From NCBI GenBank assembly GCA_014237465.1, contig JABZFM010000002.1:1-64000 (forward strand): 64,000 bases of DNA, given 5' to 3'. Below are positions 1 through 64,000 of this stretch, piece after piece. A program made the position numbers and the translations under genes. Below the pieces are notes generated by a model that made no database searches, was not told the origin of the DNA, and saw nothing but the letters and a program-made list of their open reading frames with translations. Position 1 is the first letter of the stretch; each line of letters begins with the position of its first letter. The stretch is from Desulfobacteraceae bacterium (GTDB taxonomy: Bacteria; Desulfobacterota; Desulfobacteria; Desulfobacterales; Desulfosalsimonadaceae).

Positions 1-1
1 A

Positions 2-150
2 AGATTTTATGGCAATGACAAACATCCCAAAGATATGGGGAAAAATGAGGTTGAGCGGTTTTTAAGTTTTCTCACAGAAAAGCGAAATGTTTCTGCAGCA
101 ACTCAAAATCAGGCATTGAACGCATTGATCTTTTTATACAAAAAGTTATG
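2..150 (+). pseudogene. Integron-type tyrosine recombinase, N-terminal fragment
   Basis: The open frame enters from the left edge and reads as the N-terminal SAM-like (core-binding) domain of an integron integrase. The run STQNQAL-type (here ATQNQALNALIFLYKKL) preceded by RFYGNDKHPKDMG is characteristic of the IntI family. The similarity stops near base 150. Beyond that the frame only reads the antisense of a transposase, so the catalytic domain with its Arg and Tyr residues is absent from this side. The gene start lies outside the window. This is seen directly except for the family name, which is recalled from the motif. It is almost certainly non-functional. Confidence 0.7.
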
Positions 151-398
151 GGGGCAATGTTTTCACGAGCAAAATCATCTTCTTTTAGAACTTGAACAAG
201 ATGGCATCCTGATACATGTTCCTCAAGATGAAAAAAAATTAGTGATTTAAGTTGATCTTCAAAAGTCATTTTAAGAGGTCTGTCCCCCCGGGATTCAAGG
301 ACCGGCGTGTGAGCGAGTATTTTTATAATGGGTTGATATAAATTGTAAAACGATAGCGAAGAAAATTTTTCCTGGTATGGTTCGAATGATCGTGGCAT
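150..398 (-). pseudogene. IS4-like transposase, N-terminal fragment
   Basis: Reading leftwards from the ATG at 398, about 82 residues resemble the N-terminal domain of IS4-family transposases (a start like MPRSFEPYQEKF, then LKSLIFFHLEEHVSGCHLVQVL and ENIAP). The family resemblance ends at the same point, near base 150, where the integrase fragment on the other strand ends. The DDE catalytic domain is missing. Both genes therefore lost their 3' parts at one shared junction. No flanking target duplication could be assessed because the left part is outside the window. Confidence 0.65.
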
Positions 399-772
399 GG
401 ATAATTCCTTGTAATAACAGTTAATATTACAAATCGCCGCGAAAATTTTTACTTGTTTGTCAAGAAAAAAGTTGCCATCGTATACATTTTTTTATTTAAT
501 TTTTAACTGCTTATGCAAAAACCTAACCGGACAGTGCTGAAAACTTTTAGGATCAGGTCTCTTTTTACTTTTCACAAAAATCTCATAAAAAATTCATAAA
601 ATTATCGATTGTTAAGAAATTAATGCAGATCAGTGCATAATTAGTCACAAATTATAATTCTTTAATCATTATATTGATTTTACAGATTATTCCGGTTATA
701 GTAGCGGAAAATAAATCCTTTCTTAAGATTCCCCCATGAACATCAACAAATGGAGGTGAATGTCTAAAACAA
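399..772. other. Intergenic region upstream of the dehydrogenase operon
   Basis: No gene is visible in this AT-rich stretch. It holds a TATAAT hexamer at 653-658 that could be the -10 of the downstream operon, but no good -35 lies 16-18 bases before it. A short inverted repeat (ATGCA at 623-627, TGCAT at 634-638) sits where the -35 should be, which would suit an activator or repressor site. A GGAGGTG at 752-758 precedes the first gene of the operon. The regulatory reading is inference only. Confidence 0.35.
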
Positions 773-1801
773 ATGAAATCAATGGTTTTGAATAAAATCT
801 GCAGCCTGCATGACTGCAAAACGCCTTTGACCTTCATGGATCTGCCGGAGCCCGTCCCCGGACCGGGGGGAATATTAATCAAAGTCAGTGCCTGCGGCGT
901 CTGTCATACGGAACTCGATGAAATTGAAGGTCGCACCCCGCCCCCCTCTTTTCCCGTGGTACCCGGCCATCAGGTGGTCGGGCGTGTTTCGGCAATCGGA
1001 AAAGACTCCCGAAAATTCAGCATAGGGGACCGGGTGGGCGTGGCCTGGATATTTTCAGCCTGTGAAAAATGCAAATTCTGTGTCAGCGGCCATGAAAACC
1101 TGTGCCCGGTTTTTAAAGCCACGGGCCGGGATGCCAACGGCGGCTATGCTGAATACATGACAGTTCCTGAAAAATTCGCCTACCCAATGCCAAAAACCTT
1201 TTCCGATGCCCAGGCCGCCCCCCTCTTATGCGCCGGGGCCATCGGATACCGATCCCTGAAACTGACCGGTCTCAAAGACGGCGGCAACCTGGGGCTGACC
1301 GGGTTCGGCGCGTCTGCCCATCTGGTTTTAAAAATGGTCCGATACATTTACCCAAGTACGAATGTGTTTGTATTTGCACGAAATGAAAAGGAAAGATTGT
1401 TTGCAAAATCACTGGGTGCGGTATGGGCCGGAGACACGGACGATCAGCCGCCGGAACTTCTGGATTGTATTATCGACACCACCCCGGCATGGAAACCGGT
1501 TGTCGAGGCCTTGAAAAACCTTGACCGGGGCGGACGACTGGTCATCAATGCCATCCGCAAGGAAAGCTCGGACAAAAATTATCTTCTGAATCTGGATTAC
1601 CCCTCACATCTCTGGATGGAAAAAGAAATCAAAAGTGTTGCCAATGTGACTCGAGCGGATGTTTTCAAATTCATCAATCTTGCCGCGGAAATGCATATAA
1701 AACCCGAAGTCCAGGAATATTCTTTGAACGAGGCCAACCAGGCGCTCGTTGATCTCAAAAGTGGAAAAATCCGGGGGGCAAAGGTACTGCAAATCAGTTA
1801 A
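773..1801 (+). CDS. Zinc-dependent alcohol dehydrogenase family protein
   Basis: This 342-residue protein has the usual length of medium-chain zinc alcohol dehydrogenases. Catalytic zinc ligands are visible as C44 (GVCHTE), H66 (PGHQVVG) and probably C153. The structural zinc loop has C97, C100, C103 and C111 (CEKCKFC...C). A Rossmann nucleotide-binding segment lies near residues 174-182 (GLTGFGASA). Position 67 is Gln where many relatives have Glu. It would oxidise an alcohol or reduce an aldehyde with NAD(P), in the cytoplasm; the substrate is unknown. The ATG at 773 was chosen over the one at 782 because it lies closer to the GGAGGTG at 752-758. It leads an operon of five same-strand genes. 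Confidence 0.85.
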   Translation: MKSMVLNKICSLHDCKTPLTFMDLPEPVPGPGGILIKVSACGVCHTELDEIEGRTPPPSFPVVPGHQVVGRVSAIGKDSRKFSIGDRVGVAWIFSACEKCKFCVSGHENLCPVFKATGRDANGGYAEYMTVPEKFAYPMPKTFSDAQAAPLLCAGAIGYRSLKLTGLKDGGNLGLTGFGASAHLVLKMVRYIYPSTNVFVFARNEKERLFAKSLGAVWAGDTDDQPPELLDCIIDTTPAWKPVVEALKNLDRGGRLVINAIRKESSDKNYLLNLDYPSHLWMEKEIKSVANVTRADVFKFINLAAEMHIKPEVQEYSLNEANQALVDLKSGKIRGAKVLQIS

Positions 1802-1850
1802 CCTTTAATTCACTTACCATTACAAAAACTTCTCATATAAGGAAAAAACA

Positions 1851-2762
1851 ATGAAAAAAGCCTCTCAGTATAAATTTTCAAAAACCGCTTCTGACTTTAC
1901 AAGCAAAAAAATCCGCTGCAGCGGAGAGCTGTATCTGCCACAAGATATTCAAAACCCTCCGGTTGTGGTCATGGCCCATGGGTTTGGTGCGGAAAGCACA
2001 TTCGGCCTGCCTGCCTATGCTGAAACCTTTGCCTCAAGCGGCCTGGCGGTCTACCTGTTTGATTACCGGTGTTTCGGCACAAGCGACGGCGAACCCAGAA
2101 ACTATGTGGACCAGGGACGCCATTTACAGGACTGGAAATCAGCCATTGCCCATGTCCGATCCCTACCTGACATTAATACGAATAAAATCGCCCTGTGGGG
2201 CAGTTCATTCAGCGGGGGGCATGTGATTGTCACCGCAGCCAGAGACCATGATATATCCGCCATAGTCTCACAAGTACCGTTTGTCGACGCCATATCAACA
2301 ACTTTTAAGCTTGGGTTCAAATATCTCATGCAGGCCACCCCCCATGCCATTCGCGATCTTTCGCGACTCCTGACGTTTCGTTCTCCCTATTATGTTAAAG
2401 TAATCAGCCAACCCGACGAGTTCGCCATTATGAACACCCCGGAATCATATCCCGGCTATTCATCCTTGATCCCGAAAGGTTCCAAATGGGAGAACAAATG
2501 CCCGGCCCGGATTCTTCTCAGGTTCGGCACTTACCGTCCCATTGCGGTGGCAGATAAAATCAGGTGCCCGGCCCTGATCATGCTCGGGGAAAAAGATTCA
2601 TTGCTCGATGCCCGGGCGGTGGAAAAAACCGCTAAAAAAATACCAAAGGGAGAACTGGTGAAATATCCGTTCGGTCATTTTGATATTTATACCGGCAACG
2701 CGTTTAAAGAAGCAGTGAAACGGCAGACGGAATTTCTTCTGGCCCACTTAACCACTGAATAA
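1851..2762 (+). CDS. Alpha/beta hydrolase (dienelactone hydrolase-like)
   Basis: This 303-residue protein has an alpha/beta-hydrolase fold. The oxyanion strand reads VVVMAHGFGA at 38-47, the nucleophile elbow is GSSFSGG at 117-123 (Ser119), and the remaining triad residues are probably Asp249 (LGEKD) and His276 (FGHFD). There is no signal peptide, so it should act in the cytoplasm on an ester, thioester or lactone that cannot be named. The gap to the preceding gene is 49 bases and to the next about 29, so it is probably co-transcribed with the acyl-CoA ligase. A thioesterase-like role in recycling CoA esters is possible but is inference. Confidence 0.8.
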   Translation: MKKASQYKFSKTASDFTSKKIRCSGELYLPQDIQNPPVVVMAHGFGAESTFGLPAYAETFASSGLAVYLFDYRCFGTSDGEPRNYVDQGRHLQDWKSAIAHVRSLPDINTNKIALWGSSFSGGHVIVTAARDHDISAIVSQVPFVDAISTTFKLGFKYLMQATPHAIRDLSRLLTFRSPYYVKVISQPDEFAIMNTPESYPGYSSLIPKGSKWENKCPARILLRFGTYRPIAVADKIRCPALIMLGEKDSLLDARAVEKTAKKIPKGELVKYPFGHFDIYTGNAFKEAVKRQTEFLLAHLTTE

Positions 2763-2791
2763 ACGACCATCTTTATTTAAGGAGGATGACC

Positions 2792-4459
2792 ATGGACGAA
2801 AAAAGCTGGCACAAGTCTTACGCGCCGGGAGTCAAACCGTCACTGACGTATGACACAACAACCGTGTCCCGGGCATTGTCACGATCGGCAAAAAATTTCC
2901 CCGACCATTCCGCCTTAAATTACATGGGCTGCATCATCTCCTATAAAAAACTCGAATCCATGGTCAATGCCTTTGCCAGGGCGCTGACGGATATGGGAAT
3001 CAAGCCGGGCGACAAGGTGGCGGTGTGCTTGCCGAATATTCCCCAGGCGATCATTGCCAACTACGCCATTTTCAGAATCGGCGCAGTGACGGTTCTCTGC
3101 AACCCGCTATACACGGAGCGCGAGCTGGCATATCAGCTCAATGATTCGGATTCCAGAATTATCGTCACTCTGACGCTGCTCGTACCGCGCATTGAAAAAA
3201 TCCAATCCCGGACAAAAATCGAAAAAATCATTGCCTGTCATATTCATTCCTATCTTCCATTTCCTAAAAAACAGCTGTTTCCGTTGGTCAAAAAGGAGAT
3301 GTATCGAAAAATATCACAAACCGATAATGTAAAAATCTTTAAAGATATCATCAAGGGACAACCGGATGGCCCGGTCGAAGATCAGAGCCAATGGGAAGAA
3401 ACCGGCGCGCTTTTATATACCGGCGGCACCACCGGGGTCAGCAAGGGAGTCATGCTCACCCATTCAAACCTGAGCTGCAATGTGCAGCAGTTTATCGCAT
3501 GGTTCCCGGATCTTCAGAAAGGTGAAGAAAGCCTCGTCGGCAATTTTCCTGTGTTCCATTCCGCCGGATTTACGGCCATCCAGAACTTCTCCCTGTGGCA
3601 GGCATATGAAATCATCCTTGTGCCCCGCCCGGAACCGGCCATCAACATCGAAATTCTCAAAAAATACAAACCCACATTCCTTCCCGGCGTCCCCACCATT
3701 TTTGTCGGCCTTCTGGCGGAACCGGAGTTTCGAAAACTCAATTTTTCATCGGTCAAGGGATTTTTCTCCGGCGCCGCGCCTTTGGCAGCCGACACCATCC
3801 GGAACCTGAAAGAGCTGACCGGTGCAGACATGTGCGAAGTATACGGGTCCACGGAAAACTCGCCCATTGTTTCGGTCACGCCGTGGGGCGGCAAAATCAA
3901 GCCCGGGACTGTCGGCTGCCCGGTACCGGACACGGATGTCAAAATAGTAGACATTGAAACCGGTGAAACAGAAATGCCAAAGGGCGAAACCGGTGAAATT
4001 ATCATCAAAGGGCCCCAAATTATGAAAGGCTATTACAAAAAACCGGAAGAGACCGCCAACGTCCTCAAGGACGGCTGGTTTTATTCCGGTGATATCGGCA
4101 AATTCGACGAAGACGGCTATTTAACCATTGTGGACCGGAAAAAAGACATGATCATTGCCGGCGGCTACAATATCTATCCGGTGGAACTGGATAATGTGCT
4201 GTTTGACCACCCCGGGATTTTAGAAGCCTGCACCATCGGCGTACCGGATGAGTACCGCGGTGAAACCGTTAAAGCCTTTATTGTGCCCAAAAAAGGGGAA
4301 CAGCTCACAGCCGAAGAGGTCATTGCCTATTGTAAAAAAAATATGGCTGCATACAAGATCCCCAAAAAAATCGAATTTGTGGAAGAACTGCCCAAAAGCG
4401 CGGTGGGTAAAATCCTGAGAAGAGAACTCAGGGATATGGAACTTGCAAAAACAAAATAA
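2792..4459 (+). CDS. AMP-forming acyl-CoA ligase (long-chain fatty acid-CoA ligase family)
   Basis: This is an ATP-dependent carboxylic acid-CoA ligase of the AMP-binding (ANL) superfamily, 555 residues and full length. The core motifs are present: the P-loop-like LLYTGGTTGVSKG near residue 210, YGSTE near 355, YSGDIG then DRKKDMIIAGGYNIYP near 430-455, and the C-terminal catalytic lysine in PKSAVGKILR. The ATG at 2792 is preferred over 2786 because GGAGG at 2781-2785 lies 6 bases before it, while 2786 directly abuts that site. It would activate an organic or fatty acid in the cytoplasm, feeding the adjacent dehydratase-type enzymes. The substrate cannot be read from sequence. Confidence 0.88.
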   Translation: MDEKSWHKSYAPGVKPSLTYDTTTVSRALSRSAKNFPDHSALNYMGCIISYKKLESMVNAFARALTDMGIKPGDKVAVCLPNIPQAIIANYAIFRIGAVTVLCNPLYTERELAYQLNDSDSRIIVTLTLLVPRIEKIQSRTKIEKIIACHIHSYLPFPKKQLFPLVKKEMYRKISQTDNVKIFKDIIKGQPDGPVEDQSQWEETGALLYTGGTTGVSKGVMLTHSNLSCNVQQFIAWFPDLQKGEESLVGNFPVFHSAGFTAIQNFSLWQAYEIILVPRPEPAINIEILKKYKPTFLPGVPTIFVGLLAEPEFRKLNFSSVKGFFSGAAPLAADTIRNLKELTGADMCEVYGSTENSPIVSVTPWGGKIKPGTVGCPVPDTDVKIVDIETGETEMPKGETGEIIIKGPQIMKGYYKKPEETANVLKDGWFYSGDIGKFDEDGYLTIVDRKKDMIIAGGYNIYPVELDNVLFDHPGILEACTIGVPDEYRGETVKAFIVPKKGEQLTAEEVIAYCKKNMAAYKIPKKIEFVEELPKSAVGKILRRELRDMELAKTK

Positions 4460-4478
4460 AATTGAAAAGGAACAATAA

Positions 4479-5609
4479 TTGATTACTGACAGTGTCATTC
4501 AATTTAAAGAAGCAATCAACACCAGCAAATCCCGGCTCAACGCCCTGTCTGAAGCTGGAGAAAAAATAATCGGCTATTTCTGCACATACACGCCGGTGGA
4601 GATTATCCATGCCGCCGGTTTTATACCCGTTCGCATCACCGGCGGATATGGAAACATTGACAAGGCGTATCAGCATGTCCCGGATTTTATCTGTCCCTAC
4701 ATGAAACTTGCGCTGGAAAAAGCCCTTGACGGGCAATATGATTTTCTTTCCGGGCTTGTCCAGGGATATTCCTGTGACGCGGCCTGCGGCATGGTGAATG
4801 TGTGGAAGGATACGGTGGGGCTGAAGATTTTTCATTCCATCCCGCTTCCCTATAACAACACGCTGGAATCCGGAAATTATTTCAAGTCCGTGCTCAATGA
4901 ATTGATCCAAAAACTGGACACCATTGGCGGTAATTTCAGTGAGTCAGCGTTAAACGGTTCAATGAATCTATATTGCCGCATTCGAACGCTTCTGTACAAC
5001 CTTTATCAACAGCGTTACAAAGGAAATTCCGATTTCTCTGCTGCCGAACTCATGACAATCATTGATGCAGGATCGGTGGTGCCGCCGGAAGACTACCTGG
5101 TAATGCTCGAAGAATTATCGGCCCGGCTGCCGGATAAAGGCAAAGAACAGAGTCCGGGCATCCTGGTTCCGGAGCCTGTTTTAGTTTCCGGCAGCCTGAT
5201 TGAAAGACCGGAAGTCATGGATATGATTGAAGCATCCGGCGGGCGGATTGTGGCAGATGATCTCTGCAACGGACTCCGCCAGATACTTCCGGTGGACGGC
5301 AAAGGAAAAACTCCCATGGAGCGGCTGATTCATCGCTACATGAACCGGTTCCCGTGCCCATCCAGAAGCCGGGCCGTGGACCGGGGCCGGCGACTACTGG
5401 ATATATTGAATCAATCTCACGCAAAAGGCGTGATTTTTCTGGTGCAGAAATTTTGCACCCCGCATCTTGCCGATATCCCGATTCTTTCAGAATCACTTAA
5501 AGAACTGGACTACCCTTCAATTTTAATTGAAATGGATGAAACATGGCAGATGGAAGGACAAATCAAAACCCGGCTGGAAGGGTTTTTTGAGATGATTGGG
5601 AGAAGGTAG
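4479..5609 (+). CDS. 2-hydroxyacyl-CoA dehydratase / benzoyl-CoA reductase-type subunit (shorter, HgdB/BcrC-like)
   Basis: This 376-residue protein belongs to the HGD-D family, whose heterodimers carry an iron-sulfur cluster and eliminate water from 2-hydroxyacyl-CoA or reduce benzoyl-CoA after ATP-driven electron injection. Family features visible are GYFCTYTPVEIIHAAGFIPVR near residues 31-50, the cysteine motif in FICPYMK, and YSCDAACGM near 100-108. The length matches the smaller subunit (about 380). The start is a TTG at 4479 with AAAAGGA about 9 bases upstream; no ATG is better placed. The gene for the second subunit follows. No ATP-dependent activase gene is seen in the window. Confidence 0.78.
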   Translation: MITDSVIQFKEAINTSKSRLNALSEAGEKIIGYFCTYTPVEIIHAAGFIPVRITGGYGNIDKAYQHVPDFICPYMKLALEKALDGQYDFLSGLVQGYSCDAACGMVNVWKDTVGLKIFHSIPLPYNNTLESGNYFKSVLNELIQKLDTIGGNFSESALNGSMNLYCRIRTLLYNLYQQRYKGNSDFSAAELMTIIDAGSVVPPEDYLVMLEELSARLPDKGKEQSPGILVPEPVLVSGSLIERPEVMDMIEASGGRIVADDLCNGLRQILPVDGKGKTPMERLIHRYMNRFPCPSRSRAVDRGRRLLDILNQSHAKGVIFLVQKFCTPHLADIPILSESLKELDYPSILIEMDETWQMEGQIKTRLEGFFEMIGRR

Positions 5610-5640
5610 AAGGTGGAAGGTAGAAGGTGGAAGGCTAAAG
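5602..5640. repeat. Short tandem GAAGGT(A/G)-type repeat
   Basis: A purine-rich run of near-identical units (GAAGGTAGAAGGTGG repeated, then GAAGG) spans the end of the first dehydratase subunit gene and the gap before the second. Similar purine-rich patches occur at 21584-21612 and weakly at 56500-56520, so it looks like a recurrent low-complexity intergenic sequence. Confidence 0.6.
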
Positions 5641-5676
5641 GGAGAAAAACATTGTCGGCGCATAGGAAATAAACAA

Positions 5677-6927
5677 ATGGAAAAAACAAAAAAATCCGTT
5701 AAACGATTAAAGACCGCCAAAGAACTGCAGAAAGTGGTCACCAACTATTATGTTCAATGCATAGAAGCCAAGTCCCAGGGCAAACCTGTCGGCTGGATGC
5801 CGCCCATGAACGGAGCCATTGAAATGTTTTACGCCATGGACCTGCAGCCGGTCTTTCCGGAAAACTGGTCCCCGGTTTGCGCGGCATTCGGATTAACTCC
5901 GCAAAATTTTGAAGTTTCAGAACAAATAGGCTATTCAAGGGACCTTTGCGGCTACCTGAGAAATATCATCGGGTATATCAACGGCCTGATGAATGATAAA
6001 GAATCCCCGTTCGGCGGTCTGCCCGAGCCGGACATTCTGCTGACCCCGGGCGGGGGGTGCGTTCCGGTGATGAAAATCTTTCATGCCATTGAAAAACGAT
6101 TTCCCAAGGCCAAAATTTTTTCGGCGGATCTGCCCCAGGTGGCGGTTGAGGAGATAGAAGAATACCATGTCGCATATGCAATTTCCGAAATGCACCGTTT
6201 GATTGATTTTCTAACCGATGTCACCGGACATCAGCTGGATCATGAAAAACTAAAACACACGGTGGCGCTTTCAGACCGCGCCTGTGAACTCTGGGATGAG
6301 ATCATGACATTTCGGCGGCATATGCCGGTGCCTTTTTCAGCCGCTGAAATGGGAATCATGTTCGTGATGGTGACCCTTCAGGGCACCCAGACGGCGGTTG
6401 ATTTCCTGACTAAAGTCAGGGATGAAATACAGGAAAAAGCCGCCAGCAACACCGGGGTTATTGAAAATGAAAAACTACGCCTGTTCTGGGACAATATCCC
6501 GTTATGGTATAATATGGGATTGTTTAATTATTTTGAAAAATTCGGCGGGGTCGTGGTGGCGGAAACCTATTCTGCCGCCTGGTCCCTGCGACTGGACCCG
6601 AATGACCCGATCCGGGCCCTTGCCATGAAAAGTCTCATGTCCTATCCCCTTGTTTCCTGTGTTTCCATAGACAAGCGAAAAGAGATGGTACTGAAAGCTT
6701 GCCGGGATTATTCCATTGACGGCGTTATTTTTCACCGGAACAAATCCTGTGTTCCCATCACGCTGGGGCAGATGGAAATCAAACGAGAACTGGAAAACCA
6801 GCTCGGCATCCCGTCGGTAATTATCGACGCCGACCATATGGATGAACGCAATTTTTCAGTCGCCCAGTTTCAGACCCGGGCGGATGCGTTTATGGAAATG
6901 CTTTTGACCCGAAATTCTCATGAGTGA
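5677..6927 (+). CDS. 2-hydroxyacyl-CoA dehydratase / benzoyl-CoA reductase-type subunit (longer, BcrB/HgdA-like)
   Basis: This is a second HGD-D family protein, 416 residues, close to the larger BcrB/BadE-type subunits and shorter than HgdA. Recognisable segments are GWMPPMNGAIEMFYAM near residue 35, TPGGGCVPVMKIFHAIE near 125, and the C-terminal FHRNKSCVPITLGQ with IPSVIIDADHMDERN. The frame stays open upstream to 5596, but that part is the purine-rich repeat. The ATG at 5677 with AGGAAA about 10 bases before it begins a normal N-terminus (MEKTKKS). It presumably pairs with the product of the preceding gene. The substrate and electron donor are unknown. Confidence 0.78.
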   Translation: MEKTKKSVKRLKTAKELQKVVTNYYVQCIEAKSQGKPVGWMPPMNGAIEMFYAMDLQPVFPENWSPVCAAFGLTPQNFEVSEQIGYSRDLCGYLRNIIGYINGLMNDKESPFGGLPEPDILLTPGGGCVPVMKIFHAIEKRFPKAKIFSADLPQVAVEEIEEYHVAYAISEMHRLIDFLTDVTGHQLDHEKLKHTVALSDRACELWDEIMTFRRHMPVPFSAAEMGIMFVMVTLQGTQTAVDFLTKVRDEIQEKAASNTGVIENEKLRLFWDNIPLWYNMGLFNYFEKFGGVVVAETYSAAWSLRLDPNDPIRALAMKSLMSYPLVSCVSIDKRKEMVLKACRDYSIDGVIFHRNKSCVPITLGQMEIKRELENQLGIPSVIIDADHMDERNFSVAQFQTRADAFMEMLLTRNSHE

Positions 6928-6938
6928 GAATTTCGGGT
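6907..6938. other. Perfect hairpin across the stop codon
   Basis: A 14-base perfect stem (ACCCGAAATTCTCA and its complement) with a TGAG loop encloses the last codons and the TGA stop of the longer dehydratase subunit gene. There is no clear T-run after it on either strand, so it is a weak candidate for an intrinsic terminator and may instead protect the 3' end of the messenger. Confidence 0.5.
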
Positions 6939-6977
6939 TCGATAAAAAATGCCCCCCCCACCGCTCAGGGTAACTTC

Positions 6978-7117
6978 TCAATAAGCTCGGACGATGTAGC
7001 GGAGGTCTTTAGACCTCCATAAAACTGTGGGCTTCAGGTCACGGGGAATTGGAAGGCTAAAGCCTTCCGCTACATAGATTGTACGTGAACTCACCTTTAT
7101 ACCCCGAATTTATTGAG
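6978..7117. repeat. Nested palindromic element, about 140 bases
   Basis: An outer inverted repeat (CTCAATAAGCTCGG at 6978-6991 against CCGAATTTATTGAG at 7104-7117) surrounds an inner one (ATGTAGCGGAGG at 6994-7005 against CCTTCCGCTACAT at 7063-7075). Inside each inner arm is a smaller palindrome (GGAGGTCTTTAGACCTCC and GGAAGGCTAAAGCCTTCC). It has no coding capacity. The structure resembles REP or MITE-like dispersed elements. Only this copy is in the window, so its mobility is inferred. Confidence 0.6.
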
Positions 7118-7256
7118 ATCATACCGCTAAGAATAATAACTAATTGATTAATTAATATTCACACTTGTATTTTTAAATAAAAAAGTGATATCTGTAGCGC
7201 TGTTTGTTTTCTGGAAAAATTATCTCATCTTTCAAAAAATGAATCCAAGAGAAAAA

Positions 7257-8999
7257 ATGAGCATTTCAATCACTTTAAAAGATGCCTATAAAACCTTTAC
7301 GGATGATCAGGACAAAATCATTGCGCCGGATGAGACACTGAAAAACGTTAAACACAAATTCAACCGGCTGGATCTCAGCATTTTGGAGGAAACCGTCCGA
7401 ATTGATAATGGACGGCTGGATATCCCGGTTTATTTCAGTGTCTGCGGAGAAGATGCGGCCCGTTTAACCGGCACGTCAAAACAGATGGGAAAAGGGGCCA
7501 CACCGGTCCAGGCGGAGACCAGCGCAGTCATGGAACTGGTGGAACGTTACAGTTTTTACAATTTCGCAAATACGCCGCAGAACTTCATCATTGACACCTA
7601 TGATAATCTTAAAGACTTGGCGATGCCATTTGATATGATCGCAAAATCGGTTCATGACGCATCAGACGATCTGGCCAAAACCAGGGAATTTTTTTCCGAT
7701 ATTCCCATGAAATGGACCTGGGGATATAACCTGACCACACAGAAAAAAATGCTGGTGCCCTTTGACTGGTTTTTTGCCATTAATGAATTTAACGGCACTT
7801 CCGCCGGCAACTGTGTTGAAGAAGCCCTGTGCCAGGGGATCTGTGAAATTGTCGAACGACACGTTTCCGCCATTGTCTGCCGTGAAAAAAAGATTATTCC
7901 CGGCATAAAACCGGAATCCGCCACTGACCCGGCGGTTGTCAGCATGCTTGAAAAATATAAAAAAACCGGTATCAACCTTTATGTGTCCGATTTTACCCTG
8001 GGTATGGGCATTCCCACAGTCGGCGTGATGGCATTTGATCCGTCGACTTTTCCTGAAAAAAGCGAAATTGTCTGGACGGCCGGCACCACCCCGGATCCCG
8101 ATAAAGCATTCAGCCGGGCATTAACTGAAACCGCTCAGCTGGCCGGTGATTTTAACACCAGATCAAACTTTGTGGCCAGCGGCCTGCCAAAATACAATTC
8201 CATTGAACAGGCCCGGTATATCACCCACCCGAATAAACGTCTGGACATCACCGAACTGCCGGATATTTCAAACCAAAACATCAAAGTCGAAGTGGAAAAC
8301 TGCCTGTCTGAACTGTCCAAAAGAGGATTCGAGGTCATAACGGTTGCCACCACTCACCCCAAACTCGACCTGCCCGCATTCTATTCAGTTGTTCCCGGCG
8401 CTCACTTCAGGGAACGGGCATCCGGAACCAGTGTGGGCATGTTCTCATGCAAGCTGATTGTTGAAAAAAATCCCCCGGAAAAAGCCATCAGGCTGATTAC
8501 CGAAATCGACAAAACCCTGCTGGATACTTATTACATTAAATTCTACCTCGGCACCTGTCATCTGGCCCTGGAAAATGCTGAAACCGCCTACCGCTGCTTC
8601 AGCCAGGCGCTTGAGCTCAATCCGGACAAACAGGATATTCCCAGTATTTATTCATACATGGGCATCTGCTTAAAAGATATGGGCGATTACAACGGCGCCC
8701 TTGGTGTTCTTAAAAAAGGTGAGGCCTATGATCGTGAGCGGACAGATATTTATAACCAGATGGGATTCTGCTATTTTATGCTGAAACAACACGAAAAGGC
8801 GATCAAATGCTTTAAACAGGTCATTGCCTTAAATCCGTCTTCCGCCATCGACTATGCTAATATTGCATCCAATTACCGGGATATGGGGGATACAGACAAC
8901 GCGATTGCCTATTACCAGATCGCGCTGAGCATTGATCCGTCAATTGATTTTGCAAGGACGAATCTGGAAAAACTGGTTAGAGATCCAGCTGAATCATAA
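7257..8999 (+). CDS. YcaO-like ATP-grasp-type domain protein with C-terminal TPR repeats
   Basis: The N-terminal two thirds form a YcaO domain, the ATP-using fold that activates amide oxygens in azoline-peptide and thioamide formation. ATP-site motifs visible are [21 protein letters not shown], then [15 protein letters not shown] and [12 protein letters not shown]. The C-terminal third, from about [16 protein letters not shown], consists of about four tetratricopeptide repeats with the usual ALELNP and ALSIDP ends, suited to binding a partner protein. No precursor peptide, dehydrogenase or TfuA gene is adjacent. The frame is open to 7185. ATG codons at 7239 and 7257 are both possible; 7257 was chosen because the upstream residues look non-conserved. 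The function may be protein modification, but this is inference. Confidence 0.75.
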
Positions 9000-9300
9000 T
9001 GGCCTGGGCTATCCCCTCCATTTCAATACCGGAAATAGATCCCGCCGGATTGATTAACCGTTTTTTACTGACTGTCGTCAGCTGATCAGCCATTGCCTTG
9101 GACTTCTTCCCGTTAAACGTTACATATGCTTCGCTTGGATAAAGTTTGTCGACATTACTTGTCAGGGGCACGACCTGGACTCTGTTCAGGAACTGATTGG
9201 CAGCATTATTACTTAAAATGACAGCAGGTCTTTTCTTGCGAATTTCACCGCCAACGGACGGGTCGAAATTAATCCACCACACCTCACTTCTCTTCATCAT
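8977..9300 (-). CDS. mazF: MazF/PemK-family endoribonuclease toxin
   Basis: This 107-residue protein shows the PemK/MazF start [20 protein letters not shown], followed by RPAVILSNN and VQVVPLTS. Such proteins cleave messenger RNA in the cytoplasm when their antitoxin is degraded. The start is the ATG at 9300, 6 bases after a GGAG at 9307-9310, and it overlaps the end of the antitoxin gene by 17 bases, the usual translational coupling. The 3' end overlaps the convergent YcaO gene by 23 bases. The chemistry is family knowledge; the target sequence is unknown. Confidence 0.85.
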
Positions 9301-9514
9301 GGATATCTCCAAATGTATTTTCCGCCCATTCAAGCGCCTCAGCTTCCCTGACCTGATCCGCCGCCATCTCTTTGTATGCGGCATACCTGTTTTTTTTGAC
9401 AACATGCGGACGAACTAAATCTTCAATAAATCGACTGATTTTTCGGGGCCCGATAACCGCCCGCAAGCCGTTATAAACTTCCTCGTCAATGGTCACAGTG
9501 AGCTTTTTTTGCAT
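9284..9514 (-). CDS. Antitoxin with ribbon-helix-helix-like N-terminus (MazE partner)
   Basis: This 76-residue acidic protein begins [21 protein letters not shown], the strand-helix pattern of a ribbon-helix-helix DNA-binding domain, and ends in an acidic helix ([21 protein letters not shown]) that would bind and block the toxin. The ATG at 9514 lies 6 bases after a full AGGAGGT. A GTG at 9517 is also in frame but too close to that site. Together with the overlapping toxin gene this forms a typical two-gene type II module that represses its own promoter. Confidence 0.8.
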
Positions 9515-9541
9515 CACATCACCTCCTTAAGCTTTACACGT

Positions 9542-9570
9542 ATAATACACGTGCAAGGTCTTCAAGTCAA
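9542..9570 (-). promoter_or_regulatory. Sigma70-type promoter of the toxin-antitoxin pair with overlapping operator
   Basis: On the minus strand TTGACT (9570-9565) and TATTAT (9547-9542) are separated by exactly 17 bases, a near-consensus promoter. The ACACGT motif appears twice around the -10 (9535-9540 and 9547-9552 on the plus strand) with CACGTG inside, which fits autoregulation by the ribbon-helix-helix antitoxin. The operator role is inferred. Confidence 0.7.
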
Positions 9571-9648
9571 GCTGGTGCGGCAACGGGTTTAAAATTTGAT
9601 AAATCCGGAATTTGTCTTTATCTCTACTTTTCTTTGGTGGGCAGTATT

Positions 9649-9769
9649 ATGGCAAAGTAAAATGCTTCAAATTCAAGGCGCACAATTCCTGAGGAACGAG
9701 GCGTACGAATGTACGTTGAGTGACGAAGGATGCAGTGCAACGCAGAAGTTGAATATTTTACACAGCCAT
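9649..9769. repeat. Dispersed palindromic element, copy 1 of the ATGGC...GCCAT family
   Basis: About 121 bases bounded by ATGGC (9649-9653) and GCCAT (9765-9769), with the internal signature CAAATTCAAGGCGCAC, then GAGGAACGAGGCGTA, then GCAGTGCAACGCAGAA. The same order of blocks recurs at 19425-19549 and at the right end of the window (63921 on), and more loosely at 16104-16230. It carries no gene. Confidence 0.7.
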
Positions 9770-10296
9770 AAAAGAAAAGCAGCAAAAGAAACCCGCCCTG
9801 CAACACGTTTCCCTCGATCCACTGATTTTCATGGCGGGATCAAAAACTCGCTCAATCTTTGACCCAGCCAGATTTTTTAATTTTTTGCCAACCCTTTTGT
9901 ATCTCAAAGACCCCGGCTTTAGCGCCGCTCAAACAGTTTGCTCCCTTTTCCCATGAAAACCAGTGCCTCTCGGTCGTGTTGCAATGGGAGAGAAGACCCG
10001 CGAGATTATATATTCCCACGGAAGACCGTAGGAACAAGAGTAACCCTCATAATGTTTAAATTATTGTCGCCGCTGGGAACCCCATTGTTCCGCAGCCGAG
10101 CACCGGAAAACCTGACGAAAGGGAGCTCGGACTGTTTGAGCGTAGCGAGTTTCCGAGATCCCCGGCAGGTTTGAGGAGCGCAGGGTAGCCCGACGAAGGA
10201 GGGCCAAGGGACAGGGCGACCTTTCTTTTGGTCCGTTTTCTTTGGTCGTCAAAGAAAATGAACAAATTTAAATCATTAGTGACAAATGAGAGGTAT
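9770..10296. other. Gene-free region with decayed repeat sequence
   Basis: Open frames here have no recognisable protein and look like chance frames. The stretch 10060-10260 is GC-rich and ends in TTTCTTTTGGTCCGTTTTCTTTGG followed by CGTCAAAGAAAATGAAC, an imperfect inverted repeat. I recall similar CTTTCTTTTGG...CAAAGAAA sequences as intergenic repeats in many proteobacterial genomes, but could not check. The rest (9770-10060) shows nothing I can name. Confidence 0.4.
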
Positions 10297-13164
10297 TTAC
10301 TGGACCTCGGATTCCACGATTTTGATTTCTTCGTCTGTTAATCCGTATAATTGATAGACCAACTGGTCTATTTGTTTATCAGCTATTTCTATTTGACGTT
10401 TGTAAACATCTTTCTGAGAAGGGGTTTTTACTTCACTTATTTTATCATTCAGCTCAAGTATATTGTCCACAAGACGAATTATGTCTCTATAGAAATCAAA
10501 TCCTTCTGTAACAGCTCCATCAAGGCAACATATCGGTAACAACTTAATATCATTTGGATTAAGTTTTGGAAAAATGCTTTTACCAAAATTTGGAAGAATT
10601 AATTGCCCGTAATAACTTAATAATTTTGAATTCACTATTCCAAGAAAATATTTTATTGAAATTGAACAACTTGGATCTTTTTTAAATGGAGTTATGCTGT
10701 GTCCATAATAAAAGACATCTTCGACAATAGTCGCTTGAATTCTTTTATTTTTTCCTGGGACCTCCCTAAACAAAATTCGTTCATTTTCAAAAAAATACAT
10801 TTCTCTTGGTGCCGCAAGCCATGGGCCATAACTCAACCATTCACCGCTCCAACTAATACTATATCTATTAATATTTTTACCCAACAACCATTTCCCACAC
10901 GTTTCATCATTCTTAAATTGAAAATGATAAGCTCTTTCTTTTATGATTTTAGGGTCTTGACCTCGGTATTTATCATAAGGAGTCAACCCTTGAATCACCT
11001 TTCCAAAAGATTTTAAAAAAGAAGAAGATTCCTTCATTTTATCAATAATTCTAATGGAATCTGGCGTTAAACGATAATCAATAGATAAAAGCTCATTTGT
11101 TTTCCAGTTACTTGTTGGGAGTTTTCGCGAAATGTCATTAATTTCTACTTCGATATTGTTTACTTCTTGGCCCTTAATAAATACAAAGACCATTGTATTT
11201 ACAATCGCATTTAAAAATACTTTCTCGCCAAAAATATGTAAGCGTTCAAATGCAACATTTTCAGCAATGTATTTTCTTAAATAGACTGCACTTTCAAGTT
11301 TTAGCCATAACTCAGGAACAATAAAACTTATATATCCCTTAATGTTCGAGAGGCTAATCGCTTTTTCAATAAAATAAATGTAACTGTCATATTTGTAATT
11401 ATATGAATTAAAATTTTCTTTAACAAAGTCCTTATCTTCTTTATTTAAAAAAGCCCCATACGGCGGATTCCCGATCACCGCATCAAACCCGCCGTTATTC
11501 ATAATCCCGGCAAACTCCGATTGCCAGTCAAACGCATTGACCCGGAAAATTTCCTCGTCTTCCAGCAGATTCATCTGCTGATGCTCATAAAAATCCGGTC
11601 CGATCAGTGAATTGCCGCACTTGATATTGCTGCCTAAATCCGGCAGGACCCGCTGCTGAAAAAGATACATCTGTTTGCCGATGCTCTGTTCGTCTTCGCC
11701 TTCCAGCACTTTAAGCAAAAGAGACAGCTTGGTGACCTCAACCGCCTGGGGATCAATGTCCACACCGTAAATATTATTGATCAGAACCCGCTTGCGTTCA
11801 TCCGTGGTCAGCCGCCAGTCGCCCTTATCCGTCAGATACACCCGGGGCGTTTTGCCTTTGGCCCATTTTTCCGGGTCATTCTTGATATATTGATCCAAAT
11901 GCCAGTCCAGCAGAAACTGGTAGGCACCAATCAAAAACGAACCGGACCCGCAGGCAGGATCAAGAATTTTCAATTTGCTGACCGCACCCCGGGGACCGGG
12001 CTTTTTTCCCGCCACTAGCTTTCCCACCGTGTTTTTGACGATGTAATCGACAATATAAGTGGGCGTATAATACACGCCGCCCGCTTTCCGGACTTCGGGT
12101 TTTTCCTCGATTTTTGCCTGGTGGGACGGTGTCAGACAAATGACTTTGCCCAGAAATTTTTCATATACCTGGCCGAGTATATCTGCCGGTAGCACGGAAA
12201 ACTCATACGGACTGTCCGGATAATACAGATTTTTGAAAATATCTTTTAGCGCTTTGTCATCAATCACCAGATCCGGGGTGAGGGTATCAAAATTCTTTCT
12301 GCCTTTTTCGGATTTAAAATGAAACAGGCCGGAGTTGTATTTCGCATCCGCCTTTTGAAACAACTGAAATAAACGCTGGTAAGTATTCGTACCGTTTTTG
12401 AGCGCCATAAGCCGACCGTAATCTTCAATACCCCGGTCTTCACAGATTCTTAAGAATATGATCCGGTCAATGGTCTGCTGAACCGCGTAATTGAGCTCGC
12501 GCTGGCTTAAGGCGGAATTCCGCAACGCAATGTTGCGGGCCAGAAGCTCCCGCCAACGCTCGATTTCCTGCAAAAACGCCGTGTCCACCTCGGTGGTCCC
12601 TTTTTTGACCTTGCTGGTTTCCACATACCGGTCAAAGGAGCCTTTAAGCACTGATTCCTTGGAAAAGATGCCGCTGATTTCCGGCCATTTATCAATATAA
12701 TCCGTATACGTGAAATAGGCGATGCGGGAGTGAGACACCTTGTCGGTCTTGGCGGGCTTGACCCGGCAGTCGTAAACCGCAAATTCTTCAAAATCCGTTA
12801 AAACACTCAGCGGCAGATTGGCGCTCCACGCATACCGGCGCAGTTGAAATGCCGGGTGAATATCGTCTTTGATATTTACGGACGGTTTTTTGGCTTCCAG
12901 AAAAAATTTACGGTTGCCGCCCACCCGAAAACAATAATCCGGGGCCTTGGTCACACCGCCGACCTTGATGGCGTCTTCATGGATGACATCCTTGTATGCT
13001 TCCGCATATCCCTGCTTGTTTCTCACATCCCAGCCGAGTTCCTCGAACAGCGGATTAATGAACTCCAGACGCACCTGGGTTTCATTGTAAATTCCTTTTT
13101 TGTAACTATCTAAATTATCGTGAAACGTTTTGGCAAGCTGAACAATTCGGTCTGGTGCATTCAT
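10297..13164 (-). CDS. Single-polypeptide restriction-modification enzyme (type IIG-like, Eco57I/N6-adenine methylase)
   Basis: This 955-residue protein carries, in order, a nuclease-like N-terminus (PD at 75-76 and EAK at 90-92, the PD-ExK pattern), a helical connector, a gamma-type N6-adenine methyltransferase with motif I DPACGSGSF near 403 and motif IV NPPYG near 565, and a C-terminal target-recognition region. It would methylate and cut DNA as one protein. The ATG at 13164 (MNAPDR) is preferred to the open frame start at 13215 because relatives begin near there and AGGA lies about 9 bases upstream. The DNA is clearly AT-rich from about 11455 to the 3' end and GC-richer before that, so the specificity half probably came from elsewhere. 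Confidence 0.82.
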   Translation of the reverse strand: MNAPDRIVQLAKTFHDNLDSYKKGIYNETQVRLEFINPLFEELGWDVRNKQGYAEAYKDVIHEDAIKVGGVTKAPDYCFRVGGNRKFFLEAKKPSVNIKDDIHPAFQLRRYAWSANLPLSVLTDFEEFAVYDCRVKPAKTDKVSHSRIAYFTYTDYIDKWPEISGIFSKESVLKGSFDRYVETSKVKKGTTEVDTAFLQEIERWRELLARNIALRNSALSQRELNYAVQQTIDRIIFLRICEDRGIEDYGRLMALKNGTNTYQRLFQLFQKADAKYNSGLFHFKSEKGRKNFDTLTPDLVIDDKALKDIFKNLYYPDSPYEFSVLPADILGQVYEKFLGKVICLTPSHQAKIEEKPEVRKAGGVYYTPTYIVDYIVKNTVGKLVAGKKPGPRGAVSKLKILDPACGSGSFLIGAYQFLLDWHLDQYIKNDPEKWAKGKTPRVYLTDKGDWRLTTDERKRVLINNIYGVDIDPQAVEVTKLSLLLKVLEGEDEQSIGKQMYLFQQRVLPDLGSNIKCGNSLIGPDFYEHQQMNLLEDEEIFRVNAFDWQSEFAGIMNNGGFDAVIGNPPYGAFLNKEDKDFVKENFNSYNYKYDSYIYFIEKAISLSNIKGYISFIVPELWLKLESAVYLRKYIAENVAFERLHIFGEKVFLNAIVNTMVFVFIKGQEVNNIEVEINDISRKLPTSNWKTNELLSIDYRLTPDSIRIIDKMKESSSFLKSFGKVIQGLTPYDKYRGQDPKIIKERAYHFQFKNDETCGKWLLGKNINRYSISWSGEWLSYGPWLAAPREMYFFENERILFREVPGKNKRIQATIVEDVFYYGHSITPFKKDPSCSISIKYFLGIVNSKLLSYYGQLILPNFGKSIFPKLNPNDIKLLPICCLDGAVTEGFDFYRDIIRLVDNILELNDKISEVKTPSQKDVYKRQIEIADKQIDQLVYQLYGLTDEEIKIVESEVQ

Positions 13165-13338
13165 CGCGGTATGATCCTGTTTTCGAGGATTAAATGAGAG
13201 ATATGCATACTCCAAATACTTTTCCGGGTCATGATATGGAATTGCACGAATGAATTATAGTATTTAGCAGATCACCGGTTAATTGACAAATACTGAAAAC
13301 AAGAGAAAGTGCTGAGCCGAACAGTGTCTTCATTCGCA

Positions 13339-14151
13339 TCATCTGCCCGGCAGTTTTTTGATATAACGCCCCGGGACCGGCGTTACGCGGGGCAGCTTGT
13401 CCAGGGGATTCTCATCCACCAAAAGCGGGCATCCGTAAACCGCTTCCAGGGTTTTGTATGTCAGAACACCTCCCGGCGGGCCGACCTTTACCAGCTCTCC
13501 CTGGTTGATCAGCATCAATGTATCCGCATATATGGCGGCAAGATTCACATCATGGGAAACCATAATCACCGTGATACCTTTTTCCTGCTTCATTTTTTCC
13601 ATCATGTCCATAATTTTTAACTGATGGGCGATATCTAAGGAAGCGGTTGGTTCATCCAGCACAATAATATCCGGATCCTGACATATAGCCCGCGCAATAA
13701 AAACCCGCTGGCACTCACCGCCGCTTAACTGATTTAATCTCCGACCGGCAAGGTGACCGACTTCCGTGAACTTCATGGCCTGTTTTGCCAGATTGATGTC
13801 TTTACTGGATTCCAGCCCGAATGTCCCTAAGTGCGGGGACCGGCCGAACAAAACCACATCAGAAACAATAAAAGGAAAATCAATCGAAACCTGTTGGGGT
13901 ACAAAGGCAATCTGCCGGGCCAGTATTTTTCGTTTATAATTTTTTATCGGCTGCCCTTTGATCTCGAGTTCACCGCTTTGGTTTTTTATAAGACCGGCAA
14001 TGATCTTCATCAGCGTTGTTTTCCCGGAACCATTGGGGCCGATCACAATAAAAAACTCACCTTTTCTCACAGTGAACGACAAATTATTTAATACAACCGT
14101 TCCATCATAGGAATAGGTCAGTTTTTCAGCTTGAACGGATATTTCCATCAT
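13339..14151 (-). CDS. btuD: Corrinoid/iron-chelate ABC transporter ATP-binding protein (BtuD/FecE-like)
   Basis: This 270-residue ATPase shows Walker A GPNGSGKTT near residue 38, the Q-loop VPQQ, the signature LSGGECQR near 142, Walker B IIVLDEP near 162 and the switch His in VSHDV. It would power import by the permease encoded just upstream, whose gene it overlaps by 4 bases (ATGA). The family includes vitamin B12, haem and siderophore importers. The cobalamin riboswitch in front of the operon makes a corrinoid the likely substrate, so the symbol is given by context. Confidence 0.85.
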   Translation of the reverse strand: MMEISVQAEKLTYSYDGTVVLNNLSFTVRKGEFFIVIGPNGSGKTTLMKIIAGLIKNQSGELEIKGQPIKNYKRKILARQIAFVPQQVSIDFPFIVSDVVLFGRSPHLGTFGLESSKDINLAKQAMKFTEVGHLAGRRLNQLSGGECQRVFIARAICQDPDIIVLDEPTASLDIAHQLKIMDMMEKMKQEKGITVIMVSHDVNLAAIYADTLMLINQGELVKVGPPGGVLTYKTLEAVYGCPLLVDENPLDKLPRVTPVPGRYIKKLPGR

Positions 14152-15143
14152 CCCGTCCTTTTCAACAGAAATATAAACACCGGAGCCCCGACTAAAGCCG
14201 TGATAACGCCTGCCGGCATTTCCCCCTGATGGGGAAGCGTTCGGGCCAGCAAATCACACAATACCAGATACGCACCGCCCCCGAATATACAGGCCGGAAC
14301 CAGCACCCGATGGTCCGCCCCGAACAGCAGCCTGAAAAGATGGGGGATAACCAGTCCGACAAACGCCACCAGGCCGCAATAACAGACGGTTGAGCTGACC
14401 ATAAAAGACGTAATGACAAGTAAAAATACAGTGATAAATTTGACATTGACTCCCATGGACAGTGCCATTTCCTTGCCCATCAGCAACAGATTCATTGAAT
14501 TGGAAAAACAGAAAATAACCACGAAACAAGGCAGCAGCATGATTCCCATGAGCAGGGCTTCGCTTTTACCGCCGGATGAAAGATCGCCCATGAGCCAAAA
14601 CATAATATTATGAATTCTTGCATCCTGGGTCAGGGAAATTAAAAACATGATCACCGCAGAACAGAACGCATTCACCATCACCCCGGACAGCAGCAGGGAC
14701 TCTTTTTTAAGCAGCGTTTTTCCGGTTGAAATGAGCAGCACCAGAAACAATGTTCCCATGCCGCCTAAAAAAGCAAACATGCTGACTCCCGGAAACCGGG
14801 AAAGGTTTAACAAAATCCCGGCAATGGCGCCGATGGCAGAGCCCCCGGAAATACCCAGTATGTAAGGTTCAGCAAGTGGGTTCCTCAGTAATGCTTGAAA
14901 AACAAGGCCTCCCAAAGACAATGTTGCGCCGACCATAGCAGCAATCAGGACCCGAGGAAAACGAATTTTCCAGATGATTGTGTAATACAGGGAGTTGGGA
15001 TTTCCAATACTTTCGATTGTTTCAGCAAAAGATCGGATTCCTGTTCCCGAGGACCCGAAGCAAAGTCCTAAAACCATCACGCCGGCCAGAAAAAAAAACA
15101 TGATGACGGAAACCGCAATTATTTGTTTTAAAACCGCAGACAT
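14148..15143 (-). CDS. btuC: Corrinoid ABC transporter permease (FecCD/BtuC family)
   Basis: This 331-residue inner-membrane protein has about nine to ten hydrophobic segments and the FecCD signature RFPRVLIAAMVGATLSLGG near residue 60, followed by NPLAEPYILGISGG near 90 and the CGLVAFVGLVIPHLFRLL coupling region near 255. It would form the translocation pore with BtuD. It follows the binding-protein gene by 18 bases and overlaps the ATPase gene, so the three are translated from one messenger. Confidence 0.87.
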   Translation of the reverse strand: MSAVLKQIIAVSVIMFFFLAGVMVLGLCFGSSGTGIRSFAETIESIGNPNSLYYTIIWKIRFPRVLIAAMVGATLSLGGLVFQALLRNPLAEPYILGISGGSAIGAIAGILLNLSRFPGVSMFAFLGGMGTLFLVLLISTGKTLLKKESLLLSGVMVNAFCSAVIMFLISLTQDARIHNIMFWLMGDLSSGGKSEALLMGIMLLPCFVVIFCFSNSMNLLLMGKEMALSMGVNVKFITVFLLVITSFMVSSTVCYCGLVAFVGLVIPHLFRLLFGADHRVLVPACIFGGGAYLVLCDLLARTLPHQGEMPAGVITALVGAPVFIFLLKRTG

Positions 15144-15161
15144 TAATTATCCCTGATTGAT

Positions 15162-16076
15162 TTAAAATTTGGCTGATTCAAAATTTAATTCCGGATGTAT
15201 CAATCGAAGCAAAGCTTCCAGGCCTTCGATGAGACGGGGTGTCGGACGGTCAAACAGATCGGAATCGACAAGAAATATCCGGTCATTTTTCACCGCCGGA
15301 ATATTCGGCCACTGCTTCCATTTTGACTTTACCTGATCAAATACTTTTTTCCTGGCCATGGACGTGATGATAATGATGTCCGGCCCGGTAACAACGATGT
15401 CTTCGGTTGAAAATCTCGGGTATGATGTATACTTCTCTGCCAGATTGACGCCTCCGGCAATTTCGATCAATTCATGAATAAATGTATCCGCTCCGGCCGA
15501 CACAATCGGTGAAATGCCGATCTGAAAAAAAACCCGGGGCTGATTCTCAGCTGTTGCTGCCAACTGCCGGATATAATCAATGCGAGATTTCATTTCCCCT
15601 GCCACGCGATGGGCTCTTTCAGACGCCTGCAGCAGTTCTCCGATTTCAAGAACCGTTGACTGAATCGATTCAAGACTTCTTGGATTGACCGCATATACCG
15701 GAATTCCTAAGGATTCAAGGCGCATGACAATCTCTTTGGGATTACCGTCTTTTATGCCGATACAAAGATCCGGTTTTAAAGAAACAATCTTTTCCAGATC
15801 CAGATAAACATAAGAACCGACTTTAGGAAGCTTTTGTGCTTCTTCAGGAAAGTCACTGTAGGTCGTTGCCCCTTTCAACCGATCTTCACAGTTAAGATCA
15901 TAAATTATTTCCGTGATACTCGGCGCCAGAGAGACCACCCGTTTCGGTGCTACCGGCACGTCAACGGCCCGGCCGGTTTGATCTACCATTAATCTTGCAT
16001 CCGCCGATATGACCATAGATGTAAAAAACAGCAGGAGTCTCCCGATAAAAAATATCGCAGTTTTTTGTTTAAGCAT
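15162..16076 (-). CDS. btuF: Periplasmic corrinoid-binding protein (BtuF-like)
   Basis: This 304-residue protein has an N-terminal signal peptide (KQKTAIFFIGRLLLFFTSM, cleavage probably after ISADA), then the TroA/BtuF fold: RVVSLAPSITEIIYDL, LPKVGSYVYLDLEKIVSLKPDL and, late, FDRPTPRLIEGLEAL. The ATG at 16076 was chosen because upstream codons back to 16166 run into a palindromic repeat and add a second hydrophobic segment; GGAG lies about 9 bases before it. It delivers substrate to the permease. No outer-membrane receptor such as BtuB is in the window. Confidence 0.83.
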   Translation of the reverse strand: MLKQKTAIFFIGRLLLFFTSMVISADARLMVDQTGRAVDVPVAPKRVVSLAPSITEIIYDLNCEDRLKGATTYSDFPEEAQKLPKVGSYVYLDLEKIVSLKPDLCIGIKDGNPKEIVMRLESLGIPVYAVNPRSLESIQSTVLEIGELLQASERAHRVAGEMKSRIDYIRQLAATAENQPRVFFQIGISPIVSAGADTFIHELIEIAGGVNLAEKYTSYPRFSTEDIVVTGPDIIIITSMARKKVFDQVKSKWKQWPNIPAVKNDRIFLVDSDLFDRPTPRLIEGLEALLRLIHPELNFESAKF

Positions 16077-16103
16077 TATTGATGTCTCCGTAAAAAGTAA
16101 CAG

Positions 16104-16230
16104 GATGGCTAAGTTGAAAGTTCCATATACAAGGCGTAGTGGCTTTTCAGGCTCGAAATAATACAAGTCGTATCTTGAGTACCTGAAAAAACACTACATC
16201 GCAGTAAATGGGACTTTTTACGACGCCATC
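16104..16230. repeat. Dispersed palindromic element, copy 2 (GATGGC...GCCATC)
   Basis: Bounded by GATGGC (16104-16109) and GCCATC (16225-16230). It has ACAAGGCGTAGTG on the left and CACTACATCGCAGTAAATGGGACTTTTTACGAC on the right, which are partly complementary. It lies in the transcribed leader between the riboswitch terminator and btuF, so it would form a long hairpin in the messenger. Confidence 0.6.
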
Positions 16231-16231
16231 A

Positions 16232-16269
16232 ATAAAAAAATCCCTAAGCCATGACACGACTTAAGGATT
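16232..16269 (-). terminator. Intrinsic terminator of the riboswitch expression platform
   Basis: On the minus strand AATCCTTAAG pairs with CTTAGGGATT (10 base pairs, one G-U) around an 11-base loop and is followed by a run of T. It lies after the cobalamin aptamer and before btuF, the expected place for ligand-controlled termination. A competing hairpin at 16316-16340 (TTAATTCG against CGAATTAA) lies just upstream. Confidence 0.75.
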
Positions 16270-16344
16270 GCACCCGGTTTCTTCATCCTTATATATGGAT
16301 TTAACAGTTCGGTGGTTAATTCGCTACCACGACGAATTAAACCC

Positions 16345-16662
16345 ATCCACCCGGCAGGTCTTCTGGTTTGTGAATCCTCCTAGTAACCGCGCCTTCCCAT
16401 TTTACTTCGTGCCCGACCGAAAACCGCCAATTTTTCCAATTTCTGCGTTGGGCTCAAATTTCAATCCTCAAAATACTAAATGTATTCCTCCGGGTAAAAT
16501 TTTCGCCCGCCTTGAACTTTAAAAAATTTTCAGGTTTTCGTTCAGACACTCCAAATATAAAACAGTGGCATGATACGGTGTTCGTCCTCACTTACAGCGG
16601 CGGGACCACGACGGATTTTCACCGTCTTCCCTTTTAAGCCTGAATCGGCACCCGGCGAATAA
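16345..16662 (-). promoter_or_regulatory. Cobalamin (AdoCbl-type) riboswitch aptamer with an internal insertion
   Basis: Read on the minus strand the conserved blocks occur in order: GGGTGCCGA; GGGAAGACGGTGAAAATCCG then CGTGGTCCCGCCGCTGTAA; GCCACTG; GGGAAGGCGCGG; and the B12 box AACCAGAAGACCTGCC. These match the cobalamin riboswitch consensus as I know it. GCCACTG and GGGAAGG, normally joined by a short stem-loop, are about 170 bases apart because a palindromic repeat sits between them. The short stem sides TTTTAT and GTAAAA are still present. Binding of a cobalamin should favour the terminator at 16232-16269 and repress btuFCD. Confidence 0.88.
16409..16549. repeat. Palindromic element inserted in the riboswitch loop
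   Basis: About 141 bases with imperfect terminal inverted repeats of about 28 bases (GTGCCCGACCGAAAACCGCC at the left, complement of GTGTCTGAACGAAAACCTGA at the right). A short copy with the same left arm (one mismatch in about 26) and a similar right arm occurs at 41207-41252. It has no coding capacity and looks like a non-autonomous mobile or REP-type sequence. Confidence 0.72.
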
Positions 16663-16691
16663 TATTTAATCTATTTTTCTTAACTTATCAA

Positions 16692-16721
16692 ATATTTCCT
16701 AAATTTATCCCTTGATGTCAA
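16692..16721 (-). promoter_or_regulatory. Candidate promoter for the riboswitch-btuFCD transcript
   Basis: On the minus strand a perfect TTGACA (16721-16716) is followed after 18 bases by AAATAT (16697-16692), about 35 bases before the first riboswitch block. The -10 is weak, so the call is tentative. Confidence 0.4.
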
Positions 16722-16884
16722 CCCCAAAGATATTTTAACGCCTGTCATTATTGCAAAGATTGCATTAAATCATGTAAACCAACAGTAAACCAACGTTTCT
16801 CTTGAAAAAAATTAAATAATGGCATATTATTATTAAAATTTGCAACATACTATATGAACTATACTTCAAGGCGGTTAAGGGTTA

Positions 16885-17355
16885 ATGAATAAGAAGGCGT
16901 TTATAATTTTTGCTCTTGACGACCAGCGATATGCCTTATCAGTTATATCCGTCAAAACTATTATCCGATCGGTTCAGCTGACATATTTAACTGAGGCACC
17001 GGATCTGCTGCTCGGCCTGCTGAATCTGGGGGGGACTTTTATTCCGGTCATCAATATCCGGGAGCAATTCGGCCTGCCGCAAAAAGATATTCGGATTTCC
17101 GACAGAATTATAATTGCCGATGTATCAAAATACACCATTGCATTTATTGCGGATGCGGTCGAAGATGTTGTGGAACTGGAACAAGAGCCTTTGGATCAGT
17201 CGGTTGATATTTTCCCTGGTATGGAAAAATTCCTTGCCGGGATTTCCAGATACAACGAACACTCTGTCCTGATATATGACATCAACACCCTGTTCCCGGA
17301 ACAAACAATAAAACATATAACCGATGAGTTAAAACAGATCGAAGAGCCTGCATGA
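16885..17355 (+). CDS. CheW-like coupling protein (WspB/WspD-like), first copy
   Basis: This 156-residue protein is a single CheW domain (FIIFALDDQRYALSVISVKTIIR, then GLLNLGGTFIPVINIRE and FIADAVEDVVELE). It would link the receptor to the histidine kinase CheA at the inner membrane. The ATG at 16885 follows TAAGGG at 16876-16881. Its stop overlaps the start of the CheR gene by 4 bases. It is the first gene of a chemosensory operon with the composition of the Pseudomonas Wsp system. Confidence 0.88.
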   Translation: MNKKAFIIFALDDQRYALSVISVKTIIRSVQLTYLTEAPDLLLGLLNLGGTFIPVINIREQFGLPQKDIRISDRIIIADVSKYTIAFIADAVEDVVELEQEPLDQSVDIFPGMEKFLAGISRYNEHSVLIYDINTLFPEQTIKHITDELKQIEEPA

Positions 17356-18863
17356 TAAAAGATATTCCGAAAAATATGCTCAATGAACTGAGCAGATTAA
17401 TATCAACCCATACGGGCCTCCATTTCCCTGAAAAAAAATGGAATGCACTAAACAAAGGGATCAAATCCGTCATCAATGACCTTGATACAGACATTCATCA
17501 ATTTATCCGCTGCCTTCACTCCTCACCGCCAAAAAATATTATCGACTCTCTGACAGCTCGCCTGACCATTGGTGAAACGTATTTCCTGCGTGATAAAAAT
17601 TTTTTCCAGATTTTGCAGGATCATATCCTTAGGGGAGTCATCGAGCACCCGAAAAGAAAAACAAAAAAAATTATTTTCTGGAGTGCCGGCTGTGCAAGCG
17701 GTGAAGAACCCTATTCCATTGCCATATTAATCGATCAAATGTCGCCCGTATTGAAAAACTGGGACATTACGATCATCGGTTCGGATATCAACCCGGTTGC
17801 GCTGAATAAAGCAAGAAAAGGCATCTATTCCAACTGGTCCCTTCGAGGAACCCCTGAAAAAATCATAAAAAAATATTTTACCCCGACGGCCGGCAACTAT
17901 TTTGAAATTGCACCGCATATCAGGCAAATGGTTCGTTTTTTTCAGCTGAACCTCATGGATGATAATTACCCGGCATCCCTCAATTTCTATGAAGCCATGG
18001 ATATCATTTTATGCCGTAATGTTCTCATGTACTTTAATGAACAGGGCAGAAACAGCGCAATCCAAAAGCTGTCGCAATTACTGATTGAAAACGGATGGCT
18101 GATTACCGGACCGGCTGAGTCCGGATTTGTCAATCTATCTGAATTTTCATCCGTCCGGTTTCCCAATGCGCTGTATCACAGAAAAGGGCCTCCCAGAAAA
18201 ACCATCGAAAATTTTAATCCGATCAGGATCAGCCGGAAAGTTCATAGCACCCGCCCCACCGTGACTGTTAAATCCGGGAAAAGATTCACCGACAGAAAAT
18301 ATGTACGTCGAATTACAGACGGTGTGGTTACTCGACCTCCTAAAAAACAGAAGTATGTTATGTATCAGGAAGCATTGAATGATTATAACCGGGGAGATTA
18401 CTTGCAATCAGTGAAAAAGCTGTTAACAATTATATCAAAAGGAAAAAATAACAATAATTCTTTTTTAATGAAAACCGAATCAATGATACTTCTGGCAAAA
18501 TCCTACGCAAATATTGGTGAACTGGCGCAAGCCAAAACCTGGTGTGAAAAAGCAATTAACACGGAAAAACTAAACCCTGAAATATATTATCTTTTATCCA
18601 CAATTTTTCAATCCTCCGGAAATATCGATGACTCTGTGAAATCACTTAAGCAGTCGATTTACCTTGATCCTGAATTCATCATGGCCCATTTTACCTTAGG
18701 CATGCTGCTGCTTCAAAAGAATGCGCCGGCTGAGAGCAGAAAAAGCATGCAAAATGCATTATCGTTACTGGAACTGCAGGGTGCTGAAGAAGTCCTGCCT
18801 TATTCTGAAGGCATGGCGGCCGGAAGATTGATTGAAACAATTAAATCAATGAAAACAAATTAA
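17352..18863 (+). CDS. CheR-type MCP methyltransferase with C-terminal TPR (WspC-like)
   Basis: This 503-residue protein has an N-terminal CheR helical domain (residues 1-80), a SAM-binding methyltransferase domain with GCASGEEPYSIAIL near 117 and DIILCRNVLMYF near 217, and tetratricopeptide repeats from about residue 335 to 490 (KSYANIGELAQAKTWCEKAI, LKQSIYLDPEF). It methylates glutamates of the chemoreceptor. The CheR-TPR fusion is the hallmark of WspC and FrzF-like proteins in signalling not linked to flagella. It lies between two CheW genes. Confidence 0.87.
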   Translation: MIKDIPKNMLNELSRLISTHTGLHFPEKKWNALNKGIKSVINDLDTDIHQFIRCLHSSPPKNIIDSLTARLTIGETYFLRDKNFFQILQDHILRGVIEHPKRKTKKIIFWSAGCASGEEPYSIAILIDQMSPVLKNWDITIIGSDINPVALNKARKGIYSNWSLRGTPEKIIKKYFTPTAGNYFEIAPHIRQMVRFFQLNLMDDNYPASLNFYEAMDIILCRNVLMYFNEQGRNSAIQKLSQLLIENGWLITGPAESGFVNLSEFSSVRFPNALYHRKGPPRKTIENFNPIRISRKVHSTRPTVTVKSGKRFTDRKYVRRITDGVVTRPPKKQKYVMYQEALNDYNRGDYLQSVKKLLTIISKGKNNNNSFLMKTESMILLAKSYANIGELAQAKTWCEKAINTEKLNPEIYYLLSTIFQSSGNIDDSVKSLKQSIYLDPEFIMAHFTLGMLLLQKNAPAESRKSMQNALSLLELQGAEEVLPYSEGMAAGRLIETIKSMKTN

Positions 18864-18866
18864 AAG

Positions 18867-19400
18867 ATGGATGCCAAACCCTCTCAAAGCGATCCAATTG
18901 CCGAAGAGATACTAAAAAAACGTGCTCAAAAACTGGCACAACCAATATCTATAGACAATAAATACTTAACCAAAATGGCAGTGGTTGAATTTCGGATTTC
19001 CCATGAAATTTATGCATTGGAATTAAAGCGGATCAGGATCATTCATCCTTTAAAAGAGCTGACATTTATTCCCGGAACACCTGATTTTATCAGGGGCGTC
19101 ATCAATTTACGAGGAGAAATCATCTCCGTTGTCGATCTAAAAGTTTTTTTTGATCTTCCGGATCAGGGATTTACCAATTTATCACAGGTTATCATTTTAA
19201 CATCTGACGAAATGGAATTTGGCATTCTGGCTGACGAAATTCTGGGGGTTGCAGAAATATCAAAAAATGATATCCAGCCATCACTGCCGACACTCACCGG
19301 AGTCCGGCAGGAATACCTCAAAGGGGTTACCGGAAACGGCATGGTCGTTCTTGATGATGAAAAGCTTCTCTCAGATGAGAAAATGTGCATCAACTTATAA
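18867..19400 (+). CDS. CheW-like coupling protein, second copy
   Basis: This 177-residue CheW protein has a 35-residue charged N-terminal extension, then VVEFRISHEIYALELKRIRII, FIPGTPDFIRGVINLRGEIISVVDLK and LADEILGVAEI. Two CheW proteins flanking a CheR-TPR are also found in the Wsp cluster (WspB and WspD). It starts three bases after the CheR stop. Its last codons and stop lie inside a 14-base sequence that is repeated perfectly beyond the following palindromic element. Confidence 0.87.
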   Translation: MDAKPSQSDPIAEEILKKRAQKLAQPISIDNKYLTKMAVVEFRISHEIYALELKRIRIIHPLKELTFIPGTPDFIRGVINLRGEIISVVDLKVFFDLPDQGFTNLSQVIILTSDEMEFGILADEILGVAEISKNDIQPSLPTLTGVRQEYLKGVTGNGMVVLDDEKLLSDEKMCINL

Positions 19401-19424
19401 TGAACTTATAAAAAGTCAGATTCG

Positions 19425-19549
19425 GATGGTAAAGAAAAAAGCTCCAAATTCAAGGCGCACAAATTTTGAGGAATGAGGCGTAATCAGTCTACTCCGCAGT
19501 GACGAAAAATGCAGTGCAACACAGAATTTGGACTTTTTGCGAAGCCATC
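19425..19549. repeat. Dispersed palindromic element, copy 3 (GATGG...CCATC)
   Basis: It shares with copy 1 the blocks CAAATTCAAGGCGCACAAAT, GAGGAATGAGGCGTA and GCAGTGCAACACAGAA, and with copy 2 the right end GGACTTTTT(A/G)CGA(A/C)GCCATC. The left end GATGGTAAAGAAAAAAGCTCC also recurs near 63921. It separates the second CheW gene from the receptor gene. The 14-mer CATCAACTTATAAT occurs at 19388-19401 and again at 19546-19559, flanking it. Confidence 0.7.
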
Positions 19550-19602
19550 AACTTATAATATTCTAATCCTTATGGTTCTGACACGGCAGGAGGAAAATCA
19601 AT

Positions 19603-21573
19603 ATGTTCCGGTCCATATCTAAAAGCATCATGGCCAAACTGATCGTCCAATTCTTTGTAGTGGGTTTAATACCGCTGATTGGAATGGGAACACTGACCTA
19701 CTATTTATCCAAGGACGCAATGGAGAAAGAAGTGTTTAATCATATTGCTTCCGTTAACAGCATTAAAAAAGTTCAAATTCTTGAATTTTTAAAAGACCGA
19801 ATGAAAAATCTCACCCTGCTTTCAAGGACCCAGCATATCCGAACCATGCTGAGCAACAAAACCTACCAGGAAATGAGTCCCATTTTTGAGTATTACATGA
19901 AAGTGTTTGGATACAACGATATCATTCTGCTCAACGAAAATGGCCAAACACTGTATTCAGCCGCCAAAAATATGGAGTACGATATTGACAGCGACGTTAA
20001 GGTGGAAACAGAAGTTGCAACCAGGGATCTCTGGGAAAAAATCATAAAAACCGACATCCCGATAATGACGGATATTATCAAATACCATAAGAACACCGCC
20101 CCGGCTCTTTTTATGGGCGCCCCTGTTTTCGCGGATACCGGAGAAATGAATGCTGTTTTAATATGCCAGGTGAATGCCACACGTATTAATGTATTGATCT
20201 CAGAACAAACCGGAATGGGAGACTCCCGCGATACGTATATTGTTGGCTCAGACCTTTTGATGCGATCAAGGTCACGGTTTCTGGGAAATGACACCATTTT
20301 GAAACAAAAAGTGGATACCCGGACAGCAAAACAAGCATTTAAAAATGAACTCGGGACGGAAAGGGGCAAGGACTATCGCGGCATCGAAGTGCTAAGCGCC
20401 TATTCACACCTGGGGTTGACTGAAAAAATCGGCACTGATTTTGACTGGGCGATTATTACCAAAATTGATGAAAATGAAGCATTTGCCTTGCTGAACAAAT
20501 TAAAAATGAATACCTTCTGGGGCATGGTGGTATTCATTTTTCTCGTGGGAATTGTGGGATTTATCCAGTCCAGAATGATTGCGAAACCGATTAATGAACT
20601 CTCATACCGGATTGTCATGCTAAATGACGGTGATTTTACAGCAGAAGTACCCTTAACCCATCCGAACAGGTCAGATGAAATCGGACTCTTATTGAGAACA
20701 TTCAATGACGGCAGCAGAAAACTCCGGAAACAGATGAAAAGCCTTCTGGATTCCACAAATCTTTTGGTATCATCCATCACACGCATATCCACCACTGCTT
20801 CGCAACTAGCAACCAGCGCATCCGAAACATCCAGTTCAATCAGTGAAGTCACCACCACGGCAGAAGAAGTCAAACAGACATCACAGGTGGCGAGTGAAAA
20901 AGCAGACTATGTTGCCAGGAGTGCGGATGCAACCACCCGGATATCCTATGCCGGCAAACAGGCAACAGAAAATACGATGATCGGTATTGAACGGATACGG
21001 GAAGAAATGAACAATATTGCCGAAAGTACCGTTCAGCTAAGCAGTCAAACCAAAAGTATCGAAGACATCATCAACACCGTCTCGGATTTTGCCGACCAGT
21101 CAAATATACTTTCCGTCAATGCGGCCATTGAAGCGGCAAAGGCCGGAGAGCATGGAAAAGGGTTTGCGGTAGTTGCCCAGGAAATTAAAACACTGGCCAA
21201 CCAGTCAAAAGAGGCAACTAACCAGGTCAGAGAGATCCTGGAAGAGATTCAAAAGGCAACCAGTACGGCAGTCATGGCAACGGAACGGGGCACGAAAACG
21301 GTTGCCGAAGCGGTTGAACTTTCCGAACAGTCCGGCGATGCAATTGATCGACTAACCAACAGGGTGACGGAATCATCAGAAGCAGCCATACAGATCACCG
21401 CCTCCAACCAGCAGCAACTGTCCGGCATGGACCAGCTCGCACAGGCAATGGAAAGTATCAATGACGCCACACAACAGAATCTTGAAGGCGTCAAACACCT
21501 GGAAGACGCGATTAAAGGCCTTGAAGAGACGGCCCAGACAGTGAAATCAGTTACATCCAGTTATAAGATTTAA
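19603..21573 (+). CDS. Methyl-accepting chemotaxis protein (WspA-like position)
   Basis: This 656-residue receptor has a first membrane helix near residues 11-34, a periplasmic domain of about 265 residues with the look of a double-Cache sensor, a second helix near 302-323, a HAMP domain, and a cytoplasmic signalling domain whose tip reads DQSNILSVNAAIEAAKAGEHGKGFAVVAQEI. It has no C-terminal CheR-tethering pentapeptide. It begins at an ATG 7 bases after GGAGG. It would sense an unknown periplasmic or surface signal. The sensor differs from the four-helix type of Pseudomonas WspA, so the ligand cannot be transferred. Confidence 0.88.
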   Translation: MFRSISKSIMAKLIVQFFVVGLIPLIGMGTLTYYLSKDAMEKEVFNHIASVNSIKKVQILEFLKDRMKNLTLLSRTQHIRTMLSNKTYQEMSPIFEYYMKVFGYNDIILLNENGQTLYSAAKNMEYDIDSDVKVETEVATRDLWEKIIKTDIPIMTDIIKYHKNTAPALFMGAPVFADTGEMNAVLICQVNATRINVLISEQTGMGDSRDTYIVGSDLLMRSRSRFLGNDTILKQKVDTRTAKQAFKNELGTERGKDYRGIEVLSAYSHLGLTEKIGTDFDWAIITKIDENEAFALLNKLKMNTFWGMVVFIFLVGIVGFIQSRMIAKPINELSYRIVMLNDGDFTAEVPLTHPNRSDEIGLLLRTFNDGSRKLRKQMKSLLDSTNLLVSSITRISTTASQLATSASETSSSISEVTTTAEEVKQTSQVASEKADYVARSADATTRISYAGKQATENTMIGIERIREEMNNIAESTVQLSSQTKSIEDIINTVSDFADQSNILSVNAAIEAAKAGEHGKGFAVVAQEIKTLANQSKEATNQVREILEEIQKATSTAVMATERGTKTVAEAVELSEQSGDAIDRLTNRVTESSEAAIQITASNQQQLSGMDQLAQAMESINDATQQNLEGVKHLEDAIKGLEETAQTVKSVTSSYKI

Positions 21574-21697
21574 GGTAGATGGATTTAAGGCCGAAGGTTG
21601 AAGGTAACAGGCTGTTAACCTTGGAAAAAATTAGATTCCGGCAGCAATCAACTTTAAATCATTATAACGATAAAATTCGAATATAAGCTATCCAAGA

Positions 21698-24082
21698 ATG
21701 AATAATCAGGATTTACAGCAACAGCTTCTTGAAGCCTTTAAAACAGAGGCGGAAGAGCGTATTGCGAGCATGTTTTCGAATCTCACGGAGCTGGAAAAAA
21801 GCACGGATGCGGAAAGTCTCGGCAAAATGCTCGAAATCGTCTACCGTGAAGCGCACAGCCTTAAAGGTGCCGCACGTTCTGTTAATATCATCCCTGTTGA
21901 GACGCTTTGCCAGGAAATCGAAGGTCTGTTCAGCAAGCTCAAAGAAGAAAAGATCATCTTCACGCCGGACCTTTTTGACACGCTTCATGATGCTGTCGGT
22001 GTTATTGAAAAATATCTTTCAGCGCCTGAACCTGAGCGGCATAACTTTGAAGATACTATTGGTGAACTGACCGAAGCATTGTCAGTTTATAAACAGACAG
22101 AGAATGGATCAAAGAGACCAGGGCCGGAAACACAACAAAAAAACAAAGTGCCTGCCGAACAAGAACAAATCATCATACCTGAGACCCTTTCCCCGAAAAA
22201 ACAATCTTCAGCGCCGGCGCCGGCTCAGCCTCAGGCACCGGAAACACTAGAAATTTTTAAACCTGTTGAAGATGTCGGTCAATCCAGGTTATCACAAAAA
22301 TCTTCCGCCAAGACATGGTTTGCTGATACGGTTCGCATATCTACTGCAAAACTGGACTCCCTGCTGTTAAAAGCAGAAGAGTTGATAACTTTAAAACAAA
22401 TATTAAACCAGCATCTTAATCAGATCCAGGGAACCAGTAATTTTATCGAAAAATGGAAAAAAATATCAGAAAAATCCAAAAATGAACTTCGGAAAATCAG
22501 GCTTCAGCTTCATAACAACAGCCTATTGGATCGTTTTTTTCAACTCTATAATATGAACCATGATCAAATTGAGGAAACCGACAGTAAAATCAATGAACTG
22601 GCTGCTTCTGTGGAGCAAAGTAATCGATTGCTCGGCGGCATGGTTGATGATCTTCTCGATGAGATGAAAAAAACATCTCTGCTCCCGTTTTCAACGTTGT
22701 TTTCAATTTTACCCAGAATGGTTCGTGAAATCTCAAGAGATCTGGGAAAAGATGTTGATTTTGAACTCTCCGGCGGTGATATTGAAATTGACAAACGGAT
22801 TCTCGAGGGCCTCAAAGATCCGCTCATTCACCTGATCCGTAACGCAATTGATCATGGCATAGAAATGCCTGATACGCGTAAACTGAAACAGAAATCCCCC
22901 TGGGGTAAAATACGTCTCACTGTTTCCCAGCCGGAAAGCAATAAAGTCGAAATTACAGTTTTTGATGATGGAAAAGGTGTCGACGTAGAAGCCATCCGCA
23001 AAAAAGCAATAAAAGCAGGATTGCTTTCTGATACCAAGGCGACTGAACTAACTGATGATGAAACAATCTCCCTGATATTTCAATCCGGTATTTCAACCAG
23101 TCCCTTAATTACAGAAATTTCAGGACGCGGCCTGGGTATGGCGATTGTTCAGGAACATATTGAAAACCTCAGCGGATTGATTTTTATTTCCACTGACCCC
23201 GGTAATGGCACAACATTTAAAATTGAATTGCCGGTTTCCCTTGCAACATTCAGGGGAGTTATTGTGTCTGCATCCGGACATAATTATATTTTACCTGTTG
23301 CCCATATTGAACACACCATTCGAATTGAACCCTGCGAAATCAAAACCGTTGAGAATAAGTCCATAATTTCATTAAATGAACACCCGGTCTCTTTGGTCGC
23401 CTTGTCAGATTTATTAGGACTGCCCCATCAACCTTTACCGGATACAAAAACGAAAAAATTTACCATGCCGGTGGTCATTCTGGGCAGCAGCGAAAAAAAA
23501 ATCGCATGTATTGTTGACAACGTAACCAATGAACAGGATGTGCTGGTCAAAAGCCTGGGCAAGCAGTTAAAAAGAATCCCCAACATCAGCGGCGCGACGA
23601 TTCTTGGAAACGGCCAGGTCGTTCCGATCTTGAATGTTAACGACCTTATATCAATTTCTTCCGGAAAATCGATTTCTCTTACCATGGAAAAAAAGATTGA
23701 TATGAAAAAAAATGAACCACAAAAAACTTTATTAATTGTTGAAGATTCTTTCACGTCAAGAACGCTGCTGAAAAACATCCTTGAGGCTTCCGGCTATACG
23801 GTAACCACGGCCATCGACGGTGAAGACGGGTATCAGCAGCTGAAACTGGGATATTACGACGCGGTGATATCAGATATTGAAATGCCGAAAATGAACGGAT
23901 TTGAATTAACCCGTAAAATTCGCGAAACCGAAACACTTGCCGATAAGCCGATTATCCTGGTAACAAGTCTTGACTCCAGGCAAGACCGGGAAAAAGGAAT
24001 TGATGTGGGCGCGGATGCCTATATCGTAAAAAGCAGTTTTGACCAGAACAATCTGCTTGAGGTGTTGGAAAGGTTGGTGTAG
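21698..24082 (+). CDS. CheA histidine kinase with C-terminal receiver (WspE-like)
   Basis: This 794-residue protein has an Hpt domain with phospho-accepting His53 (REAHSLKGAAR), a Pro-rich linker with no obvious CheY-binding domain, a dimerisation region near 215-320, a HATPase domain with HLIRNAIDHGIE (N box), DDGKGVD and SGRGLGMAIV, a CheW-like regulatory domain and a receiver domain (residues 675-794, phospho-Asp726 in SDIEMPKMNG). CheA-REC fusions occur in Wsp and Frz-like systems. It would phosphorylate the REC-GGDEF and CheB proteins encoded next. Confidence 0.9.
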   Translation: MNNQDLQQQLLEAFKTEAEERIASMFSNLTELEKSTDAESLGKMLEIVYREAHSLKGAARSVNIIPVETLCQEIEGLFSKLKEEKIIFTPDLFDTLHDAVGVIEKYLSAPEPERHNFEDTIGELTEALSVYKQTENGSKRPGPETQQKNKVPAEQEQIIIPETLSPKKQSSAPAPAQPQAPETLEIFKPVEDVGQSRLSQKSSAKTWFADTVRISTAKLDSLLLKAEELITLKQILNQHLNQIQGTSNFIEKWKKISEKSKNELRKIRLQLHNNSLLDRFFQLYNMNHDQIEETDSKINELAASVEQSNRLLGGMVDDLLDEMKKTSLLPFSTLFSILPRMVREISRDLGKDVDFELSGGDIEIDKRILEGLKDPLIHLIRNAIDHGIEMPDTRKLKQKSPWGKIRLTVSQPESNKVEITVFDDGKGVDVEAIRKKAIKAGLLSDTKATELTDDETISLIFQSGISTSPLITEISGRGLGMAIVQEHIENLSGLIFISTDPGNGTTFKIELPVSLATFRGVIVSASGHNYILPVAHIEHTIRIEPCEIKTVENKSIISLNEHPVSLVALSDLLGLPHQPLPDTKTKKFTMPVVILGSSEKKIACIVDNVTNEQDVLVKSLGKQLKRIPNISGATILGNGQVVPILNVNDLISISSGKSISLTMEKKIDMKKNEPQKTLLIVEDSFTSRTLLKNILEASGYTVTTAIDGEDGYQQLKLGYYDAVISDIEMPKMNGFELTRKIRETETLADKPIILVTSLDSRQDREKGIDVGADAYIVKSSFDQNNLLEVLERLV

Positions 24083-24167
24083 ATTCAGTATTTCCGCATT
24101 GAATAGAAATTGCCCCGTAAATGCCATGGGCCTTTGAAATATATTGAAAGGGATAAATTAAAAACCG

Positions 24168-25100
24168 ATGAAAAAAGACTTTGGAGTAATGCTCGTTGAA
24201 GATAGCCGGACTCAGGCATTAAAATTCCAGCTAATGCTTGAAAGTCATGGTTATCACGTCACAGTAGCTCAAAACGGACTGGAAGCAATGAATATGCTCC
24301 TGAACAGCCAGACTTCAATAGTCATATCAGACTGGATAATGCCTGAAATGGATGGGTCTGAATTATGCCGCGCCATCCGAAAACATGATTTCGGCAACTA
24401 TTTGTATATTATACTTTTAACGGCAAAAGACTCTAAAAATGATATCATTGAAGGACTGGAAGCCGGGGCAGATGATTATCTGACAAAACCGGTGGATGAC
24501 GCGGAATTGATTGCCAGATTAACAACCGCGGAAAGGGTGATCCGGCTTGAATCATCACTCAAACAAAGAAATAATGAGATTGCTCTGCTTTCGATCACCG
24601 ATCCGCTCACCAAAATTTTCAACCGGGGCTATCTGAATGACAATCTTCCAAAAGCCTTTAAACGCGCCATCCGCTATAACCAGAAACTTTCGATCATTAT
24701 TTGCGATATCGACCATTTTAAAACAGTCAATGACAATTACGGTCATCAGACTGGAGACATTGTACTGAAATCTTTTGTAAAGGAGTTAAACAGCTCATTA
24801 AGAAAAGACCTGGACTGGATGGCGCGATATGGCGGAGAAGAATTTATCATCGTGCTGCCTGAAACGGATTTAAACGGAGCAACTGCCGCGGCTGAGAGAT
24901 TTCGTTCTAGAATTTCAAAATTAGTTACCCATGCCGAAGGTAAAGATATTCAGCTAACCGCCAGCTTCGGGATAGCGGCAATATCGCATGAAGGTGACAA
25001 ATCTTACCTGACCACAGATGATTTGATCCAGGCGGCCGACCGGTGTCTTTATCAGGCCAAGGATCGCGGACGGAACAAATGCATTGGGGCGTCGATATGA
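24168..25100 (+). CDS. Response regulator with diguanylate cyclase output (WspR/PleD-like)
   Basis: This 310-residue protein has an N-terminal receiver (phospho-Asp in VISDWIMPEMDG near residue 57, Lys in YLTKPVD) and a GGDEF domain with the active-site sequence ARYGGEEFIIVLPETD, so it should make cyclic di-GMP when phosphorylated. The inhibitory I-site position has KDLD where PleD and WspR have RxxD, which may weaken product inhibition. The stop overlaps the start of cheB by 4 bases. Its presence makes c-di-GMP the likely output of the cluster. Confidence 0.9.
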   Translation: MKKDFGVMLVEDSRTQALKFQLMLESHGYHVTVAQNGLEAMNMLLNSQTSIVISDWIMPEMDGSELCRAIRKHDFGNYLYIILLTAKDSKNDIIEGLEAGADDYLTKPVDDAELIARLTTAERVIRLESSLKQRNNEIALLSITDPLTKIFNRGYLNDNLPKAFKRAIRYNQKLSIIICDIDHFKTVNDNYGHQTGDIVLKSFVKELNSSLRKDLDWMARYGGEEFIIVLPETDLNGATAAAERFRSRISKLVTHAEGKDIQLTASFGIAAISHEGDKSYLTTDDLIQAADRCLYQAKDRGRNKCIGASI

Positions 25101-26155
25101 TTAAGGTATTAATCGTCGATGATTCTTTAACGACCCGGGAATACCTCAAACACATTATTGATTCAAATCCCCGGCTGCAAATAGCCGGAGAGGCAAAAGA
25201 CGGAGAAGAAGCCCTTAAAAAGGCCGAGACAGCAAAACCGAATGTCATTATAATGGACATTCAAATGCCCGGCATGAACGGTTATGAGGCAACTCGTGCC
25301 ATAATGGAAAAATGCCCGGTGCCGATTATTATTCACAGTGCGCTGGTGGCCCCGGAACAAACCGAAAATATTTTTAAATCCATGAAGGTCGGTGCGGTTG
25401 CCGTCTCCCAGAAACCCCCCGGACTCGGACATCCTGAATCAAAACAACTTGTTGAAAAACTGCTGCGAACAGTTAAATTAATGTCTGAAGTCAAAGTTGT
25501 CCGTTTATTAAAGCAGAAGGAAAAGATCCCGCAAACAAAACCCGATCATAAAAAAAAATTATTAAACGACGCCGCCAAGCCATCGACCGGCATCATCGCT
25601 ATCGGGGCTTCTACCGGCGGCCCCCCGGTTCTGCAGACCATCCTCTCGAACTTAAACAATGATTTTACCATACCCATTGTTATTGTTCAGCACATTGCCA
25701 ACGGATTTCTTGAAGGAATGCTCGACTGGCTTTCCAAAACAACGCATTTAACACTTAAAATCCCAAAAACCGGTGAACCCGTTAAAAACGGCCATGTGTA
25801 TTTTGCGCCGGAGGACCACCATATTGATATTACACCTTCCCGGGTCTTTCGAATTTATAAAATAGATGCGCATGAAAACTTCAAACGTCCCATCTCCCAC
25901 TTATTCTCTTCCGTTGCAAAAATATGCAAAGAGAATGCAACCGGTGTACTGCTCACCGGAATGGGCAATGATGGTGCCATCGGACTGAAAGAAATGAAGG
26001 CGCATGGTGCGATAACTTTGGCGCAGGATAAAGAAAGCTCCGTTGTATTCGGCATGCCGGGAGAAGCGATCAAGATAAATGCTGCGACTTATGTTCTTAA
26101 CCCGACTGACATTACTTCCTTTATAAATAAAGTGTCACGTGAAATGGCCTCATAA
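25097..26155 (+). CDS. cheB: CheB protein-glutamate methylesterase (WspF-like)
   Basis: This 352-residue protein joins a receiver domain (VLIVDDSLTTREYL, phospho-Asp in IIMDIQMPGMNG) to a methylesterase domain with catalytic Ser in GASTGGPP, His in IVQHI and Asp in GMGNDGAIG. It removes methyl groups from the receptor and so sets its sensitivity. The open frame begins at 25043, but the ATG at 25097 that overlaps the previous stop (ATGA) gives a standard receiver start and was chosen. Confidence 0.9.
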   Translation: MIKVLIVDDSLTTREYLKHIIDSNPRLQIAGEAKDGEEALKKAETAKPNVIIMDIQMPGMNGYEATRAIMEKCPVPIIIHSALVAPEQTENIFKSMKVGAVAVSQKPPGLGHPESKQLVEKLLRTVKLMSEVKVVRLLKQKEKIPQTKPDHKKKLLNDAAKPSTGIIAIGASTGGPPVLQTILSNLNNDFTIPIVIVQHIANGFLEGMLDWLSKTTHLTLKIPKTGEPVKNGHVYFAPEDHHIDITPSRVFRIYKIDAHENFKRPISHLFSSVAKICKENATGVLLTGMGNDGAIGLKEMKAHGAITLAQDKESSVVFGMPGEAIKINAATYVLNPTDITSFINKVSREMAS

Positions 26156-26188
26156 TGTTAATAAAGCGACACAGGACTGACCCCCTAA

Positions 26189-28372
26189 ATGAGAGGTAAA
26201 GATACATATAATATCCTGGCTGTGGAAGACAGCATCACCCAGGCATTGCGTTTGGAGAAAATCCTTGAGCGCAACGGTTTTACAGTGACCGTTAAACATG
26301 ACGGACAGTCTGCAATTGATTATTTAAATTCACATACCCCGTCACATACCCCGGATATGGTCATCAGTGACATCATCATGCCGTTGGTAGACGGTTACGG
26401 ACTGTGCCGCCGGATTAAAGCACTTCCCCATTTAAAGGATATTCCTGTTGTCCTGCTGACCAGCCTTTCCGACACAGAAGATGTTTTCAACGCATTGACC
26501 AGCGGCGCGGACAGCTTTATAACCAAGCCATACAATGAAAGCGTCCTCATTGCCAGAATCCAGACAATTTTTCAGAACAAGGAACATCGTAAAAACCTTG
26601 CCAGAGAAAACGGCATTGAAATCTTTTTTAACGGAAAAATGTTTCAGATTCCGGACAATCCCTATCAGATTATCGATTTACTGTTTTCAACATATGAAAA
26701 TGCGGTCCAGAGAAACTCTGAACTTGAGCAGGCAAACAGAGAAATCCTGAATACACAAAAGCAATTATCCAAAGCAAAAGTACTTGCCGAAGCCGCCAAT
26801 CAGGCTAAAAGTGAATTTCTGGCCAGCATGAGCCATGAAATCAGGACCCCGATGAACGGGATTATCGGCATGACAGACCTGCTGCTTGATACTGATTTAA
26901 CGATTGAGCAACACGAGTTTGGCAAGACTATCAAAAGCAGCGCAAACGCTTTGCTGGCAATAATCAACGATGTGCTTGATTTTTCCAAAATCGAAGCCGG
27001 GAAATTCACCCTGGATTCAATTGTATTTAATCTACGGGCGGCAGTTGAAGAAATCACCGAACTGCTTTCCATTAAAGCTTACGAAAAAGGACTGGATTTT
27101 GCCTGTATAGTCAACCATAAGCTTCCCTTTTATGTTAAAGGTGATCCCGGACGTCTTCGACAGGTCATGTTAAATCTTGCAGGCAACGCGATTAAATTCA
27201 CTGACAAAGGGGAAGTTACCATTCATGCGGACCTGAAAAAAACAAGTGCAACCCATGTAACGGTTGAGTTCAGTGTGACAGATACGGGTCTGGGAATTGC
27301 CGAGTCGAAACTGGACCGTCTTTTTAAGTCCTTTTCCCAGCTTGAAGATTCAACAAACTGGAATCACGGAGGGACTGGACTGGGACTTGTCATCAGCAAA
27401 AGTATTGCGGAATTAATGGGAGGCTCCATTGGTGTTGTCACAAAAGAAGGTCACGGTTCCAAATTCTGGATTACTACTGTTTTTGAAAAAAATTTATCTC
27501 GATCGGACATCCAATCCGAAGTGCCGGGATACCTTCGGTCAAAACGAATCCTGATTGTTGAAGACAATGAAACGCACCGGCAGCTTATCAGTGAACTTTT
27601 AAAAACGCTTAAACTGCCCTTTGATGAAGCGATAACGGAAAATGAGACAATTGAAAAACTTGATGCAGCCCACAACCGCGGAAACCCATTCAGTATTATC
27701 ATCATTGATTATCACCTGCAGGGAAACTGCGGGAAGCACCTTGGCCGGAAAATTAAATCCCACGCTGATTTTAAGGATATTGATATCATCATGCTGGCGG
27801 AAAAAGGTGCACGAAACAATGGTGAAACGCTTCATAAAAATGAATTTTCAGCTTATCTCACAAAACCGTTAAAACACGATCAACTTTATAACTGCCTGAC
27901 GGAATTGTCACAATCACCTTCAAATGCCTTTAAAAAACCCAAAAGCCCGATTATCACCAATCACTCCATCATTGAAACGATGAAACAGAATATTTCCATC
28001 CTGCTGGTTGAAGATAACCGGGTGAATCAGATGGTTACACAAAAGATTTTAACCAAAAACGGGTATCCGGTTGATATCGCAAATAACGGCATTGAGGCAA
28101 TCTCCGCGCTTGAAAAAAACAGTTACGATATTGTCCTGATGGATATTTTAATGCCCCAAATGGGGGGGTATGAAGCCACCCGGCAAATACGATCCCCTGA
28201 ATCAAATGTGATTGATCACGACTTGCCTATTATTGCTTTGACTGCCAGCGCACTGGCTGAAGATGAAGAAAAATGTTTGTCCGCAGGCATGAATGATTAT
28301 ATTGCCAAACCGGTAAAACCCCAGGAACTGATCGATAAAGTAAAAAAATGGTCATGGAATAACAAAGAATAA
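26189..28372 (+). CDS. Hybrid histidine kinase, REC-HisKA-HATPase-REC-REC
   Basis: This 727-residue cytoplasmic protein has an N-terminal receiver (phospho-Asp in [12 protein letters not shown] near residue 70), a coiled linker, a HisKA domain with phospho-His in [15 protein letters not shown] near 213, a HATPase with [21 protein letters not shown] and [11 protein letters not shown], then two receivers (IIIIDYHLQ, and [12 protein letters not shown] near 650). It lacks membrane helices and sensor domains, so its N-terminal receiver probably takes phosphate from the adjacent CheA. It follows cheB by 33 bases. It is an extra component compared with the Wsp cluster. Confidence 0.88.
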
Positions 28373-28389
28373 ATCATCAGGAGACATTT

Positions 28390-29880
28390 ATGTACCGCGA
28401 AAACTATATAAATTCGCTTCGGGCTGAAATGGTAGCCATGGTTGAAAAAAACCTGACCCCTGTAGCCAAGGAATACGGCTACAGTGATGTTCCACTGGAA
28501 TCCACCATCAAATGGCGCCCAATGGTTCTGATTCTCGGCAATTATTCTTCAGGGAAATCCACCCTGATTAATGAATTTCTCGGTGCGGATATTCAGGCAA
28601 TCGGCCAGGCGCCCACAGATGACTCTTTTACTATCATCACACACGATGATTCAACTGATGACAATCAGGAAATTCATGTTACCCAGGAACGCGACGGCAA
28701 ATTCCTGCTCAACGACCCGGATTATCCTTTTGAAATACTCAAAAAACACGGTCAGCGCTTTGCAGCACATTTTCGACTTAAAAAAATCAATTCCCGGTTT
28801 TTAAAAAACCTGGCGTTAATTGACACCCCCGGAATGCTCGACAGCATCACCGAACGCGACCGCGGCTATGATTACCAAGAAGTTATTGGTGACCTGGCCC
28901 AGCTCGCAGATCTCGTTCTTGTTCTGTTTGACCCGCATAAAGCCGGTACTGTCAGGGAATCCCATACCAGTTTGAGGGAAACCATCACCACCCGTACTTT
29001 TGAAGACAGGGTTCTGTTTGTCTTAAATCGGATCGATGAATGCGCTTCTTTAAGTGATCTGCTCCAGGTTTACGGCACTTTGTGCTGGAATTTGTCTCAG
29101 ATTACGGGACGAAAGGACATTCCTGCCATCCTCCTGACCTATTCATCAAGGGCGGCAAAAAATTCAACCAGCCATGAAAAAGATCGTGGTTTTTTATATA
29201 ACCTGGAAAACCAGAGACAAAAATTAAAAAATTCGGTTTTAGATGCACCCCGCTATCGGCTGGATAACCTGGCGACATTTGTTGAAACCCATGCCGAACG
29301 TCTTGATCACTTCCTGGAAGCCATTCTCAGTTACCGGAAACGACTCAGACGATTCCGCGCCCGGTTTGGCATGATCGGCTTAATTATCAGCATAATAGCC
29401 GGCACAGTTGCAATTTTTATAGGTGTTTCCACAGGTTTCCTCGGTGGTTTTTATGACACCATGGCCATTGGTGCCGGTGGTGTTGCGGCCTGTCTCTGCA
29501 TGGTTTTCTGGATGCTCATGCCCATGAAATACTTTAAATCCGTATTCCATCGAAAATATCTCAAAAACATAGACAGGCTGATACCCCTTGAAACCCAGAC
29601 CCGTAAAGACAGCTGGCAGGCCGTCCGGGAACTGGCTTACAAATACCTTAAAAAAACAAATGGCCGATTCTCTTTGCGTAATGTCAAACAGCAATACACA
29701 ACCGTACATCAGGTTTTTGTCGAAGGGACGCGTGAAATCCGAAAAGCGTTAAATGAACTTTCAAACATTAAATTCGATGAAACAACTCCCGGTGAAGAAC
29801 CTGCCGGGCCGCAAATTAACGAAAACCCTGCACAAAACCAGGCCCCCGGTCATTCTTCAACACCTAAATCCACATCGTAA
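28390..29880 (+). CDS. Dynamin-like GTPase with two C-terminal membrane segments
   Basis: This 496-residue protein has a GTP-binding domain: P-loop GNYSSGKST at residues 50-58, switch region APTDDSFT, DTPGML near 145, and NRID near 215. Two hydrophobic stretches (about 328-348 and 358-380) would anchor it in the inner membrane, followed by a helical region and a Pro/Gln-rich tail. Bacterial dynamin-like proteins remodel or protect membranes. It starts only 17 bases after the hybrid kinase stop, so it may be part of the chemosensory operon. That link is inference. Confidence 0.8.
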   Translation: MYRENYINSLRAEMVAMVEKNLTPVAKEYGYSDVPLESTIKWRPMVLILGNYSSGKSTLINEFLGADIQAIGQAPTDDSFTIITHDDSTDDNQEIHVTQERDGKFLLNDPDYPFEILKKHGQRFAAHFRLKKINSRFLKNLALIDTPGMLDSITERDRGYDYQEVIGDLAQLADLVLVLFDPHKAGTVRESHTSLRETITTRTFEDRVLFVLNRIDECASLSDLLQVYGTLCWNLSQITGRKDIPAILLTYSSRAAKNSTSHEKDRGFLYNLENQRQKLKNSVLDAPRYRLDNLATFVETHAERLDHFLEAILSYRKRLRRFRARFGMIGLIISIIAGTVAIFIGVSTGFLGGFYDTMAIGAGGVAACLCMVFWMLMPMKYFKSVFHRKYLKNIDRLIPLETQTRKDSWQAVRELAYKYLKKTNGRFSLRNVKQQYTTVHQVFVEGTREIRKALNELSNIKFDETTPGEEPAGPQINENPAQNQAPGHSSTPKSTS

Positions 29881-29907
29881 ATAAAATGTGAAGTTCAAAT
29901 TTGACAT

Positions 29908-30525
29908 ATGACGAGTCTCATCACTTCAATTACGGTTCAAAAAAAAAACAGGAATCGTTTCAATATTTTTATCAACGAACAATATGCGTTTTCATTGAAT
30001 CGTCAACAAGCTGAAGGCCTCAAACAGAGCGATCATCTCTCCAGGAACAAAATTGAAAAACTGAAACAGGCCGACGAGCAGGATACTGCATACTCCCGTG
30101 CCATGTTTTATCTGAAATTCAGACCCCGCAGCCGGATGGAAATTAAACAGTATTTAAAAGGAAAAAAATTTTCACCGGTTGCTGTAGCGAGTGCCCTATC
30201 ACGATTGGAAGCCAATGGATATATCAATGACTTGGATTTCGCACGTCTCTGGATCGAAAACCGGCTCCGTTTCAGACCGAAAGGGAGTTATGCGCTAAAG
30301 GGAGAATTAAGGGAAAAAGGAATCAACGAACAAATTATAAATGATGTTCTCATGGATTTTGATGAAACGGAATCCGCATGGGCAGCTGTTGCCCCAAGAG
30401 CGGACAGACTGCGAAAACTTGAAAAAAACGAATTTAAAAAAAAATTATATAATTTTTTGAACCGCAGGGGATTTGGCTATAGTATTTGTAAAGAAATCTG
30501 TGATCAGGCATGGGAGAATAGATGA
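29908..30525 (+). CDS. recX: Regulatory protein RecX
   Basis: This 205-residue protein has the RecX pattern of helical repeats: ARAMFYLKFRPRSRMEIKQYL near residue 66, RLEANGYINDLDFARLWIENR near 100 and LREKGI with a C-terminal YNFLNRRGFGYSIC. RecX binds RecA filaments and limits recombinase activity. Here recA is not adjacent. The gene follows the dynamin-like gene and its 3' end overlaps the convergent transporter gene by 22 bases. Confidence 0.82.
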   Translation: MTSLITSITVQKKNRNRFNIFINEQYAFSLNRQQAEGLKQSDHLSRNKIEKLKQADEQDTAYSRAMFYLKFRPRSRMEIKQYLKGKKFSPVAVASALSRLEANGYINDLDFARLWIENRLRFRPKGSYALKGELREKGINEQIINDVLMDFDETESAWAAVAPRADRLRKLEKNEFKKKLYNFLNRRGFGYSICKEICDQAWENR

Positions 30526-31517
30526 CATAACACTTCCCGACCGTCAATTGTTCCCCTTACCGGCGCTTTCTGACTGCATATTTTCAGAACCTCGGGGCAT
30601 CTGGTGTGAAACCGGCATCCGGGGGGCGGTGAGGATGCGGATGGAATTTCCCCTTTTAACGGAATTCGCCGGCTCCGGCTCTTACCCGGCACCGGAACTG
30701 CAGCAATCAATGCTTTTGTATAGGGATGCAAGGGGTTATGAATGATGTCGAGAGTTGTTCCGGATTCTACGATTTGCCCTAAATACATGACTGCTATCCG
30801 GTCGGCAATGTTACTGACCACGCTCAAGTCATGAGAAATGAACAAATAGGAGAGCTGATAACGCTGCTGCAGGGAAATCAGCAAATTGATTACCTGTGCC
30901 TGAATCGAAACATCCAGTGCGCTGACAGCCTCATCACATATTATAAATTCAGGTCTTAAGGAGATAGCCCGTGCAATACTGATCCGCTGGCGCTGTCCGC
31001 CGGAAAACTCATGAGGGAACCGGTAAATTGAATCAGCCACAAGTCCAACCTCTTTTAACAGGCGTACTGCATGTTCTTTTCGGGAACCTTCAATTTTTTT
31101 AAACTGCACAAGCCCCTCTGTGACAATATCAATCACAGTCATTCGGGGATTTAATGACGACAGCGGATCTTGAAAGATCACCTGGATCCGTTCCCGCAAA
31201 CGGTTCATTTCATGCCGCTTCAACTCATGCAAAGGAATTTTATCAAAAAAAGCTTTTCCGCCATTTGATTTTTCAAGACCCAGAAGCGTCCTTCCCAGAG
31301 TGGTTTTGCCGCAACCCGACTCCCCCACAAGCCCCAGTGTTTCACCACGATAGATACGCAGGCAGACACCGTCAACGGCACGGACATGATCAGCAGTTTT
31401 TGAAAAAAAACCCCGTTTTACAGGGAACCAGGTTTTTAAATCAGTCACCTTAAGCAGGGGCTCCGGTTTGTCGTCCAATTTCTCTGCTGCGCTTATCATT
31501 AGTTTTTTAACTTTCAT
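30504..31517 (-). CDS. Peptide ABC transporter ATP-binding protein (OppF/DppF-like)
   Basis: This 337-residue ATPase has Walker A GESGCGKTTLGR near residue 64, the Q-loop IFQDPLSSLNPRM, the signature FSGGQRQRISIARA and Walker B EFIICDEAVSALD. The C-terminal oligopeptide-transporter extension ends in RFHTRCPEVLKIC, a cysteine motif typical of OppD/OppF. It works with the neighbouring ATPase and two permeases to import peptides or similar compounds. The first ATG at 31517 was kept; a second in-frame ATG lies at 31499 and neither has a clear ribosome binding site. Confidence 0.85.
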   Translation of the reverse strand: MKVKKLMISAAEKLDDKPEPLLKVTDLKTWFPVKRGFFSKTADHVRAVDGVCLRIYRGETLGLVGESGCGKTTLGRTLLGLEKSNGGKAFFDKIPLHELKRHEMNRLRERIQVIFQDPLSSLNPRMTVIDIVTEGLVQFKKIEGSRKEHAVRLLKEVGLVADSIYRFPHEFSGGQRQRISIARAISLRPEFIICDEAVSALDVSIQAQVINLLISLQQRYQLSYLFISHDLSVVSNIADRIAVMYLGQIVESGTTLDIIHNPLHPYTKALIAAVPVPGKSRSRRIPLKGEIPSASSPPPGCRFHTRCPEVLKICSQKAPVRGTIDGREVLCHLFSHA

Positions 31518-31556
31518 AAAATTACCACGCCGGTATTTTTTCAGCTGAAAAAGAGC

Positions 31557-32627
31557 CTATCCGGAACTGTCTGCCAATAAAAAACAGGCGGCCCGATGGC
31601 CATTGCCGCATTCATAAAACGGGGGGGGTTCCGTAATGCACTTTTCCATTGAAAACGCACACCGCTTTTCAAAATGGCATCCTTTGGGATAATCAAACGG
31701 TGAAGGTACTTGGCCCGGAATGTCTTTTAGTTCAGTCCGCCCTCCCGTAAGCTTGGGAATGGCTTCCAGCAACCCGATGGTATATGGATGCTTGGGGTTT
31801 GAGAAAATATCTTCGCGGCTGCCCGATTCAACGATTTGAGAAGCATACATGACCAGGATACGCTCGCACATCTCCCATACAACCCCCATGTCATGGGTGA
31901 TCAAAAGCATGGAAGTATGCTTCTTTTTCATCGCCTTTATCAGTTCAAAGACCTGCGCCTGGGTAGTTACATCAAGCGCAGTTGTCGGTTCATCGGCAAT
32001 GATCAGATTCGGCTCCAGCATCAGGGCCATGGCTATCATAACCCGCTGCTGCATGCCCCCGGAAAGCTGAAACGGATAAGCAAACATTCTGTCCGTTGCA
32101 TCCGGTATTCCCACTTTACTTAACCATTGTTCAGCAAACCGCCAGGCCTCTTTTTTCGGCATATCCTGATGCAGTAAAAGAGCTTCAAGCATCTGACGGC
32201 CGATGCGGTGAAGGGGGGAAAGCGCGGACAACGGTTCCTGAAAAATCATGCTGATAGCGCGCCCCCTGATATCCTGCAATTGTTCGGAAGCCATCGCCAT
32301 GATATCATTTCCATCAAACCATATTTCCCCCGATTCAATATTCCCCGGAGGCGAAGGAATCAGGCGGGGTATACTCAGGGCCGTCACAGATTTTCCACAA
32401 CCCGACTCTCCCACCAGGCCAACGTTTTCACCCTTTTCAACATGAAAGGAGACTCTGTCAGCCGCTTTGAACGTTCCGTCGTCGGTTGAAAAACTGACGG
32501 TCAGGTCCCTGACTGTCAAAAGTCTGTTCCCTGATTCACATAGTTCACTTGATACAGCTTCCTTATTCCGGGCGGTCGTATCCATCAATGCATTACTATT
32601 GAAATCTGCTGTATTGTTTTGGGTCAT
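31557..32627 (-). CDS. Peptide ABC transporter ATP-binding protein (OppD/DppD-like)
   Basis: This 356-residue ATPase has Walker A GESGCGKSVTALS, the signature LSGGMQQRVMIAMA and Walker B NLIIADEPTTALD, with a C-terminal CHFEKRCAFSMEKC motif. The ATG at 32627 was chosen over the TTG at 32654 because AAGGA lies about 12 bases upstream and the ATG gives the shorter, commoner overlap with the permease gene (32 bases). It follows the permease and precedes the OppF-like gene by 39 bases. Confidence 0.85.
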   Translation of the reverse strand: MTQNNTADFNSNALMDTTARNKEAVSSELCESGNRLLTVRDLTVSFSTDDGTFKAADRVSFHVEKGENVGLVGESGCGKSVTALSIPRLIPSPPGNIESGEIWFDGNDIMAMASEQLQDIRGRAISMIFQEPLSALSPLHRIGRQMLEALLLHQDMPKKEAWRFAEQWLSKVGIPDATDRMFAYPFQLSGGMQQRVMIAMALMLEPNLIIADEPTTALDVTTQAQVFELIKAMKKKHTSMLLITHDMGVVWEMCERILVMYASQIVESGSREDIFSNPKHPYTIGLLEAIPKLTGGRTELKDIPGQVPSPFDYPKGCHFEKRCAFSMEKCITEPPPFYECGNGHRAACFLLADSSG

Positions 32628-34194
32628 AAGCGTTTCGAATTCCTTCTCCGACAAAAACGCCGAGCAGCATTACTGAAAACAAAGCCAGTGACGGGTAAAG
32701 GATCAGCCACCAGGCCCATCGGTACTGCTGCGCCTGAAATAAAAGTTCACCCCAGCTCGGCGTTGGCGGGGGGAGCCCAAAACCGAGATAATCCAGTGCC
32801 GCAAGTGCGCCGATAGCCCCCACGAGAAAAAAGGGGAAAAAAGTTATCACCGGAACCAGGGCATTGGGGAGGATATGTTTATAAATGATTTTAATCGAGG
32901 GAACGCCCATGCATTTAGCGGCCTCGACAAATGGTCTTTTTCGTAAGCTTAAAAATTCCGCCCTTATATAATAAGAAATCCCCACCCAGTTGAATAATCC
33001 GTAGCAGATTAACAGCAGGGTGAAACTTCTCCCATATATCGATCCCATTAAAATCATTACATAGAGAAAAGGAAGCGCACTCCAGATTTCAATCATCCGC
33101 TGGGCCGTGATATCCAGCTTTCCGGCATAATATCCCTGAACCGCGCCGGCCATCACGCCGATCATCATGGAGCAGCCGACAAGCATCAACCCAAACGTTA
33201 AGGATATTCTAAGGCCGTAAAGAATTCGAGCAAGGACATCCCTGCCCGCCCCGTCAATTCCCATGGGATGGTCTTTAACCGGTGGGTACGGGAATAGAAC
33301 CTCTTCTTTTAAAAATGAAGCTGTATACTGGTGCTGGTCGATGACCACGCGGTAGTCATCAACGGGCTGATTGAATCTGGTTTGCACGAGATTTAAAAGA
33401 ATACGCACCTCATCTTCCGCAATCTGGTGCCAGATACCTGCCCCGGTTACAACCGGTTGAAGCGAACGGTCAAAAACAATCGATTCTGCCGGCTCTCTGT
33501 TGCTGACCATTTCCTTTAACGTCAACCTGATTTTTCTGGGCGGATTTTTCCGAGGCCGGTAAGTTGCCAATGAGGCAAGCATTTTTTCCCCTAAGTGGTT
33601 CTGGATCGTAAATTCGACAAATCCGGCGGTCTGATTTGCAAACCGTGCGGCAATGGTTTGTTCTAACGTATCCGGCAGAATAAAATATTTCAAAAGGTTT
33701 TCACCCCGGAAATTATTCTCCGGATCGTTTAAAAATGATTCCAAAAACATGGACCGGACAACCGTAAAGTCGCTTTGAATATCAACGGTTCCAATCCGCG
33801 GCACCAGTGTCAGCCTGAGTTCAACTTCATCTGGTACGAAAATAGCTTTTGGATTGATACTTTCTAAAGGACTGTAAGGTATCAGGGGAAAAATCATGTA
33901 ATTTTCAGAAGAGCCACAAAAAGCCTCGGATTGACTTAACAGCCGGTAATCCGGCCGGGTTTGCCTTCCGCTGCCGGTAAACTCATTTTCTGAGTAATAC
34001 TTAACCACCGGAAAATAAGACCGTCCGTTATACGTAATATATAACGGTACATTATTGCACAGCCCCTCTGAAAGCAGGCTCAACCCATATAAAACAACAA
34101 GGATCCATAAAGAAAAGTAGGCCCGTTTCATGGATTTGAAACGTAAAAATCGTTTTTTAGCCACCGGATTTTTGAATATTCGAATTTTCATCAT
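32596..34194 (-). CDS. Peptide ABC transporter permease (YejE/OppC-like) with a large extracytoplasmic insert
   Basis: This 532-residue permease starts like YejE (KRAYFSLWILVVLYGLSLLSE, first membrane helix; then NGRSYFPVVKYY) and ends with the normal core: DGAGRDVLARILYGLRISLTFG, the EAA loop EAAKCMGVPSIKIIYKHILPN and the last helices. Between about residue 115 and 310 lies an extra segment of roughly 190 residues predicted to face the periplasm. YejE itself is about 340 residues. The core should be functional. The insert might act as a substrate-receiving domain, which is speculation. Confidence 0.82.
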   Translation of the reverse strand: MMKIRIFKNPVAKKRFLRFKSMKRAYFSLWILVVLYGLSLLSEGLCNNVPLYITYNGRSYFPVVKYYSENEFTGSGRQTRPDYRLLSQSEAFCGSSENYMIFPLIPYSPLESINPKAIFVPDEVELRLTLVPRIGTVDIQSDFTVVRSMFLESFLNDPENNFRGENLLKYFILPDTLEQTIAARFANQTAGFVEFTIQNHLGEKMLASLATYRPRKNPPRKIRLTLKEMVSNREPAESIVFDRSLQPVVTGAGIWHQIAEDEVRILLNLVQTRFNQPVDDYRVVIDQHQYTASFLKEEVLFPYPPVKDHPMGIDGAGRDVLARILYGLRISLTFGLMLVGCSMMIGVMAGAVQGYYAGKLDITAQRMIEIWSALPFLYVMILMGSIYGRSFTLLLICYGLFNWVGISYYIRAEFLSLRKRPFVEAAKCMGVPSIKIIYKHILPNALVPVITFFPFFLVGAIGALAALDYLGFGLPPPTPSWGELLFQAQQYRWAWWLILYPSLALFSVMLLGVFVGEGIRNAYDPKQYSRFQ

Positions 34195-34197
34195 GCA

Positions 34198-35241
34198 TCA
34201 GGATTTCTGAAAATTAATACGCGGATCGATCAAAACATATAAAAGATCTGAAAATATATTTCCCAATAACCCGAGAATGGACGTCAGTGAAAGAATACCC
34301 ATAAAAACCGGATAATCCCGCCCGACAATCGCCTCTAAGCTCAAGCGGCCCATGCCCGGAATTTCAAACACCTGTTCGATAATCACCGACCCGGCAAACA
34401 TGACGGTCAGGATTCCCCCCATGCCGGTTGCAATGGGAATCAGAGAATTTCTGAATGCATGCCCCCATACCGCACGTGTAAAACTGCCCCCCTTGGCAAT
34501 CACAGTTCTGATATAATCTTTACTGATCTGCTCAATTAATGAATTTTTCATCAAAAGGGTCAATACGGCAAAATTGCCAATCACATAGCATAAAACCGGC
34601 AAAAACATGTGCATGAATATATCTTTTGCTTTTCCCGTCGGGGTTAAGGCATAGTATCCGTCAGAATGAAACCCGGAGATGGGGAATATATCCCCCATGC
34701 CTTCAACAGTGCCGCATAACAACATTTTAAGAACCATTCCCATTGCAAATGCCGGGATTGCATAACCTACAAACACGATAATGCTTGAAGTCATATCAAA
34801 CATCGTATTATGGCGAAGGGCCTTGAAAATACCCAGGGGAATGCAGATCAGGTAGGATAACAAGAATCCGGTTATCCCGAAAATTATCGATACTTTAAAT
34901 CTTTCTTTGATCAGCTGCCAGGCAGTTTTGTTGGGGAACTTGTATGACGGCATTTTCATGCCGATTCGATCGATGACCAGCCATTTCCAGTATCGTTTAT
35001 AGAATGGCTGATCAAACCCATAATAAGATTCGATTTCCTTCCTCTGCTTCTCGCTGATTGACTGGGCCAAGCCATCACCAATGCTTATTTCACCGCTTCC
35101 AATGCCTTTCATTTGCATGATCGCCTGTTCCACCGGTCCGCCCGGAACAAATTGAATGATCAGAAAACACAAGACGGTGATGCCGATAAATGTTGGAATA
35201 ATCAATAATAAACGTTTAATAAAATAATCCAGCCGTTCCAT
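34198..35241 (-). CDS. Peptide ABC transporter permease (YejB/OppB-like)
   Basis: This 347-residue protein has six probable membrane helices, an N-terminus RLLLIIPTFIGITVLCFLIIQFVPGG typical of OppB/YejB, the long periplasmic loop with YYGFDQPFYKRYWKW, and the EAA-like loop KDYIRTVIAKGGSFTRAVWGHAFRN. It is the first gene of the transporter operon, with AAGGA before its start. The next permease gene starts 3 bases after its stop. No substrate-binding protein gene precedes it, although YejABEF-type operons normally begin with one. Confidence 0.86.
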   Translation of the reverse strand: MERLDYFIKRLLLIIPTFIGITVLCFLIIQFVPGGPVEQAIMQMKGIGSGEISIGDGLAQSISEKQRKEIESYYGFDQPFYKRYWKWLVIDRIGMKMPSYKFPNKTAWQLIKERFKVSIIFGITGFLLSYLICIPLGIFKALRHNTMFDMTSSIIVFVGYAIPAFAMGMVLKMLLCGTVEGMGDIFPISGFHSDGYYALTPTGKAKDIFMHMFLPVLCYVIGNFAVLTLLMKNSLIEQISKDYIRTVIAKGGSFTRAVWGHAFRNSLIPIATGMGGILTVMFAGSVIIEQVFEIPGMGRLSLEAIVGRDYPVFMGILSLTSILGLLGNIFSDLLYVLIDPRINFQKS

Positions 35242-35293
35242 TATTCCTTAACCATCCTGTTAATTATTCAGGTTATTGTGAAAAAAGGCAGTC

Positions 35294-35322
35294 TTGACGT
35301 GATTTAACTATTTTTATTATAA
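35294..35322 (+). promoter_or_regulatory. Sigma70-type promoter candidate
   Basis: TTGACG (35294-35299) and TTATAA (35317-35322) are 17 bases apart and face the degenerate GGDEF gene that begins at 35331. A good promoter in front of a decayed gene suggests the gene was once expressed, or that transcription still occurs. Confidence 0.5.
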
Positions 35323-35330
35323 GATAATCC

Positions 35331-35852
35331 ATGTATTATCAAGAAATATGGCAATCCATATTCATATTACTTCTAATTCCTCAGGCACCAAAACTTTTGC
35401 TTCATGAAATTTCGATCGATCTGTACAGCAAACACGGATCATTTTTATTGACAAGTTCCTGTTTTTTCGGAAAAATTAAAAAACCAATTTTTAAACATAC
35501 AGGCATACTCCGTCTTAAACGTGAAGGCTTGCCCCTGTCTTTGATTATGTGCGATATGGACTGCTTTAAATCATATAATGATACTTACGGACATCAAAAC
35601 GGCGACAGGTGCCTGCGTTCTATTGCAGATGCCATCACAAAGACGGTGAAGCGATCTGTCGATGTGGTTGCACGGTACGGAGGAGAAGAATTTGCCATAA
35701 TCATGCCGAACACAGATCTGTATGGTGCACTCAAAGTAGCTAGATCGGCACGGGCGGCCATTGAACAACTTAAAATCCCGAATAAGGCATCATCAAGTTA
35801 TAATAACAAGAAACAAAAAAAGGGGATCGCAGCAAATGCTGTATCCCCTTAA
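35331..35852 (+). pseudogene. Degenerate diguanylate cyclase (GGDEF) fragment
   Basis: The middle of this frame is a clear GGDEF domain: REGLPLSLIMCDMDCFKSYNDTYGHQNGD, then an intact I-site RSVD and ARYGGEEFAIIMPNTDLYGA. The first 60 residues do not fit any sensor domain and the usual LTGLxNRR start of the GGDEF domain is missing. The C-terminus breaks off after KIPNKASS, where a normal domain continues to its last strand. The final codons read through the ribosomal operon terminator. The start and the end therefore both look deleted, and it is unlikely to be active although the catalytic core residues remain. Confidence 0.7.
35820..35850 (-). terminator. Terminator of the rplM-rpsI operon
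   Basis: On the minus strand AAGGGGAT, a bulge, CAGC, a short loop, GCTG and GATCCCCTT form a strong hairpin directly followed by T residues, 25 bases after the rpsI stop. Confidence 0.85.
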
Positions 35853-35874
35853 AATTCTAAAAAACAAATAAATT

Positions 35875-36270
35875 TTAACGTTTTGAGAACTGGAATCTTG
35901 CGCGGGCGCCTTTTTGACCGTATTTCTTTCGTTCTTTCTTTCGTGGATCGCGCTTTACAAAACCCGCTCTTTTCAAAATTGCTCGAAAATCCGGGTTAAT
36001 CAGAAAAAGGGCCTGAGTAATACCATGACGGACAGCTCCGGCCTGTCCCACTGTTCCGCCGCCTTTTACAGTGACTCGGATATCAAATTCACCCACTGTA
36101 TTGGTCAACTCAAGGGGTTGTGCTGTAATCTGCTTTGCGGCATCCACTGTAAAATATTCATTCATCGGCTTGTTATTGATGATAATTTCGCCCTTTCCGG
36201 GTTTCAGCCATGTTCTTGCGACAGCAGTTTTACGCCTTCCGGTTGCATAGTAAATATTTTCTTGTCCCAT
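35875..36270 (-). CDS. rpsI: 30S ribosomal protein S9
   Basis: This 131-residue protein matches bS9/uS9 throughout: YYATGRRKTAVARTWLKPGKG, VKGGGTVGQAGAVRHGITQAL and the basic tail ending KKYGQKGARARFQFSKR, whose last Arg reaches the tRNA in the ribosomal P site. It follows rplM, the usual two-gene order, and is closed by a strong terminator. Confidence 0.97.
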   Translation of the reverse strand: MGQENIYYATGRRKTAVARTWLKPGKGEIIINNKPMNEYFTVDAAKQITAQPLELTNTVGEFDIRVTVKGGGTVGQAGAVRHGITQALFLINPDFRAILKRAGFVKRDPRKKERKKYGQKGARARFQFSKR

Positions 36271-36311
36271 TAAACGCTTTGCTCCAATATAATGATTAAA
36301 TTAAATAATTT

Positions 36312-36758
36312 TTAAATACTTGCTTTCACATCAAAGATTTGAGGCTGCTGAGCTTTATGCGGATGTTCGCTGCCGGCATAAACTTTTAACTTGCTGAACA
36401 TTGAACGGCCTAATGAATTTTTCGGAAGCATACCTTTGACTGCAAACCGAACAAGGTCTTCAGGTCTTTTTTCTAGAAGATTTTCAGCGGTTATTTCTTT
36501 TAAGCCTCCGATATATCCGCTATGGTGATAATATATTTTCTGCTGTCGTTTTCTGCCGGTTAAAACAATTTTATCCGCATTAAGCACAATAATAAAATCG
36601 CCGCAATCCACATGGGGCGTGAACAGCGGATTATGTTTTCCTCTTAATCTTGCCGCCACGACACTGGCAAGACGTCCGAGGACCAGACCTTCAGCATCCA
36701 CAACCCACCATTTCTCCTGAATATCGTCCCGCTTGGCACTGTAAGTATATTTCTTCAC
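36312..36758 (-). CDS. rplM: 50S ribosomal protein L13
   Basis: This 148-residue protein carries the L13 motifs [42 protein letters not shown] and [18 protein letters not shown]. The start is read as a GTG at 36758 (VKKYTYSAK) preceded by GGAG about 9 bases upstream. The longer frame from a TTG at 36776 would place that ribosome binding site inside the gene. It leads the rplM-rpsI operon. Confidence 0.95.
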
Positions 36759-37130
36759 TGTATATAACTCCTGCAAAAATTTAATTCGTGATAATTAATG
36801 AAAATTTGTCCGGATGTCAAGAGAAAACTGAGTTATTTTCAGACATTTCATCACCGGCACGTCCATCATAATTGACACGAATTTCGTTTTTTTATTATAG
36901 ATGGTACGATTAAAAGCTGGTCTATTTGACAATTCAATCTTAAAAAAAACAATAACATGACGTTTTTAGAAGTCGAAGTCAAGTTTTTTCTAACAGTTTT
37001 CTAACAGTTTTTTCTGACAGATATTCTACCGTGTACCGGCAAATTATAAAATACAATGCTGTTTTTTTGCGAAGCCATCAAAAAAATTCAGCCGTCTATT
37101 TACGGCCGAAAAATAATCCGGCAGTAACCA
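36759..37130. other. Intergenic region upstream of rplM
   Basis: No gene is visible. It must contain the rplM promoter on the minus strand. A direct repeat TTTTCTAACAG occurs near 36989-37010, and TTTTTTTGCGAAGCCATCA at 37062-37080 is the right end of the GATGGC...GCCATC repeat family without a matching left end. A small hairpin (GCCG...CGGC) follows at about 37091-37107. Confidence 0.45.
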
Positions 37131-37937
37131 TCACTGTCTGTCGACCGCGGTGATTGTGACGATACTCCCTTTTGATTCCCCGCAAAATTCAGATGCACTC
37201 CCACAGTTTACTGAAATTTCGATAAATCCCATGCTTCCAATAACTGCCAGTAATGACTGCAGCCCTGCATCCCGGTAACAGGCGGATAAACCGGCGATTT
37301 GATGACCGGCAATCGAAATTTTCAAATCACGCTCAATTACAAAACCGAATGTTTTTTGAATAAACTGATAATCAATATTTGTAATCAAATTCCCAAAATG
37401 ATCAACACCGATGACTGTTCCCACAATTTCCCCGTTTTGCGACTGATACGGCATCGGTAAATCCAGAAGCGCGGTTTGATCCGTTTTAATTTCAGGGCCT
37501 AATCGGTCAACCGGTAAACCTTTGCTCAAATGGCCGGCAACCGGCGCAAAAATATCCCGCCCATGAAAGGTATTACTGACAGGTTTAAGAAAATAGACGT
37601 CATTTTCTACTTTTGTGATGGAATCCACTTTACCGCATTTCAGGATAAGACTCAGTACGCCGTTATCCGGTGCCAGAAAGTAATGCCCTGCCATTGATAA
37701 CACTATAATCGAGCGATGACTCCCGACCCCTGGATCAACCACTACAACATGGATAGATCCTGGCGAAAAATACCGGTAGGCGGAATAAATACAGTAAGCA
37801 GCGCCTGAAACATCCTGGGGCTCAATTTCATGGGTGATATCTATGATGGCGGCGGAAGGGTCCACAGAAAGGATAACGCCCTTCATGATACCGACATACG
37901 GATCGGAAGTGCCGAAATCTGTGATAAGCGTAATCAT
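37131..37937 (-). CDS. SAM hydroxide adenosyltransferase / DUF62 family (chlorinase-fluorinase fold)
   Basis: This 268-residue protein has the DUF62 signature at its N-terminus (MITLITDFGTSDPYVGIMKGVI, then ITHEIEPQDV) followed by VVVDPGVGSHR and LAPDNGVLS. Members hydrolyse S-adenosylmethionine to adenosine and methionine with water as nucleophile; a few relatives are halogenases. The gene starts immediately after the ruvB stop, so it is probably co-transcribed with the ruv genes. Its physiological role is unclear. Confidence 0.85.
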   Translation of the reverse strand: MITLITDFGTSDPYVGIMKGVILSVDPSAAIIDITHEIEPQDVSGAAYCIYSAYRYFSPGSIHVVVVDPGVGSHRSIIVLSMAGHYFLAPDNGVLSLILKCGKVDSITKVENDVYFLKPVSNTFHGRDIFAPVAGHLSKGLPVDRLGPEIKTDQTALLDLPMPYQSQNGEIVGTVIGVDHFGNLITNIDYQFIQKTFGFVIERDLKISIAGHQIAGLSACYRDAGLQSLLAVIGSMGFIEISVNCGSASEFCGESKGSIVTITAVDRQ

Positions 37938-38972
37938 TTATGCTGACGTTTTTTCCAGCCCAAGATGCTTATAAGCCATATCAGAAGCTCGTCTACCGGC
38001 CGCTGTTCTCATGATAAACCCGATTTTAAGCAAAAACGGCTCCACAACATCCACCAGTGTGTCGGTTTCCTCCTGAAGGGTTGCGGCCACTGCCTCGATT
38101 CCGACCGGTCCCCCGTTATAATAGTTGATCACAGTCAATAAATACCGCCGGTCAAGCGGTGTCAACCCCACTTCATCAACACCCTCCAGATCCAACGCCT
38201 CCTCGACCGTCTTTTTACTGATTCTGCCGTCAGCGCGCACCTGGGAATAATCCCTGGCACGTTTTAACAAACGGTTTATAATCCGCGGCGTCCCGCGGGA
38301 CCGCCTGGCCAGTGAAACCGAGCCACCGCTGTCAATATGCAGGTTGAGCAATGCCGCAGAACGCCGGACGATCTTTTCCAGATCGTCGGTATTATAAAAA
38401 TCAAGGCTCCGGAAAAGGCCGAATCGATCCCTTAAAGGCGATGACAGTAAACCGACCCGGGTGGTTGCCCCCACCAGCGTAAACTGCTTTAATTGCAAGC
38501 GATGGCTTCTTGCGTGTATCCCCTTGTCAAAAATAAAATCTATGGAAAAATCCTCCATGGCCGGATACAATAATTCCTCGACTGCCTTGGGGGTGCGGTG
38601 GATTTCATCTATGAACAGGACGTCACCGGTTTCCAGGTGGGTCAGCATTCCGATAAGGTCCCCCCCTTTCTCAAGGACCGGCCCGGAAGTCACCACCAGT
38701 TTGGTATTCATCTCATTGGCAATGATATGGGCAAGGGTGGTTTTTCCAAGTCCCGGCGGCCCATGAAACAATACATGTTCAAGCGCCTCCCCCCGCTGCT
38801 TGGTTGCTTCAATGGCAATCTCCAACGTTTCCAAAACCTCGGACTGTCCGATATATTCATGTAAACGTTCCGGGCGGAGTGATATAATTTCCGGTTCCTG
38901 ATCAATGGGTAGCGTGGAGCTGGCCAGAATTCCCTGTTGCTCAGACGAATATGAAATAATATCATCACTCAT
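37938..38972 (-). CDS. ruvB: Holliday junction branch migration ATPase RuvB
   Basis: This 344-residue AAA+ motor shows [13 protein letters not shown], Walker [13 protein letters not shown] near residue 70, Walker [10 protein letters not shown], sensor [18 protein letters not shown] and the C-terminal winged helix ([21 protein letters not shown]). It drives branch migration with RuvA. It overlaps ruvA by 8 bases, and the standard ruvC-ruvA-ruvB order is kept. Confidence 0.97.
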
Positions 38973-39585
38973 TTAGCATTTCACCCCGATACACTTCATC
39001 AAAAAGATCCTCAGGATTTAAAATTAATGGCTTGCGTTTCATCGCGGCCTGGACCATCTGTTTTGCTTCAGGCATTTTATGGCCGAGCTGATCCACCAGA
39101 ACACCGATGACCTGATCAACAAAATCTTCCGATGGCAATGGTTTGTCAGCATCTTCATCCCTGATCAATGCGAATTTACCCATTTTACCCTGAAGGGTTG
39201 CAATGATTTTTCTGGCAGTCCTGTCTCCAATACCGTTTAAGCGTTTCAAAGCCTCCAGATTTTTGGATTCAATGGCCCGCGCAATATCACGAACTGACAG
39301 ATTCAGTGCCTTGATCGCCTTGAGGGGGCCAATGGCCTCGACAGAAATAAACATCTGGAAAAATTCACGTTCTGCTTCTAGATGAAACCCGATTAATACC
39401 GGCTTGGGTTGGCGTTCCGTCTGGTGGTAATATATAAACAACGAAACAGTATCGCCCACTGATTTTACGCTGATTGTCTCCATTACAAATAACGGAACAA
39501 GCACCTCGTACCCCACCTGATTGGCCAGCAGGATAATACGATCCGCTTCTTTTTTTAAAAGGGTTCCTTCAAGATATGCGATCAT
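38965..39585 (-). CDS. ruvA: Holliday junction DNA-binding protein RuvA
   Basis: This 206-residue protein has the N-terminal OB fold ([19 protein letters not shown]), helix-hairpin-helix segments ([15 protein letters not shown] and [22 protein letters not shown]) and a C-terminal domain that contacts RuvB. It forms the tetramer that holds the four-way junction. It starts 86 bases after the ruvC stop. Confidence 0.95.
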
Positions 39586-39671
39586 AATGATTGATGTATA
39601 AAAATTCGTGTCAATGCTGAATGTTATTTTAACCTAAACTTAGGTTTGGGTTAACCAATAACCAAATAAAA

Positions 39672-40175
39672 TCACGGACGCCGGCCGGTTAACAGTTGGT
39701 GATCCCACCGAAAGAGCCCGATCATTGCCAACGCCATTGCATCCGATGCATGATAGGGTTTGATAGGCTTTTGATGGTTCAGACGGCGCCTGACGCTTTC
39801 CTCCAGCTGCTTTTTCCCTGCACTTCCGCTTCCAGTCAGAACCTGCTTGGCCTCGCGAACGGGGATCTCCATAACAGGGATATTTTTCCGGCACCCGGCA
39901 AGCAATATGACCCCTGTGACCTTGCCTAACGTTATTCCTGACTGGGGGAATTTTTCAACGGAAAATACATCCTCCACCACCATAAAATCGGGGGTTTCAT
40001 CGTCTAATAACGATGAAAGCTTTGTGTAGATCAGGTTTAAACGATCCTGAAGTTTATACTTCGGGGATGTCTTAATCGTCCCGTATGAAAAACTTTTTAC
40101 GGACAATCCGGTCCCTTGCAGTACCGCGACACCTGTTGCGGCTAAACCGGGATCGATTCCGACAACCTTAATCAT
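39672..40175 (-). CDS. ruvC: Crossover junction endodeoxyribonuclease RuvC
   Basis: This 167-residue resolvase begins VVGIDPGLAATGVAVL, with catalytic Asp7 in the first strand. Further acidic residues lie in VVEDVFSVEKFPQS and HASDAMALAM near the end. It cuts Holliday junctions made mobile by RuvAB. It follows cpoB by 29 bases. Confidence 0.95.
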   Translation of the reverse strand: MIKVVGIDPGLAATGVAVLQGTGLSVKSFSYGTIKTSPKYKLQDRLNLIYTKLSSLLDDETPDFMVVEDVFSVEKFPQSGITLGKVTGVILLAGCRKNIPVMEIPVREAKQVLTGSGSAGKKQLEESVRRRLNHQKPIKPYHASDAMALAMIGLFRWDHQLLTGRRP

Positions 40176-40204
40176 CGGTTATAAGAAAAATCTGAAATAA
40201 TTTT

Positions 40205-41050
40205 CTACTCAATCTGAGAAACCTTCTGCCGGGCGATCCTGGCTTCGTTTGCATCCGGAAATTTCTTGATCAGTTCCTTTAAAACCAACAGGGCATTGGC
40301 ATTTTCGCCAAGTTTATGAAAGGCAATCCCCTGTTTTAAATATGCGGACTGAATTTTATTGCCCTTTGGATAGTTTTCAATCACTTCCTGGTATTCCAGT
40401 ATGGCTTTCTGATACCAACCTTCGGTAAAATAGATCTCTCCGATCCAGAAGCGGGCATTGTCCGCCTTATCGGATTTTGGATATATTTCCAGAAACTTTT
40501 CAAACCCCTGTCGCGCTGTCTCATAGTCGGCCCGATCATAAGCCTGCTTGGAGACCTTGTACAACTCATCTTCGGACATTTTATCCTTGGTCGGCGGCGC
40601 GTCTTTGTCCTTTGCTGCGACATCTCCGCCGGGCTCAAACCCGACAAAATTCTCGATACGCTGAATACGGTTTTTATTTTCCGAAACCGTTTGAGAAAAA
40701 TGATCGACTGTAATAGCAGTGTTTTTCAAGGAATCCGTCAGCTCCTGAATGCCCTGATTGATTTTATATTCAGTCTCATCAAACCGTCCGTTTAAATGCC
40801 TGACATCCTCTTTAACCCCATAGAATTCAGCCCCCTGACCGGCATACATATCCTTTAGACTGTTTTCGATGGCTTGCTGACTTTCAATCTCAGTCTTTAA
40901 CTGCATAATTTTCTTTTGTAGAGATTTGTTTTCAATTTCCAGATGTGACATGCGCCGCTCTAAGCGTTTGACATCTTTATCTAACGCACATCCGGAAAAA
41001 ATCATCAGGGCAGATATCACTAAAATAAATTTAATTCGCATAACGGACAT
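40205..41050 (-). CDS. cpoB: Tol-Pal system cell-division coordinator CpoB (YbgF-like), lipoprotein
   Basis: This protein of about 281 residues has a lipoprotein signal ending in IFSGC, a coiled-coil region (LERRMSHLEIENKSLQKK and on to about 130) and C-terminal tetratricopeptide repeats (ELYKVSKQAYDRADYETA, FWIGEIYFTEGWYQKAILEY). CpoB links Tol-Pal to cell-wall synthesis at the division site. E. coli CpoB is periplasmic rather than lipidated, so the lipobox is a difference. In-frame ATGs exist at 41074, 41050 and 41041; 41050 has AAAGG nearby and was chosen. It lies directly after pal in the usual order. Confidence 0.85.
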   Translation of the reverse strand: MSVMRIKFILVISALMIFSGCALDKDVKRLERRMSHLEIENKSLQKKIMQLKTEIESQQAIENSLKDMYAGQGAEFYGVKEDVRHLNGRFDETEYKINQGIQELTDSLKNTAITVDHFSQTVSENKNRIQRIENFVGFEPGGDVAAKDKDAPPTKDKMSEDELYKVSKQAYDRADYETARQGFEKFLEIYPKSDKADNARFWIGEIYFTEGWYQKAILEYQEVIENYPKGNKIQSAYLKQGIAFHKLGENANALLVLKELIKKFPDANEARIARQKVSQIE

Positions 41051-41162
41051 CTCTTGCCTTTTTACCTGCATCATATTCTATGGATTAAAAAAACAACGCA
41101 TAACCAACAACGAATAACCAATGATTCTTGAAACGTGAATTTTAGTCAAACCACTATTGGTG

Positions 41163-41196
41163 GCAGCGCTGCAGCCGATGAAGACTGCAGCACTGC
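41163..41196. repeat. Hairpin between pal and cpoB
   Basis: GCAGCGCTGCAG (41163-41174) pairs with CTGCAGCACTGC (41185-41196), 11 of 12 bases, around a 10-base loop. There is no T-run, so it may be a processing or stability hairpin within the tol-pal messenger rather than a terminator. Confidence 0.6.
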
Positions 41197-41206
41197 ATTT
41201 AACTAT

Positions 41207-41252
41207 TGCCCGAACGAAAACCGCCAATTTTTCAGAATTTCGATCAGGACAC
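41207..41252. repeat. Short copy of the element found in the riboswitch
   Basis: TGCCCGAACGAAAACCGCC plus AATTTTT matches the left arm of the 16409-16549 element with one mismatch, and is followed directly by a sequence like its right arm (ATTTCGATCAGGACAC). It looks like the two arms with the middle deleted. Confidence 0.55.
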
Positions 41253-41284
41253 TATCCGTCGCTATTTCAAAACCAGACAAGCGT

Positions 41285-41869
41285 TTAATTTTGAAGTTTA
41301 AAATGGGCCCGACGATTTTTAGCCCAGGCGCTTTCATTGTTGCCAAAATCAACTGGCCGCTCTTCTCCGTAGCTGACTGTACTTAATCGAGTGGTGCTGA
41401 TACCGGCATTCATCAAAAATGTTTTGATACTCTGGGCGCGTCTTTGTCCCAGCGCGATATTGTATTCTTCAGTACCGCGTTCATCACAATGTCCTTCAAT
41501 TAAAACTGAAGCCCCGGGATTTTCTCTGAGCCATGCAACCTTCTGCTTGATAACCTGACGGGCACTTGAGGTAAGCGTGGCATCATCAAAATTGAAATAA
41601 ACATCCTCATCCACAAACTTCATTCGGGCTGCTTCTTTAATCCGGACAGCTTCCTGCTCCTGAAACCGCTGCGCTTCCAGTTCTTCTTCAGACAAGGATT
41701 GAGCGGCATCTCCCCCTTGTTCACCTGCAGCGCTGATTTCTGTTTCGGTCGGATACTGTTCCATTGGATCTAAGCGGGATTTTTTCTTGGAGCATGACGA
41801 TACTGTCATTAAAAAGCCAACCATGAGAATTACCAATCCGATTTTAAAATAAATGTTACTTTTTTTCAT
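41285..41869 (-). CDS. pal: Peptidoglycan-associated lipoprotein Pal
   Basis: This 194-residue outer-membrane lipoprotein has a signal peptide ending in the lipobox VSSC (Cys near residue 26), an acidic linker, and a C-terminal OmpA-like domain with VYFNFDDATL, EGHCDERGTEEYNIALGQRRA and YGEERPVD. The domain binds peptidoglycan and ties the outer membrane to the wall. It follows tolB by about 160 bases. Confidence 0.95.
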   Translation of the reverse strand: MKKSNIYFKIGLVILMVGFLMTVSSCSKKKSRLDPMEQYPTETEISAAGEQGGDAAQSLSEEELEAQRFQEQEAVRIKEAARMKFVDEDVYFNFDDATLTSSARQVIKQKVAWLRENPGASVLIEGHCDERGTEEYNIALGQRRAQSIKTFLMNAGISTTRLSTVSYGEERPVDFGNNESAWAKNRRAHFKLQN

Positions 41870-42028
41870 GTTGCTCTCCTAAATAAAATTAAGTTCATGA
41901 ATTCTATACAGTACCAAATATATAACGACATTCTCACCATACTAATTTTGATGGCTACGTCAAACATTCAAATTCTTTGCCATCTGAATCTGACTTTTTA
42001 CAGAATCATCATTATTTAACATTCTCAA

Positions 42029-43375
42029 TTAAAACTCCTTAAACGAAGGAGACCATGTCGGTGATGTCTGCTCACCGGAGAGCTTGATCAAAGCCCGTTG
42101 ATCCGTGCCGGATGCAGTCATGACAAAAATACGGGATTTTCCTGTACGCGTTGAACTGAATACAATCAAACTCCCATCCGGGGACCATGAAGGCGACTCA
42201 TTGCTGCCGACATCCCGCGTTAACTGCTTTAAGTCCCGGCCATCAGTATTAATTACAAAAATATTGATCTGGCCTTTTTCCATACCGGAATAAACAATCC
42301 GAACTCCCGCGGGCGACCAGGCCGGCTGCGTATTGTACTTCCCTTCATAGGTCAGACGTTTGACAACCCCGGTATCCAGGTTTTGAATAAAAATTTGCGG
42401 ACTGCCAAATCTTTTGGAAACAAATGCCATCCTGTTACCGTCAGGCGAAAACGTTGGGGAAACATCAATGCCCCAGTTTTTAGTTAACCTTTTATCAATT
42501 TTTCCGCTTTCGGTCAAAAGATATATTTCTTCGTCCCCTTCAAATGACAAAGTGGCGGCCATTCGTTTCTTCCCGGGCACCCATACCGGCGTAATGTTAA
42601 TCCCGTCAAAAGAAATTCTTTTTTCCGATTTATCATGAAGATGCTTAATAAAAATTTCCGGTTTATCATTTTTATAGGAAGTGTAAGCGATGGATGAACC
42701 ATCCGGAGACCAGGCCGGAAACAATGTCAGGGATTTTGTCTGTGTCGCCTGTTTTACATCATTACCGTCAAATTCACAGGTAAAAACTTCCTTGTTTCCT
42801 GGAGTCGTAGAGACAAATGCAATCATGCTTTCAAAAACGCCTCGTTTTCCGGTTAACCGGTAAACCATTTCACTGCAGAATCGAAGCACTATTTTACGCT
42901 GGTCATCAAGACGCCCCTTGTAGCGTTTGCCAAAAAGCAATTCCGATTTAAACGTATCAAACAATCGGAATTCAATTTGAAGCTGTTCGTCTTTTATGGT
43001 TACCCCGCCGGTAATTAACAGCTCAGCACCGATATCCGTCCAGTTGTCAAATTTTATTGCAGGGCCGGTAATCCCTTTTACCTGAAGATCTTCTAAAAAT
43101 GCCTCTCGATCAATCATTTTAAAATAACCGGTAAACGCAAGAGATTCATTGACCAGATCAGACGCCCTAACCAAAATTTCTTTTCCAGCGGATTCTTCAG
43201 AAAGGCTTTTAAAAACAGGAACGGCAACCGGAATTTTGTTTAAAAACGGATCACTGATTTTAATATAATCATAATCCGCAAAACAGCATTGCGGCCTCAA
43301 AAATAAGGATATCAGCAGCACATAACTAATCAGGAAAATAATATTCAGTAATTTCATTTTCATAAATTGCAACAT
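42029..43375 (-). CDS. tolB: Periplasmic Tol-Pal protein TolB
   Basis: This 448-residue protein has a signal peptide (LLNIIFLISYVLLISLFLRP, cleavage near CCFA), an N-terminal alpha/beta domain (IPVAVPVFK, GVTIKDEQLQIEFRLFD), and a six-bladed beta propeller with the repeated pattern PAWSPDGSSIAYTS, PTFSPDGNRMAFVS, PSWSPDGSLIVFSS. It binds Pal. In-frame ATGs at 43375, 43363 and 43357 are all possible and no ribosome binding site decides between them. Confidence 0.93.
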   Translation of the reverse strand: MLQFMKMKLLNIIFLISYVLLISLFLRPQCCFADYDYIKISDPFLNKIPVAVPVFKSLSEESAGKEILVRASDLVNESLAFTGYFKMIDREAFLEDLQVKGITGPAIKFDNWTDIGAELLITGGVTIKDEQLQIEFRLFDTFKSELLFGKRYKGRLDDQRKIVLRFCSEMVYRLTGKRGVFESMIAFVSTTPGNKEVFTCEFDGNDVKQATQTKSLTLFPAWSPDGSSIAYTSYKNDKPEIFIKHLHDKSEKRISFDGINITPVWVPGKKRMAATLSFEGDEEIYLLTESGKIDKRLTKNWGIDVSPTFSPDGNRMAFVSKRFGSPQIFIQNLDTGVVKRLTYEGKYNTQPAWSPAGVRIVYSGMEKGQINIFVINTDGRDLKQLTRDVGSNESPSWSPDGSLIVFSSTRTGKSRIFVMTASGTDQRALIKLSGEQTSPTWSPSFKEF

Positions 43376-43403
43376 TGACTTAAGGTGGTTTAGATTAAAT
43401 TTT

Positions 43404-44306
43404 TTATTGATGCAAGCCGGAAGGTGTAAATCCGAGAACCAGATGATAATATGAAAATCCAGCCGGTAACGGGGGCAGCGGATTTGATTTCATAACCGTT
43501 TTATAAGCGGAATTGTCTAAATACTCATTGCCTGAACGTTTCTCAAACCATACATCGGTAATTGTACCATCCGGTAAAATTTTTATAACCAGACGACTTT
43601 CCAGGCCCTTGGTTTCTCCGGCTAATTTCTCGGAAAACACCCAGTTGTTTTTCAGGCGCACCGATACTTCCGCCTGAAAAATCTCAATCTGACTAAAATC
43701 CTTCGGGTATGCGTTGCCTGAACTGACAGCAGCGGAAGTTGTCCCTGACCGTTTACCGGTTTTACTCCGGACCTCTTTTTTCAAACTTTCAATCCGATCC
43801 GAAACCGATTTGGGATGAGATGCTTCTGACTGTTTTTCAATTCTTTTTACGGCATTTTGAAGGACTTCTGCTGTATCAATCTTCTTTTTTTTCAGCGGTT
43901 TTTTAGTTTTTTTTTGTTTTTGAGGTTTTTCTACAACATACTCTGAAGGATTCTTTTTCTTTTGCAATCCTTTTTTAACCGGTAGTGTCTCCGGCTGGCT
44001 GAGAACAGGCATTTTTGCTATTTTATCAATCAGCTGATCAATGGGATCCTTGGGTGTGGGATCCATGGGCGTGACAACAGAATTTTCAACTTTTGCCGGC
44101 GGCAGCGGCGTTTCCGGGTTAAACGCCAGAAGATCAACATCGATTGCAGGTGGCAGTTCAATACGCCGTTCAAATGAAGTGGGGAGATGAACAAATGCGA
44201 TCAGCGCAAAAATAAATACATGGCTTAAAAACGATATGGCAGCAAAAATCAAAAAACTTCGAATTTGATTGTCAATATCGTAAACTATTAAAGCAGGCTG
44301 TATCAT
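43404..44306 (-). CDS. tolA: TolA / TonB-type energy transducer
   Basis: This 300-residue protein has one membrane helix near residues 17-40, a Pro and Lys-rich periplasmic linker (KKGLQKKKNPSEYVVEKPQKQ region) and a C-terminal TonB/TolA domain (residues 210-300: SVRLKNNWVFSEK, LVIKILPDGTITDVWFEKRSGNEYLDNSAYKTV). Its place between tolR and tolB makes it the TolA of this locus. By sequence alone the C-terminal domain resembles TonB equally well. Confidence 0.85.
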   Translation of the reverse strand: MIQPALIVYDIDNQIRSFLIFAAISFLSHVFIFALIAFVHLPTSFERRIELPPAIDVDLLAFNPETPLPPAKVENSVVTPMDPTPKDPIDQLIDKIAKMPVLSQPETLPVKKGLQKKKNPSEYVVEKPQKQKKTKKPLKKKKIDTAEVLQNAVKRIEKQSEASHPKSVSDRIESLKKEVRSKTGKRSGTTSAAVSSGNAYPKDFSQIEIFQAEVSVRLKNNWVFSEKLAGETKGLESRLVIKILPDGTITDVWFEKRSGNEYLDNSAYKTVMKSNPLPPLPAGFSYYHLVLGFTPSGLHQ

Positions 44307-44330
44307 TGATTTGTACAGTTTTTTTGTGAA

Positions 44331-44762
44331 TCAATCATGTTTGGATTCACTACTTTCCAGCGGCAAGGTCACCATTCCGAGTTTTTCAATGCCGGCGCCT
44401 TTAATCTCAGACATGACTCTTACGACCGTTCCATATGGTATACTTTTATCAGCTTTTAAAAAAATATTCTTGTTCGATCGATTCTCAAAAATTTTGCCCA
44501 GCTTTTCTTTTAAAAAATCGATCCCCACTTCATAATCATTGATAAGAATCTTATTATTTTTATCTATCGTTACAATCAGCGGGTCTTCATCCGAAGCAAT
44601 ATTGTCCGAATTTTCAGTTTGCGGCAGAGAAACATTTACTCCCTGAACCATCATCGGGGCAGTAACCATAAAAATAATCAGCAGCACCAGCATGACATCG
44701 ACAAACGGTGTAACATTTATCTCAGACATCAATGCGTTATCGTTATTACGACCGAATGCCAT
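44331..44762 (-). CDS. tolR: TolR / ExbD-family protein
   Basis: This 143-residue protein has a short cytoplasmic start (SEINVTPFVDVMLVLLIIFMVTAP) whose Asp in the membrane helix is the conserved proton-channel residue, followed by a periplasmic domain (TIDKNNKILINDYEVG, SIPYGTVVRVMSEIK). With TolQ it forms the proton-driven motor. It follows tolQ after 2 bases. Confidence 0.94.
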   Translation of the reverse strand: MAFGRNNDNALMSEINVTPFVDVMLVLLIIFMVTAPMMVQGVNVSLPQTENSDNIASDEDPLIVTIDKNNKILINDYEVGIDFLKEKLGKIFENRSNKNIFLKADKSIPYGTVVRVMSEIKGAGIEKLGMVTLPLESSESKHD

Positions 44763-44764
44763 TT

Positions 44765-45490
44765 TTAGACCTCCCGGGATATAATCAGTTCTCTTTCAAT
44801 GATATTTAAAAAATCAGAAGAGAAACTGTCCAGTTCGGATTCAATAATTCTTATTTTCTGGGTAAAATAATTAAAGGCAATAACCGCCGGGATGGCCACG
44901 GCAAGTCCTGCGGCTGTCGCCACCAGCGCTTCCGATATTCCCGGAGCGACCGCTGCAATACTGGCGGTGCCTTTTTGATAGGCAATGCTGTGAAAGGAAT
45001 TCATGATCCCCCATACCGTTCCGAACAATCCGATAAACGGGGCTGTATTCCCGGTGGTTGCCAGAAACGGTACCATCTGGGTCAGGCGGATACTTTCCGT
45101 ATTGCTTGACCGGTGCAATGCCCGCTTGACATTTTCAAAACCCTTAACACCTTCATCCCGCGTAATCTGCTTTTCATCACTTTTGTTTTCACGGGGGAAA
45201 CCATCCGTGTAAATCTTTCTCAACTCAAGATATGCGATGCGAAAAGCCCGCGCAATGGGACTGAACTCCAGTCCTTTTGCCCGGGAAAACGCATCTGAAA
45301 AATCCTTGGACTTCCAGAAATACTCAACAAAAAACGCGGATTCTTTATACGCTTTTCGAATTTGAAAATACTTGATCAGAATAATCGCCCAGGAAGCAAC
45401 CGAGAACAGAAACAACAGCAGCATCACAAACTGAACCATTAAACCGGCGTTTAATATCATATGAATGACATCAAGCCTTTCAGAAACCAT
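44765..45490 (-). CDS. tolQ: TolQ / ExbB-family motor protein
   Basis: This 241-residue protein has three membrane helices: near residues 15-37, then GNTAPFIGLFGTVWGIMNSF near 150, and ISEALVATAAGLAVAIPAVIAFNYF near 190, the MotA/TolQ/ExbB signature. It is the first gene of the tolQRAB-pal-cpoB-ruv run on the minus strand. GGAG lies just before its start. Confidence 0.94.
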   Translation of the reverse strand: MVSERLDVIHMILNAGLMVQFVMLLLFLFSVASWAIILIKYFQIRKAYKESAFFVEYFWKSKDFSDAFSRAKGLEFSPIARAFRIAYLELRKIYTDGFPRENKSDEKQITRDEGVKGFENVKRALHRSSNTESIRLTQMVPFLATTGNTAPFIGLFGTVWGIMNSFHSIAYQKGTASIAAVAPGISEALVATAAGLAVAIPAVIAFNYFTQKIRIIESELDSFSSDFLNIIERELIISREV

Positions 45491-45691
45491 AAGAAGGAGT
45501 CTCCCATTGCTTTGAATTAAGTGTCCGTCGCACCCGCAAACCGCAATACTTTTTTATGGCGTTTTATCCTCATTACTCAGCCACGCATAAAAAATCATTA
45601 ATCGAAACTATCCGACAACACGCCAAGTGTCAAGTCAAATGGTTCGGCAGTCTGCGCACAAAAAAAGTCAAACATGCCGACTTGTTTATTA

Positions 45692-45734
45692 AATTTTTGA
45701 AAACCTGACCCATAGGACCCGGTTTTCAAAAATT
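45692..45734. repeat. Hairpin element, copy 1 (GAAAACCTGACCCATAGG type)
   Basis: A perfect 14-base stem (AATTTTTGAAAACC and complement) encloses TGACCCATAGGACCC. The core ACCTGACCCATAGGACCC plus GGTTTTC recurs with three changes in 25 bases at 58711-58735. It may act as a bidirectional terminator between tolQ and groEL or be a small dispersed repeat. Confidence 0.6.
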
Positions 45735-45740
45735 AAATAA

Positions 45741-45774
45741 AAAAGCCTTCACGCAACAATGCGTGAAGGCTTTT
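45741..45774 (-). terminator. Terminator of groESL
   Basis: AAAAGCCTTCACGCA and TGCGTGAAGGCTTTT form a 15-base perfect stem with a 4-base loop, 40 bases after the groEL stop, with flanking T-runs on the minus strand. Confidence 0.88.
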
Positions 45775-45813
45775 GAACAGATATATCATAAAAAAAACGG
45801 AATCAGGTAGGGA

Positions 45814-47493
<1,680 letters not shown>

Positions 47494-47781
47494 TTATTCA
47501 ATTATTCCTAAGATATCGTCTTCACGCATGATTAAGTGTTCTTCATCATTGATTTTTACGTCTGTGCCGGCATATTTGGCGAATAATACACGATCGCCTT
47601 TTTTAACATCCAGTTCAATCAGCTTGCCGTCATCACCCCGTTTGCCTTTTCCGACTGACACAACAACGCCTTCGGCGGGTTTTTCTTTTGCGCTATCAGG
47701 AATAATGATTCCCCCCTTGGTCTTTGATTCCTCTTCAACCCGTTTAACCAGAATTCGATCTTGCAATGGTCTGATTTTCAT
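47494..47781 (-). CDS. groES: Co-chaperonin GroES
   Basis: This 95-residue protein has [34 protein letters not shown] with the mobile loop, and [18 protein letters not shown] near the end. It caps the GroEL ring. GGAG lies about 9 bases before the ATG. I see no CIRCE element (TTAGCACTC with its inverted copy) in the 94 bases between the start and the upstream terminator, so HrcA control of this operon is not supported by the sequence. Confidence 0.97.
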
Positions 47782-47875
47782 TTTACTTCTTCTCCTTTTC
47801 CATTTTTTTGAGTTTTATCATTCATTAGTAAAATCAATCATCATTTGAAAAAGTCATTCAAAAAATATATCTAAA

Positions 47876-47905
47876 ACCAGAGCAAAATTTGATATTTACT
47901 CTGGT
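47876..47905 (-). terminator. Probable terminator of the zinc-ribbon gene
   Basis: ACCAGAG (47876-47882) and CTCTGGT (47899-47905) form a 7-base stem with a 16-base loop, followed by TTTT on the minus strand. It lies 30 bases after the FmdB-like gene and before groES. Confidence 0.5.
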
Positions 47906-47935
47906 CGAAAATTAATAACCATCATCTGATAAGGA

Positions 47936-48217
47936 TTAATCCGAACTTTCTTTTTTACTGGTTGTTGTTTTTTCAGATGATTTTTTTTCGGCTTTTTTAG
48001 TTTCTTTATTTTTCACCGAGGCAGGAGAACTGTTCGACTTGTTAGCATAATCAGTTACATACCAGCCGGATCCTTTTAAATGGAATGAACTTTGTGAAAT
48101 TAACTTGTGAAGCTTCCCCGTACAATTGGGGCATTTGGAAAGTGGTTTGTCCGACATTTTCTGCATTATTTCATGAATATGTCCACATTTCGCACATTCA
48201 TATTCGTAAATCGGCAT
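47936..48217 (-). CDS. FmdB-family zinc ribbon protein
   Basis: This 93-residue protein has the FmdB start MPIYEYECAKCGHIHEI and a second CPNC knuckle, giving a CxxC...CxxC zinc ribbon, then a Lys/Ser-rich disordered tail. The family is often called a regulatory protein, but its function is not established. It is a separate unit upstream of groES, with GGAGG before the start. Confidence 0.85.
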   Translation of the reverse strand: MPIYEYECAKCGHIHEIMQKMSDKPLSKCPNCTGKLHKLISQSSFHLKGSGWYVTDYANKSNSSPASVKNKETKKAEKKSSEKTTTSKKESSD

Positions 48218-48338
48218 TTTCTAGCACCTCCTAATTTTTATTAAAACGATTTCAAGCAACTGCTTAGGGTTCACAGTGATTTAAAATCATAATGAATATA
48301 GTTAATGTTTTAAGGTTGTCAAGGGTCTGGAAAATTTT

Positions 48339-48893
48339 TTATGCATTATTCATCTCATGAGTTGCCAGCCGCCAGTTCTTATAAAATTCCAGCACCGGCC
48401 CCAATTTTTTTATATTGACCTTACTGAGAATTTCATGCGTTTTAACATGGACCCGGACTTCTTCATTCATTTTTTCATTGGAAGGGGCGTCAAAATGCTG
48501 AAGAAACCTTCTGAAACGGATAATATGAATCAGCTCATGACAGACAATATATACTGCGAATGCATACAAATCCAAATCCTTGAATTTTTTCATGGCTTTA
48601 ATAATTGAATGATCCTGAAGACATACTTTATAAAAATCCTTCACCGGCGCATCCGGCAAATCATTCTTTGTCTTTTCTGCATATCGAATAATCTGGGCAA
48701 AATGATCATTAACAATCTCATTTTCTGACAAGTCAACCAGTGTCTTCACATCATAATTTAAATGCAGCAACTGGGTGGCGGACAGCTTATAATAATTACT
48801 GACCAGTTCTTCGGCCACGGCCACCGAGTTATTGACGATACGGATATCATCCGAGCTGAAATATTGATATTTTTTCATAAAATTAAAAATCAT
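48339..48893 (-). CDS. Unknown protein with HExxH motif (putative metallopeptidase-like)
   Basis: I do not recognise a named family for this 184-residue protein. It is mostly helical and soluble, with no signal peptide. A zinc-protease type motif HELIH sits at residues 119-123 in the hydrophobic helix AFAVYIVCHELIHIIRFRRF, with Glu residues 20-30 positions later (NEKMNEEVRVHVKTHEIL) that could be the third ligand. It is divergent from the tiny ribosomal-protein-like gene on the other strand. A second ATG at 48878 is possible. Peptidase activity is a guess from the motif. Confidence 0.6.
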   Translation of the reverse strand: MIFNFMKKYQYFSSDDIRIVNNSVAVAEELVSNYYKLSATQLLHLNYDVKTLVDLSENEIVNDHFAQIIRYAEKTKNDLPDAPVKDFYKVCLQDHSIIKAMKKFKDLDLYAFAVYIVCHELIHIIRFRRFLQHFDAPSNEKMNEEVRVHVKTHEILSKVNIKKLGPVLEFYKNWRLATHEMNNA

Positions 48894-48994
48894 TTTTTAA
48901 AAGAAAAAAATATATAGACAAGTAAATTTAAGTTATGTTATATAATAAAGTTATAATTTTCAATTTATTTAAATTAATTTTTGGAGGTGATTCT

Positions 48995-49089
48995 TTGGGT
49001 AGTGTAATCAAAAAAAGAAGAAAAAAAATGCGTAAACATAAACACCGAAAGCTGTTAGCTCGGACAAGACATCAGAGAAACAAAAGGTA
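48995..49089 (+). CDS. bS22/COX24 (AURKAIP1)-like small ribosomal protein, read through a -1 frameshift
   Basis: A strong GGAGGTG (48983-48989) lies 6 bases before a TTG at 48995 that opens MGSVIKKRRKK, the typical start of the AURKAIP1/COX24-domain proteins (bS22 in actinobacteria). In that frame translation meets a stop at 49055. The rest of the family sequence, MRKHKHRKLLARTRHQRNKR, continues in the -1 frame from 49027 to a stop at 49087-49089. The two halves join without loss if the ribosome slips back one base at AAAAAAA (49021-49027), which is exactly in phase as A AAA AAA. A real indel or a base-call error in this homopolymer is the alternative. The product would be 31 residues and very basic. 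It is followed by a strong terminator. Confidence 0.75.
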
Positions 49090-49121
49090 GTTAAATGATT
49101 CGACAGGCTTTTTTAAATATT

Positions 49122-49165
49122 TAAACGGGAAAAGTGTGATTTTTTCATTCATCACTTTTCCCGTT
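49122..49165. terminator. Bidirectional terminator between the bS22-like gene and hflC
   Basis: AAACGGGAAAAGTG (49122-49135) and CACTTTTCCCGTTT (49152-49165) form a perfect 14-base stem with T-rich sequence on both sides. It lies 33 bases after the plus-strand gene and 8 bases beyond the hflC stop on the minus strand. Confidence 0.85.
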
Positions 49166-49172
49166 TGTATTT

Positions 49173-50153
49173 TCATTTTCCGTTTGAGCTTGAAAAGTCC
49201 TTCAAATATCTAAGAAATTCAGAATCCGTCGACAGCACCGCTTTACTCTTTGCTCCTAAAGACGTTCGGTATACTTCCAGCGCCTTTGTAAAGGAATAAT
49301 ATTCCGGGTCCATGCTGTATGCTTGGGCATATATCGCTGTTGCTTCGGCATCGGCCGTTCCTTTGATTTCCTGGGCAGTCCGATACGCATCCGACTGGAT
49401 CAATTTTAAATCCTTCTCCTTATCCCCTTCAATTCGAAAGGCTTCTCCCCGGCCTTCTGAACGGATTTTCTCCGCCATCTGGTTTCGCTCGGCAACCATG
49501 CGGCCATACACTGACTCCCTGACTTTCTGGACATAATTCACCCGCTTGATTTTTACATCAATCAGTTCGATCCCGAACTTTTCCAGCTTCGGCTGCGAGG
49601 CTTTCAGAATTTCCTTGGACAATTTTTCACGTCCGGTTTGAATAATGTATTCAGAAGGTTCAATGGAATTATCAATGGCCACATCGGAATCATCACCGGC
49701 CACATCAACCTGTTCGAGGGTCGTCATTTCTCGATTGCTGTTGCGGACGGTCTCAATCAGATGATGGGAGGTGACAGCATTTCGAACCGCTGGATTAATA
49801 ATGTCATCTAAACGACTCAATGCCCGGTTCCGTTCAGTAACGGTTTCAAAAAAAGCAACCGGATCAATAATACGCCATCTGGCAAACGTATCCAGCCATA
49901 TATAGGTTTTGTCCAGCGTCGGGATTTGCCCTGGTTCCCCATCCCATTCCTGGATGTTTTTCAAAAAATAGTTCGGCCGCTGGATAAACGGGATTCTAAA
50001 GTTTAGTCCCGGTTTCGTTATGGGCTCACCCACCACTTTATTAAACTGTGTCACCACTACCTGCTGCGTTTCATCCACCACATACGCTGAAGCGGCAAAC
50101 CCCATACACCCCAGCGCCACGATAACAATTAAAATTATATATTGAGTCTTCAT
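49173..50153 (-). CDS. hflC: Membrane protease modulator HflC (SPFH domain)
   Basis: This 326-residue protein has an N-terminal membrane anchor (QYIILIVIVALGCMGFAASAYVV), an SPFH/band-7 domain (QQVVVTQFNKVVGEPITKPGLNFRIPFIQ, WLDTFARWRIIDP) and a long helical part with the HflC pattern VYGRMVAERNQMAEKIRSEGRGEAFRIEGDKEKD. With HflK it surrounds FtsH at the inner membrane. The ATG at 50153 was chosen because it overlaps the hflK stop (ATGA) and GGGGG lies just upstream. Confidence 0.94.
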   Translation of the reverse strand: MKTQYIILIVIVALGCMGFAASAYVVDETQQVVVTQFNKVVGEPITKPGLNFRIPFIQRPNYFLKNIQEWDGEPGQIPTLDKTYIWLDTFARWRIIDPVAFFETVTERNRALSRLDDIINPAVRNAVTSHHLIETVRNSNREMTTLEQVDVAGDDSDVAIDNSIEPSEYIIQTGREKLSKEILKASQPKLEKFGIELIDVKIKRVNYVQKVRESVYGRMVAERNQMAEKIRSEGRGEAFRIEGDKEKDLKLIQSDAYRTAQEIKGTADAEATAIYAQAYSMDPEYYSFTKALEVYRTSLGAKSKAVLSTDSEFLRYLKDFSSSNGK

Positions 50154-51196
50154 TTTTGTAACCCCCATTTTTCTCCGAGATTGAGCAGCGGCAAAACATT
50201 TGTCTGGTCGGAATCAATAATATACAGCTCTCCCAACTCCGGAAATACCAGGTTCACCATTTCCAGATACAGCCGGCGGCGGGTGACGTCTTTGGCCTTG
50301 GCATATTCTTCATACTGGGAAATAAACCTTGCCGCATCACCTTTTGCCTCGTTCACACGTTCGGTGGCATAACCTTCCGCACTTTTAATTGTCTGCTCCG
50401 CCTCACCCCGAGCCCTTGGAATCACCCGGTTATATTCTTCCCTGGCCTGATAGATCAATTTTTCTTTTTCCTGAACCGCCTGGTTGACTTTATTAAATGA
50501 ATCCTGAACCGGTACCGGGACATTTGTGTTGCCCAGTTCTACCGTATCAATATCAATACCGGTCTCCGCTTCATCAAGCTCTTTTTGAAGCCAGGCCTGG
50601 GCTTCTGCCGCAATCTCTTCCCGGTTGCTGATCACCTCATTAATACTCCGGTCTCCCACCACCAGCCGCATGGACGCCTCGGACATATCCCTTAAAAACT
50701 GAGTGACATCCCTGACTTTGAACAAATACTGATACGGATCTTTAATCCGGTACTGCACAATCCAGGGAACCACACCGACATTTAAATCACCGGTGAGCAT
50801 CAACGATTCATCGATATTTTCACGACTGGAACTATACCGGGAAGTCTCTGACTGCCTTGAAGTAAATCCGAATTCTTCTTTATATACCCGCTTGGTTTTG
50901 ACTTTCGTCACTCTTTCAATGCCTGCGGGAAGTTTAAAATTAAGTCCCGGCATCTCCGTGCGAATATACTTTCCAAACCGCTGAACAACACCGACTTCAT
51001 TTACATCCACCGTGTAGACCATCGAGGTCCCGAAAAAAAGTATTACACCCGCCAGTATGAGCAGCAGCCACCCACCGGGAAACTTGAATTCTTTAAATTT
51101 ATCGACCAGTTCATCCATCTGAGGTGGTTTGACACCGCCGCCGCCGGTACTTCTATCCTTTTGTTTTTGCTGCAGTTTCTCCCAATCCCAATTCAT
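50150..51196 (-). CDS. hflK: Membrane protease modulator HflK (SPFH domain)
   Basis: This 348-residue protein has a short Gly-rich cytoplasmic start, a membrane helix near residues 40-62 (GGWLLLILAGVILFFGTSMVY), an SPFH domain (VDVNEVGVVQRFGKYIRTEMPGLNFKLP) and a helical region with YEEYAKAKDVTRRRLYLEMV. It is the upstream gene of the hflKC pair and they overlap by 4 bases. Confidence 0.94.
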   Translation of the reverse strand: MNWDWEKLQQKQKDRSTGGGGVKPPQMDELVDKFKEFKFPGGWLLLILAGVILFFGTSMVYTVDVNEVGVVQRFGKYIRTEMPGLNFKLPAGIERVTKVKTKRVYKEEFGFTSRQSETSRYSSSRENIDESLMLTGDLNVGVVPWIVQYRIKDPYQYLFKVRDVTQFLRDMSEASMRLVVGDRSINEVISNREEIAAEAQAWLQKELDEAETGIDIDTVELGNTNVPVPVQDSFNKVNQAVQEKEKLIYQAREEYNRVIPRARGEAEQTIKSAEGYATERVNEAKGDAARFISQYEEYAKAKDVTRRRLYLEMVNLVFPELGELYIIDSDQTNVLPLLNLGEKWGLQK

Positions 51197-51523
51197 ATCT
51201 CTTTCCTGTTAATTTTTAATGTGTGGGTACATTCCCTCACAAATTTGTCTGTTAAAAAAATATAAAAACCGCATTCATTTCAAATCTGAGCTGTAAAGCT
51301 TGGAAAAACAGAAGGCTAAAGGAATGGGTTTGTTTAAAATATTTAATTAACATCCCCCTTCAAGTCAAGTAAAATCAGAAACCATTATAAGTCCGCCATA
51401 AAATGCATATCTCAAAAGCGACTCTTGACTCTTGCCTGATTTCGGGAATATATCGTATTATAAATAAAAGTAATTTTGGTTTCATTTTTCATTATAAAAA
51501 ATTTTTAAACGGTATATTCCGAA
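51197..51523. other. Divergent intergenic region between hflK and the DUF721 gene
   Basis: No gene is seen. A candidate plus-strand promoter is TTGACT at 51425-51430 and ATATAT at 51448-51453, spaced by 17 bases and about 70 bases before the DUF721 start. The hflK promoter on the minus strand must also lie here, but I cannot place it. Confidence 0.4.
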
Positions 51524-51841
51524 ATGAAAAACCGACGCTCAAAAAATTCAGAATACGTTCATATAAAAGATGTGCTGTCTACCGTCATCAGCAACTGCCG
51601 ACCAGAGGCAAATTCGGCGCTTTCTGAAATCAGAGAAACCTGGAACTCTGAGTTAAATAAAGCCATCACTGATAATGCACAGCCTACGGCATTGAAGGGC
51701 GGCACCCTGCTGATCACCGTAAAAAGCTCTACCCTGACCCATCAGCTTCGATTTCTGACAAATGATATCATCCAGGCAATCAACCGTGAGACCGCTCCCC
51801 ACCGGATCACTGAAATAAAATTTAAAACCGGAAGCTTTTGA
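51524..51841 (+). CDS. DUF721 (DciA-like) domain protein
   Basis: This 105-residue protein shows the DUF721 pattern: a basic start, IKDVLSTVISNC, IRETWNSELNKAITDNAQP, then ALKGGTLLITVKSSTLTHQLRFLTNDIIQAIN and a short last strand. DciA members load the replicative helicase in bacteria without DnaC, which would suit the nearby dnaX-ybaB-recR group. That function is an inference from the family. It ends 10 bases before the methyltransferase gene. Confidence 0.72.
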   Translation: MKNRRSKNSEYVHIKDVLSTVISNCRPEANSALSEIRETWNSELNKAITDNAQPTALKGGTLLITVKSSTLTHQLRFLTNDIIQAINRETAPHRITEIKFKTGSF

Positions 51842-51851
51842 AAACCATAAA

Positions 51852-52574
51852 ATGATCGAACTGACAAACGACAGCCTGTATGGCGGCCGACTGAAAATCA
51901 AACAGGCCAAATCCGGTTACCGCTTTTCAATGGACGCCATTATGCTTGCCAACCAGGCAGAGATCAATACCAATGACCGCGTTCTGGACCTGGGTACCGG
52001 GTGCGGCGTAATTTCCCTCATACTGGCTTATCTTCATCCGAAAATCACCGTATACGGTGTAGAAATTCAGAAAAAACAGGCCGATATTGCCGCGCTGAAT
52101 GTCAGGGACAATAACCTGGAAGAGCGCGTGTCCATTTTAAATCAGGACATAAAAGCATTATCCCCTCACCAGACATCCGGCACAGTAGATATTGTTATAT
52201 GCAATCCGCCGCACATTGAAAAATCCTGCGGCAGAATTAACCCCAACGATCAGCTTGCAATTTCCCGCCATGAAATAAAAATAACCCTGGATGAAATAAT
52301 CAATGTGGCCGAAAGGATGCTTTGCCGGTCGGGGAGGCTTTTTATGGTGTATCCTGCAAAACGGATGGTGGATCTGATCGACCGAATGCGCTCATGTGGC
52401 ATTGAACCAAAAAAAATGAGCATTCTTTATACCAAGGCGGATGCCGGTGCAAAACGCATTTTAATGGAAGGGGTTAAGGGCGGCAGGCCGGGAATTAAAA
52501 TTAACAAACCGCTGATTATTCATAATGCGGACGGCACATATACTGCAACAGCGCAACAAATATTCGGCTTCTGA
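51852..52574 (+). CDS. TrmN6/YfiC-like SAM-dependent N6-adenine methyltransferase
   Basis: This 240-residue protein begins LTNDSLYGGRLKIKQAKSGYRFSMDAIMLA, the start of the YfiC/TrmN6 family that methylates A37 of tRNA-Val, followed by the SAM motif VLDLGTGCGVISLIL. The catalytic tetrapeptide reads NPPH in VDIVICNPPHIEK, whereas the family normally has NPPY. Loss of the aromatic residue that stacks on the target adenine could change activity. The gene lies in front of two tRNA-Ser genes. Confidence 0.8.
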   Translation: MIELTNDSLYGGRLKIKQAKSGYRFSMDAIMLANQAEINTNDRVLDLGTGCGVISLILAYLHPKITVYGVEIQKKQADIAALNVRDNNLEERVSILNQDIKALSPHQTSGTVDIVICNPPHIEKSCGRINPNDQLAISRHEIKITLDEIINVAERMLCRSGRLFMVYPAKRMVDLIDRMRSCGIEPKKMSILYTKADAGAKRILMEGVKGGRPGIKINKPLIIHNADGTYTATAQQIFGF

Positions 52575-52608
52575 ATAATAAATTAGATTGTTGATTTTGA
52601 ATTTTTAT

Positions 52609-52637
52609 TTGACACACATGCTTAAAATGGATATTTT
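52609..52637 (+). promoter_or_regulatory. Sigma70-type promoter candidate for the tRNA-Ser genes
   Basis: TTGACA (52609-52614) and TATTTT (52632-52637) are 17 bases apart, about 95 bases before the first tRNA gene. Confidence 0.55.
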
Positions 52638-52731
52638 GCCAAATCGATAAACAACACAAACACAAACAACATGGACATTTCATGTGATGACTTAGGAATG
52701 TGAATCAAATAATTTGCATTCCTTAACTGTT

Positions 52732-52822
52732 GGAGAGGTGGCCGAGCGGCTGAAGGCGCCGCTCTCGAAAAGCGGTATCCCGTGACCCGGGATCGTGGGT
52801 TCAAATCCCACCCTCTCCGCCA
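52732..52822 (+). tRNA. tRNA-Ser (anticodon CGA)
   Basis: A 91-base tRNA with acceptor stem GGAGAGG/CCTCTCC, encoded CCA end, long variable arm (ATCCCGTGACCCGGGAT) and TTCAAATCC T-loop. The anticodon loop reads CTCGAAA, giving CGA, a serine tRNA for UCG codons. Confidence 0.95.
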
Positions 52823-52880
52823 CACTCAATAGTTAAAAAATACTGGTTGCAATACAACAGCCGCCTGCAGATAAATTTAC

Positions 52881-52970
52881 GGAGAGATGACCGAGAGGCT
52901 GAAGGTGCACGCCTGGAAAGCGTGTGTGCCCGAAAGGGTACCGAGGGTTCGAATCCCTCTCTCTCCGCCA
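52881..52970 (+). tRNA. tRNA-Ser (anticodon GGA)
   Basis: A 90-base tRNA with acceptor stem GGAGAGA/TCTCTCC, long variable arm, TTCGAATCC T-loop and encoded CCA. The anticodon loop CTGGAAA gives GGA, serine for UCC/UCU codons. It is followed by a T-run and lies 58 bases after the first tRNA-Ser, probably on one transcript. Confidence 0.96.
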
Positions 52971-53263
52971 TTTTTTTTACTCAACATCAATTCCTTTCTT
53001 GTCAATCAGTGTGAGTCTGCCTATACTTAATTTATTTTTAATACAAAGGATGGATACAGCTGCTTGGCTTCATGAACAGCATGTTAAATCATCAGCCGAT
53101 CACCGGGAAGAGAATCCCGTAAATCAGAATTGGATGAAAATTCAGAGCGTACATATTCTGAAAAACGCGTTGCATCTTCACATTATCATAAAAACGAAAA
53201 TGCTGCAGAATCGGAATATGGATTTTATTGCAAACCCGTCAGGATAAACTCGGAAATATTTCA

Positions 53264-55075
53264 ATGGGCTATCTGGTCCTTGCACGTAAATACCGGCCTC
53301 AACGATTTGATGAAATCGTCAAACAAGAACATATCACCAAAGCATTGGCCAACGCGGTGACTTCGGGCCGTCTTGCCCACGCCATTCTCCTGTCCGGCCC
53401 AAGGGGAACAGGAAAGACTTCAATTGCGCGAATACTGGCCAAATGCGTTAACTGCGAATCCGGTCCCACCGCCGCCCCCTGCAACACTTGCCGGTCATGC
53501 CGGGAAATTACAACCGGCCATGCCGCGGATGTTTTTGAAATTGACGGCGCCTCCAACAACAAGGTTGAAAATATCCGCGAGCTTCGCGAAAACGCCAACT
53601 ACATGCCGGCGCATAGTCCGTATAAAATTTATATCATTGATGAAGTGCACATGCTCAGCGACTCCGCGTTCAATGCCCTTCTCAAAATTCTCGAAGAACC
53701 GCCGGCTCACGTTAAATTCTTTTTTGCCACCACAGATCCGAATAAAATCCCGATCACCATTCTTTCCCGGTGTCAGCGCCATGACTGCCGGCGGGTTGAT
53801 GTTGATTCGATCATAAAACATATGGCGCTTCTTTGCGAAAAAGAAAACATAGACATCAGCACCGAAGCGCTGACGATTATTGCCAGGGAAGCGGATGGCA
53901 GTATTCGGGACGCCTTGAGCCTTCTGGACCTGATTATCACCAGTACCACAGATAGCATCGGCACGGAACTGATCGTGGATATTCTGGGCGGACTTGACAG
54001 ACAAAGCCTTTTTGATATGTCACAGGCGGTTTTCAAACGAGATGCCGGCAAAATTATTGAAATTATCGACCGCCTCTATGATCGGGGCCAGAATATGATC
54101 AAACTGTTTTCCGAACTGCTTGAACATTTCAGAAACCTTCTGGTGGTCAAACTGGGTGGAAGCACAGGCGCGCTCTCCGATGTTTCAGAATTTGAATTAA
54201 ACGCCATGCGTGAACAGATCAAAAAAATACCTCAGATCTACATTCACCAGATTTTGGACGTTCTCTTCAAAGAAGAATACAATATCCGGCAGTCATCTGC
54301 GCCCAAACTATCTGTGGAAATGGCGTTTATCCGGGTCATTCAGATCCAGCCGGCATTATCCATCGAGACCTTAATTGAAAAAATTGATGTTCTGCAAAAG
54401 GGATTAACCGAAAAACTGCCAGCAGAAAACATGTCTTACCCTGACCGGCCTGTCCAGACATTGGATAGGACATTAGATAATGCTTCAAAACCAGTGACTG
54501 AGCCTAAAAACCAAATCACGCCGGACATCACACCGGACATCACACCGGACATCCCGCCGAATATCACACCGGATGCCCGGGATTATCAACCGCCGATCGC
54601 TGAAAAAAAAGCGCCGGGCCTTGAAGTAATGGAAAATAAGCCGCCGGAAATTTATGAAGGCGTCCCTTGCAGCAATGACCGAAACGTTCAAATAAAAGAT
54701 GAACCGATTGAAGAATCATGGAAAAAAATCCTGACCCGTGTGGCGAGCGACAACCCGGCTTTGGCCACCTGCTTTAGCGACAGTCAATTAAAAAAAATCA
54801 GCGACAACCAACTGGAGATCCTGTTTGAAACCAATCAATTTAATATTAACTATGCCAACCGGGACAAAAATCCATCCATGATTCAAAGCGCTTGCAGTCT
54901 GTATTTTGGAAATGATATACAGGTGTCGCTTTCCGGCCGGCTTGCAAAATCCAAATCCGGCATGGCACAAAAAAAAGAAGCAAAATTATTGGAAAATGAA
55001 ACACTGAACCACCCTCTGGTGGAAAACGCCATGAAGATATTCAACGGCAAAATTGTCGAGATTAACATATTATAG
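53264..55075 (+). CDS. dnaX: DNA polymerase III subunit gamma/tau
   Basis: This 603-residue clamp-loader ATPase has [19 protein letters not shown], Walker [21 protein letters not shown], the zinc module with Cys in NCESG...CNTCRSC, the DEVH-type IIDEVHMLS and [20 protein letters not shown] low-complexity linker follows (about residues 415-440, [20 protein letters not shown]) and then a C-terminal tau-like domain. The ATG at 53264 begins a standard [12 protein letters not shown]; upstream codons to 53228 are not conserved. It is the first gene of dnaX-ybaB-recR. Confidence 0.94.
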
Positions 55076-55085
55076 GAGGCATGAA

Positions 55086-55397
55086 ATGAAAAACATGAAA
55101 AATATGATGAAACAGGCACAGCAGCTTCAAGCTAAAATGGCCAGAATGCAGGCAGAAATGGCTGAAAAAATGATAGAAGCATCGGCCGGCGGTGGCATGG
55201 TCAAAGTCGTGGCAAACGGCAAACAGGAAGTGGTTTCCATTCATATTGAAAAGGAAGTCGTAGACCCGGAAGACGTTGAAATGCTTCAGGACTTAATCCT
55301 TGCAGCAGTCAATGAAGCGCTGGTTCAATCCCAGAAAATGGTGTCGGATGAAATGAGCAAACTAACCGGCGGCATGAATATTCCCGGACTAATGTAG
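55086..55397 (+). CDS. ybaB: YbaB/EbfC family nucleoid-associated protein
   Basis: This 103-residue protein reads [23 protein letters not shown], then [16 protein letters not shown] and [12 protein letters not shown], the YbaB pattern. The ATG at 55086 was chosen because AGGAGG lies 8 bases upstream. It is found in its usual place between dnaX and recR and binds DNA as a dimer. Confidence 0.94.
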
Positions 55398-55450
55398 GCT
55401 AATGTAATCTTTCTTCGTAACTATTTCTAAAGCAGGTAACGATACAGGGC

Positions 55451-56050
55451 ATGAACCATTACCCTTCCTCCATCAGGAAAGTAATAAATAACCTGAACAA
55501 ATTACCCGGCATCGGTTTAAAAACAGCTGAACGACTGGCCATGCATCTGCTGAGTGCACCGGAATCGGAAGTTCTTGAACTTTCCCGAAATATCGGAGAG
55601 CTGAAAAAAACCATCCGGCTCTGCTCGCAATGCTTTGCGCTCACCGATTCTGATTTGTGCCGCATATGCAGCAATCCGTCAAGAGACAATGCCTTGATAT
55701 GTGTTGTTGAGAATCAGGCGGACATGGTGGCCGTTGAAAAATCAGGGGCGTTTACAGGAGTGTATCATATCCTCCAGGGACTTCTGTCACCCATGGATAA
55801 TGTCGGGCCTGATGATATCCGAATTAAAGAACTTTTAACAAAAATCGAAAAGGGAAATGTCCGGGAAGTCGTTATTGCCACCGGCACCAATGTGGAAGGT
55901 GAAGCCACCGCTTCATATATTTCAGACTGCCTGAACCGTTTCACGGTCAATATCACCCGGATTGCATCCGGCGTACCCATGGGCGGCGAGTTAAAATACG
56001 TGGACCAGGTGACGCTTAAAAAGGCAATGGAGGCGCGTCATGCCTTATAA
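55451..56050 (+). CDS. recR: Recombination protein RecR
   Basis: This 199-residue protein has the helix-hairpin-helix LNKLPGIGLKTAERLA, a Cys4 zinc finger (CSQCFALTDSDLCRIC) and a TOPRIM domain (CVVENQADMVAVEKSG, then YHILQGLLSPMDNVGPDDI). It acts in RecFOR gap repair. Its end overlaps the next gene by 11 bases. Confidence 0.96.
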   Translation: MNHYPSSIRKVINNLNKLPGIGLKTAERLAMHLLSAPESEVLELSRNIGELKKTIRLCSQCFALTDSDLCRICSNPSRDNALICVVENQADMVAVEKSGAFTGVYHILQGLLSPMDNVGPDDIRIKELLTKIEKGNVREVVIATGTNVEGEATASYISDCLNRFTVNITRIASGVPMGGELKYVDQVTLKKAMEARHAL

Positions 56051-56456
56051 AACGGTTCAACCCGATGATTTATTCGAATGCCAGATGTGCGGCGAATGCT
56101 GCAAAGGATACGGCGGCACCTATGTCACAGAAAAGGACATTAAAAATATTGCCTGTTTTATCGGCGCCTTGCCGGAAACATTTGTTGAAAAATACTGCCA
56201 GATATCCGGCGGGAAACCGGTTCTTGCCCAGAAAAAAGACAAATTCTGCATTTTCTGGGATGAAACCCGGCTCTGCACCATTCATCCGGTTAAACCCCGT
56301 ATGTGCCGGGAGTGGCCATTTATCCGGAGTGTTCTTGCGGATCCGTTTAACTGGGAAATCATGTCAAATGCCTGCCCGGGGATCCGGACGGATTTTCCAT
56401 TAAGTGTTGTTGAAAAATGTGTTCGGGAAAAACTAACCGGTGACAGCCGGGATTAA
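56040..56456 (+). CDS. YkgJ-family CxxCxxCC (zinc/iron-chelating) protein
   Basis: This 138-residue protein has FECQMCGECCKGYGG at residues 12-26, the CxxCxxCC cluster, and later Cys residues in FCIFWDETRLCTIHPVKPRMCREWPF that would complete a metal site. The family is thought to bind zinc or iron-sulfur, with no settled function. It overlaps recR and so is probably co-expressed with it. Confidence 0.83.
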   Translation: MPYKTVQPDDLFECQMCGECCKGYGGTYVTEKDIKNIACFIGALPETFVEKYCQISGGKPVLAQKKDKFCIFWDETRLCTIHPVKPRMCREWPFIRSVLADPFNWEIMSNACPGIRTDFPLSVVEKCVREKLTGDSRD

Positions 56457-56578
56457 CTGGAAAAATGGGGGAAAACTAAACATTGAACATTCAACGTCCA
56501 ACATCGAAGATGGAAGTCGCTTCGCTCCATTATTTATCATACGAAAAAATAAAATAAAAAAGACTGAAAGCGCTTCTT

Positions 56579-57364
56579 ATGATTGGAATTTTTGATTCAG
56601 GGATCGGCGGCCTGACGGTTGTGCGCGCTATCATGGATGAACTGCCCGGGTACGACATTATCTATTTCGGCGATACCGCCCGAACCCCCTACGGCACAAA
56701 AAGCGGTAAAACCGTTATCGAATATTCCCTCCAGAACACCGAGTTTTTGATTAAACAGGGCGCAAAGATGATCATCATGGCGTGCAACACCGCCTCCAGT
56801 GTTGCCACGGAATCATTAAAAAAGCGGTTCAATCTGCCGATCTATGAGGTCATTACACCGGCAGTCAACCGCTCTTTAAAAGAGACGAAAAAATCCATTA
56901 TTGGTGTGATCGGCACCCGGGCAACCATTTCAAGCGGTATTTATGAAAAAAAAATTAAAGAACAGAATCCTGACGCCAGGGTCTATTCCGCTGCCTGCCC
57001 GCTGCTGGTTCCGCTGGTCGAAGAAGGATGGCTGAAAAAACCGGAAACCCGGATGATTGTTAAAAAATATCTTCACCCGTTAAAAACCCGGCAGATTGAC
57101 ACCCTGATCCTGGGCTGCACCCACTACCCGATACTCAAATCGATTATCCAGCACAAAATCGGCAAACGGGTTCGCGTGATCAGCTCTTCCACCGCGGTTG
57201 CTAAACAAATCAGGGATTTTCTCTCATCATCTCCGGAAATTGACCGGAAACTCTCAAAAAACGGGCAATCTGAATTTTTTGTCTCAGACCTCACACCGCA
57301 GTTTGAAAAAACAGCCAAATCCGTCATCCGCCAGCATATTCAGCTCAAACACGTCAGTCTTTAA
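56579..57364 (+). CDS. murI: Glutamate racemase
   Basis: This 261-residue enzyme has GIFDSGIGGLTVVRAI, the first catalytic Cys in ACNTASSVA near residue 69 and the second in GCTHYPIL near 180. It makes D-glutamate for peptidoglycan. The ATG is at 56579; the 120 bases before it hold a purine-rich low-complexity patch. It ends the plus-strand run before a zone of gene remnants. Confidence 0.93.
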   Translation: MIGIFDSGIGGLTVVRAIMDELPGYDIIYFGDTARTPYGTKSGKTVIEYSLQNTEFLIKQGAKMIIMACNTASSVATESLKKRFNLPIYEVITPAVNRSLKETKKSIIGVIGTRATISSGIYEKKIKEQNPDARVYSAACPLLVPLVEEGWLKKPETRMIVKKYLHPLKTRQIDTLILGCTHYPILKSIIQHKIGKRVRVISSSTAVAKQIRDFLSSSPEIDRKLSKNGQSEFFVSDLTPQFEKTAKSVIRQHIQLKHVSL

Positions 57365-57448
57365 TTCAAAGTGTACGTCCACGCATTGATAATAGCCGCG
57401 CGCTTTTAGGGTGCGGGGTTTGTAAATTCCGCCCTTAAATGTTTCAAC

Positions 57449-58033
57449 GGAGGGGATTCAATACCTATTGCGCCAATCCGTTTGAACGGATTTTTCACAC
57501 CGTTTTCCTTTCGCTGGAATATTTTAAATTACGGACGCATTAAAAATAATGTTCGGGCCCAGGACGCGCGTTATGAACAACTTCTGGTTAATTATCAGAA
57601 CACCGTCCTTGAAGCTGCCAAAGAGGTGGAAGACGGGCTGGTGGGATTTCTAAGATCCCAGAAACAATCACAATTTCTTGATGAAGCGGTCACTGCGTCT
57701 AAAAGAGCGTCTGATATCGCGCTGCTGCAATACGAAAAAGGCCTTGTCGACTATACCCGTGTGTTAAACACCCAGCAGTCCCTTGTCTTTCAGGAGGACA
57801 GCCTGGCAACCAGCCAGGGGGACATTGTCCGGTATTTGATTTCTGTTTACAAAGCCCTGGGCGGCGGGTGGCAGATTCTTGAAGGAAAAAATATTATACC
57901 GGCCCAGACAGCAGAAATAATGCAGGAAAGAACAGACTGGGACGGCCAGCTGGAACCGATATCCCTTTTGGATAATCCCAGACAACCCCAGGCGGAAAAG
58001 GATGTGAAGCTGATCAGCAAGCCCCGGTGGTAG
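57449..58033 (+). pseudogene. Outer-membrane efflux protein (TolC/OprM-type), C-terminal remnant
   Basis: The frame matches the last third of an outer-membrane factor: PFSFRWNILNYGRIKNNVRAQDARYEQLLVNYQNTVL, then AAKEVEDGLVGFLRSQ and YEKGLVDYTRVLNTQQSLV. The N-terminal half is absent: the frame is open only back to about 57410 and family-like sequence begins about 57449. No start codon with a ribosome binding site is visible and no partner RND or adaptor genes are near, so it is a truncated relic. Confidence 0.75.
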
Positions 58034-58170
58034 GCCCCGGAAAGATAATCCAGTTATGTGGAGTGAAGAGCCGTTCAGGAACAGCATTATTCAGCCATTG
58101 AAGTAGAAAACTACATCTTCAGGCTGAAATGCCTTGTTCCCGAACTGCTCCCACTCGTGAGAAAGCCGGG

Positions 58171-58326
58171 CTAATCTACCCAGTGAAGAACATTTCTGAT
58201 GACGGACCAGCGCGTTTCTTTTTTTTCAGCGCCCTTGCCCAGTATCCAATATTCATAAAGATTATCAATAGTACCATCCTTTTTTTTGATTCCATCAAGT
58301 GATTCCTTTATTTGATGTTCCCTAAT
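58171..58326 (-). other. Possible C-terminal remnant of an unrecognised gene
   Basis: On the minus strand a 51-codon open frame without a start reads protein-like sequence ending LYEYWILGKGAEKKETRW and SVIRNVLHWVD before a TAG at 58171-58173. It seems too regular for chance but I cannot name the family. It lies between two decayed genes, so it is probably the tail of a deleted gene. Confidence 0.35.
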
Positions 58327-58367
58327 TTAACGATAAATATTTTCTACAGATCAAAGTAAGCGCTTAA

Positions 58368-58606
58368 TCAAGCACACCAGCTGGTATCGTTTTTAATTTT
58401 TTCCGGGGTAAGATTCTGAGGCAGAAGTTTTTCAATGGCATAAATCTTCCGGATATATTCAAGCGCTGTTTCCGCATGACCTTTTTTGCCCTTTCCCGAG
58501 CCCGCCTTGATGACTCCCATAAACTTGCGGCGCACATGTCCCAGCATCCCACATGATAGATGCCCGGACGACGACCCAACGCATCATAACCGGTATACGC
58601 ATCCGT
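58368..58606 (-). pseudogene. IS66-family transposase C-terminal remnant
   Basis: On the minus strand TDAYTGYDALGRRPGIYHVGCW continues, after a one-base shift, as GHVRRKFMGVIKAGSGKGKKGHAETALEYIRKIYAIEKLLP and ends at TGA 58368-58370. This is the catalytic-domain region of IS66 transposases. A single missing G after TGCTGG breaks the frame, and the codon just before the TDAY block is TAA. No intact insertion-sequence ends are seen. Confidence 0.7.
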
Positions 58607-58710
58607 TTAAATCTTAATCTGTCTTTTAGCGAAAAACTTTAGCACCAAAAATTATGATTAAGAGTAAGATTTCGATTACGAATTTTTCAAAGCATCGCCA
58701 AATATCTCTG

Positions 58711-58735
58711 ACCTGACTCATAGGGCCAGGTTTTC
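58711..58735. repeat. Hairpin element, copy 2 (ACCTGACTCATAGGGCCAGG type)
   Basis: It matches 45703-45727 at 22 of 25 bases and keeps the complementary ends ACCTG/CAGGT. It lies just beyond the stop of the universal-stress-like gene (58750), so it could terminate that minus-strand transcript. Confidence 0.5.
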
Positions 58736-58749
58736 TAAATTGAAATAAA

Positions 58750-59580
58750 TCACATGGGAGCCTGATATTTCGGCCCGACAATCAGTAAATTGTTGGGCAA
58801 TACGGACTGCACTTTTTCCATGATGCTGCCGAACAGCATTTCCTTGATGACACCGTGTCCATAGGCGCCCAGAACCACAAGAGCGTCATGGGGCACATTG
58901 TAGAGGTTAGCTGAAAACTCGCCGGAATCAAAAACCTCCCAATTGCGGACATATTGGTCCATTTCATTGCCAAGATTTTTCTTTTGGATAATATCCTTGT
59001 AATAATCCAGTGAATGCTTTCCCAGTTGCGTATAAACATCCATGGACAGACCCGATAAACGGCTGATCCTAACCCCTAAGCGAAATGCATTAACCGCATT
59101 GGAGGAACCACCGAACATGACGGCAACAGATTTCCAAGGTTTATACACAGCGCCGGCGATAAGCACCGGAAACCGGGCAGATTGGACGATTCGCCGGACC
59201 CGCGGGCCGATGTAGCCGAGGCCGATTTTTGACGAAAGGTCACTGATTGTGCGGGGGCAGCACATAAAGTCAAAATTGACCGGAATGTCCGGCAAAGTGG
59301 ACGCGGTAAAATTTTTCGGTTCAATAAAGTTCGGTTCCGGCAGCCCCTGGGACCGGACAATTTCCACCGCATGCTCGCGCGCGGTTTCCGGGGCGATCAG
59401 ATAGGAACCATCTAAGTCAATCTGAGCCACATCATTTTCAAAATACATTAAGAATTTAATAAATTCAGGAAGGTAAATCACCGGATTGACACCAATGGTT
59501 TTGCAGAAATACGTTGACTGAAGCAACACCTCCCGGCCCAGGGGCGTATTTCTGAAAATATGAAGCAGTCTTGTTTCCAT
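58750..59580 (-). CDS. Universal stress protein (UspA-like) domain protein
   Basis: This 276-residue soluble protein has two alpha/beta halves. The C-terminal half has SVAVMFGGSSNAVNAFRLGVRIS near residue 150 and the UspA-type end DALVVLGAYGHGVIKEMLFGSIMEKV followed by NNLLIVGP, where the G-x-G-(9)-G-S nucleotide loop is recognisable. The N-terminal half (LLHIFRNTPLGREVLLQSTYFCKTI) is a degenerate copy. GAGGTGAA precedes the ATG. It lies downstream of the ClC channel gene, about 215 bases away. Confidence 0.72.
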   Translation of the reverse strand: METRLLHIFRNTPLGREVLLQSTYFCKTIGVNPVIYLPEFIKFLMYFENDVAQIDLDGSYLIAPETAREHAVEIVRSQGLPEPNFIEPKNFTASTLPDIPVNFDFMCCPRTISDLSSKIGLGYIGPRVRRIVQSARFPVLIAGAVYKPWKSVAVMFGGSSNAVNAFRLGVRISRLSGLSMDVYTQLGKHSLDYYKDIIQKKNLGNEMDQYVRNWEVFDSGEFSANLYNVPHDALVVLGAYGHGVIKEMLFGSIMEKVQSVLPNNLLIVGPKYQAPM

Positions 59581-59639
59581 TGTTCTTCACCTCTTAAATG
59601 GTAAGGTATTCAGGTAAAAGGCTGAACACCTGATTCTCT

Positions 59640-59794
59640 AACAGGTTATTGAAAAACGTCATAAGCGCAGTCCAAAGCTAAAATTTGACAAGGCAAAATT
59701 CGGCGAAAAAGCGGAGTTTATGTCTATAAATGAGCACTTTGAGCCGAATTTTAACGCCGTATTGACAAGCGCAATAGTTTTTCAATAACTTGTT
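59640..59794. repeat. Palindromic element (AACAGGTTATTGAAAAAC ends)
   Basis: About 155 bases with outer inverted repeats (AACAGGTTATTGAAAAAC at 59640-59657 against GTTTTTCAATAACTTGTT at 59777-59794, 17 of 18 matching) and inner ones (TTTGACAAGG...AAATTCGGC against GCCGAATTT...TATTGACAAG). It ends 3 bases before the ClC stop on the other strand. No gene is inside. It is a different family from the GATGGC elements but similar in size and layout. Confidence 0.68.
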
Positions 59795-59797
59795 AAA

Positions 59798-61531
59798 TTA
59801 ATGATCCGTCTGAACAATAAGCTCATTACGATATTTATCCAGCAACGTCGCCTTGGAAATCATGCCGACAAACTGATTATTGGCAACCACCGGCATACTG
59901 AAAAGCTTGGCGGCATCCATGCGATCAAGAATAACTGACAAATCATCATCTAAGCCGACTGTCTGCACCTGAGTATCCATAATCTGTTCTAAAAAAACAG
60001 TCTCATACAATAAAGGATCAAAAAGATATTCCCGGATATCATCTAAGTGAATCAGTCCGAGGAATTCCCTGCTGCGTTCATCTTCTACCGGAAAAAAATT
60101 TCTATGGGATTTTTGCATGATTTTTACAAAATCCCCCAGTTTCATATCCTTGGGAACGACAATACAGTCTTTTTCAACCAGCTCACTGACACTCAAATCC
60201 GCAAGCACCCGGGCATCTGTCCGGGGACGAAGAAAATGGCCTTTTTCCACCAGATCTTTCATATAAAAAGAAGCCGGTTCAAATGAATGGCATAACGTTG
60301 TGGAGATCGCGGAAACCAGAATCAACGGCAGAATCACTTCATACCCACCGGTGATTTCAACGATTAAAAACATGCCGGTCAACGGTGCCTGGAGAATACC
60401 GCTGATCAGGCCTGCCATGCCCAGCAGTGCGAAACACCCTTCATTAACCCACGCGACGCCGGGCCATAATATTTCAATAAAGCGATGATACATCAGACCG
60501 GTAAAACTACCGATCACCAGACACGGGGCGAATATACCGCCGGAACCACCCCACCCGAGGGTAAAGGAGGTGGCCAGAATTTTTGCAAACACCAGAAGCA
60601 CCACAATCAACAGGCCATTGGAAAATGTGCCTTCGACCATCGCCTGAATTGAATAATACCCTTCCCCGAGCACATCCGGCAGGAAAAATCCGATCAGCCC
60701 CACCGCGCATCCGCCAATGGCTGCTTTCAGCCACACCGGGAGATGAATATGATGGGAGACCCGGTGTGACAATCTTAATGCCCGGGTCAGCATGATGGAG
60801 ATAAGGGCGGTTGCAACCGCCAGCCCAAGGCACGCGATGGTGACAGCAGGATCAATATTAAATTGCAAATGCGTGAAAGCAATCTGATTGCCCTGAAGCA
60901 GCCGGCAGACCTGGGCACCGAAAACAGAGGCAACGGCAATCGGGACGATATTCAATGCAGACCACTCACCGATAATCACCTCGATGGTAAAAACCAGTCC
61001 GGCAATCGGTGCATTAAAGATTGCGGCCAGCGCACCGGCAGTGCCGCAGCCGACAAGCGCGACGCGCTGGCGGTCATTTAAAGAAAAAATTTGAGCGATA
61101 TTCGAACCAATGGCCGCACCGCTCATGACCACCGGGGCTTCCGGTCCGGCCGACCCCCCGCTGCCGATGGTTAAACAGCTTGAAATCAACCGAGAAAAGC
61201 TCGATCGAAAACGCATCAGCCCGCCATAACGGGAAACACTGTATACCACCTCCGGTACGCCGTGCCCGGCACCTTCTTTGATTATTTTTTCGAGAAACAG
61301 AGATGATAAAGCCGCACCGATCCCCGGCATAATAAACGCCCACCACAAATGCCGGTAGTGTCCAAGCAGCTCAAACATGGCAATCAGCCCACGGTTCAGC
61401 GCAAGAGCGGCAAGGCCGCTGCATGAACCAACCAGCGCGCCGATGCTGATCAGAAGCAGCCGATCATCAAAACGAAAAAACATCCACCGTGATGGATATC
61501 GTACTATGTTTAACCCTTTAATAAATTTCAC
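59798..61531 (-). CDS. ClC-family chloride channel/transporter with CBS domain pair
   Basis: This 577-residue membrane protein has 10 or more helices in the ClC core: GAGHGVPEVVY, GSGGSAGPEAPVVMSGAAIGS (selectivity loop with the gating Glu), GGSGGIFAPCLVIGS and GMAGLISGILQAPLTGMFLIVEITGGY. Two CBS domains follow (residues about 440-570: DCIVVPKDMKLGDFVKIM and QTVGLDDDLSVILDRM), which usually sense adenine nucleotides. It moves chloride or fluoride-like anions across the inner membrane. It follows the HTH-IIA gene by 45 bases. Confidence 0.9.
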   Translation of the reverse strand: MKFIKGLNIVRYPSRWMFFRFDDRLLLISIGALVGSCSGLAALALNRGLIAMFELLGHYRHLWWAFIMPGIGAALSSLFLEKIIKEGAGHGVPEVVYSVSRYGGLMRFRSSFSRLISSCLTIGSGGSAGPEAPVVMSGAAIGSNIAQIFSLNDRQRVALVGCGTAGALAAIFNAPIAGLVFTIEVIIGEWSALNIVPIAVASVFGAQVCRLLQGNQIAFTHLQFNIDPAVTIACLGLAVATALISIMLTRALRLSHRVSHHIHLPVWLKAAIGGCAVGLIGFFLPDVLGEGYYSIQAMVEGTFSNGLLIVVLLVFAKILATSFTLGWGGSGGIFAPCLVIGSFTGLMYHRFIEILWPGVAWVNEGCFALLGMAGLISGILQAPLTGMFLIVEITGGYEVILPLILVSAISTTLCHSFEPASFYMKDLVEKGHFLRPRTDARVLADLSVSELVEKDCIVVPKDMKLGDFVKIMQKSHRNFFPVEDERSREFLGLIHLDDIREYLFDPLLYETVFLEQIMDTQVQTVGLDDDLSVILDRMDAAKLFSMPVVANNQFVGMISKATLLDKYRNELIVQTDH

Positions 61532-61576
61532 AGCGTAAACTTCAACACATTAATCATCTATGATAGCTAAAATTTT

Positions 61577-62260
61577 TTAAGGCGCGTCAAACCGCTGGTC
61601 CAGTTCTGCGATTTTTTTAAAAAATGCCGCCGGGTCCGGTATCTGATTTAAAAATTTTATGAACTCTTCCTCCCTCAGGCAAAACGAAAGCCGTGCCAGC
61701 AAATGGAGATGACGCTTTGAGGACGGACAGATGAGAAAAAATAAAACAAGAACCGGCTGCCGATCAACCGATTTATAATCCACCGGATTTTTAAGAAAAC
61801 AGGTAGTAATAAAAGCCGGAATCTCTCCATAATCCAGAGGTGTTCGGGGATGGGGGATTGCCACACCTTTGCCGATGCCGGTGGACATCAATTCTTCCCT
61901 TGCCAGCAGACTCTCATGCAGGGATTCTCTCTGCCCTTGTGTATCAAAACAGGTGATGCTGTTCACCCCGGCCGTTATGACTTCTTCGACGGATCCTCCT
62001 TCTATATTGTAATAGACACCGCCGCGCTCCATTGCCGCATGTAAATTGTCCACCGGGTTTTCCGGCACCTGTTGAATCTCAGCACCCGGTGACGTGTATG
62101 TCAGACTATTGGCATCCGCCCATTTCTTCAACGATGCAAGACTGAAAACACAATGGTTTTCCTTTATGCGCACCGGAATTCTTCCCTGCCGGATCCACCG
62201 TTCGGCAGTGGTGGGAGTAATGTTTAAGGCCGCTGCAAGCTCTTTTAACTGAAGTTTCAT
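61577..62260 (-). CDS. PTS IIA (PtsN-like) protein with N-terminal helix-turn-helix
   Basis: This 227-residue protein joins an excisionase/MerR-type helix-turn-helix (LQLKELAAALNITPTTAERWIRQGRIPV, residues 3-30) to a PTS EIIA-2 domain with the phospho-accepting His137 in IPHPRT. No sugar permease genes are near. It would act as a phosphorylation-responsive DNA-binding regulator, perhaps of the ClC and stress genes downstream. That target is inference. The gene lies about 105 bases after the HD gene. Confidence 0.83.
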   Translation of the reverse strand: MKLQLKELAAALNITPTTAERWIRQGRIPVRIKENHCVFSLASLKKWADANSLTYTSPGAEIQQVPENPVDNLHAAMERGGVYYNIEGGSVEEVITAGVNSITCFDTQGQRESLHESLLAREELMSTGIGKGVAIPHPRTPLDYGEIPAFITTCFLKNPVDYKSVDRQPVLVLFFLICPSSKRHLHLLARLSFCLREEEFIKFLNQIPDPAAFFKKIAELDQRFDAP

Positions 62261-62365
62261 AATTAAAACACTCTGTCTGTTTATAGCTATTTTAGCTGAA
62301 AATCGATATGATTTATGAGCCTGACCTTCCTATAGAGTTCAAAGATTTCAATTAACACAAATGAC

Positions 62366-62917
62366 TTATTCTTCATATCCGTCCATCCACCAGGCATCCC
62401 ATGATGTAGACATGATTTCTTCTGCCAGTCGTTTTCCAATTTCTGTTTTTAAACGCTGCTGCACAACCGGCAGCCATTGTTCCGGGCTTTTATGACCCGT
62501 ATCGGAAATGGATTTCAAATCAAGGATAAACGACAGCTGATCTGCATCATAGGCCATTTTTGATTCATCCGTCTCCTGTTCGTTAAATTCCTTTATCAGA
62601 CTGGCCATGGATTGACCAAATGGAAGGTGTCGGGTAGCATCTGCGACTGCTTTTTCCTCATCAGCGATCACGTATTTTTTCTGTACATAATTCTGGTCCC
62701 CGATTCTGGCTTCCGGCAAATCATGAACCAGGCACATGGATATCAGCCGGAGTGAATCAATTTCCGGCGCCATCATAGACATCACATACGCAATAAACGT
62801 CGCACTAAATGAATGTTCCGCCACAGACTCTTTTCCGACTCCCAGAAAATGATATCCTGCCCTGGGAATATTTTTTAAAATATTTGCCTCAAACAGCAGC
62901 GCCGCGATATTCTTCAT
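62366..62917 (-). CDS. HD-domain phosphohydrolase (YfbR/HDDC2-like)
   Basis: This 183-residue protein has the HD metal-site pattern: H35 (VAEHSF), H65-D66 (LVHDLPEA) and Asp near 124 (YDADQLSF). Similar proteins are 5'-deoxynucleotidases. The start ATG at 62917 has no strong ribosome binding site. The genes on both sides run in the same direction. Confidence 0.83.
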   Translation of the reverse strand: MKNIAALLFEANILKNIPRAGYHFLGVGKESVAEHSFSATFIAYVMSMMAPEIDSLRLISMCLVHDLPEARIGDQNYVQKKYVIADEEKAVADATRHLPFGQSMASLIKEFNEQETDESKMAYDADQLSFILDLKSISDTGHKSPEQWLPVVQQRLKTEIGKRLAEEIMSTSWDAWWMDGYEE

Positions 62918-62986
62918 CTTCAGTCCTTATCCTTTTGTACCCTTTAAAATTCAATATGATTGATGCCATCAAAATTATCCCCCGAA

Positions 62987-63850
62987 TTATCCACCTGACC
63001 AGGCCCAAAAAACAATAACCGACACCCCGGTCGCAAACAACCATTGAAGAATTTTCCCGGGAGTTTTTTTAATAAACAGGACATATAGACTTCCCAGCAG
63101 TATCCCGAAGAAAAAACCAAAAAGATGCGCCATGATATCGACCTCAGCTCCCCCGGCGCCAAGCAGTCCCAAAAGCGCCAATCCGCAGGCCACAGGCACC
63201 CATGCCGATTTCAACCGTTTCGAGGTTCTTTTAACTTTAAACCCCTGGTAACCGGCCAATATGCCGATCGCGCCGAATACCGCGGTTGATGCGCCGATTG
63301 AAACATGGCCGCTCTCATACATGAATGCATTCAGCAGGTTGCCGGCAACCCCGCTGATGAGAATCATCAACCACCCGGTCCCCCAGCCGGTTACCGAGCA
63401 TACCGCGGTTCCAAAAATAAAAAGGCCGATCATATTGCCGGCAAGATGCACTTCATCTTTGTGAAGCATTAACGCCGTGACCGAGCGGTAGTATTCGCCG
63501 TCAAGTATCTTGACCGCCGACGCGCCGAACCGGTTGATGATCTCTTTCACGTCACCGGCATTTTGAACCAGTATATACCATAACAAAAGAATAATGGATA
63601 TGATAATACCTGAAATAATTGTGTCTTTCTGAATCTCGACACTCTTTTCGCTAAAGCCCGGGCGGGAATTTCTATTCTCTTTAAAATACAGCTCCATTGA
63701 CTCGAGCGCTCGGTCATAATGGGTTTCTTCAACCCACACATCCCACCCGTTTTTATTTTTTTTTATCCGATAGGACAATCCTGATGCAGACAAAACCAGA
63801 GCGCACAGGTCCGCCTGTTTTTGCGTTAGACTTTCAAAAAGGATATACAT
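62987..63850 (-). CDS. Rhomboid-family intramembrane serine protease
   Basis: This 287-residue protein has a soluble N-terminal domain of about 75 residues and seven membrane helices. Rhomboid features are HLAGNM near 135-140, the catalytic Ser188 in GASTAVFGAIG and His242 in IMAHLFGFFFG. It would cleave membrane-anchored substrates in the inner membrane. It is the first gene of the minus-strand run leading to the HD gene. Confidence 0.9.
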   Translation of the reverse strand: MYILFESLTQKQADLCALVLSASGLSYRIKKNKNGWDVWVEETHYDRALESMELYFKENRNSRPGFSEKSVEIQKDTIISGIIISIILLLWYILVQNAGDVKEIINRFGASAVKILDGEYYRSVTALMLHKDEVHLAGNMIGLFIFGTAVCSVTGWGTGWLMILISGVAGNLLNAFMYESGHVSIGASTAVFGAIGILAGYQGFKVKRTSKRLKSAWVPVACGLALLGLLGAGGAEVDIMAHLFGFFFGILLGSLYVLFIKKTPGKILQWLFATGVSVIVFWAWSGG

Positions 63851-63920
63851 GCATGAAAAGCCATTGATTTAAAAAACATGATTTAAAAAATATTGATGAT
63901 CCTGTAAAAAATCAAATTCA

Positions 63921-64000
63921 GATGGACAGAAAAAAGCTCCACCATTCTTATAAAAATTGGCAAGGCGCATAAATCATGAGAAATGATGATTAGTTACCCT
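63921..64000. repeat. Dispersed palindromic element, copy 4, cut by the window edge
   Basis: GATGGACAGAAAAAAGCTCC, then CAAGGCGCATAAATCATGAG, repeats the left half of the 19425-19549 copy (GATGGTAAAGAAAAAAGCTCC, CAAGGCGCACAAATTTTGAG). The right half lies outside the window. Confidence 0.65.

What the first reader, a model, noticed from the sequence alone, without database searches (positions are those of the whole stretch)
16345..16662. Cobalamin riboswitch carrying a palindromic mobile-like repeat in a peripheral loop
All conserved aptamer blocks are present in order on the minus strand, but a 141-base palindromic element (16409-16549) separates GCCACTG from GGGAAGG. The element sits in a loop between stem sides TTTTAT and GTAAAA, so the core could still fold. 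A repeat tolerated inside an aptamer gives a natural test of which riboswitch loops are free to grow, and the inserted hairpin might alter folding speed.
Basis: partly seen in the sequence, partly recalled or inferred. Interest (0 to 1): 0.8.

Follow-up and report, generated by a model that had tools for sequence, protein, structure and literature searches.

The report
Mobile hairpin inside a B12 riboswitch
A vitamin B12-sensing RNA switch in a Desulfobacterales-like bacterium has been entered, at the tip of one side arm, by a small mobile hairpin element, and relatives of that element sit at the same tip in three other switches of other species, which marks this loop as a place where such an RNA seems able to grow.

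Summary
RF00174 (cobalamin riboswitch) matches window 16336-16670 (-) at 97.6 bits with 154 bases looped out. Within these, 16408-16550 is a 143-bp palindromic repeat with 14 other long copies in the same genome (76-93% identical). It is MITE-like: ends AGTG...CACT and 4-nt ANNT target duplications (16 of 35 copies perfect, mis-paired controls 10%). A near relative has the same aptamer without it (L111, 116.4 bits), so this is an insertion. It sits in the apical loop of the CCACTG...GGGAAGG stem (L11; naming inferred). A pattern survey of 389 genomes of the order found four riboswitches with 140-170 nt here; all four hold this family (two subfamilies, homologous cores) in one orientation, before different genes; 375 matches have 5-35 nt. 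In the window the element hardly changes the predicted aptamer pairing (1.7 of about 60 pairs; random inserts median 36), but in two of the other three it changes 12-18 pairs. Ligand binding and regulation are untested. Novelty: new variant of a known kind; palindromic elements in structured RNAs are reported from Rickettsia tmRNA and RNase P RNA.

The parts
16336..16670 (-). Cobalamin riboswitch aptamer (RF00174), all 189 model positions, interrupted by the element
   Evidence: 97.6 bits; 42 of 48 model pairs are standard pairs
16408..16550 (-). 143-bp palindromic MITE-like element, its more stably folding strand in sense, ends AGTG...CAC with the last T changed to G
16560..16569 (-). 5' side of the P10/P11 stem that carries the element in its apical loop (stem names inferred)
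   Evidence: helix with 16391-16402, mean pairing probability 0.97 with and 0.98 without the element
16391..16402 (-). 3' side of the P10/P11 stem
16404..16407 (-). AAGT, inferred right-hand remnant of the target site; the empty relative L111 has TTAAGTAAAAT here
   Evidence: the left-hand copy of a duplication is not recognisable (TTGG)
16263..16290 (-). Possible hairpin AAGGAT / ATCCTT with loop GAAGAAACCGGGTGCA, candidate P13/L13; shares its 3' side with the terminator
   Evidence: read from the sequence; the minimum-energy fold of the leader forms the terminator instead; role is inference
16239..16269 (-). Intrinsic-terminator-like hairpin followed by a T run, behind the aptamer
   Evidence: 14 pairs
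16085..16235 (-). A second repeat, of another family, in the same leader between terminator and btuF; similar sequence seen in L111 and L100
15162..16076 (-). BtuF-like substrate-binding protein gene under the riboswitch
   Evidence: BtuF model 2.4e-43, under its curated cut-off; tied with the TIGR04281 binding-protein model; PF01497
14148..15143 (-). BtuC-like permease gene
   Evidence: two best models are BtuC, under curated cut-offs; PF01032
13339..14151 (-). ABC transporter ATPase gene (BtuD-like by position)
   Evidence: PF00005; NCBIfam does not settle the substrate

Best explanation
A non-autonomous, MITE-like palindromic element transposed into the apical loop (L11) of the P10/P11 arm of a class-I-type cobalamin riboswitch that precedes a btuF-btuC-btuD-like B12 import operon. 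Shown: the riboswitch match, the repeat family, the target-site duplications of the family, the insert-free relative, and the presence of the same family in the same loop in three other species. Inferred: the insertion survives because L11 is the distal tip of an arm whose contacts lie further in (J10/11, P11), and because the transcribed strand of the element folds on itself into a hairpin of about -52 kcal/mol, so it extends P11 instead of competing with the aptamer for pairs. Also inferred: the switch still binds AdoCbl and still controls the terminator behind it; the insert adds 143 nt of transcription between the two strands of the arm, so any effect should be kinetic (later completion of the receptor) and not a loss of the fold.
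For: RF00174 full-length match with the insert in place. Repeat family in the own genome and in 43 of 60 genomes searched, own included. 4-nt duplications: of 35 copies with both ends located 16 are perfect, all ANNT, and 25 match at 3 or more; mis-paired control 10% and 34%; flanks shifted by 1-8 bases give at most 1 perfect. Empty site: L111 has the same aptamer (93.5% over 185 nt) with loop TTTCACGTTAAGTAAAAT; AAGT fits ANNT, and copy L202 of another species has a perfect AAGT duplication. Four of four 140-170-nt loops found in 389 genomes hold the family (pattern controls 0), before a btuF-like gene, two TonB B12-receptor-like genes and cobT; the 10, 9, 6 and 3 other sampled genomes of the four genera have no match to the pattern. 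The G038 riboswitch copy keeps a perfect 5-nt duplication AGTCC; in that subfamily 13 of 21 copies are perfect against 4 of 420 mis-paired. Fold predictions for the window: mean pairing probability of the model pairs 0.629 with and without; 0.62 of 143 element bases pair outside it.
Against: No function was measured. In two of the four riboswitches the element changes predicted pairing markedly (12.4 of 57.8 and 17.6 of 53.7 pairs). Single-strand folding predicts several model helices poorly with or without the insert, so it says little about the ligand-bound state. The window copy has no recognisable duplication (1 of 4 match), nor has the G260 copy. The aptamer scores 18.8 bits less than the empty relative's; how much of this is insertion penalty was not separated. 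In L099 and L100 no aptamer is found, so control of this operon is not indispensable among relatives. No transposase with these ends was found in a limited search.
Confidence: 0.82

Rival explanations
1. The riboswitch is dying: the element destroyed or weakened control, and the leader is on its way to being lost, as in L099 and L100.
For: In two of the closest btuF relatives no aptamer is found although the terminator region is kept. The leader also holds a second repeat.
Against: All aptamer blocks are kept at 97.6 bits, while the element differs by 7% or more from every other long copy in the genome and by 5% from the nearest copy elsewhere, so the insertion is probably not fresh. The G038 riboswitch with its insert also keeps a full match (103.3 bits).
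Confidence: 0.15
2. The long loop is an ancestral part of this riboswitch and not an insertion.
For: L11 is variable in length across the order.
Against: The near relative has 18 nt here with near-identical flanks; the insert is a dispersed repeat with target duplications; the four cases lie before different kinds of genes in four families.
Confidence: 0.02
3. The element was co-opted: as a structured RNA on one strand it tunes the switch (delay, pause site, processing site), which is why all four cases have the same orientation.
For: The strand that is sense in the riboswitches folds better than the other in 46 of 47 window-type and 21 of 21 G038-type copies. Departures from Watson-Crick pairs favour G-U over A-C on that strand (42 to 16 and 43 to 3 cells; 15 to 13 and 14 to 3 pairs). 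Covariation exceeds shuffles (8 pairs with changes on both sides against 1.7). All four L11 copies are in this orientation.
Against: Four of four in one orientation has probability 1/8 by chance. On the other strand, with its own structure, window-type copies show a similar G-U excess (32 to 12 cells), so this sign is clear in the G038 type only (12 to 9 there). Away from riboswitches the element shows no sense bias (both flanking genes co-directional in 12 copies, opposite in 21, of 53, with crude gene calls). The antisense strand disturbs the fold clearly more in only two of four cases. Cells are not independent events.
Confidence: 0.12
4. The element targets hairpin loops, as some insertion sequences target palindromes, and the riboswitch arm is just one such target.
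For: The site is a hairpin tip in four cases.
Against: The joined flanks of 52 copies fold no better than mis-paired flanks (mean -4.2 against -3.8 kcal/mol, p 0.34). No Rfam family reaches its cut-off in 40 of the 54 other loci, those given.
Confidence: 0.05

Closest known systems
Cobalamin riboswitch, RF00174 / class I AdoCbl aptamer
   Same: All model positions, core blocks, P10/P11 arm, terminator behind the aptamer, B12-import-like genes
   Different: L11 holds a 143-bp mobile element; in the order 375 pattern matches have 5-35 nt there and 4 have 140-170 (other lengths not counted)
Rickettsia palindromic elements (RPE), reported in tmRNA and RNase P RNA genes (Ogata et al. 2002, as cited in PMC2229807; passages seen)
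   Same: 105-146-bp palindromic repeat found inside structured RNA genes, with a possibly neutral effect
   Different: Unrelated bacteria; host RNA here is a ligand-sensing mRNA leader; one homologous loop holds the family in four lineages; no sequence comparison with RPE was made
Bacterial MITEs (review PMC10969869, passages seen)
   Same: Short, terminal inverted repeats, target duplications, many copies
   Different: The passages seen speak of MITEs possibly forming riboswitches or terminators, not of MITEs inside one; here one strand folds more stably than the other

Membership tests
Cobalamin riboswitch RF00174 | Covariance-model match above the gathering score | tested here: met
   97.6 against 31.5 bits
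Cobalamin riboswitch RF00174 | Upstream of and co-directional with B12-related genes | tested here: met
   BtuF-like, BtuC-like and ABC ATPase genes on the same strand; none reaches the curated cut-off of a Btu model
Cobalamin riboswitch RF00174 | Expression platform | tested here: met
   Terminator-like hairpin 16269-16239; direction of the switch not resolved
Cobalamin riboswitch RF00174 | Binds AdoCbl and changes expression | not testable with these tools
   needs bench work
Class I AdoCbl riboswitch | Peripheral arm with conserved GCCACTG / GGGAAGGC internal loop | tested here: met
   Both blocks present and paired; stem names inferred from PMC5359240 and from the 4GXY sequence printed in PMC4436661 (passages seen)
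MITE | Short, multi-copy, terminal inverted repeats | tested here: met
   143-bp consensus, AGTG...CACT ends, many copies
MITE | Target-site duplication | tested here: met
   Family: 16 of 35 perfect 4-nt; G038 type 13 of 21 perfect 5-nt, mis-paired 4 of 420. Window copy itself: not recognisable
MITE | Parent transposon with the same ends | tested here: inconclusive
   Five genomes searched for a 16-base end, listing cut off; one fetched pair of ends 2.9 kb apart encloses kinase and response-regulator genes, no transposase
Rickettsia palindromic element | Sequence relationship to an RPE family | not tested
   no RPE sequence was fetched; considered as an analogue only

The most novel reading that the evidence does not exclude
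L11 of cobalamin riboswitches in this order is a recurrent landing place for mobile hairpins, and one element family enters it in a fixed orientation because its transcribed strand is a self-contained RNA hairpin; the inserted hairpin then acts as a built-in delay or pause element that changes the timing of ligand sensing.
Probability: 0.15. Interest if true: 0.82.

Novelty: new variant of a known kind. Interest (0 to 1): 0.62.

Why it matters
It gives several natural insertion experiments at one position of a well-studied aptamer, the window's with a close relative lacking the insert. If the switches work, they show which riboswitch loop is free to grow by 140 nt, offer matched pairs for testing how added transcription time affects ligand sensing, and suggest a rule for how mobile elements can enter structured RNAs without breaking them (distal loop plus self-folding strand).

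Tried and rejected
Hairpin targeting by the element: joined flanks of 52 copies fold no better than mis-paired ones (p 0.34). Element as a known RNA family: in 16060-16720 only RF00174 is above its cut-off; three other hits (E 0.19-0.71) are far below theirs. Element near other structured RNAs: no Rfam match in 40 of the 54 other copy loci then held. Parent transposon: see membership test. Sense bias relative to host genes: none seen with crude gene calls. Phylum-wide survey with a looser pattern: 10 of 395 genomes match, against 14 control hits by my count; judged from the first 80 printed bases (and, for G723, the whole stretch) only G000, G038 and G723 look like riboswitches, and G723 holds another palindromic sequence. 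The 40-base palindrome in L101/L117 (one contig): its 15-base arm has no match in the window at up to 1 mismatch and no exact match in the other 235 of 237 loci then held, so that it is a repeat is not shown. The idea that the element folds harmlessly in all four riboswitches was dropped. Whether four L11 insertions exceed chance was not tested: copy numbers per genome are not known because match lists are capped. The orthologous empty sites of G038, G260 and G324 were not identified; for them I have only the absence of the long-loop pattern in other sampled genomes of the genus.

Papers: PMC2229807, PMC10969869, PMC5359240, PMC4436661, PMC11260477 and PMC10907184 were seen as passages only; all others as search listings. 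I saw no report of a mobile repeat inside a riboswitch aptamer, but only six of my ten searches of the held open-access library were aimed at that or at the repeat, I read listings and few passages, and subscription journals are not held, so this is weak. The other four searches were for stem names and precedents.

Full report
OBSERVATION. RF00174 matches window 16336-16670 on the minus strand over all 189 model positions, 97.6 bits, E 4.1e-23, with 154 nt looped out between CCACUGUUUUAU and AAAUGGGAAGG. The looped-out part is a long imperfect hairpin: 16400-16565 folds at -52.2 kcal/mol, z -4.94, 0 of 200 shuffles as good. Searching the own genome (5.09 Mb, 70 contigs) with 16405-16553 gave 25 matches, 15 of them spanning at least 112 bases; the 14 of these other than the window copy are 76-93% identical.

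IT IS AN INSERTION. A btuF search in named genomes gave 13 related loci, titled Desulfobacteraceae, Desulfobacterales, Desulfococcaceae or Deltaproteobacteria MAGs. Rfam finds 8 cobalamin matches in 7 of these 13. The same loop in the window reads CCACTGTTTTATATTTGG[element]AAGTAAAATGGGAAGG.

IT IS A MOBILE ELEMENT. I fetched 40 further loci from same-genus and same-family genomes and used them with the 15 own-genome loci: 55 loci, 53 near-full copies, 35 with both ends located by a fixed rule. Of these 35, 16 have a perfect 4-nt direct repeat at the ends and 25 match at 3 or more; all 16 perfect ones are ANNT. Mis-paired flanks give 10% and 34%; shifting the frame by 1 to 8 gives at most 1 perfect (a shift of 2 gives 12 at 3 or more). 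Copies that are orthologous between genomes were not removed. The window copy is not among the 35 (its last base is changed) and matches at 1 of 4, but its right flank AAGT and the relative's TTAAGTA fit the ANNT rule; copy L202 of another species has a perfect AAGT. The family is found in 43 of 60 genomes searched, the own included. A second subfamily with other ends (GAGACCTTTG...CAAAGGTCTC) and a homologous core occurs in G038, G260 and G324 (47, 16 and 26 matches, fragments included). There 13 of 21 near-full copies show a perfect 5-nt repeat and 18 match at 4 or more, against 4 and 21 of 420 mis-paired. No parent transposase was found: the 16-base end pattern was searched in five genomes (listing cut off), and the one convergent pair about 2.9 kb apart that I fetched encloses a histidine kinase and a response regulator.

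THE SAME LOOP IN FOUR SPECIES. I searched 389 genomes of the order for CCGCNNCTGTAA-N15..45-CCACTG-N140..170-GGGAAGG. Four genomes match, with no hit of the reversed control pattern: G000 (window), G038, G260, G324, of families f1, f4, f24, f22. All four inserts belong to this element family and lie in the same orientation: the window loop matches the other three over 95-111 nt at 76-82% identity (the core; its ends are of the other subfamily), and those three match each other at 78-84% over 127-157 nt. The genes behind them differ: a btuF-like gene, two TonB B12-receptor-like genes (TIGR01779 best, below its curated cut-off; both truncated by the locus) and cobT (TIGR03160, 421 bits). The other sampled genomes of the same genera (10, 9, 6 and 3) have no match to the pattern; in the genus of G038 all 21 cobalamin matches of 10 genomes were listed and only the G038 one is that long (335 nt, next 243). 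The G038 riboswitch copy is flanked by a perfect AGTCC duplication inside the aptamer; the G260 copy shows none. I take the four as independent insertions; an orthologous empty site was shown only for the window. With N5..35 instead, the same search gives 375 matches in 204 of 389 genomes, one control hit (summed from the printed counts). Other loop lengths were not surveyed. The loop also holds other palindromic inserts: 99 and 60 nt in two riboswitches of G053, whose sequence has 15 matches in that genome (these two included), 75 nt in G046, and a further one in G723.

WHERE IT SITS. PMC5359240 (passages) says the internal loop J10/11-J11/10 involves conserved nucleotides, lists metal binding there and at P11, and suggests AdoCbl-induced contacts of P10-P11 with J6/3; PMC4436661 (passages) prints the crystallised 4GXY sequence, whose CCACUGGCCCGAAGGCCGGGAAGG shows this arm closed by a short loop, and speaks of an arm P7-P11. 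From this I infer that the element is in L11, beyond the contacting part. Stem numbers for the window are my inference.

DOES THE APTAMER STILL FOLD? With the CM pairs as the yardstick, mean pairing probability is 0.629 both with and without the element, the P10/P11 helix 0.97 and 0.98, and 0.62 of 143 element bases are expected to pair outside the element. The absolute value is low: several model helices are predicted at 0.26 or less either way, since single-strand folding does not model the ligand-bound junction. Changing the insert: the element changes 1.66 of about 60 pairs, its reverse complement 9.07, 46 sister copies median 2.17 in sense (max 40.5) and 9.70 in antisense, shuffled versions median 18.1 (n 60), random 143-nt window pieces median 35.6 (n 60). 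For G260 the element changes 0.49 of 65.4 pairs, but for G038 12.4 of 57.8 and for G324 17.6 of 53.7; random pieces do as well or better in 1, 0, 0 and 6 of 50 for window, G038, G260 and G324; the reverse complement is clearly worse only in the window and G324. So the element disturbs less than the median random piece in all four, but is nearly harmless in only two.

STRAND BIAS. The strand that is transcribed in all four riboswitches folds better than the other in 46 of 47 window-type and 21 of 21 G038-type copies. Single-transition departures from Watson-Crick pairs favour G-U over A-C (42 to 16 and 43 to 3 cells; 15 to 13 and 14 to 3 pairs); for the other strand, with its own structure, the figures are 32 to 12 and 12 to 9 cells, so the bias is clear in the second subfamily only. 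Covariation exceeds both controls modestly (8 pairs with two-sided changes against 1.7 in shuffles and 1-5 in slid versions). This hints at selection on the element as RNA, but copies show no sense bias to host genes (both neighbours co-directional 12, opposite 21, of 53; crude gene calls), and four of four in one orientation has a 1 in 8 chance.

EXPRESSION PLATFORM. A terminator-like hairpin lies at 16269-16239. That scan found no terminator-like site on the minus strand inside the element. A possible hairpin AAGGAT...ATCCTT before it has a loop with CGGGU that could pair with AUCCG of L5 and shares its 3' side with the terminator (read; the minimum-energy fold shows the terminator). Taken literally, ligand-stabilised pairing of that loop would prevent termination, which is unexpected for a B12 switch. 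I leave the direction of control open.

FATES IN RELATIVES. L101 (contig length equal to G003:C298) has the aptamer with a palindrome of about 40 nt at another place, before GGGAA; in L099 no aptamer is found but the terminator region is kept; L100 keeps only the stretch behind the aptamer. A second repeat family lies behind the aptamer of the window, and similar sequence is seen in L111 and L100 (by eye).

VERDICT. The riboswitch and the mobile insert are real. What is new is one element family in one riboswitch loop in four lineages and before different genes, with a matched empty relative for the window. Function is untested. Precedent: palindromic elements in tmRNA and RNase P RNA of Rickettsia (PMC2229807, passages).

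Noticed in passing
window 16085-16235 (-): A second palindromic repeat of another family between terminator and btuF: 40 matches in the own genome (only 40 of 186 candidates were scored). Its strand in this leader is the less stable one (0 of 12 copies more stable).
   Followed up: partly
L099 about 2560-2760; L100 upstream of 1387: Relatives whose btuF leader shows no cobalamin aptamer but keeps the stretch and terminator behind it.
   Followed up: partly
L101 2552-2776 (also L117): The orthologous aptamer carries a palindrome of about 40 nt at a different place, between the first small hairpin and GGGAA.
   Followed up: partly
L113 618-899, L118 599-834 (G053); L114 546-799 (G046); L162 (G723): Other riboswitches with palindromic inserts of other sequence in the same L11 loop; the G053 sequence has 15 matches in its genome.
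   Followed up: partly
window 16239-16303 (-): Candidate P13/L13 hairpin sharing a strand with the terminator; as drawn it would act as an antiterminator, an unexpected direction for a B12 switch.
   Followed up: no
L207 about 498-3356 (G004): Two convergent copies of the element's 16-base end, about 2.9 kb apart, enclose a histidine kinase and a response regulator gene; the stretches next to the ends differ from the 143-bp element.
   Followed up: partly
L133 downstream of the first aptamer (G260): What looks, by eye, like a second cobalamin-aptamer-like stretch in tandem, itself holding another inverted repeat, before the TonB receptor gene.
   Followed up: no
G020 and G196: Many cobalamin riboswitch matches in one genome: 15 and 9.
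   Followed up: no
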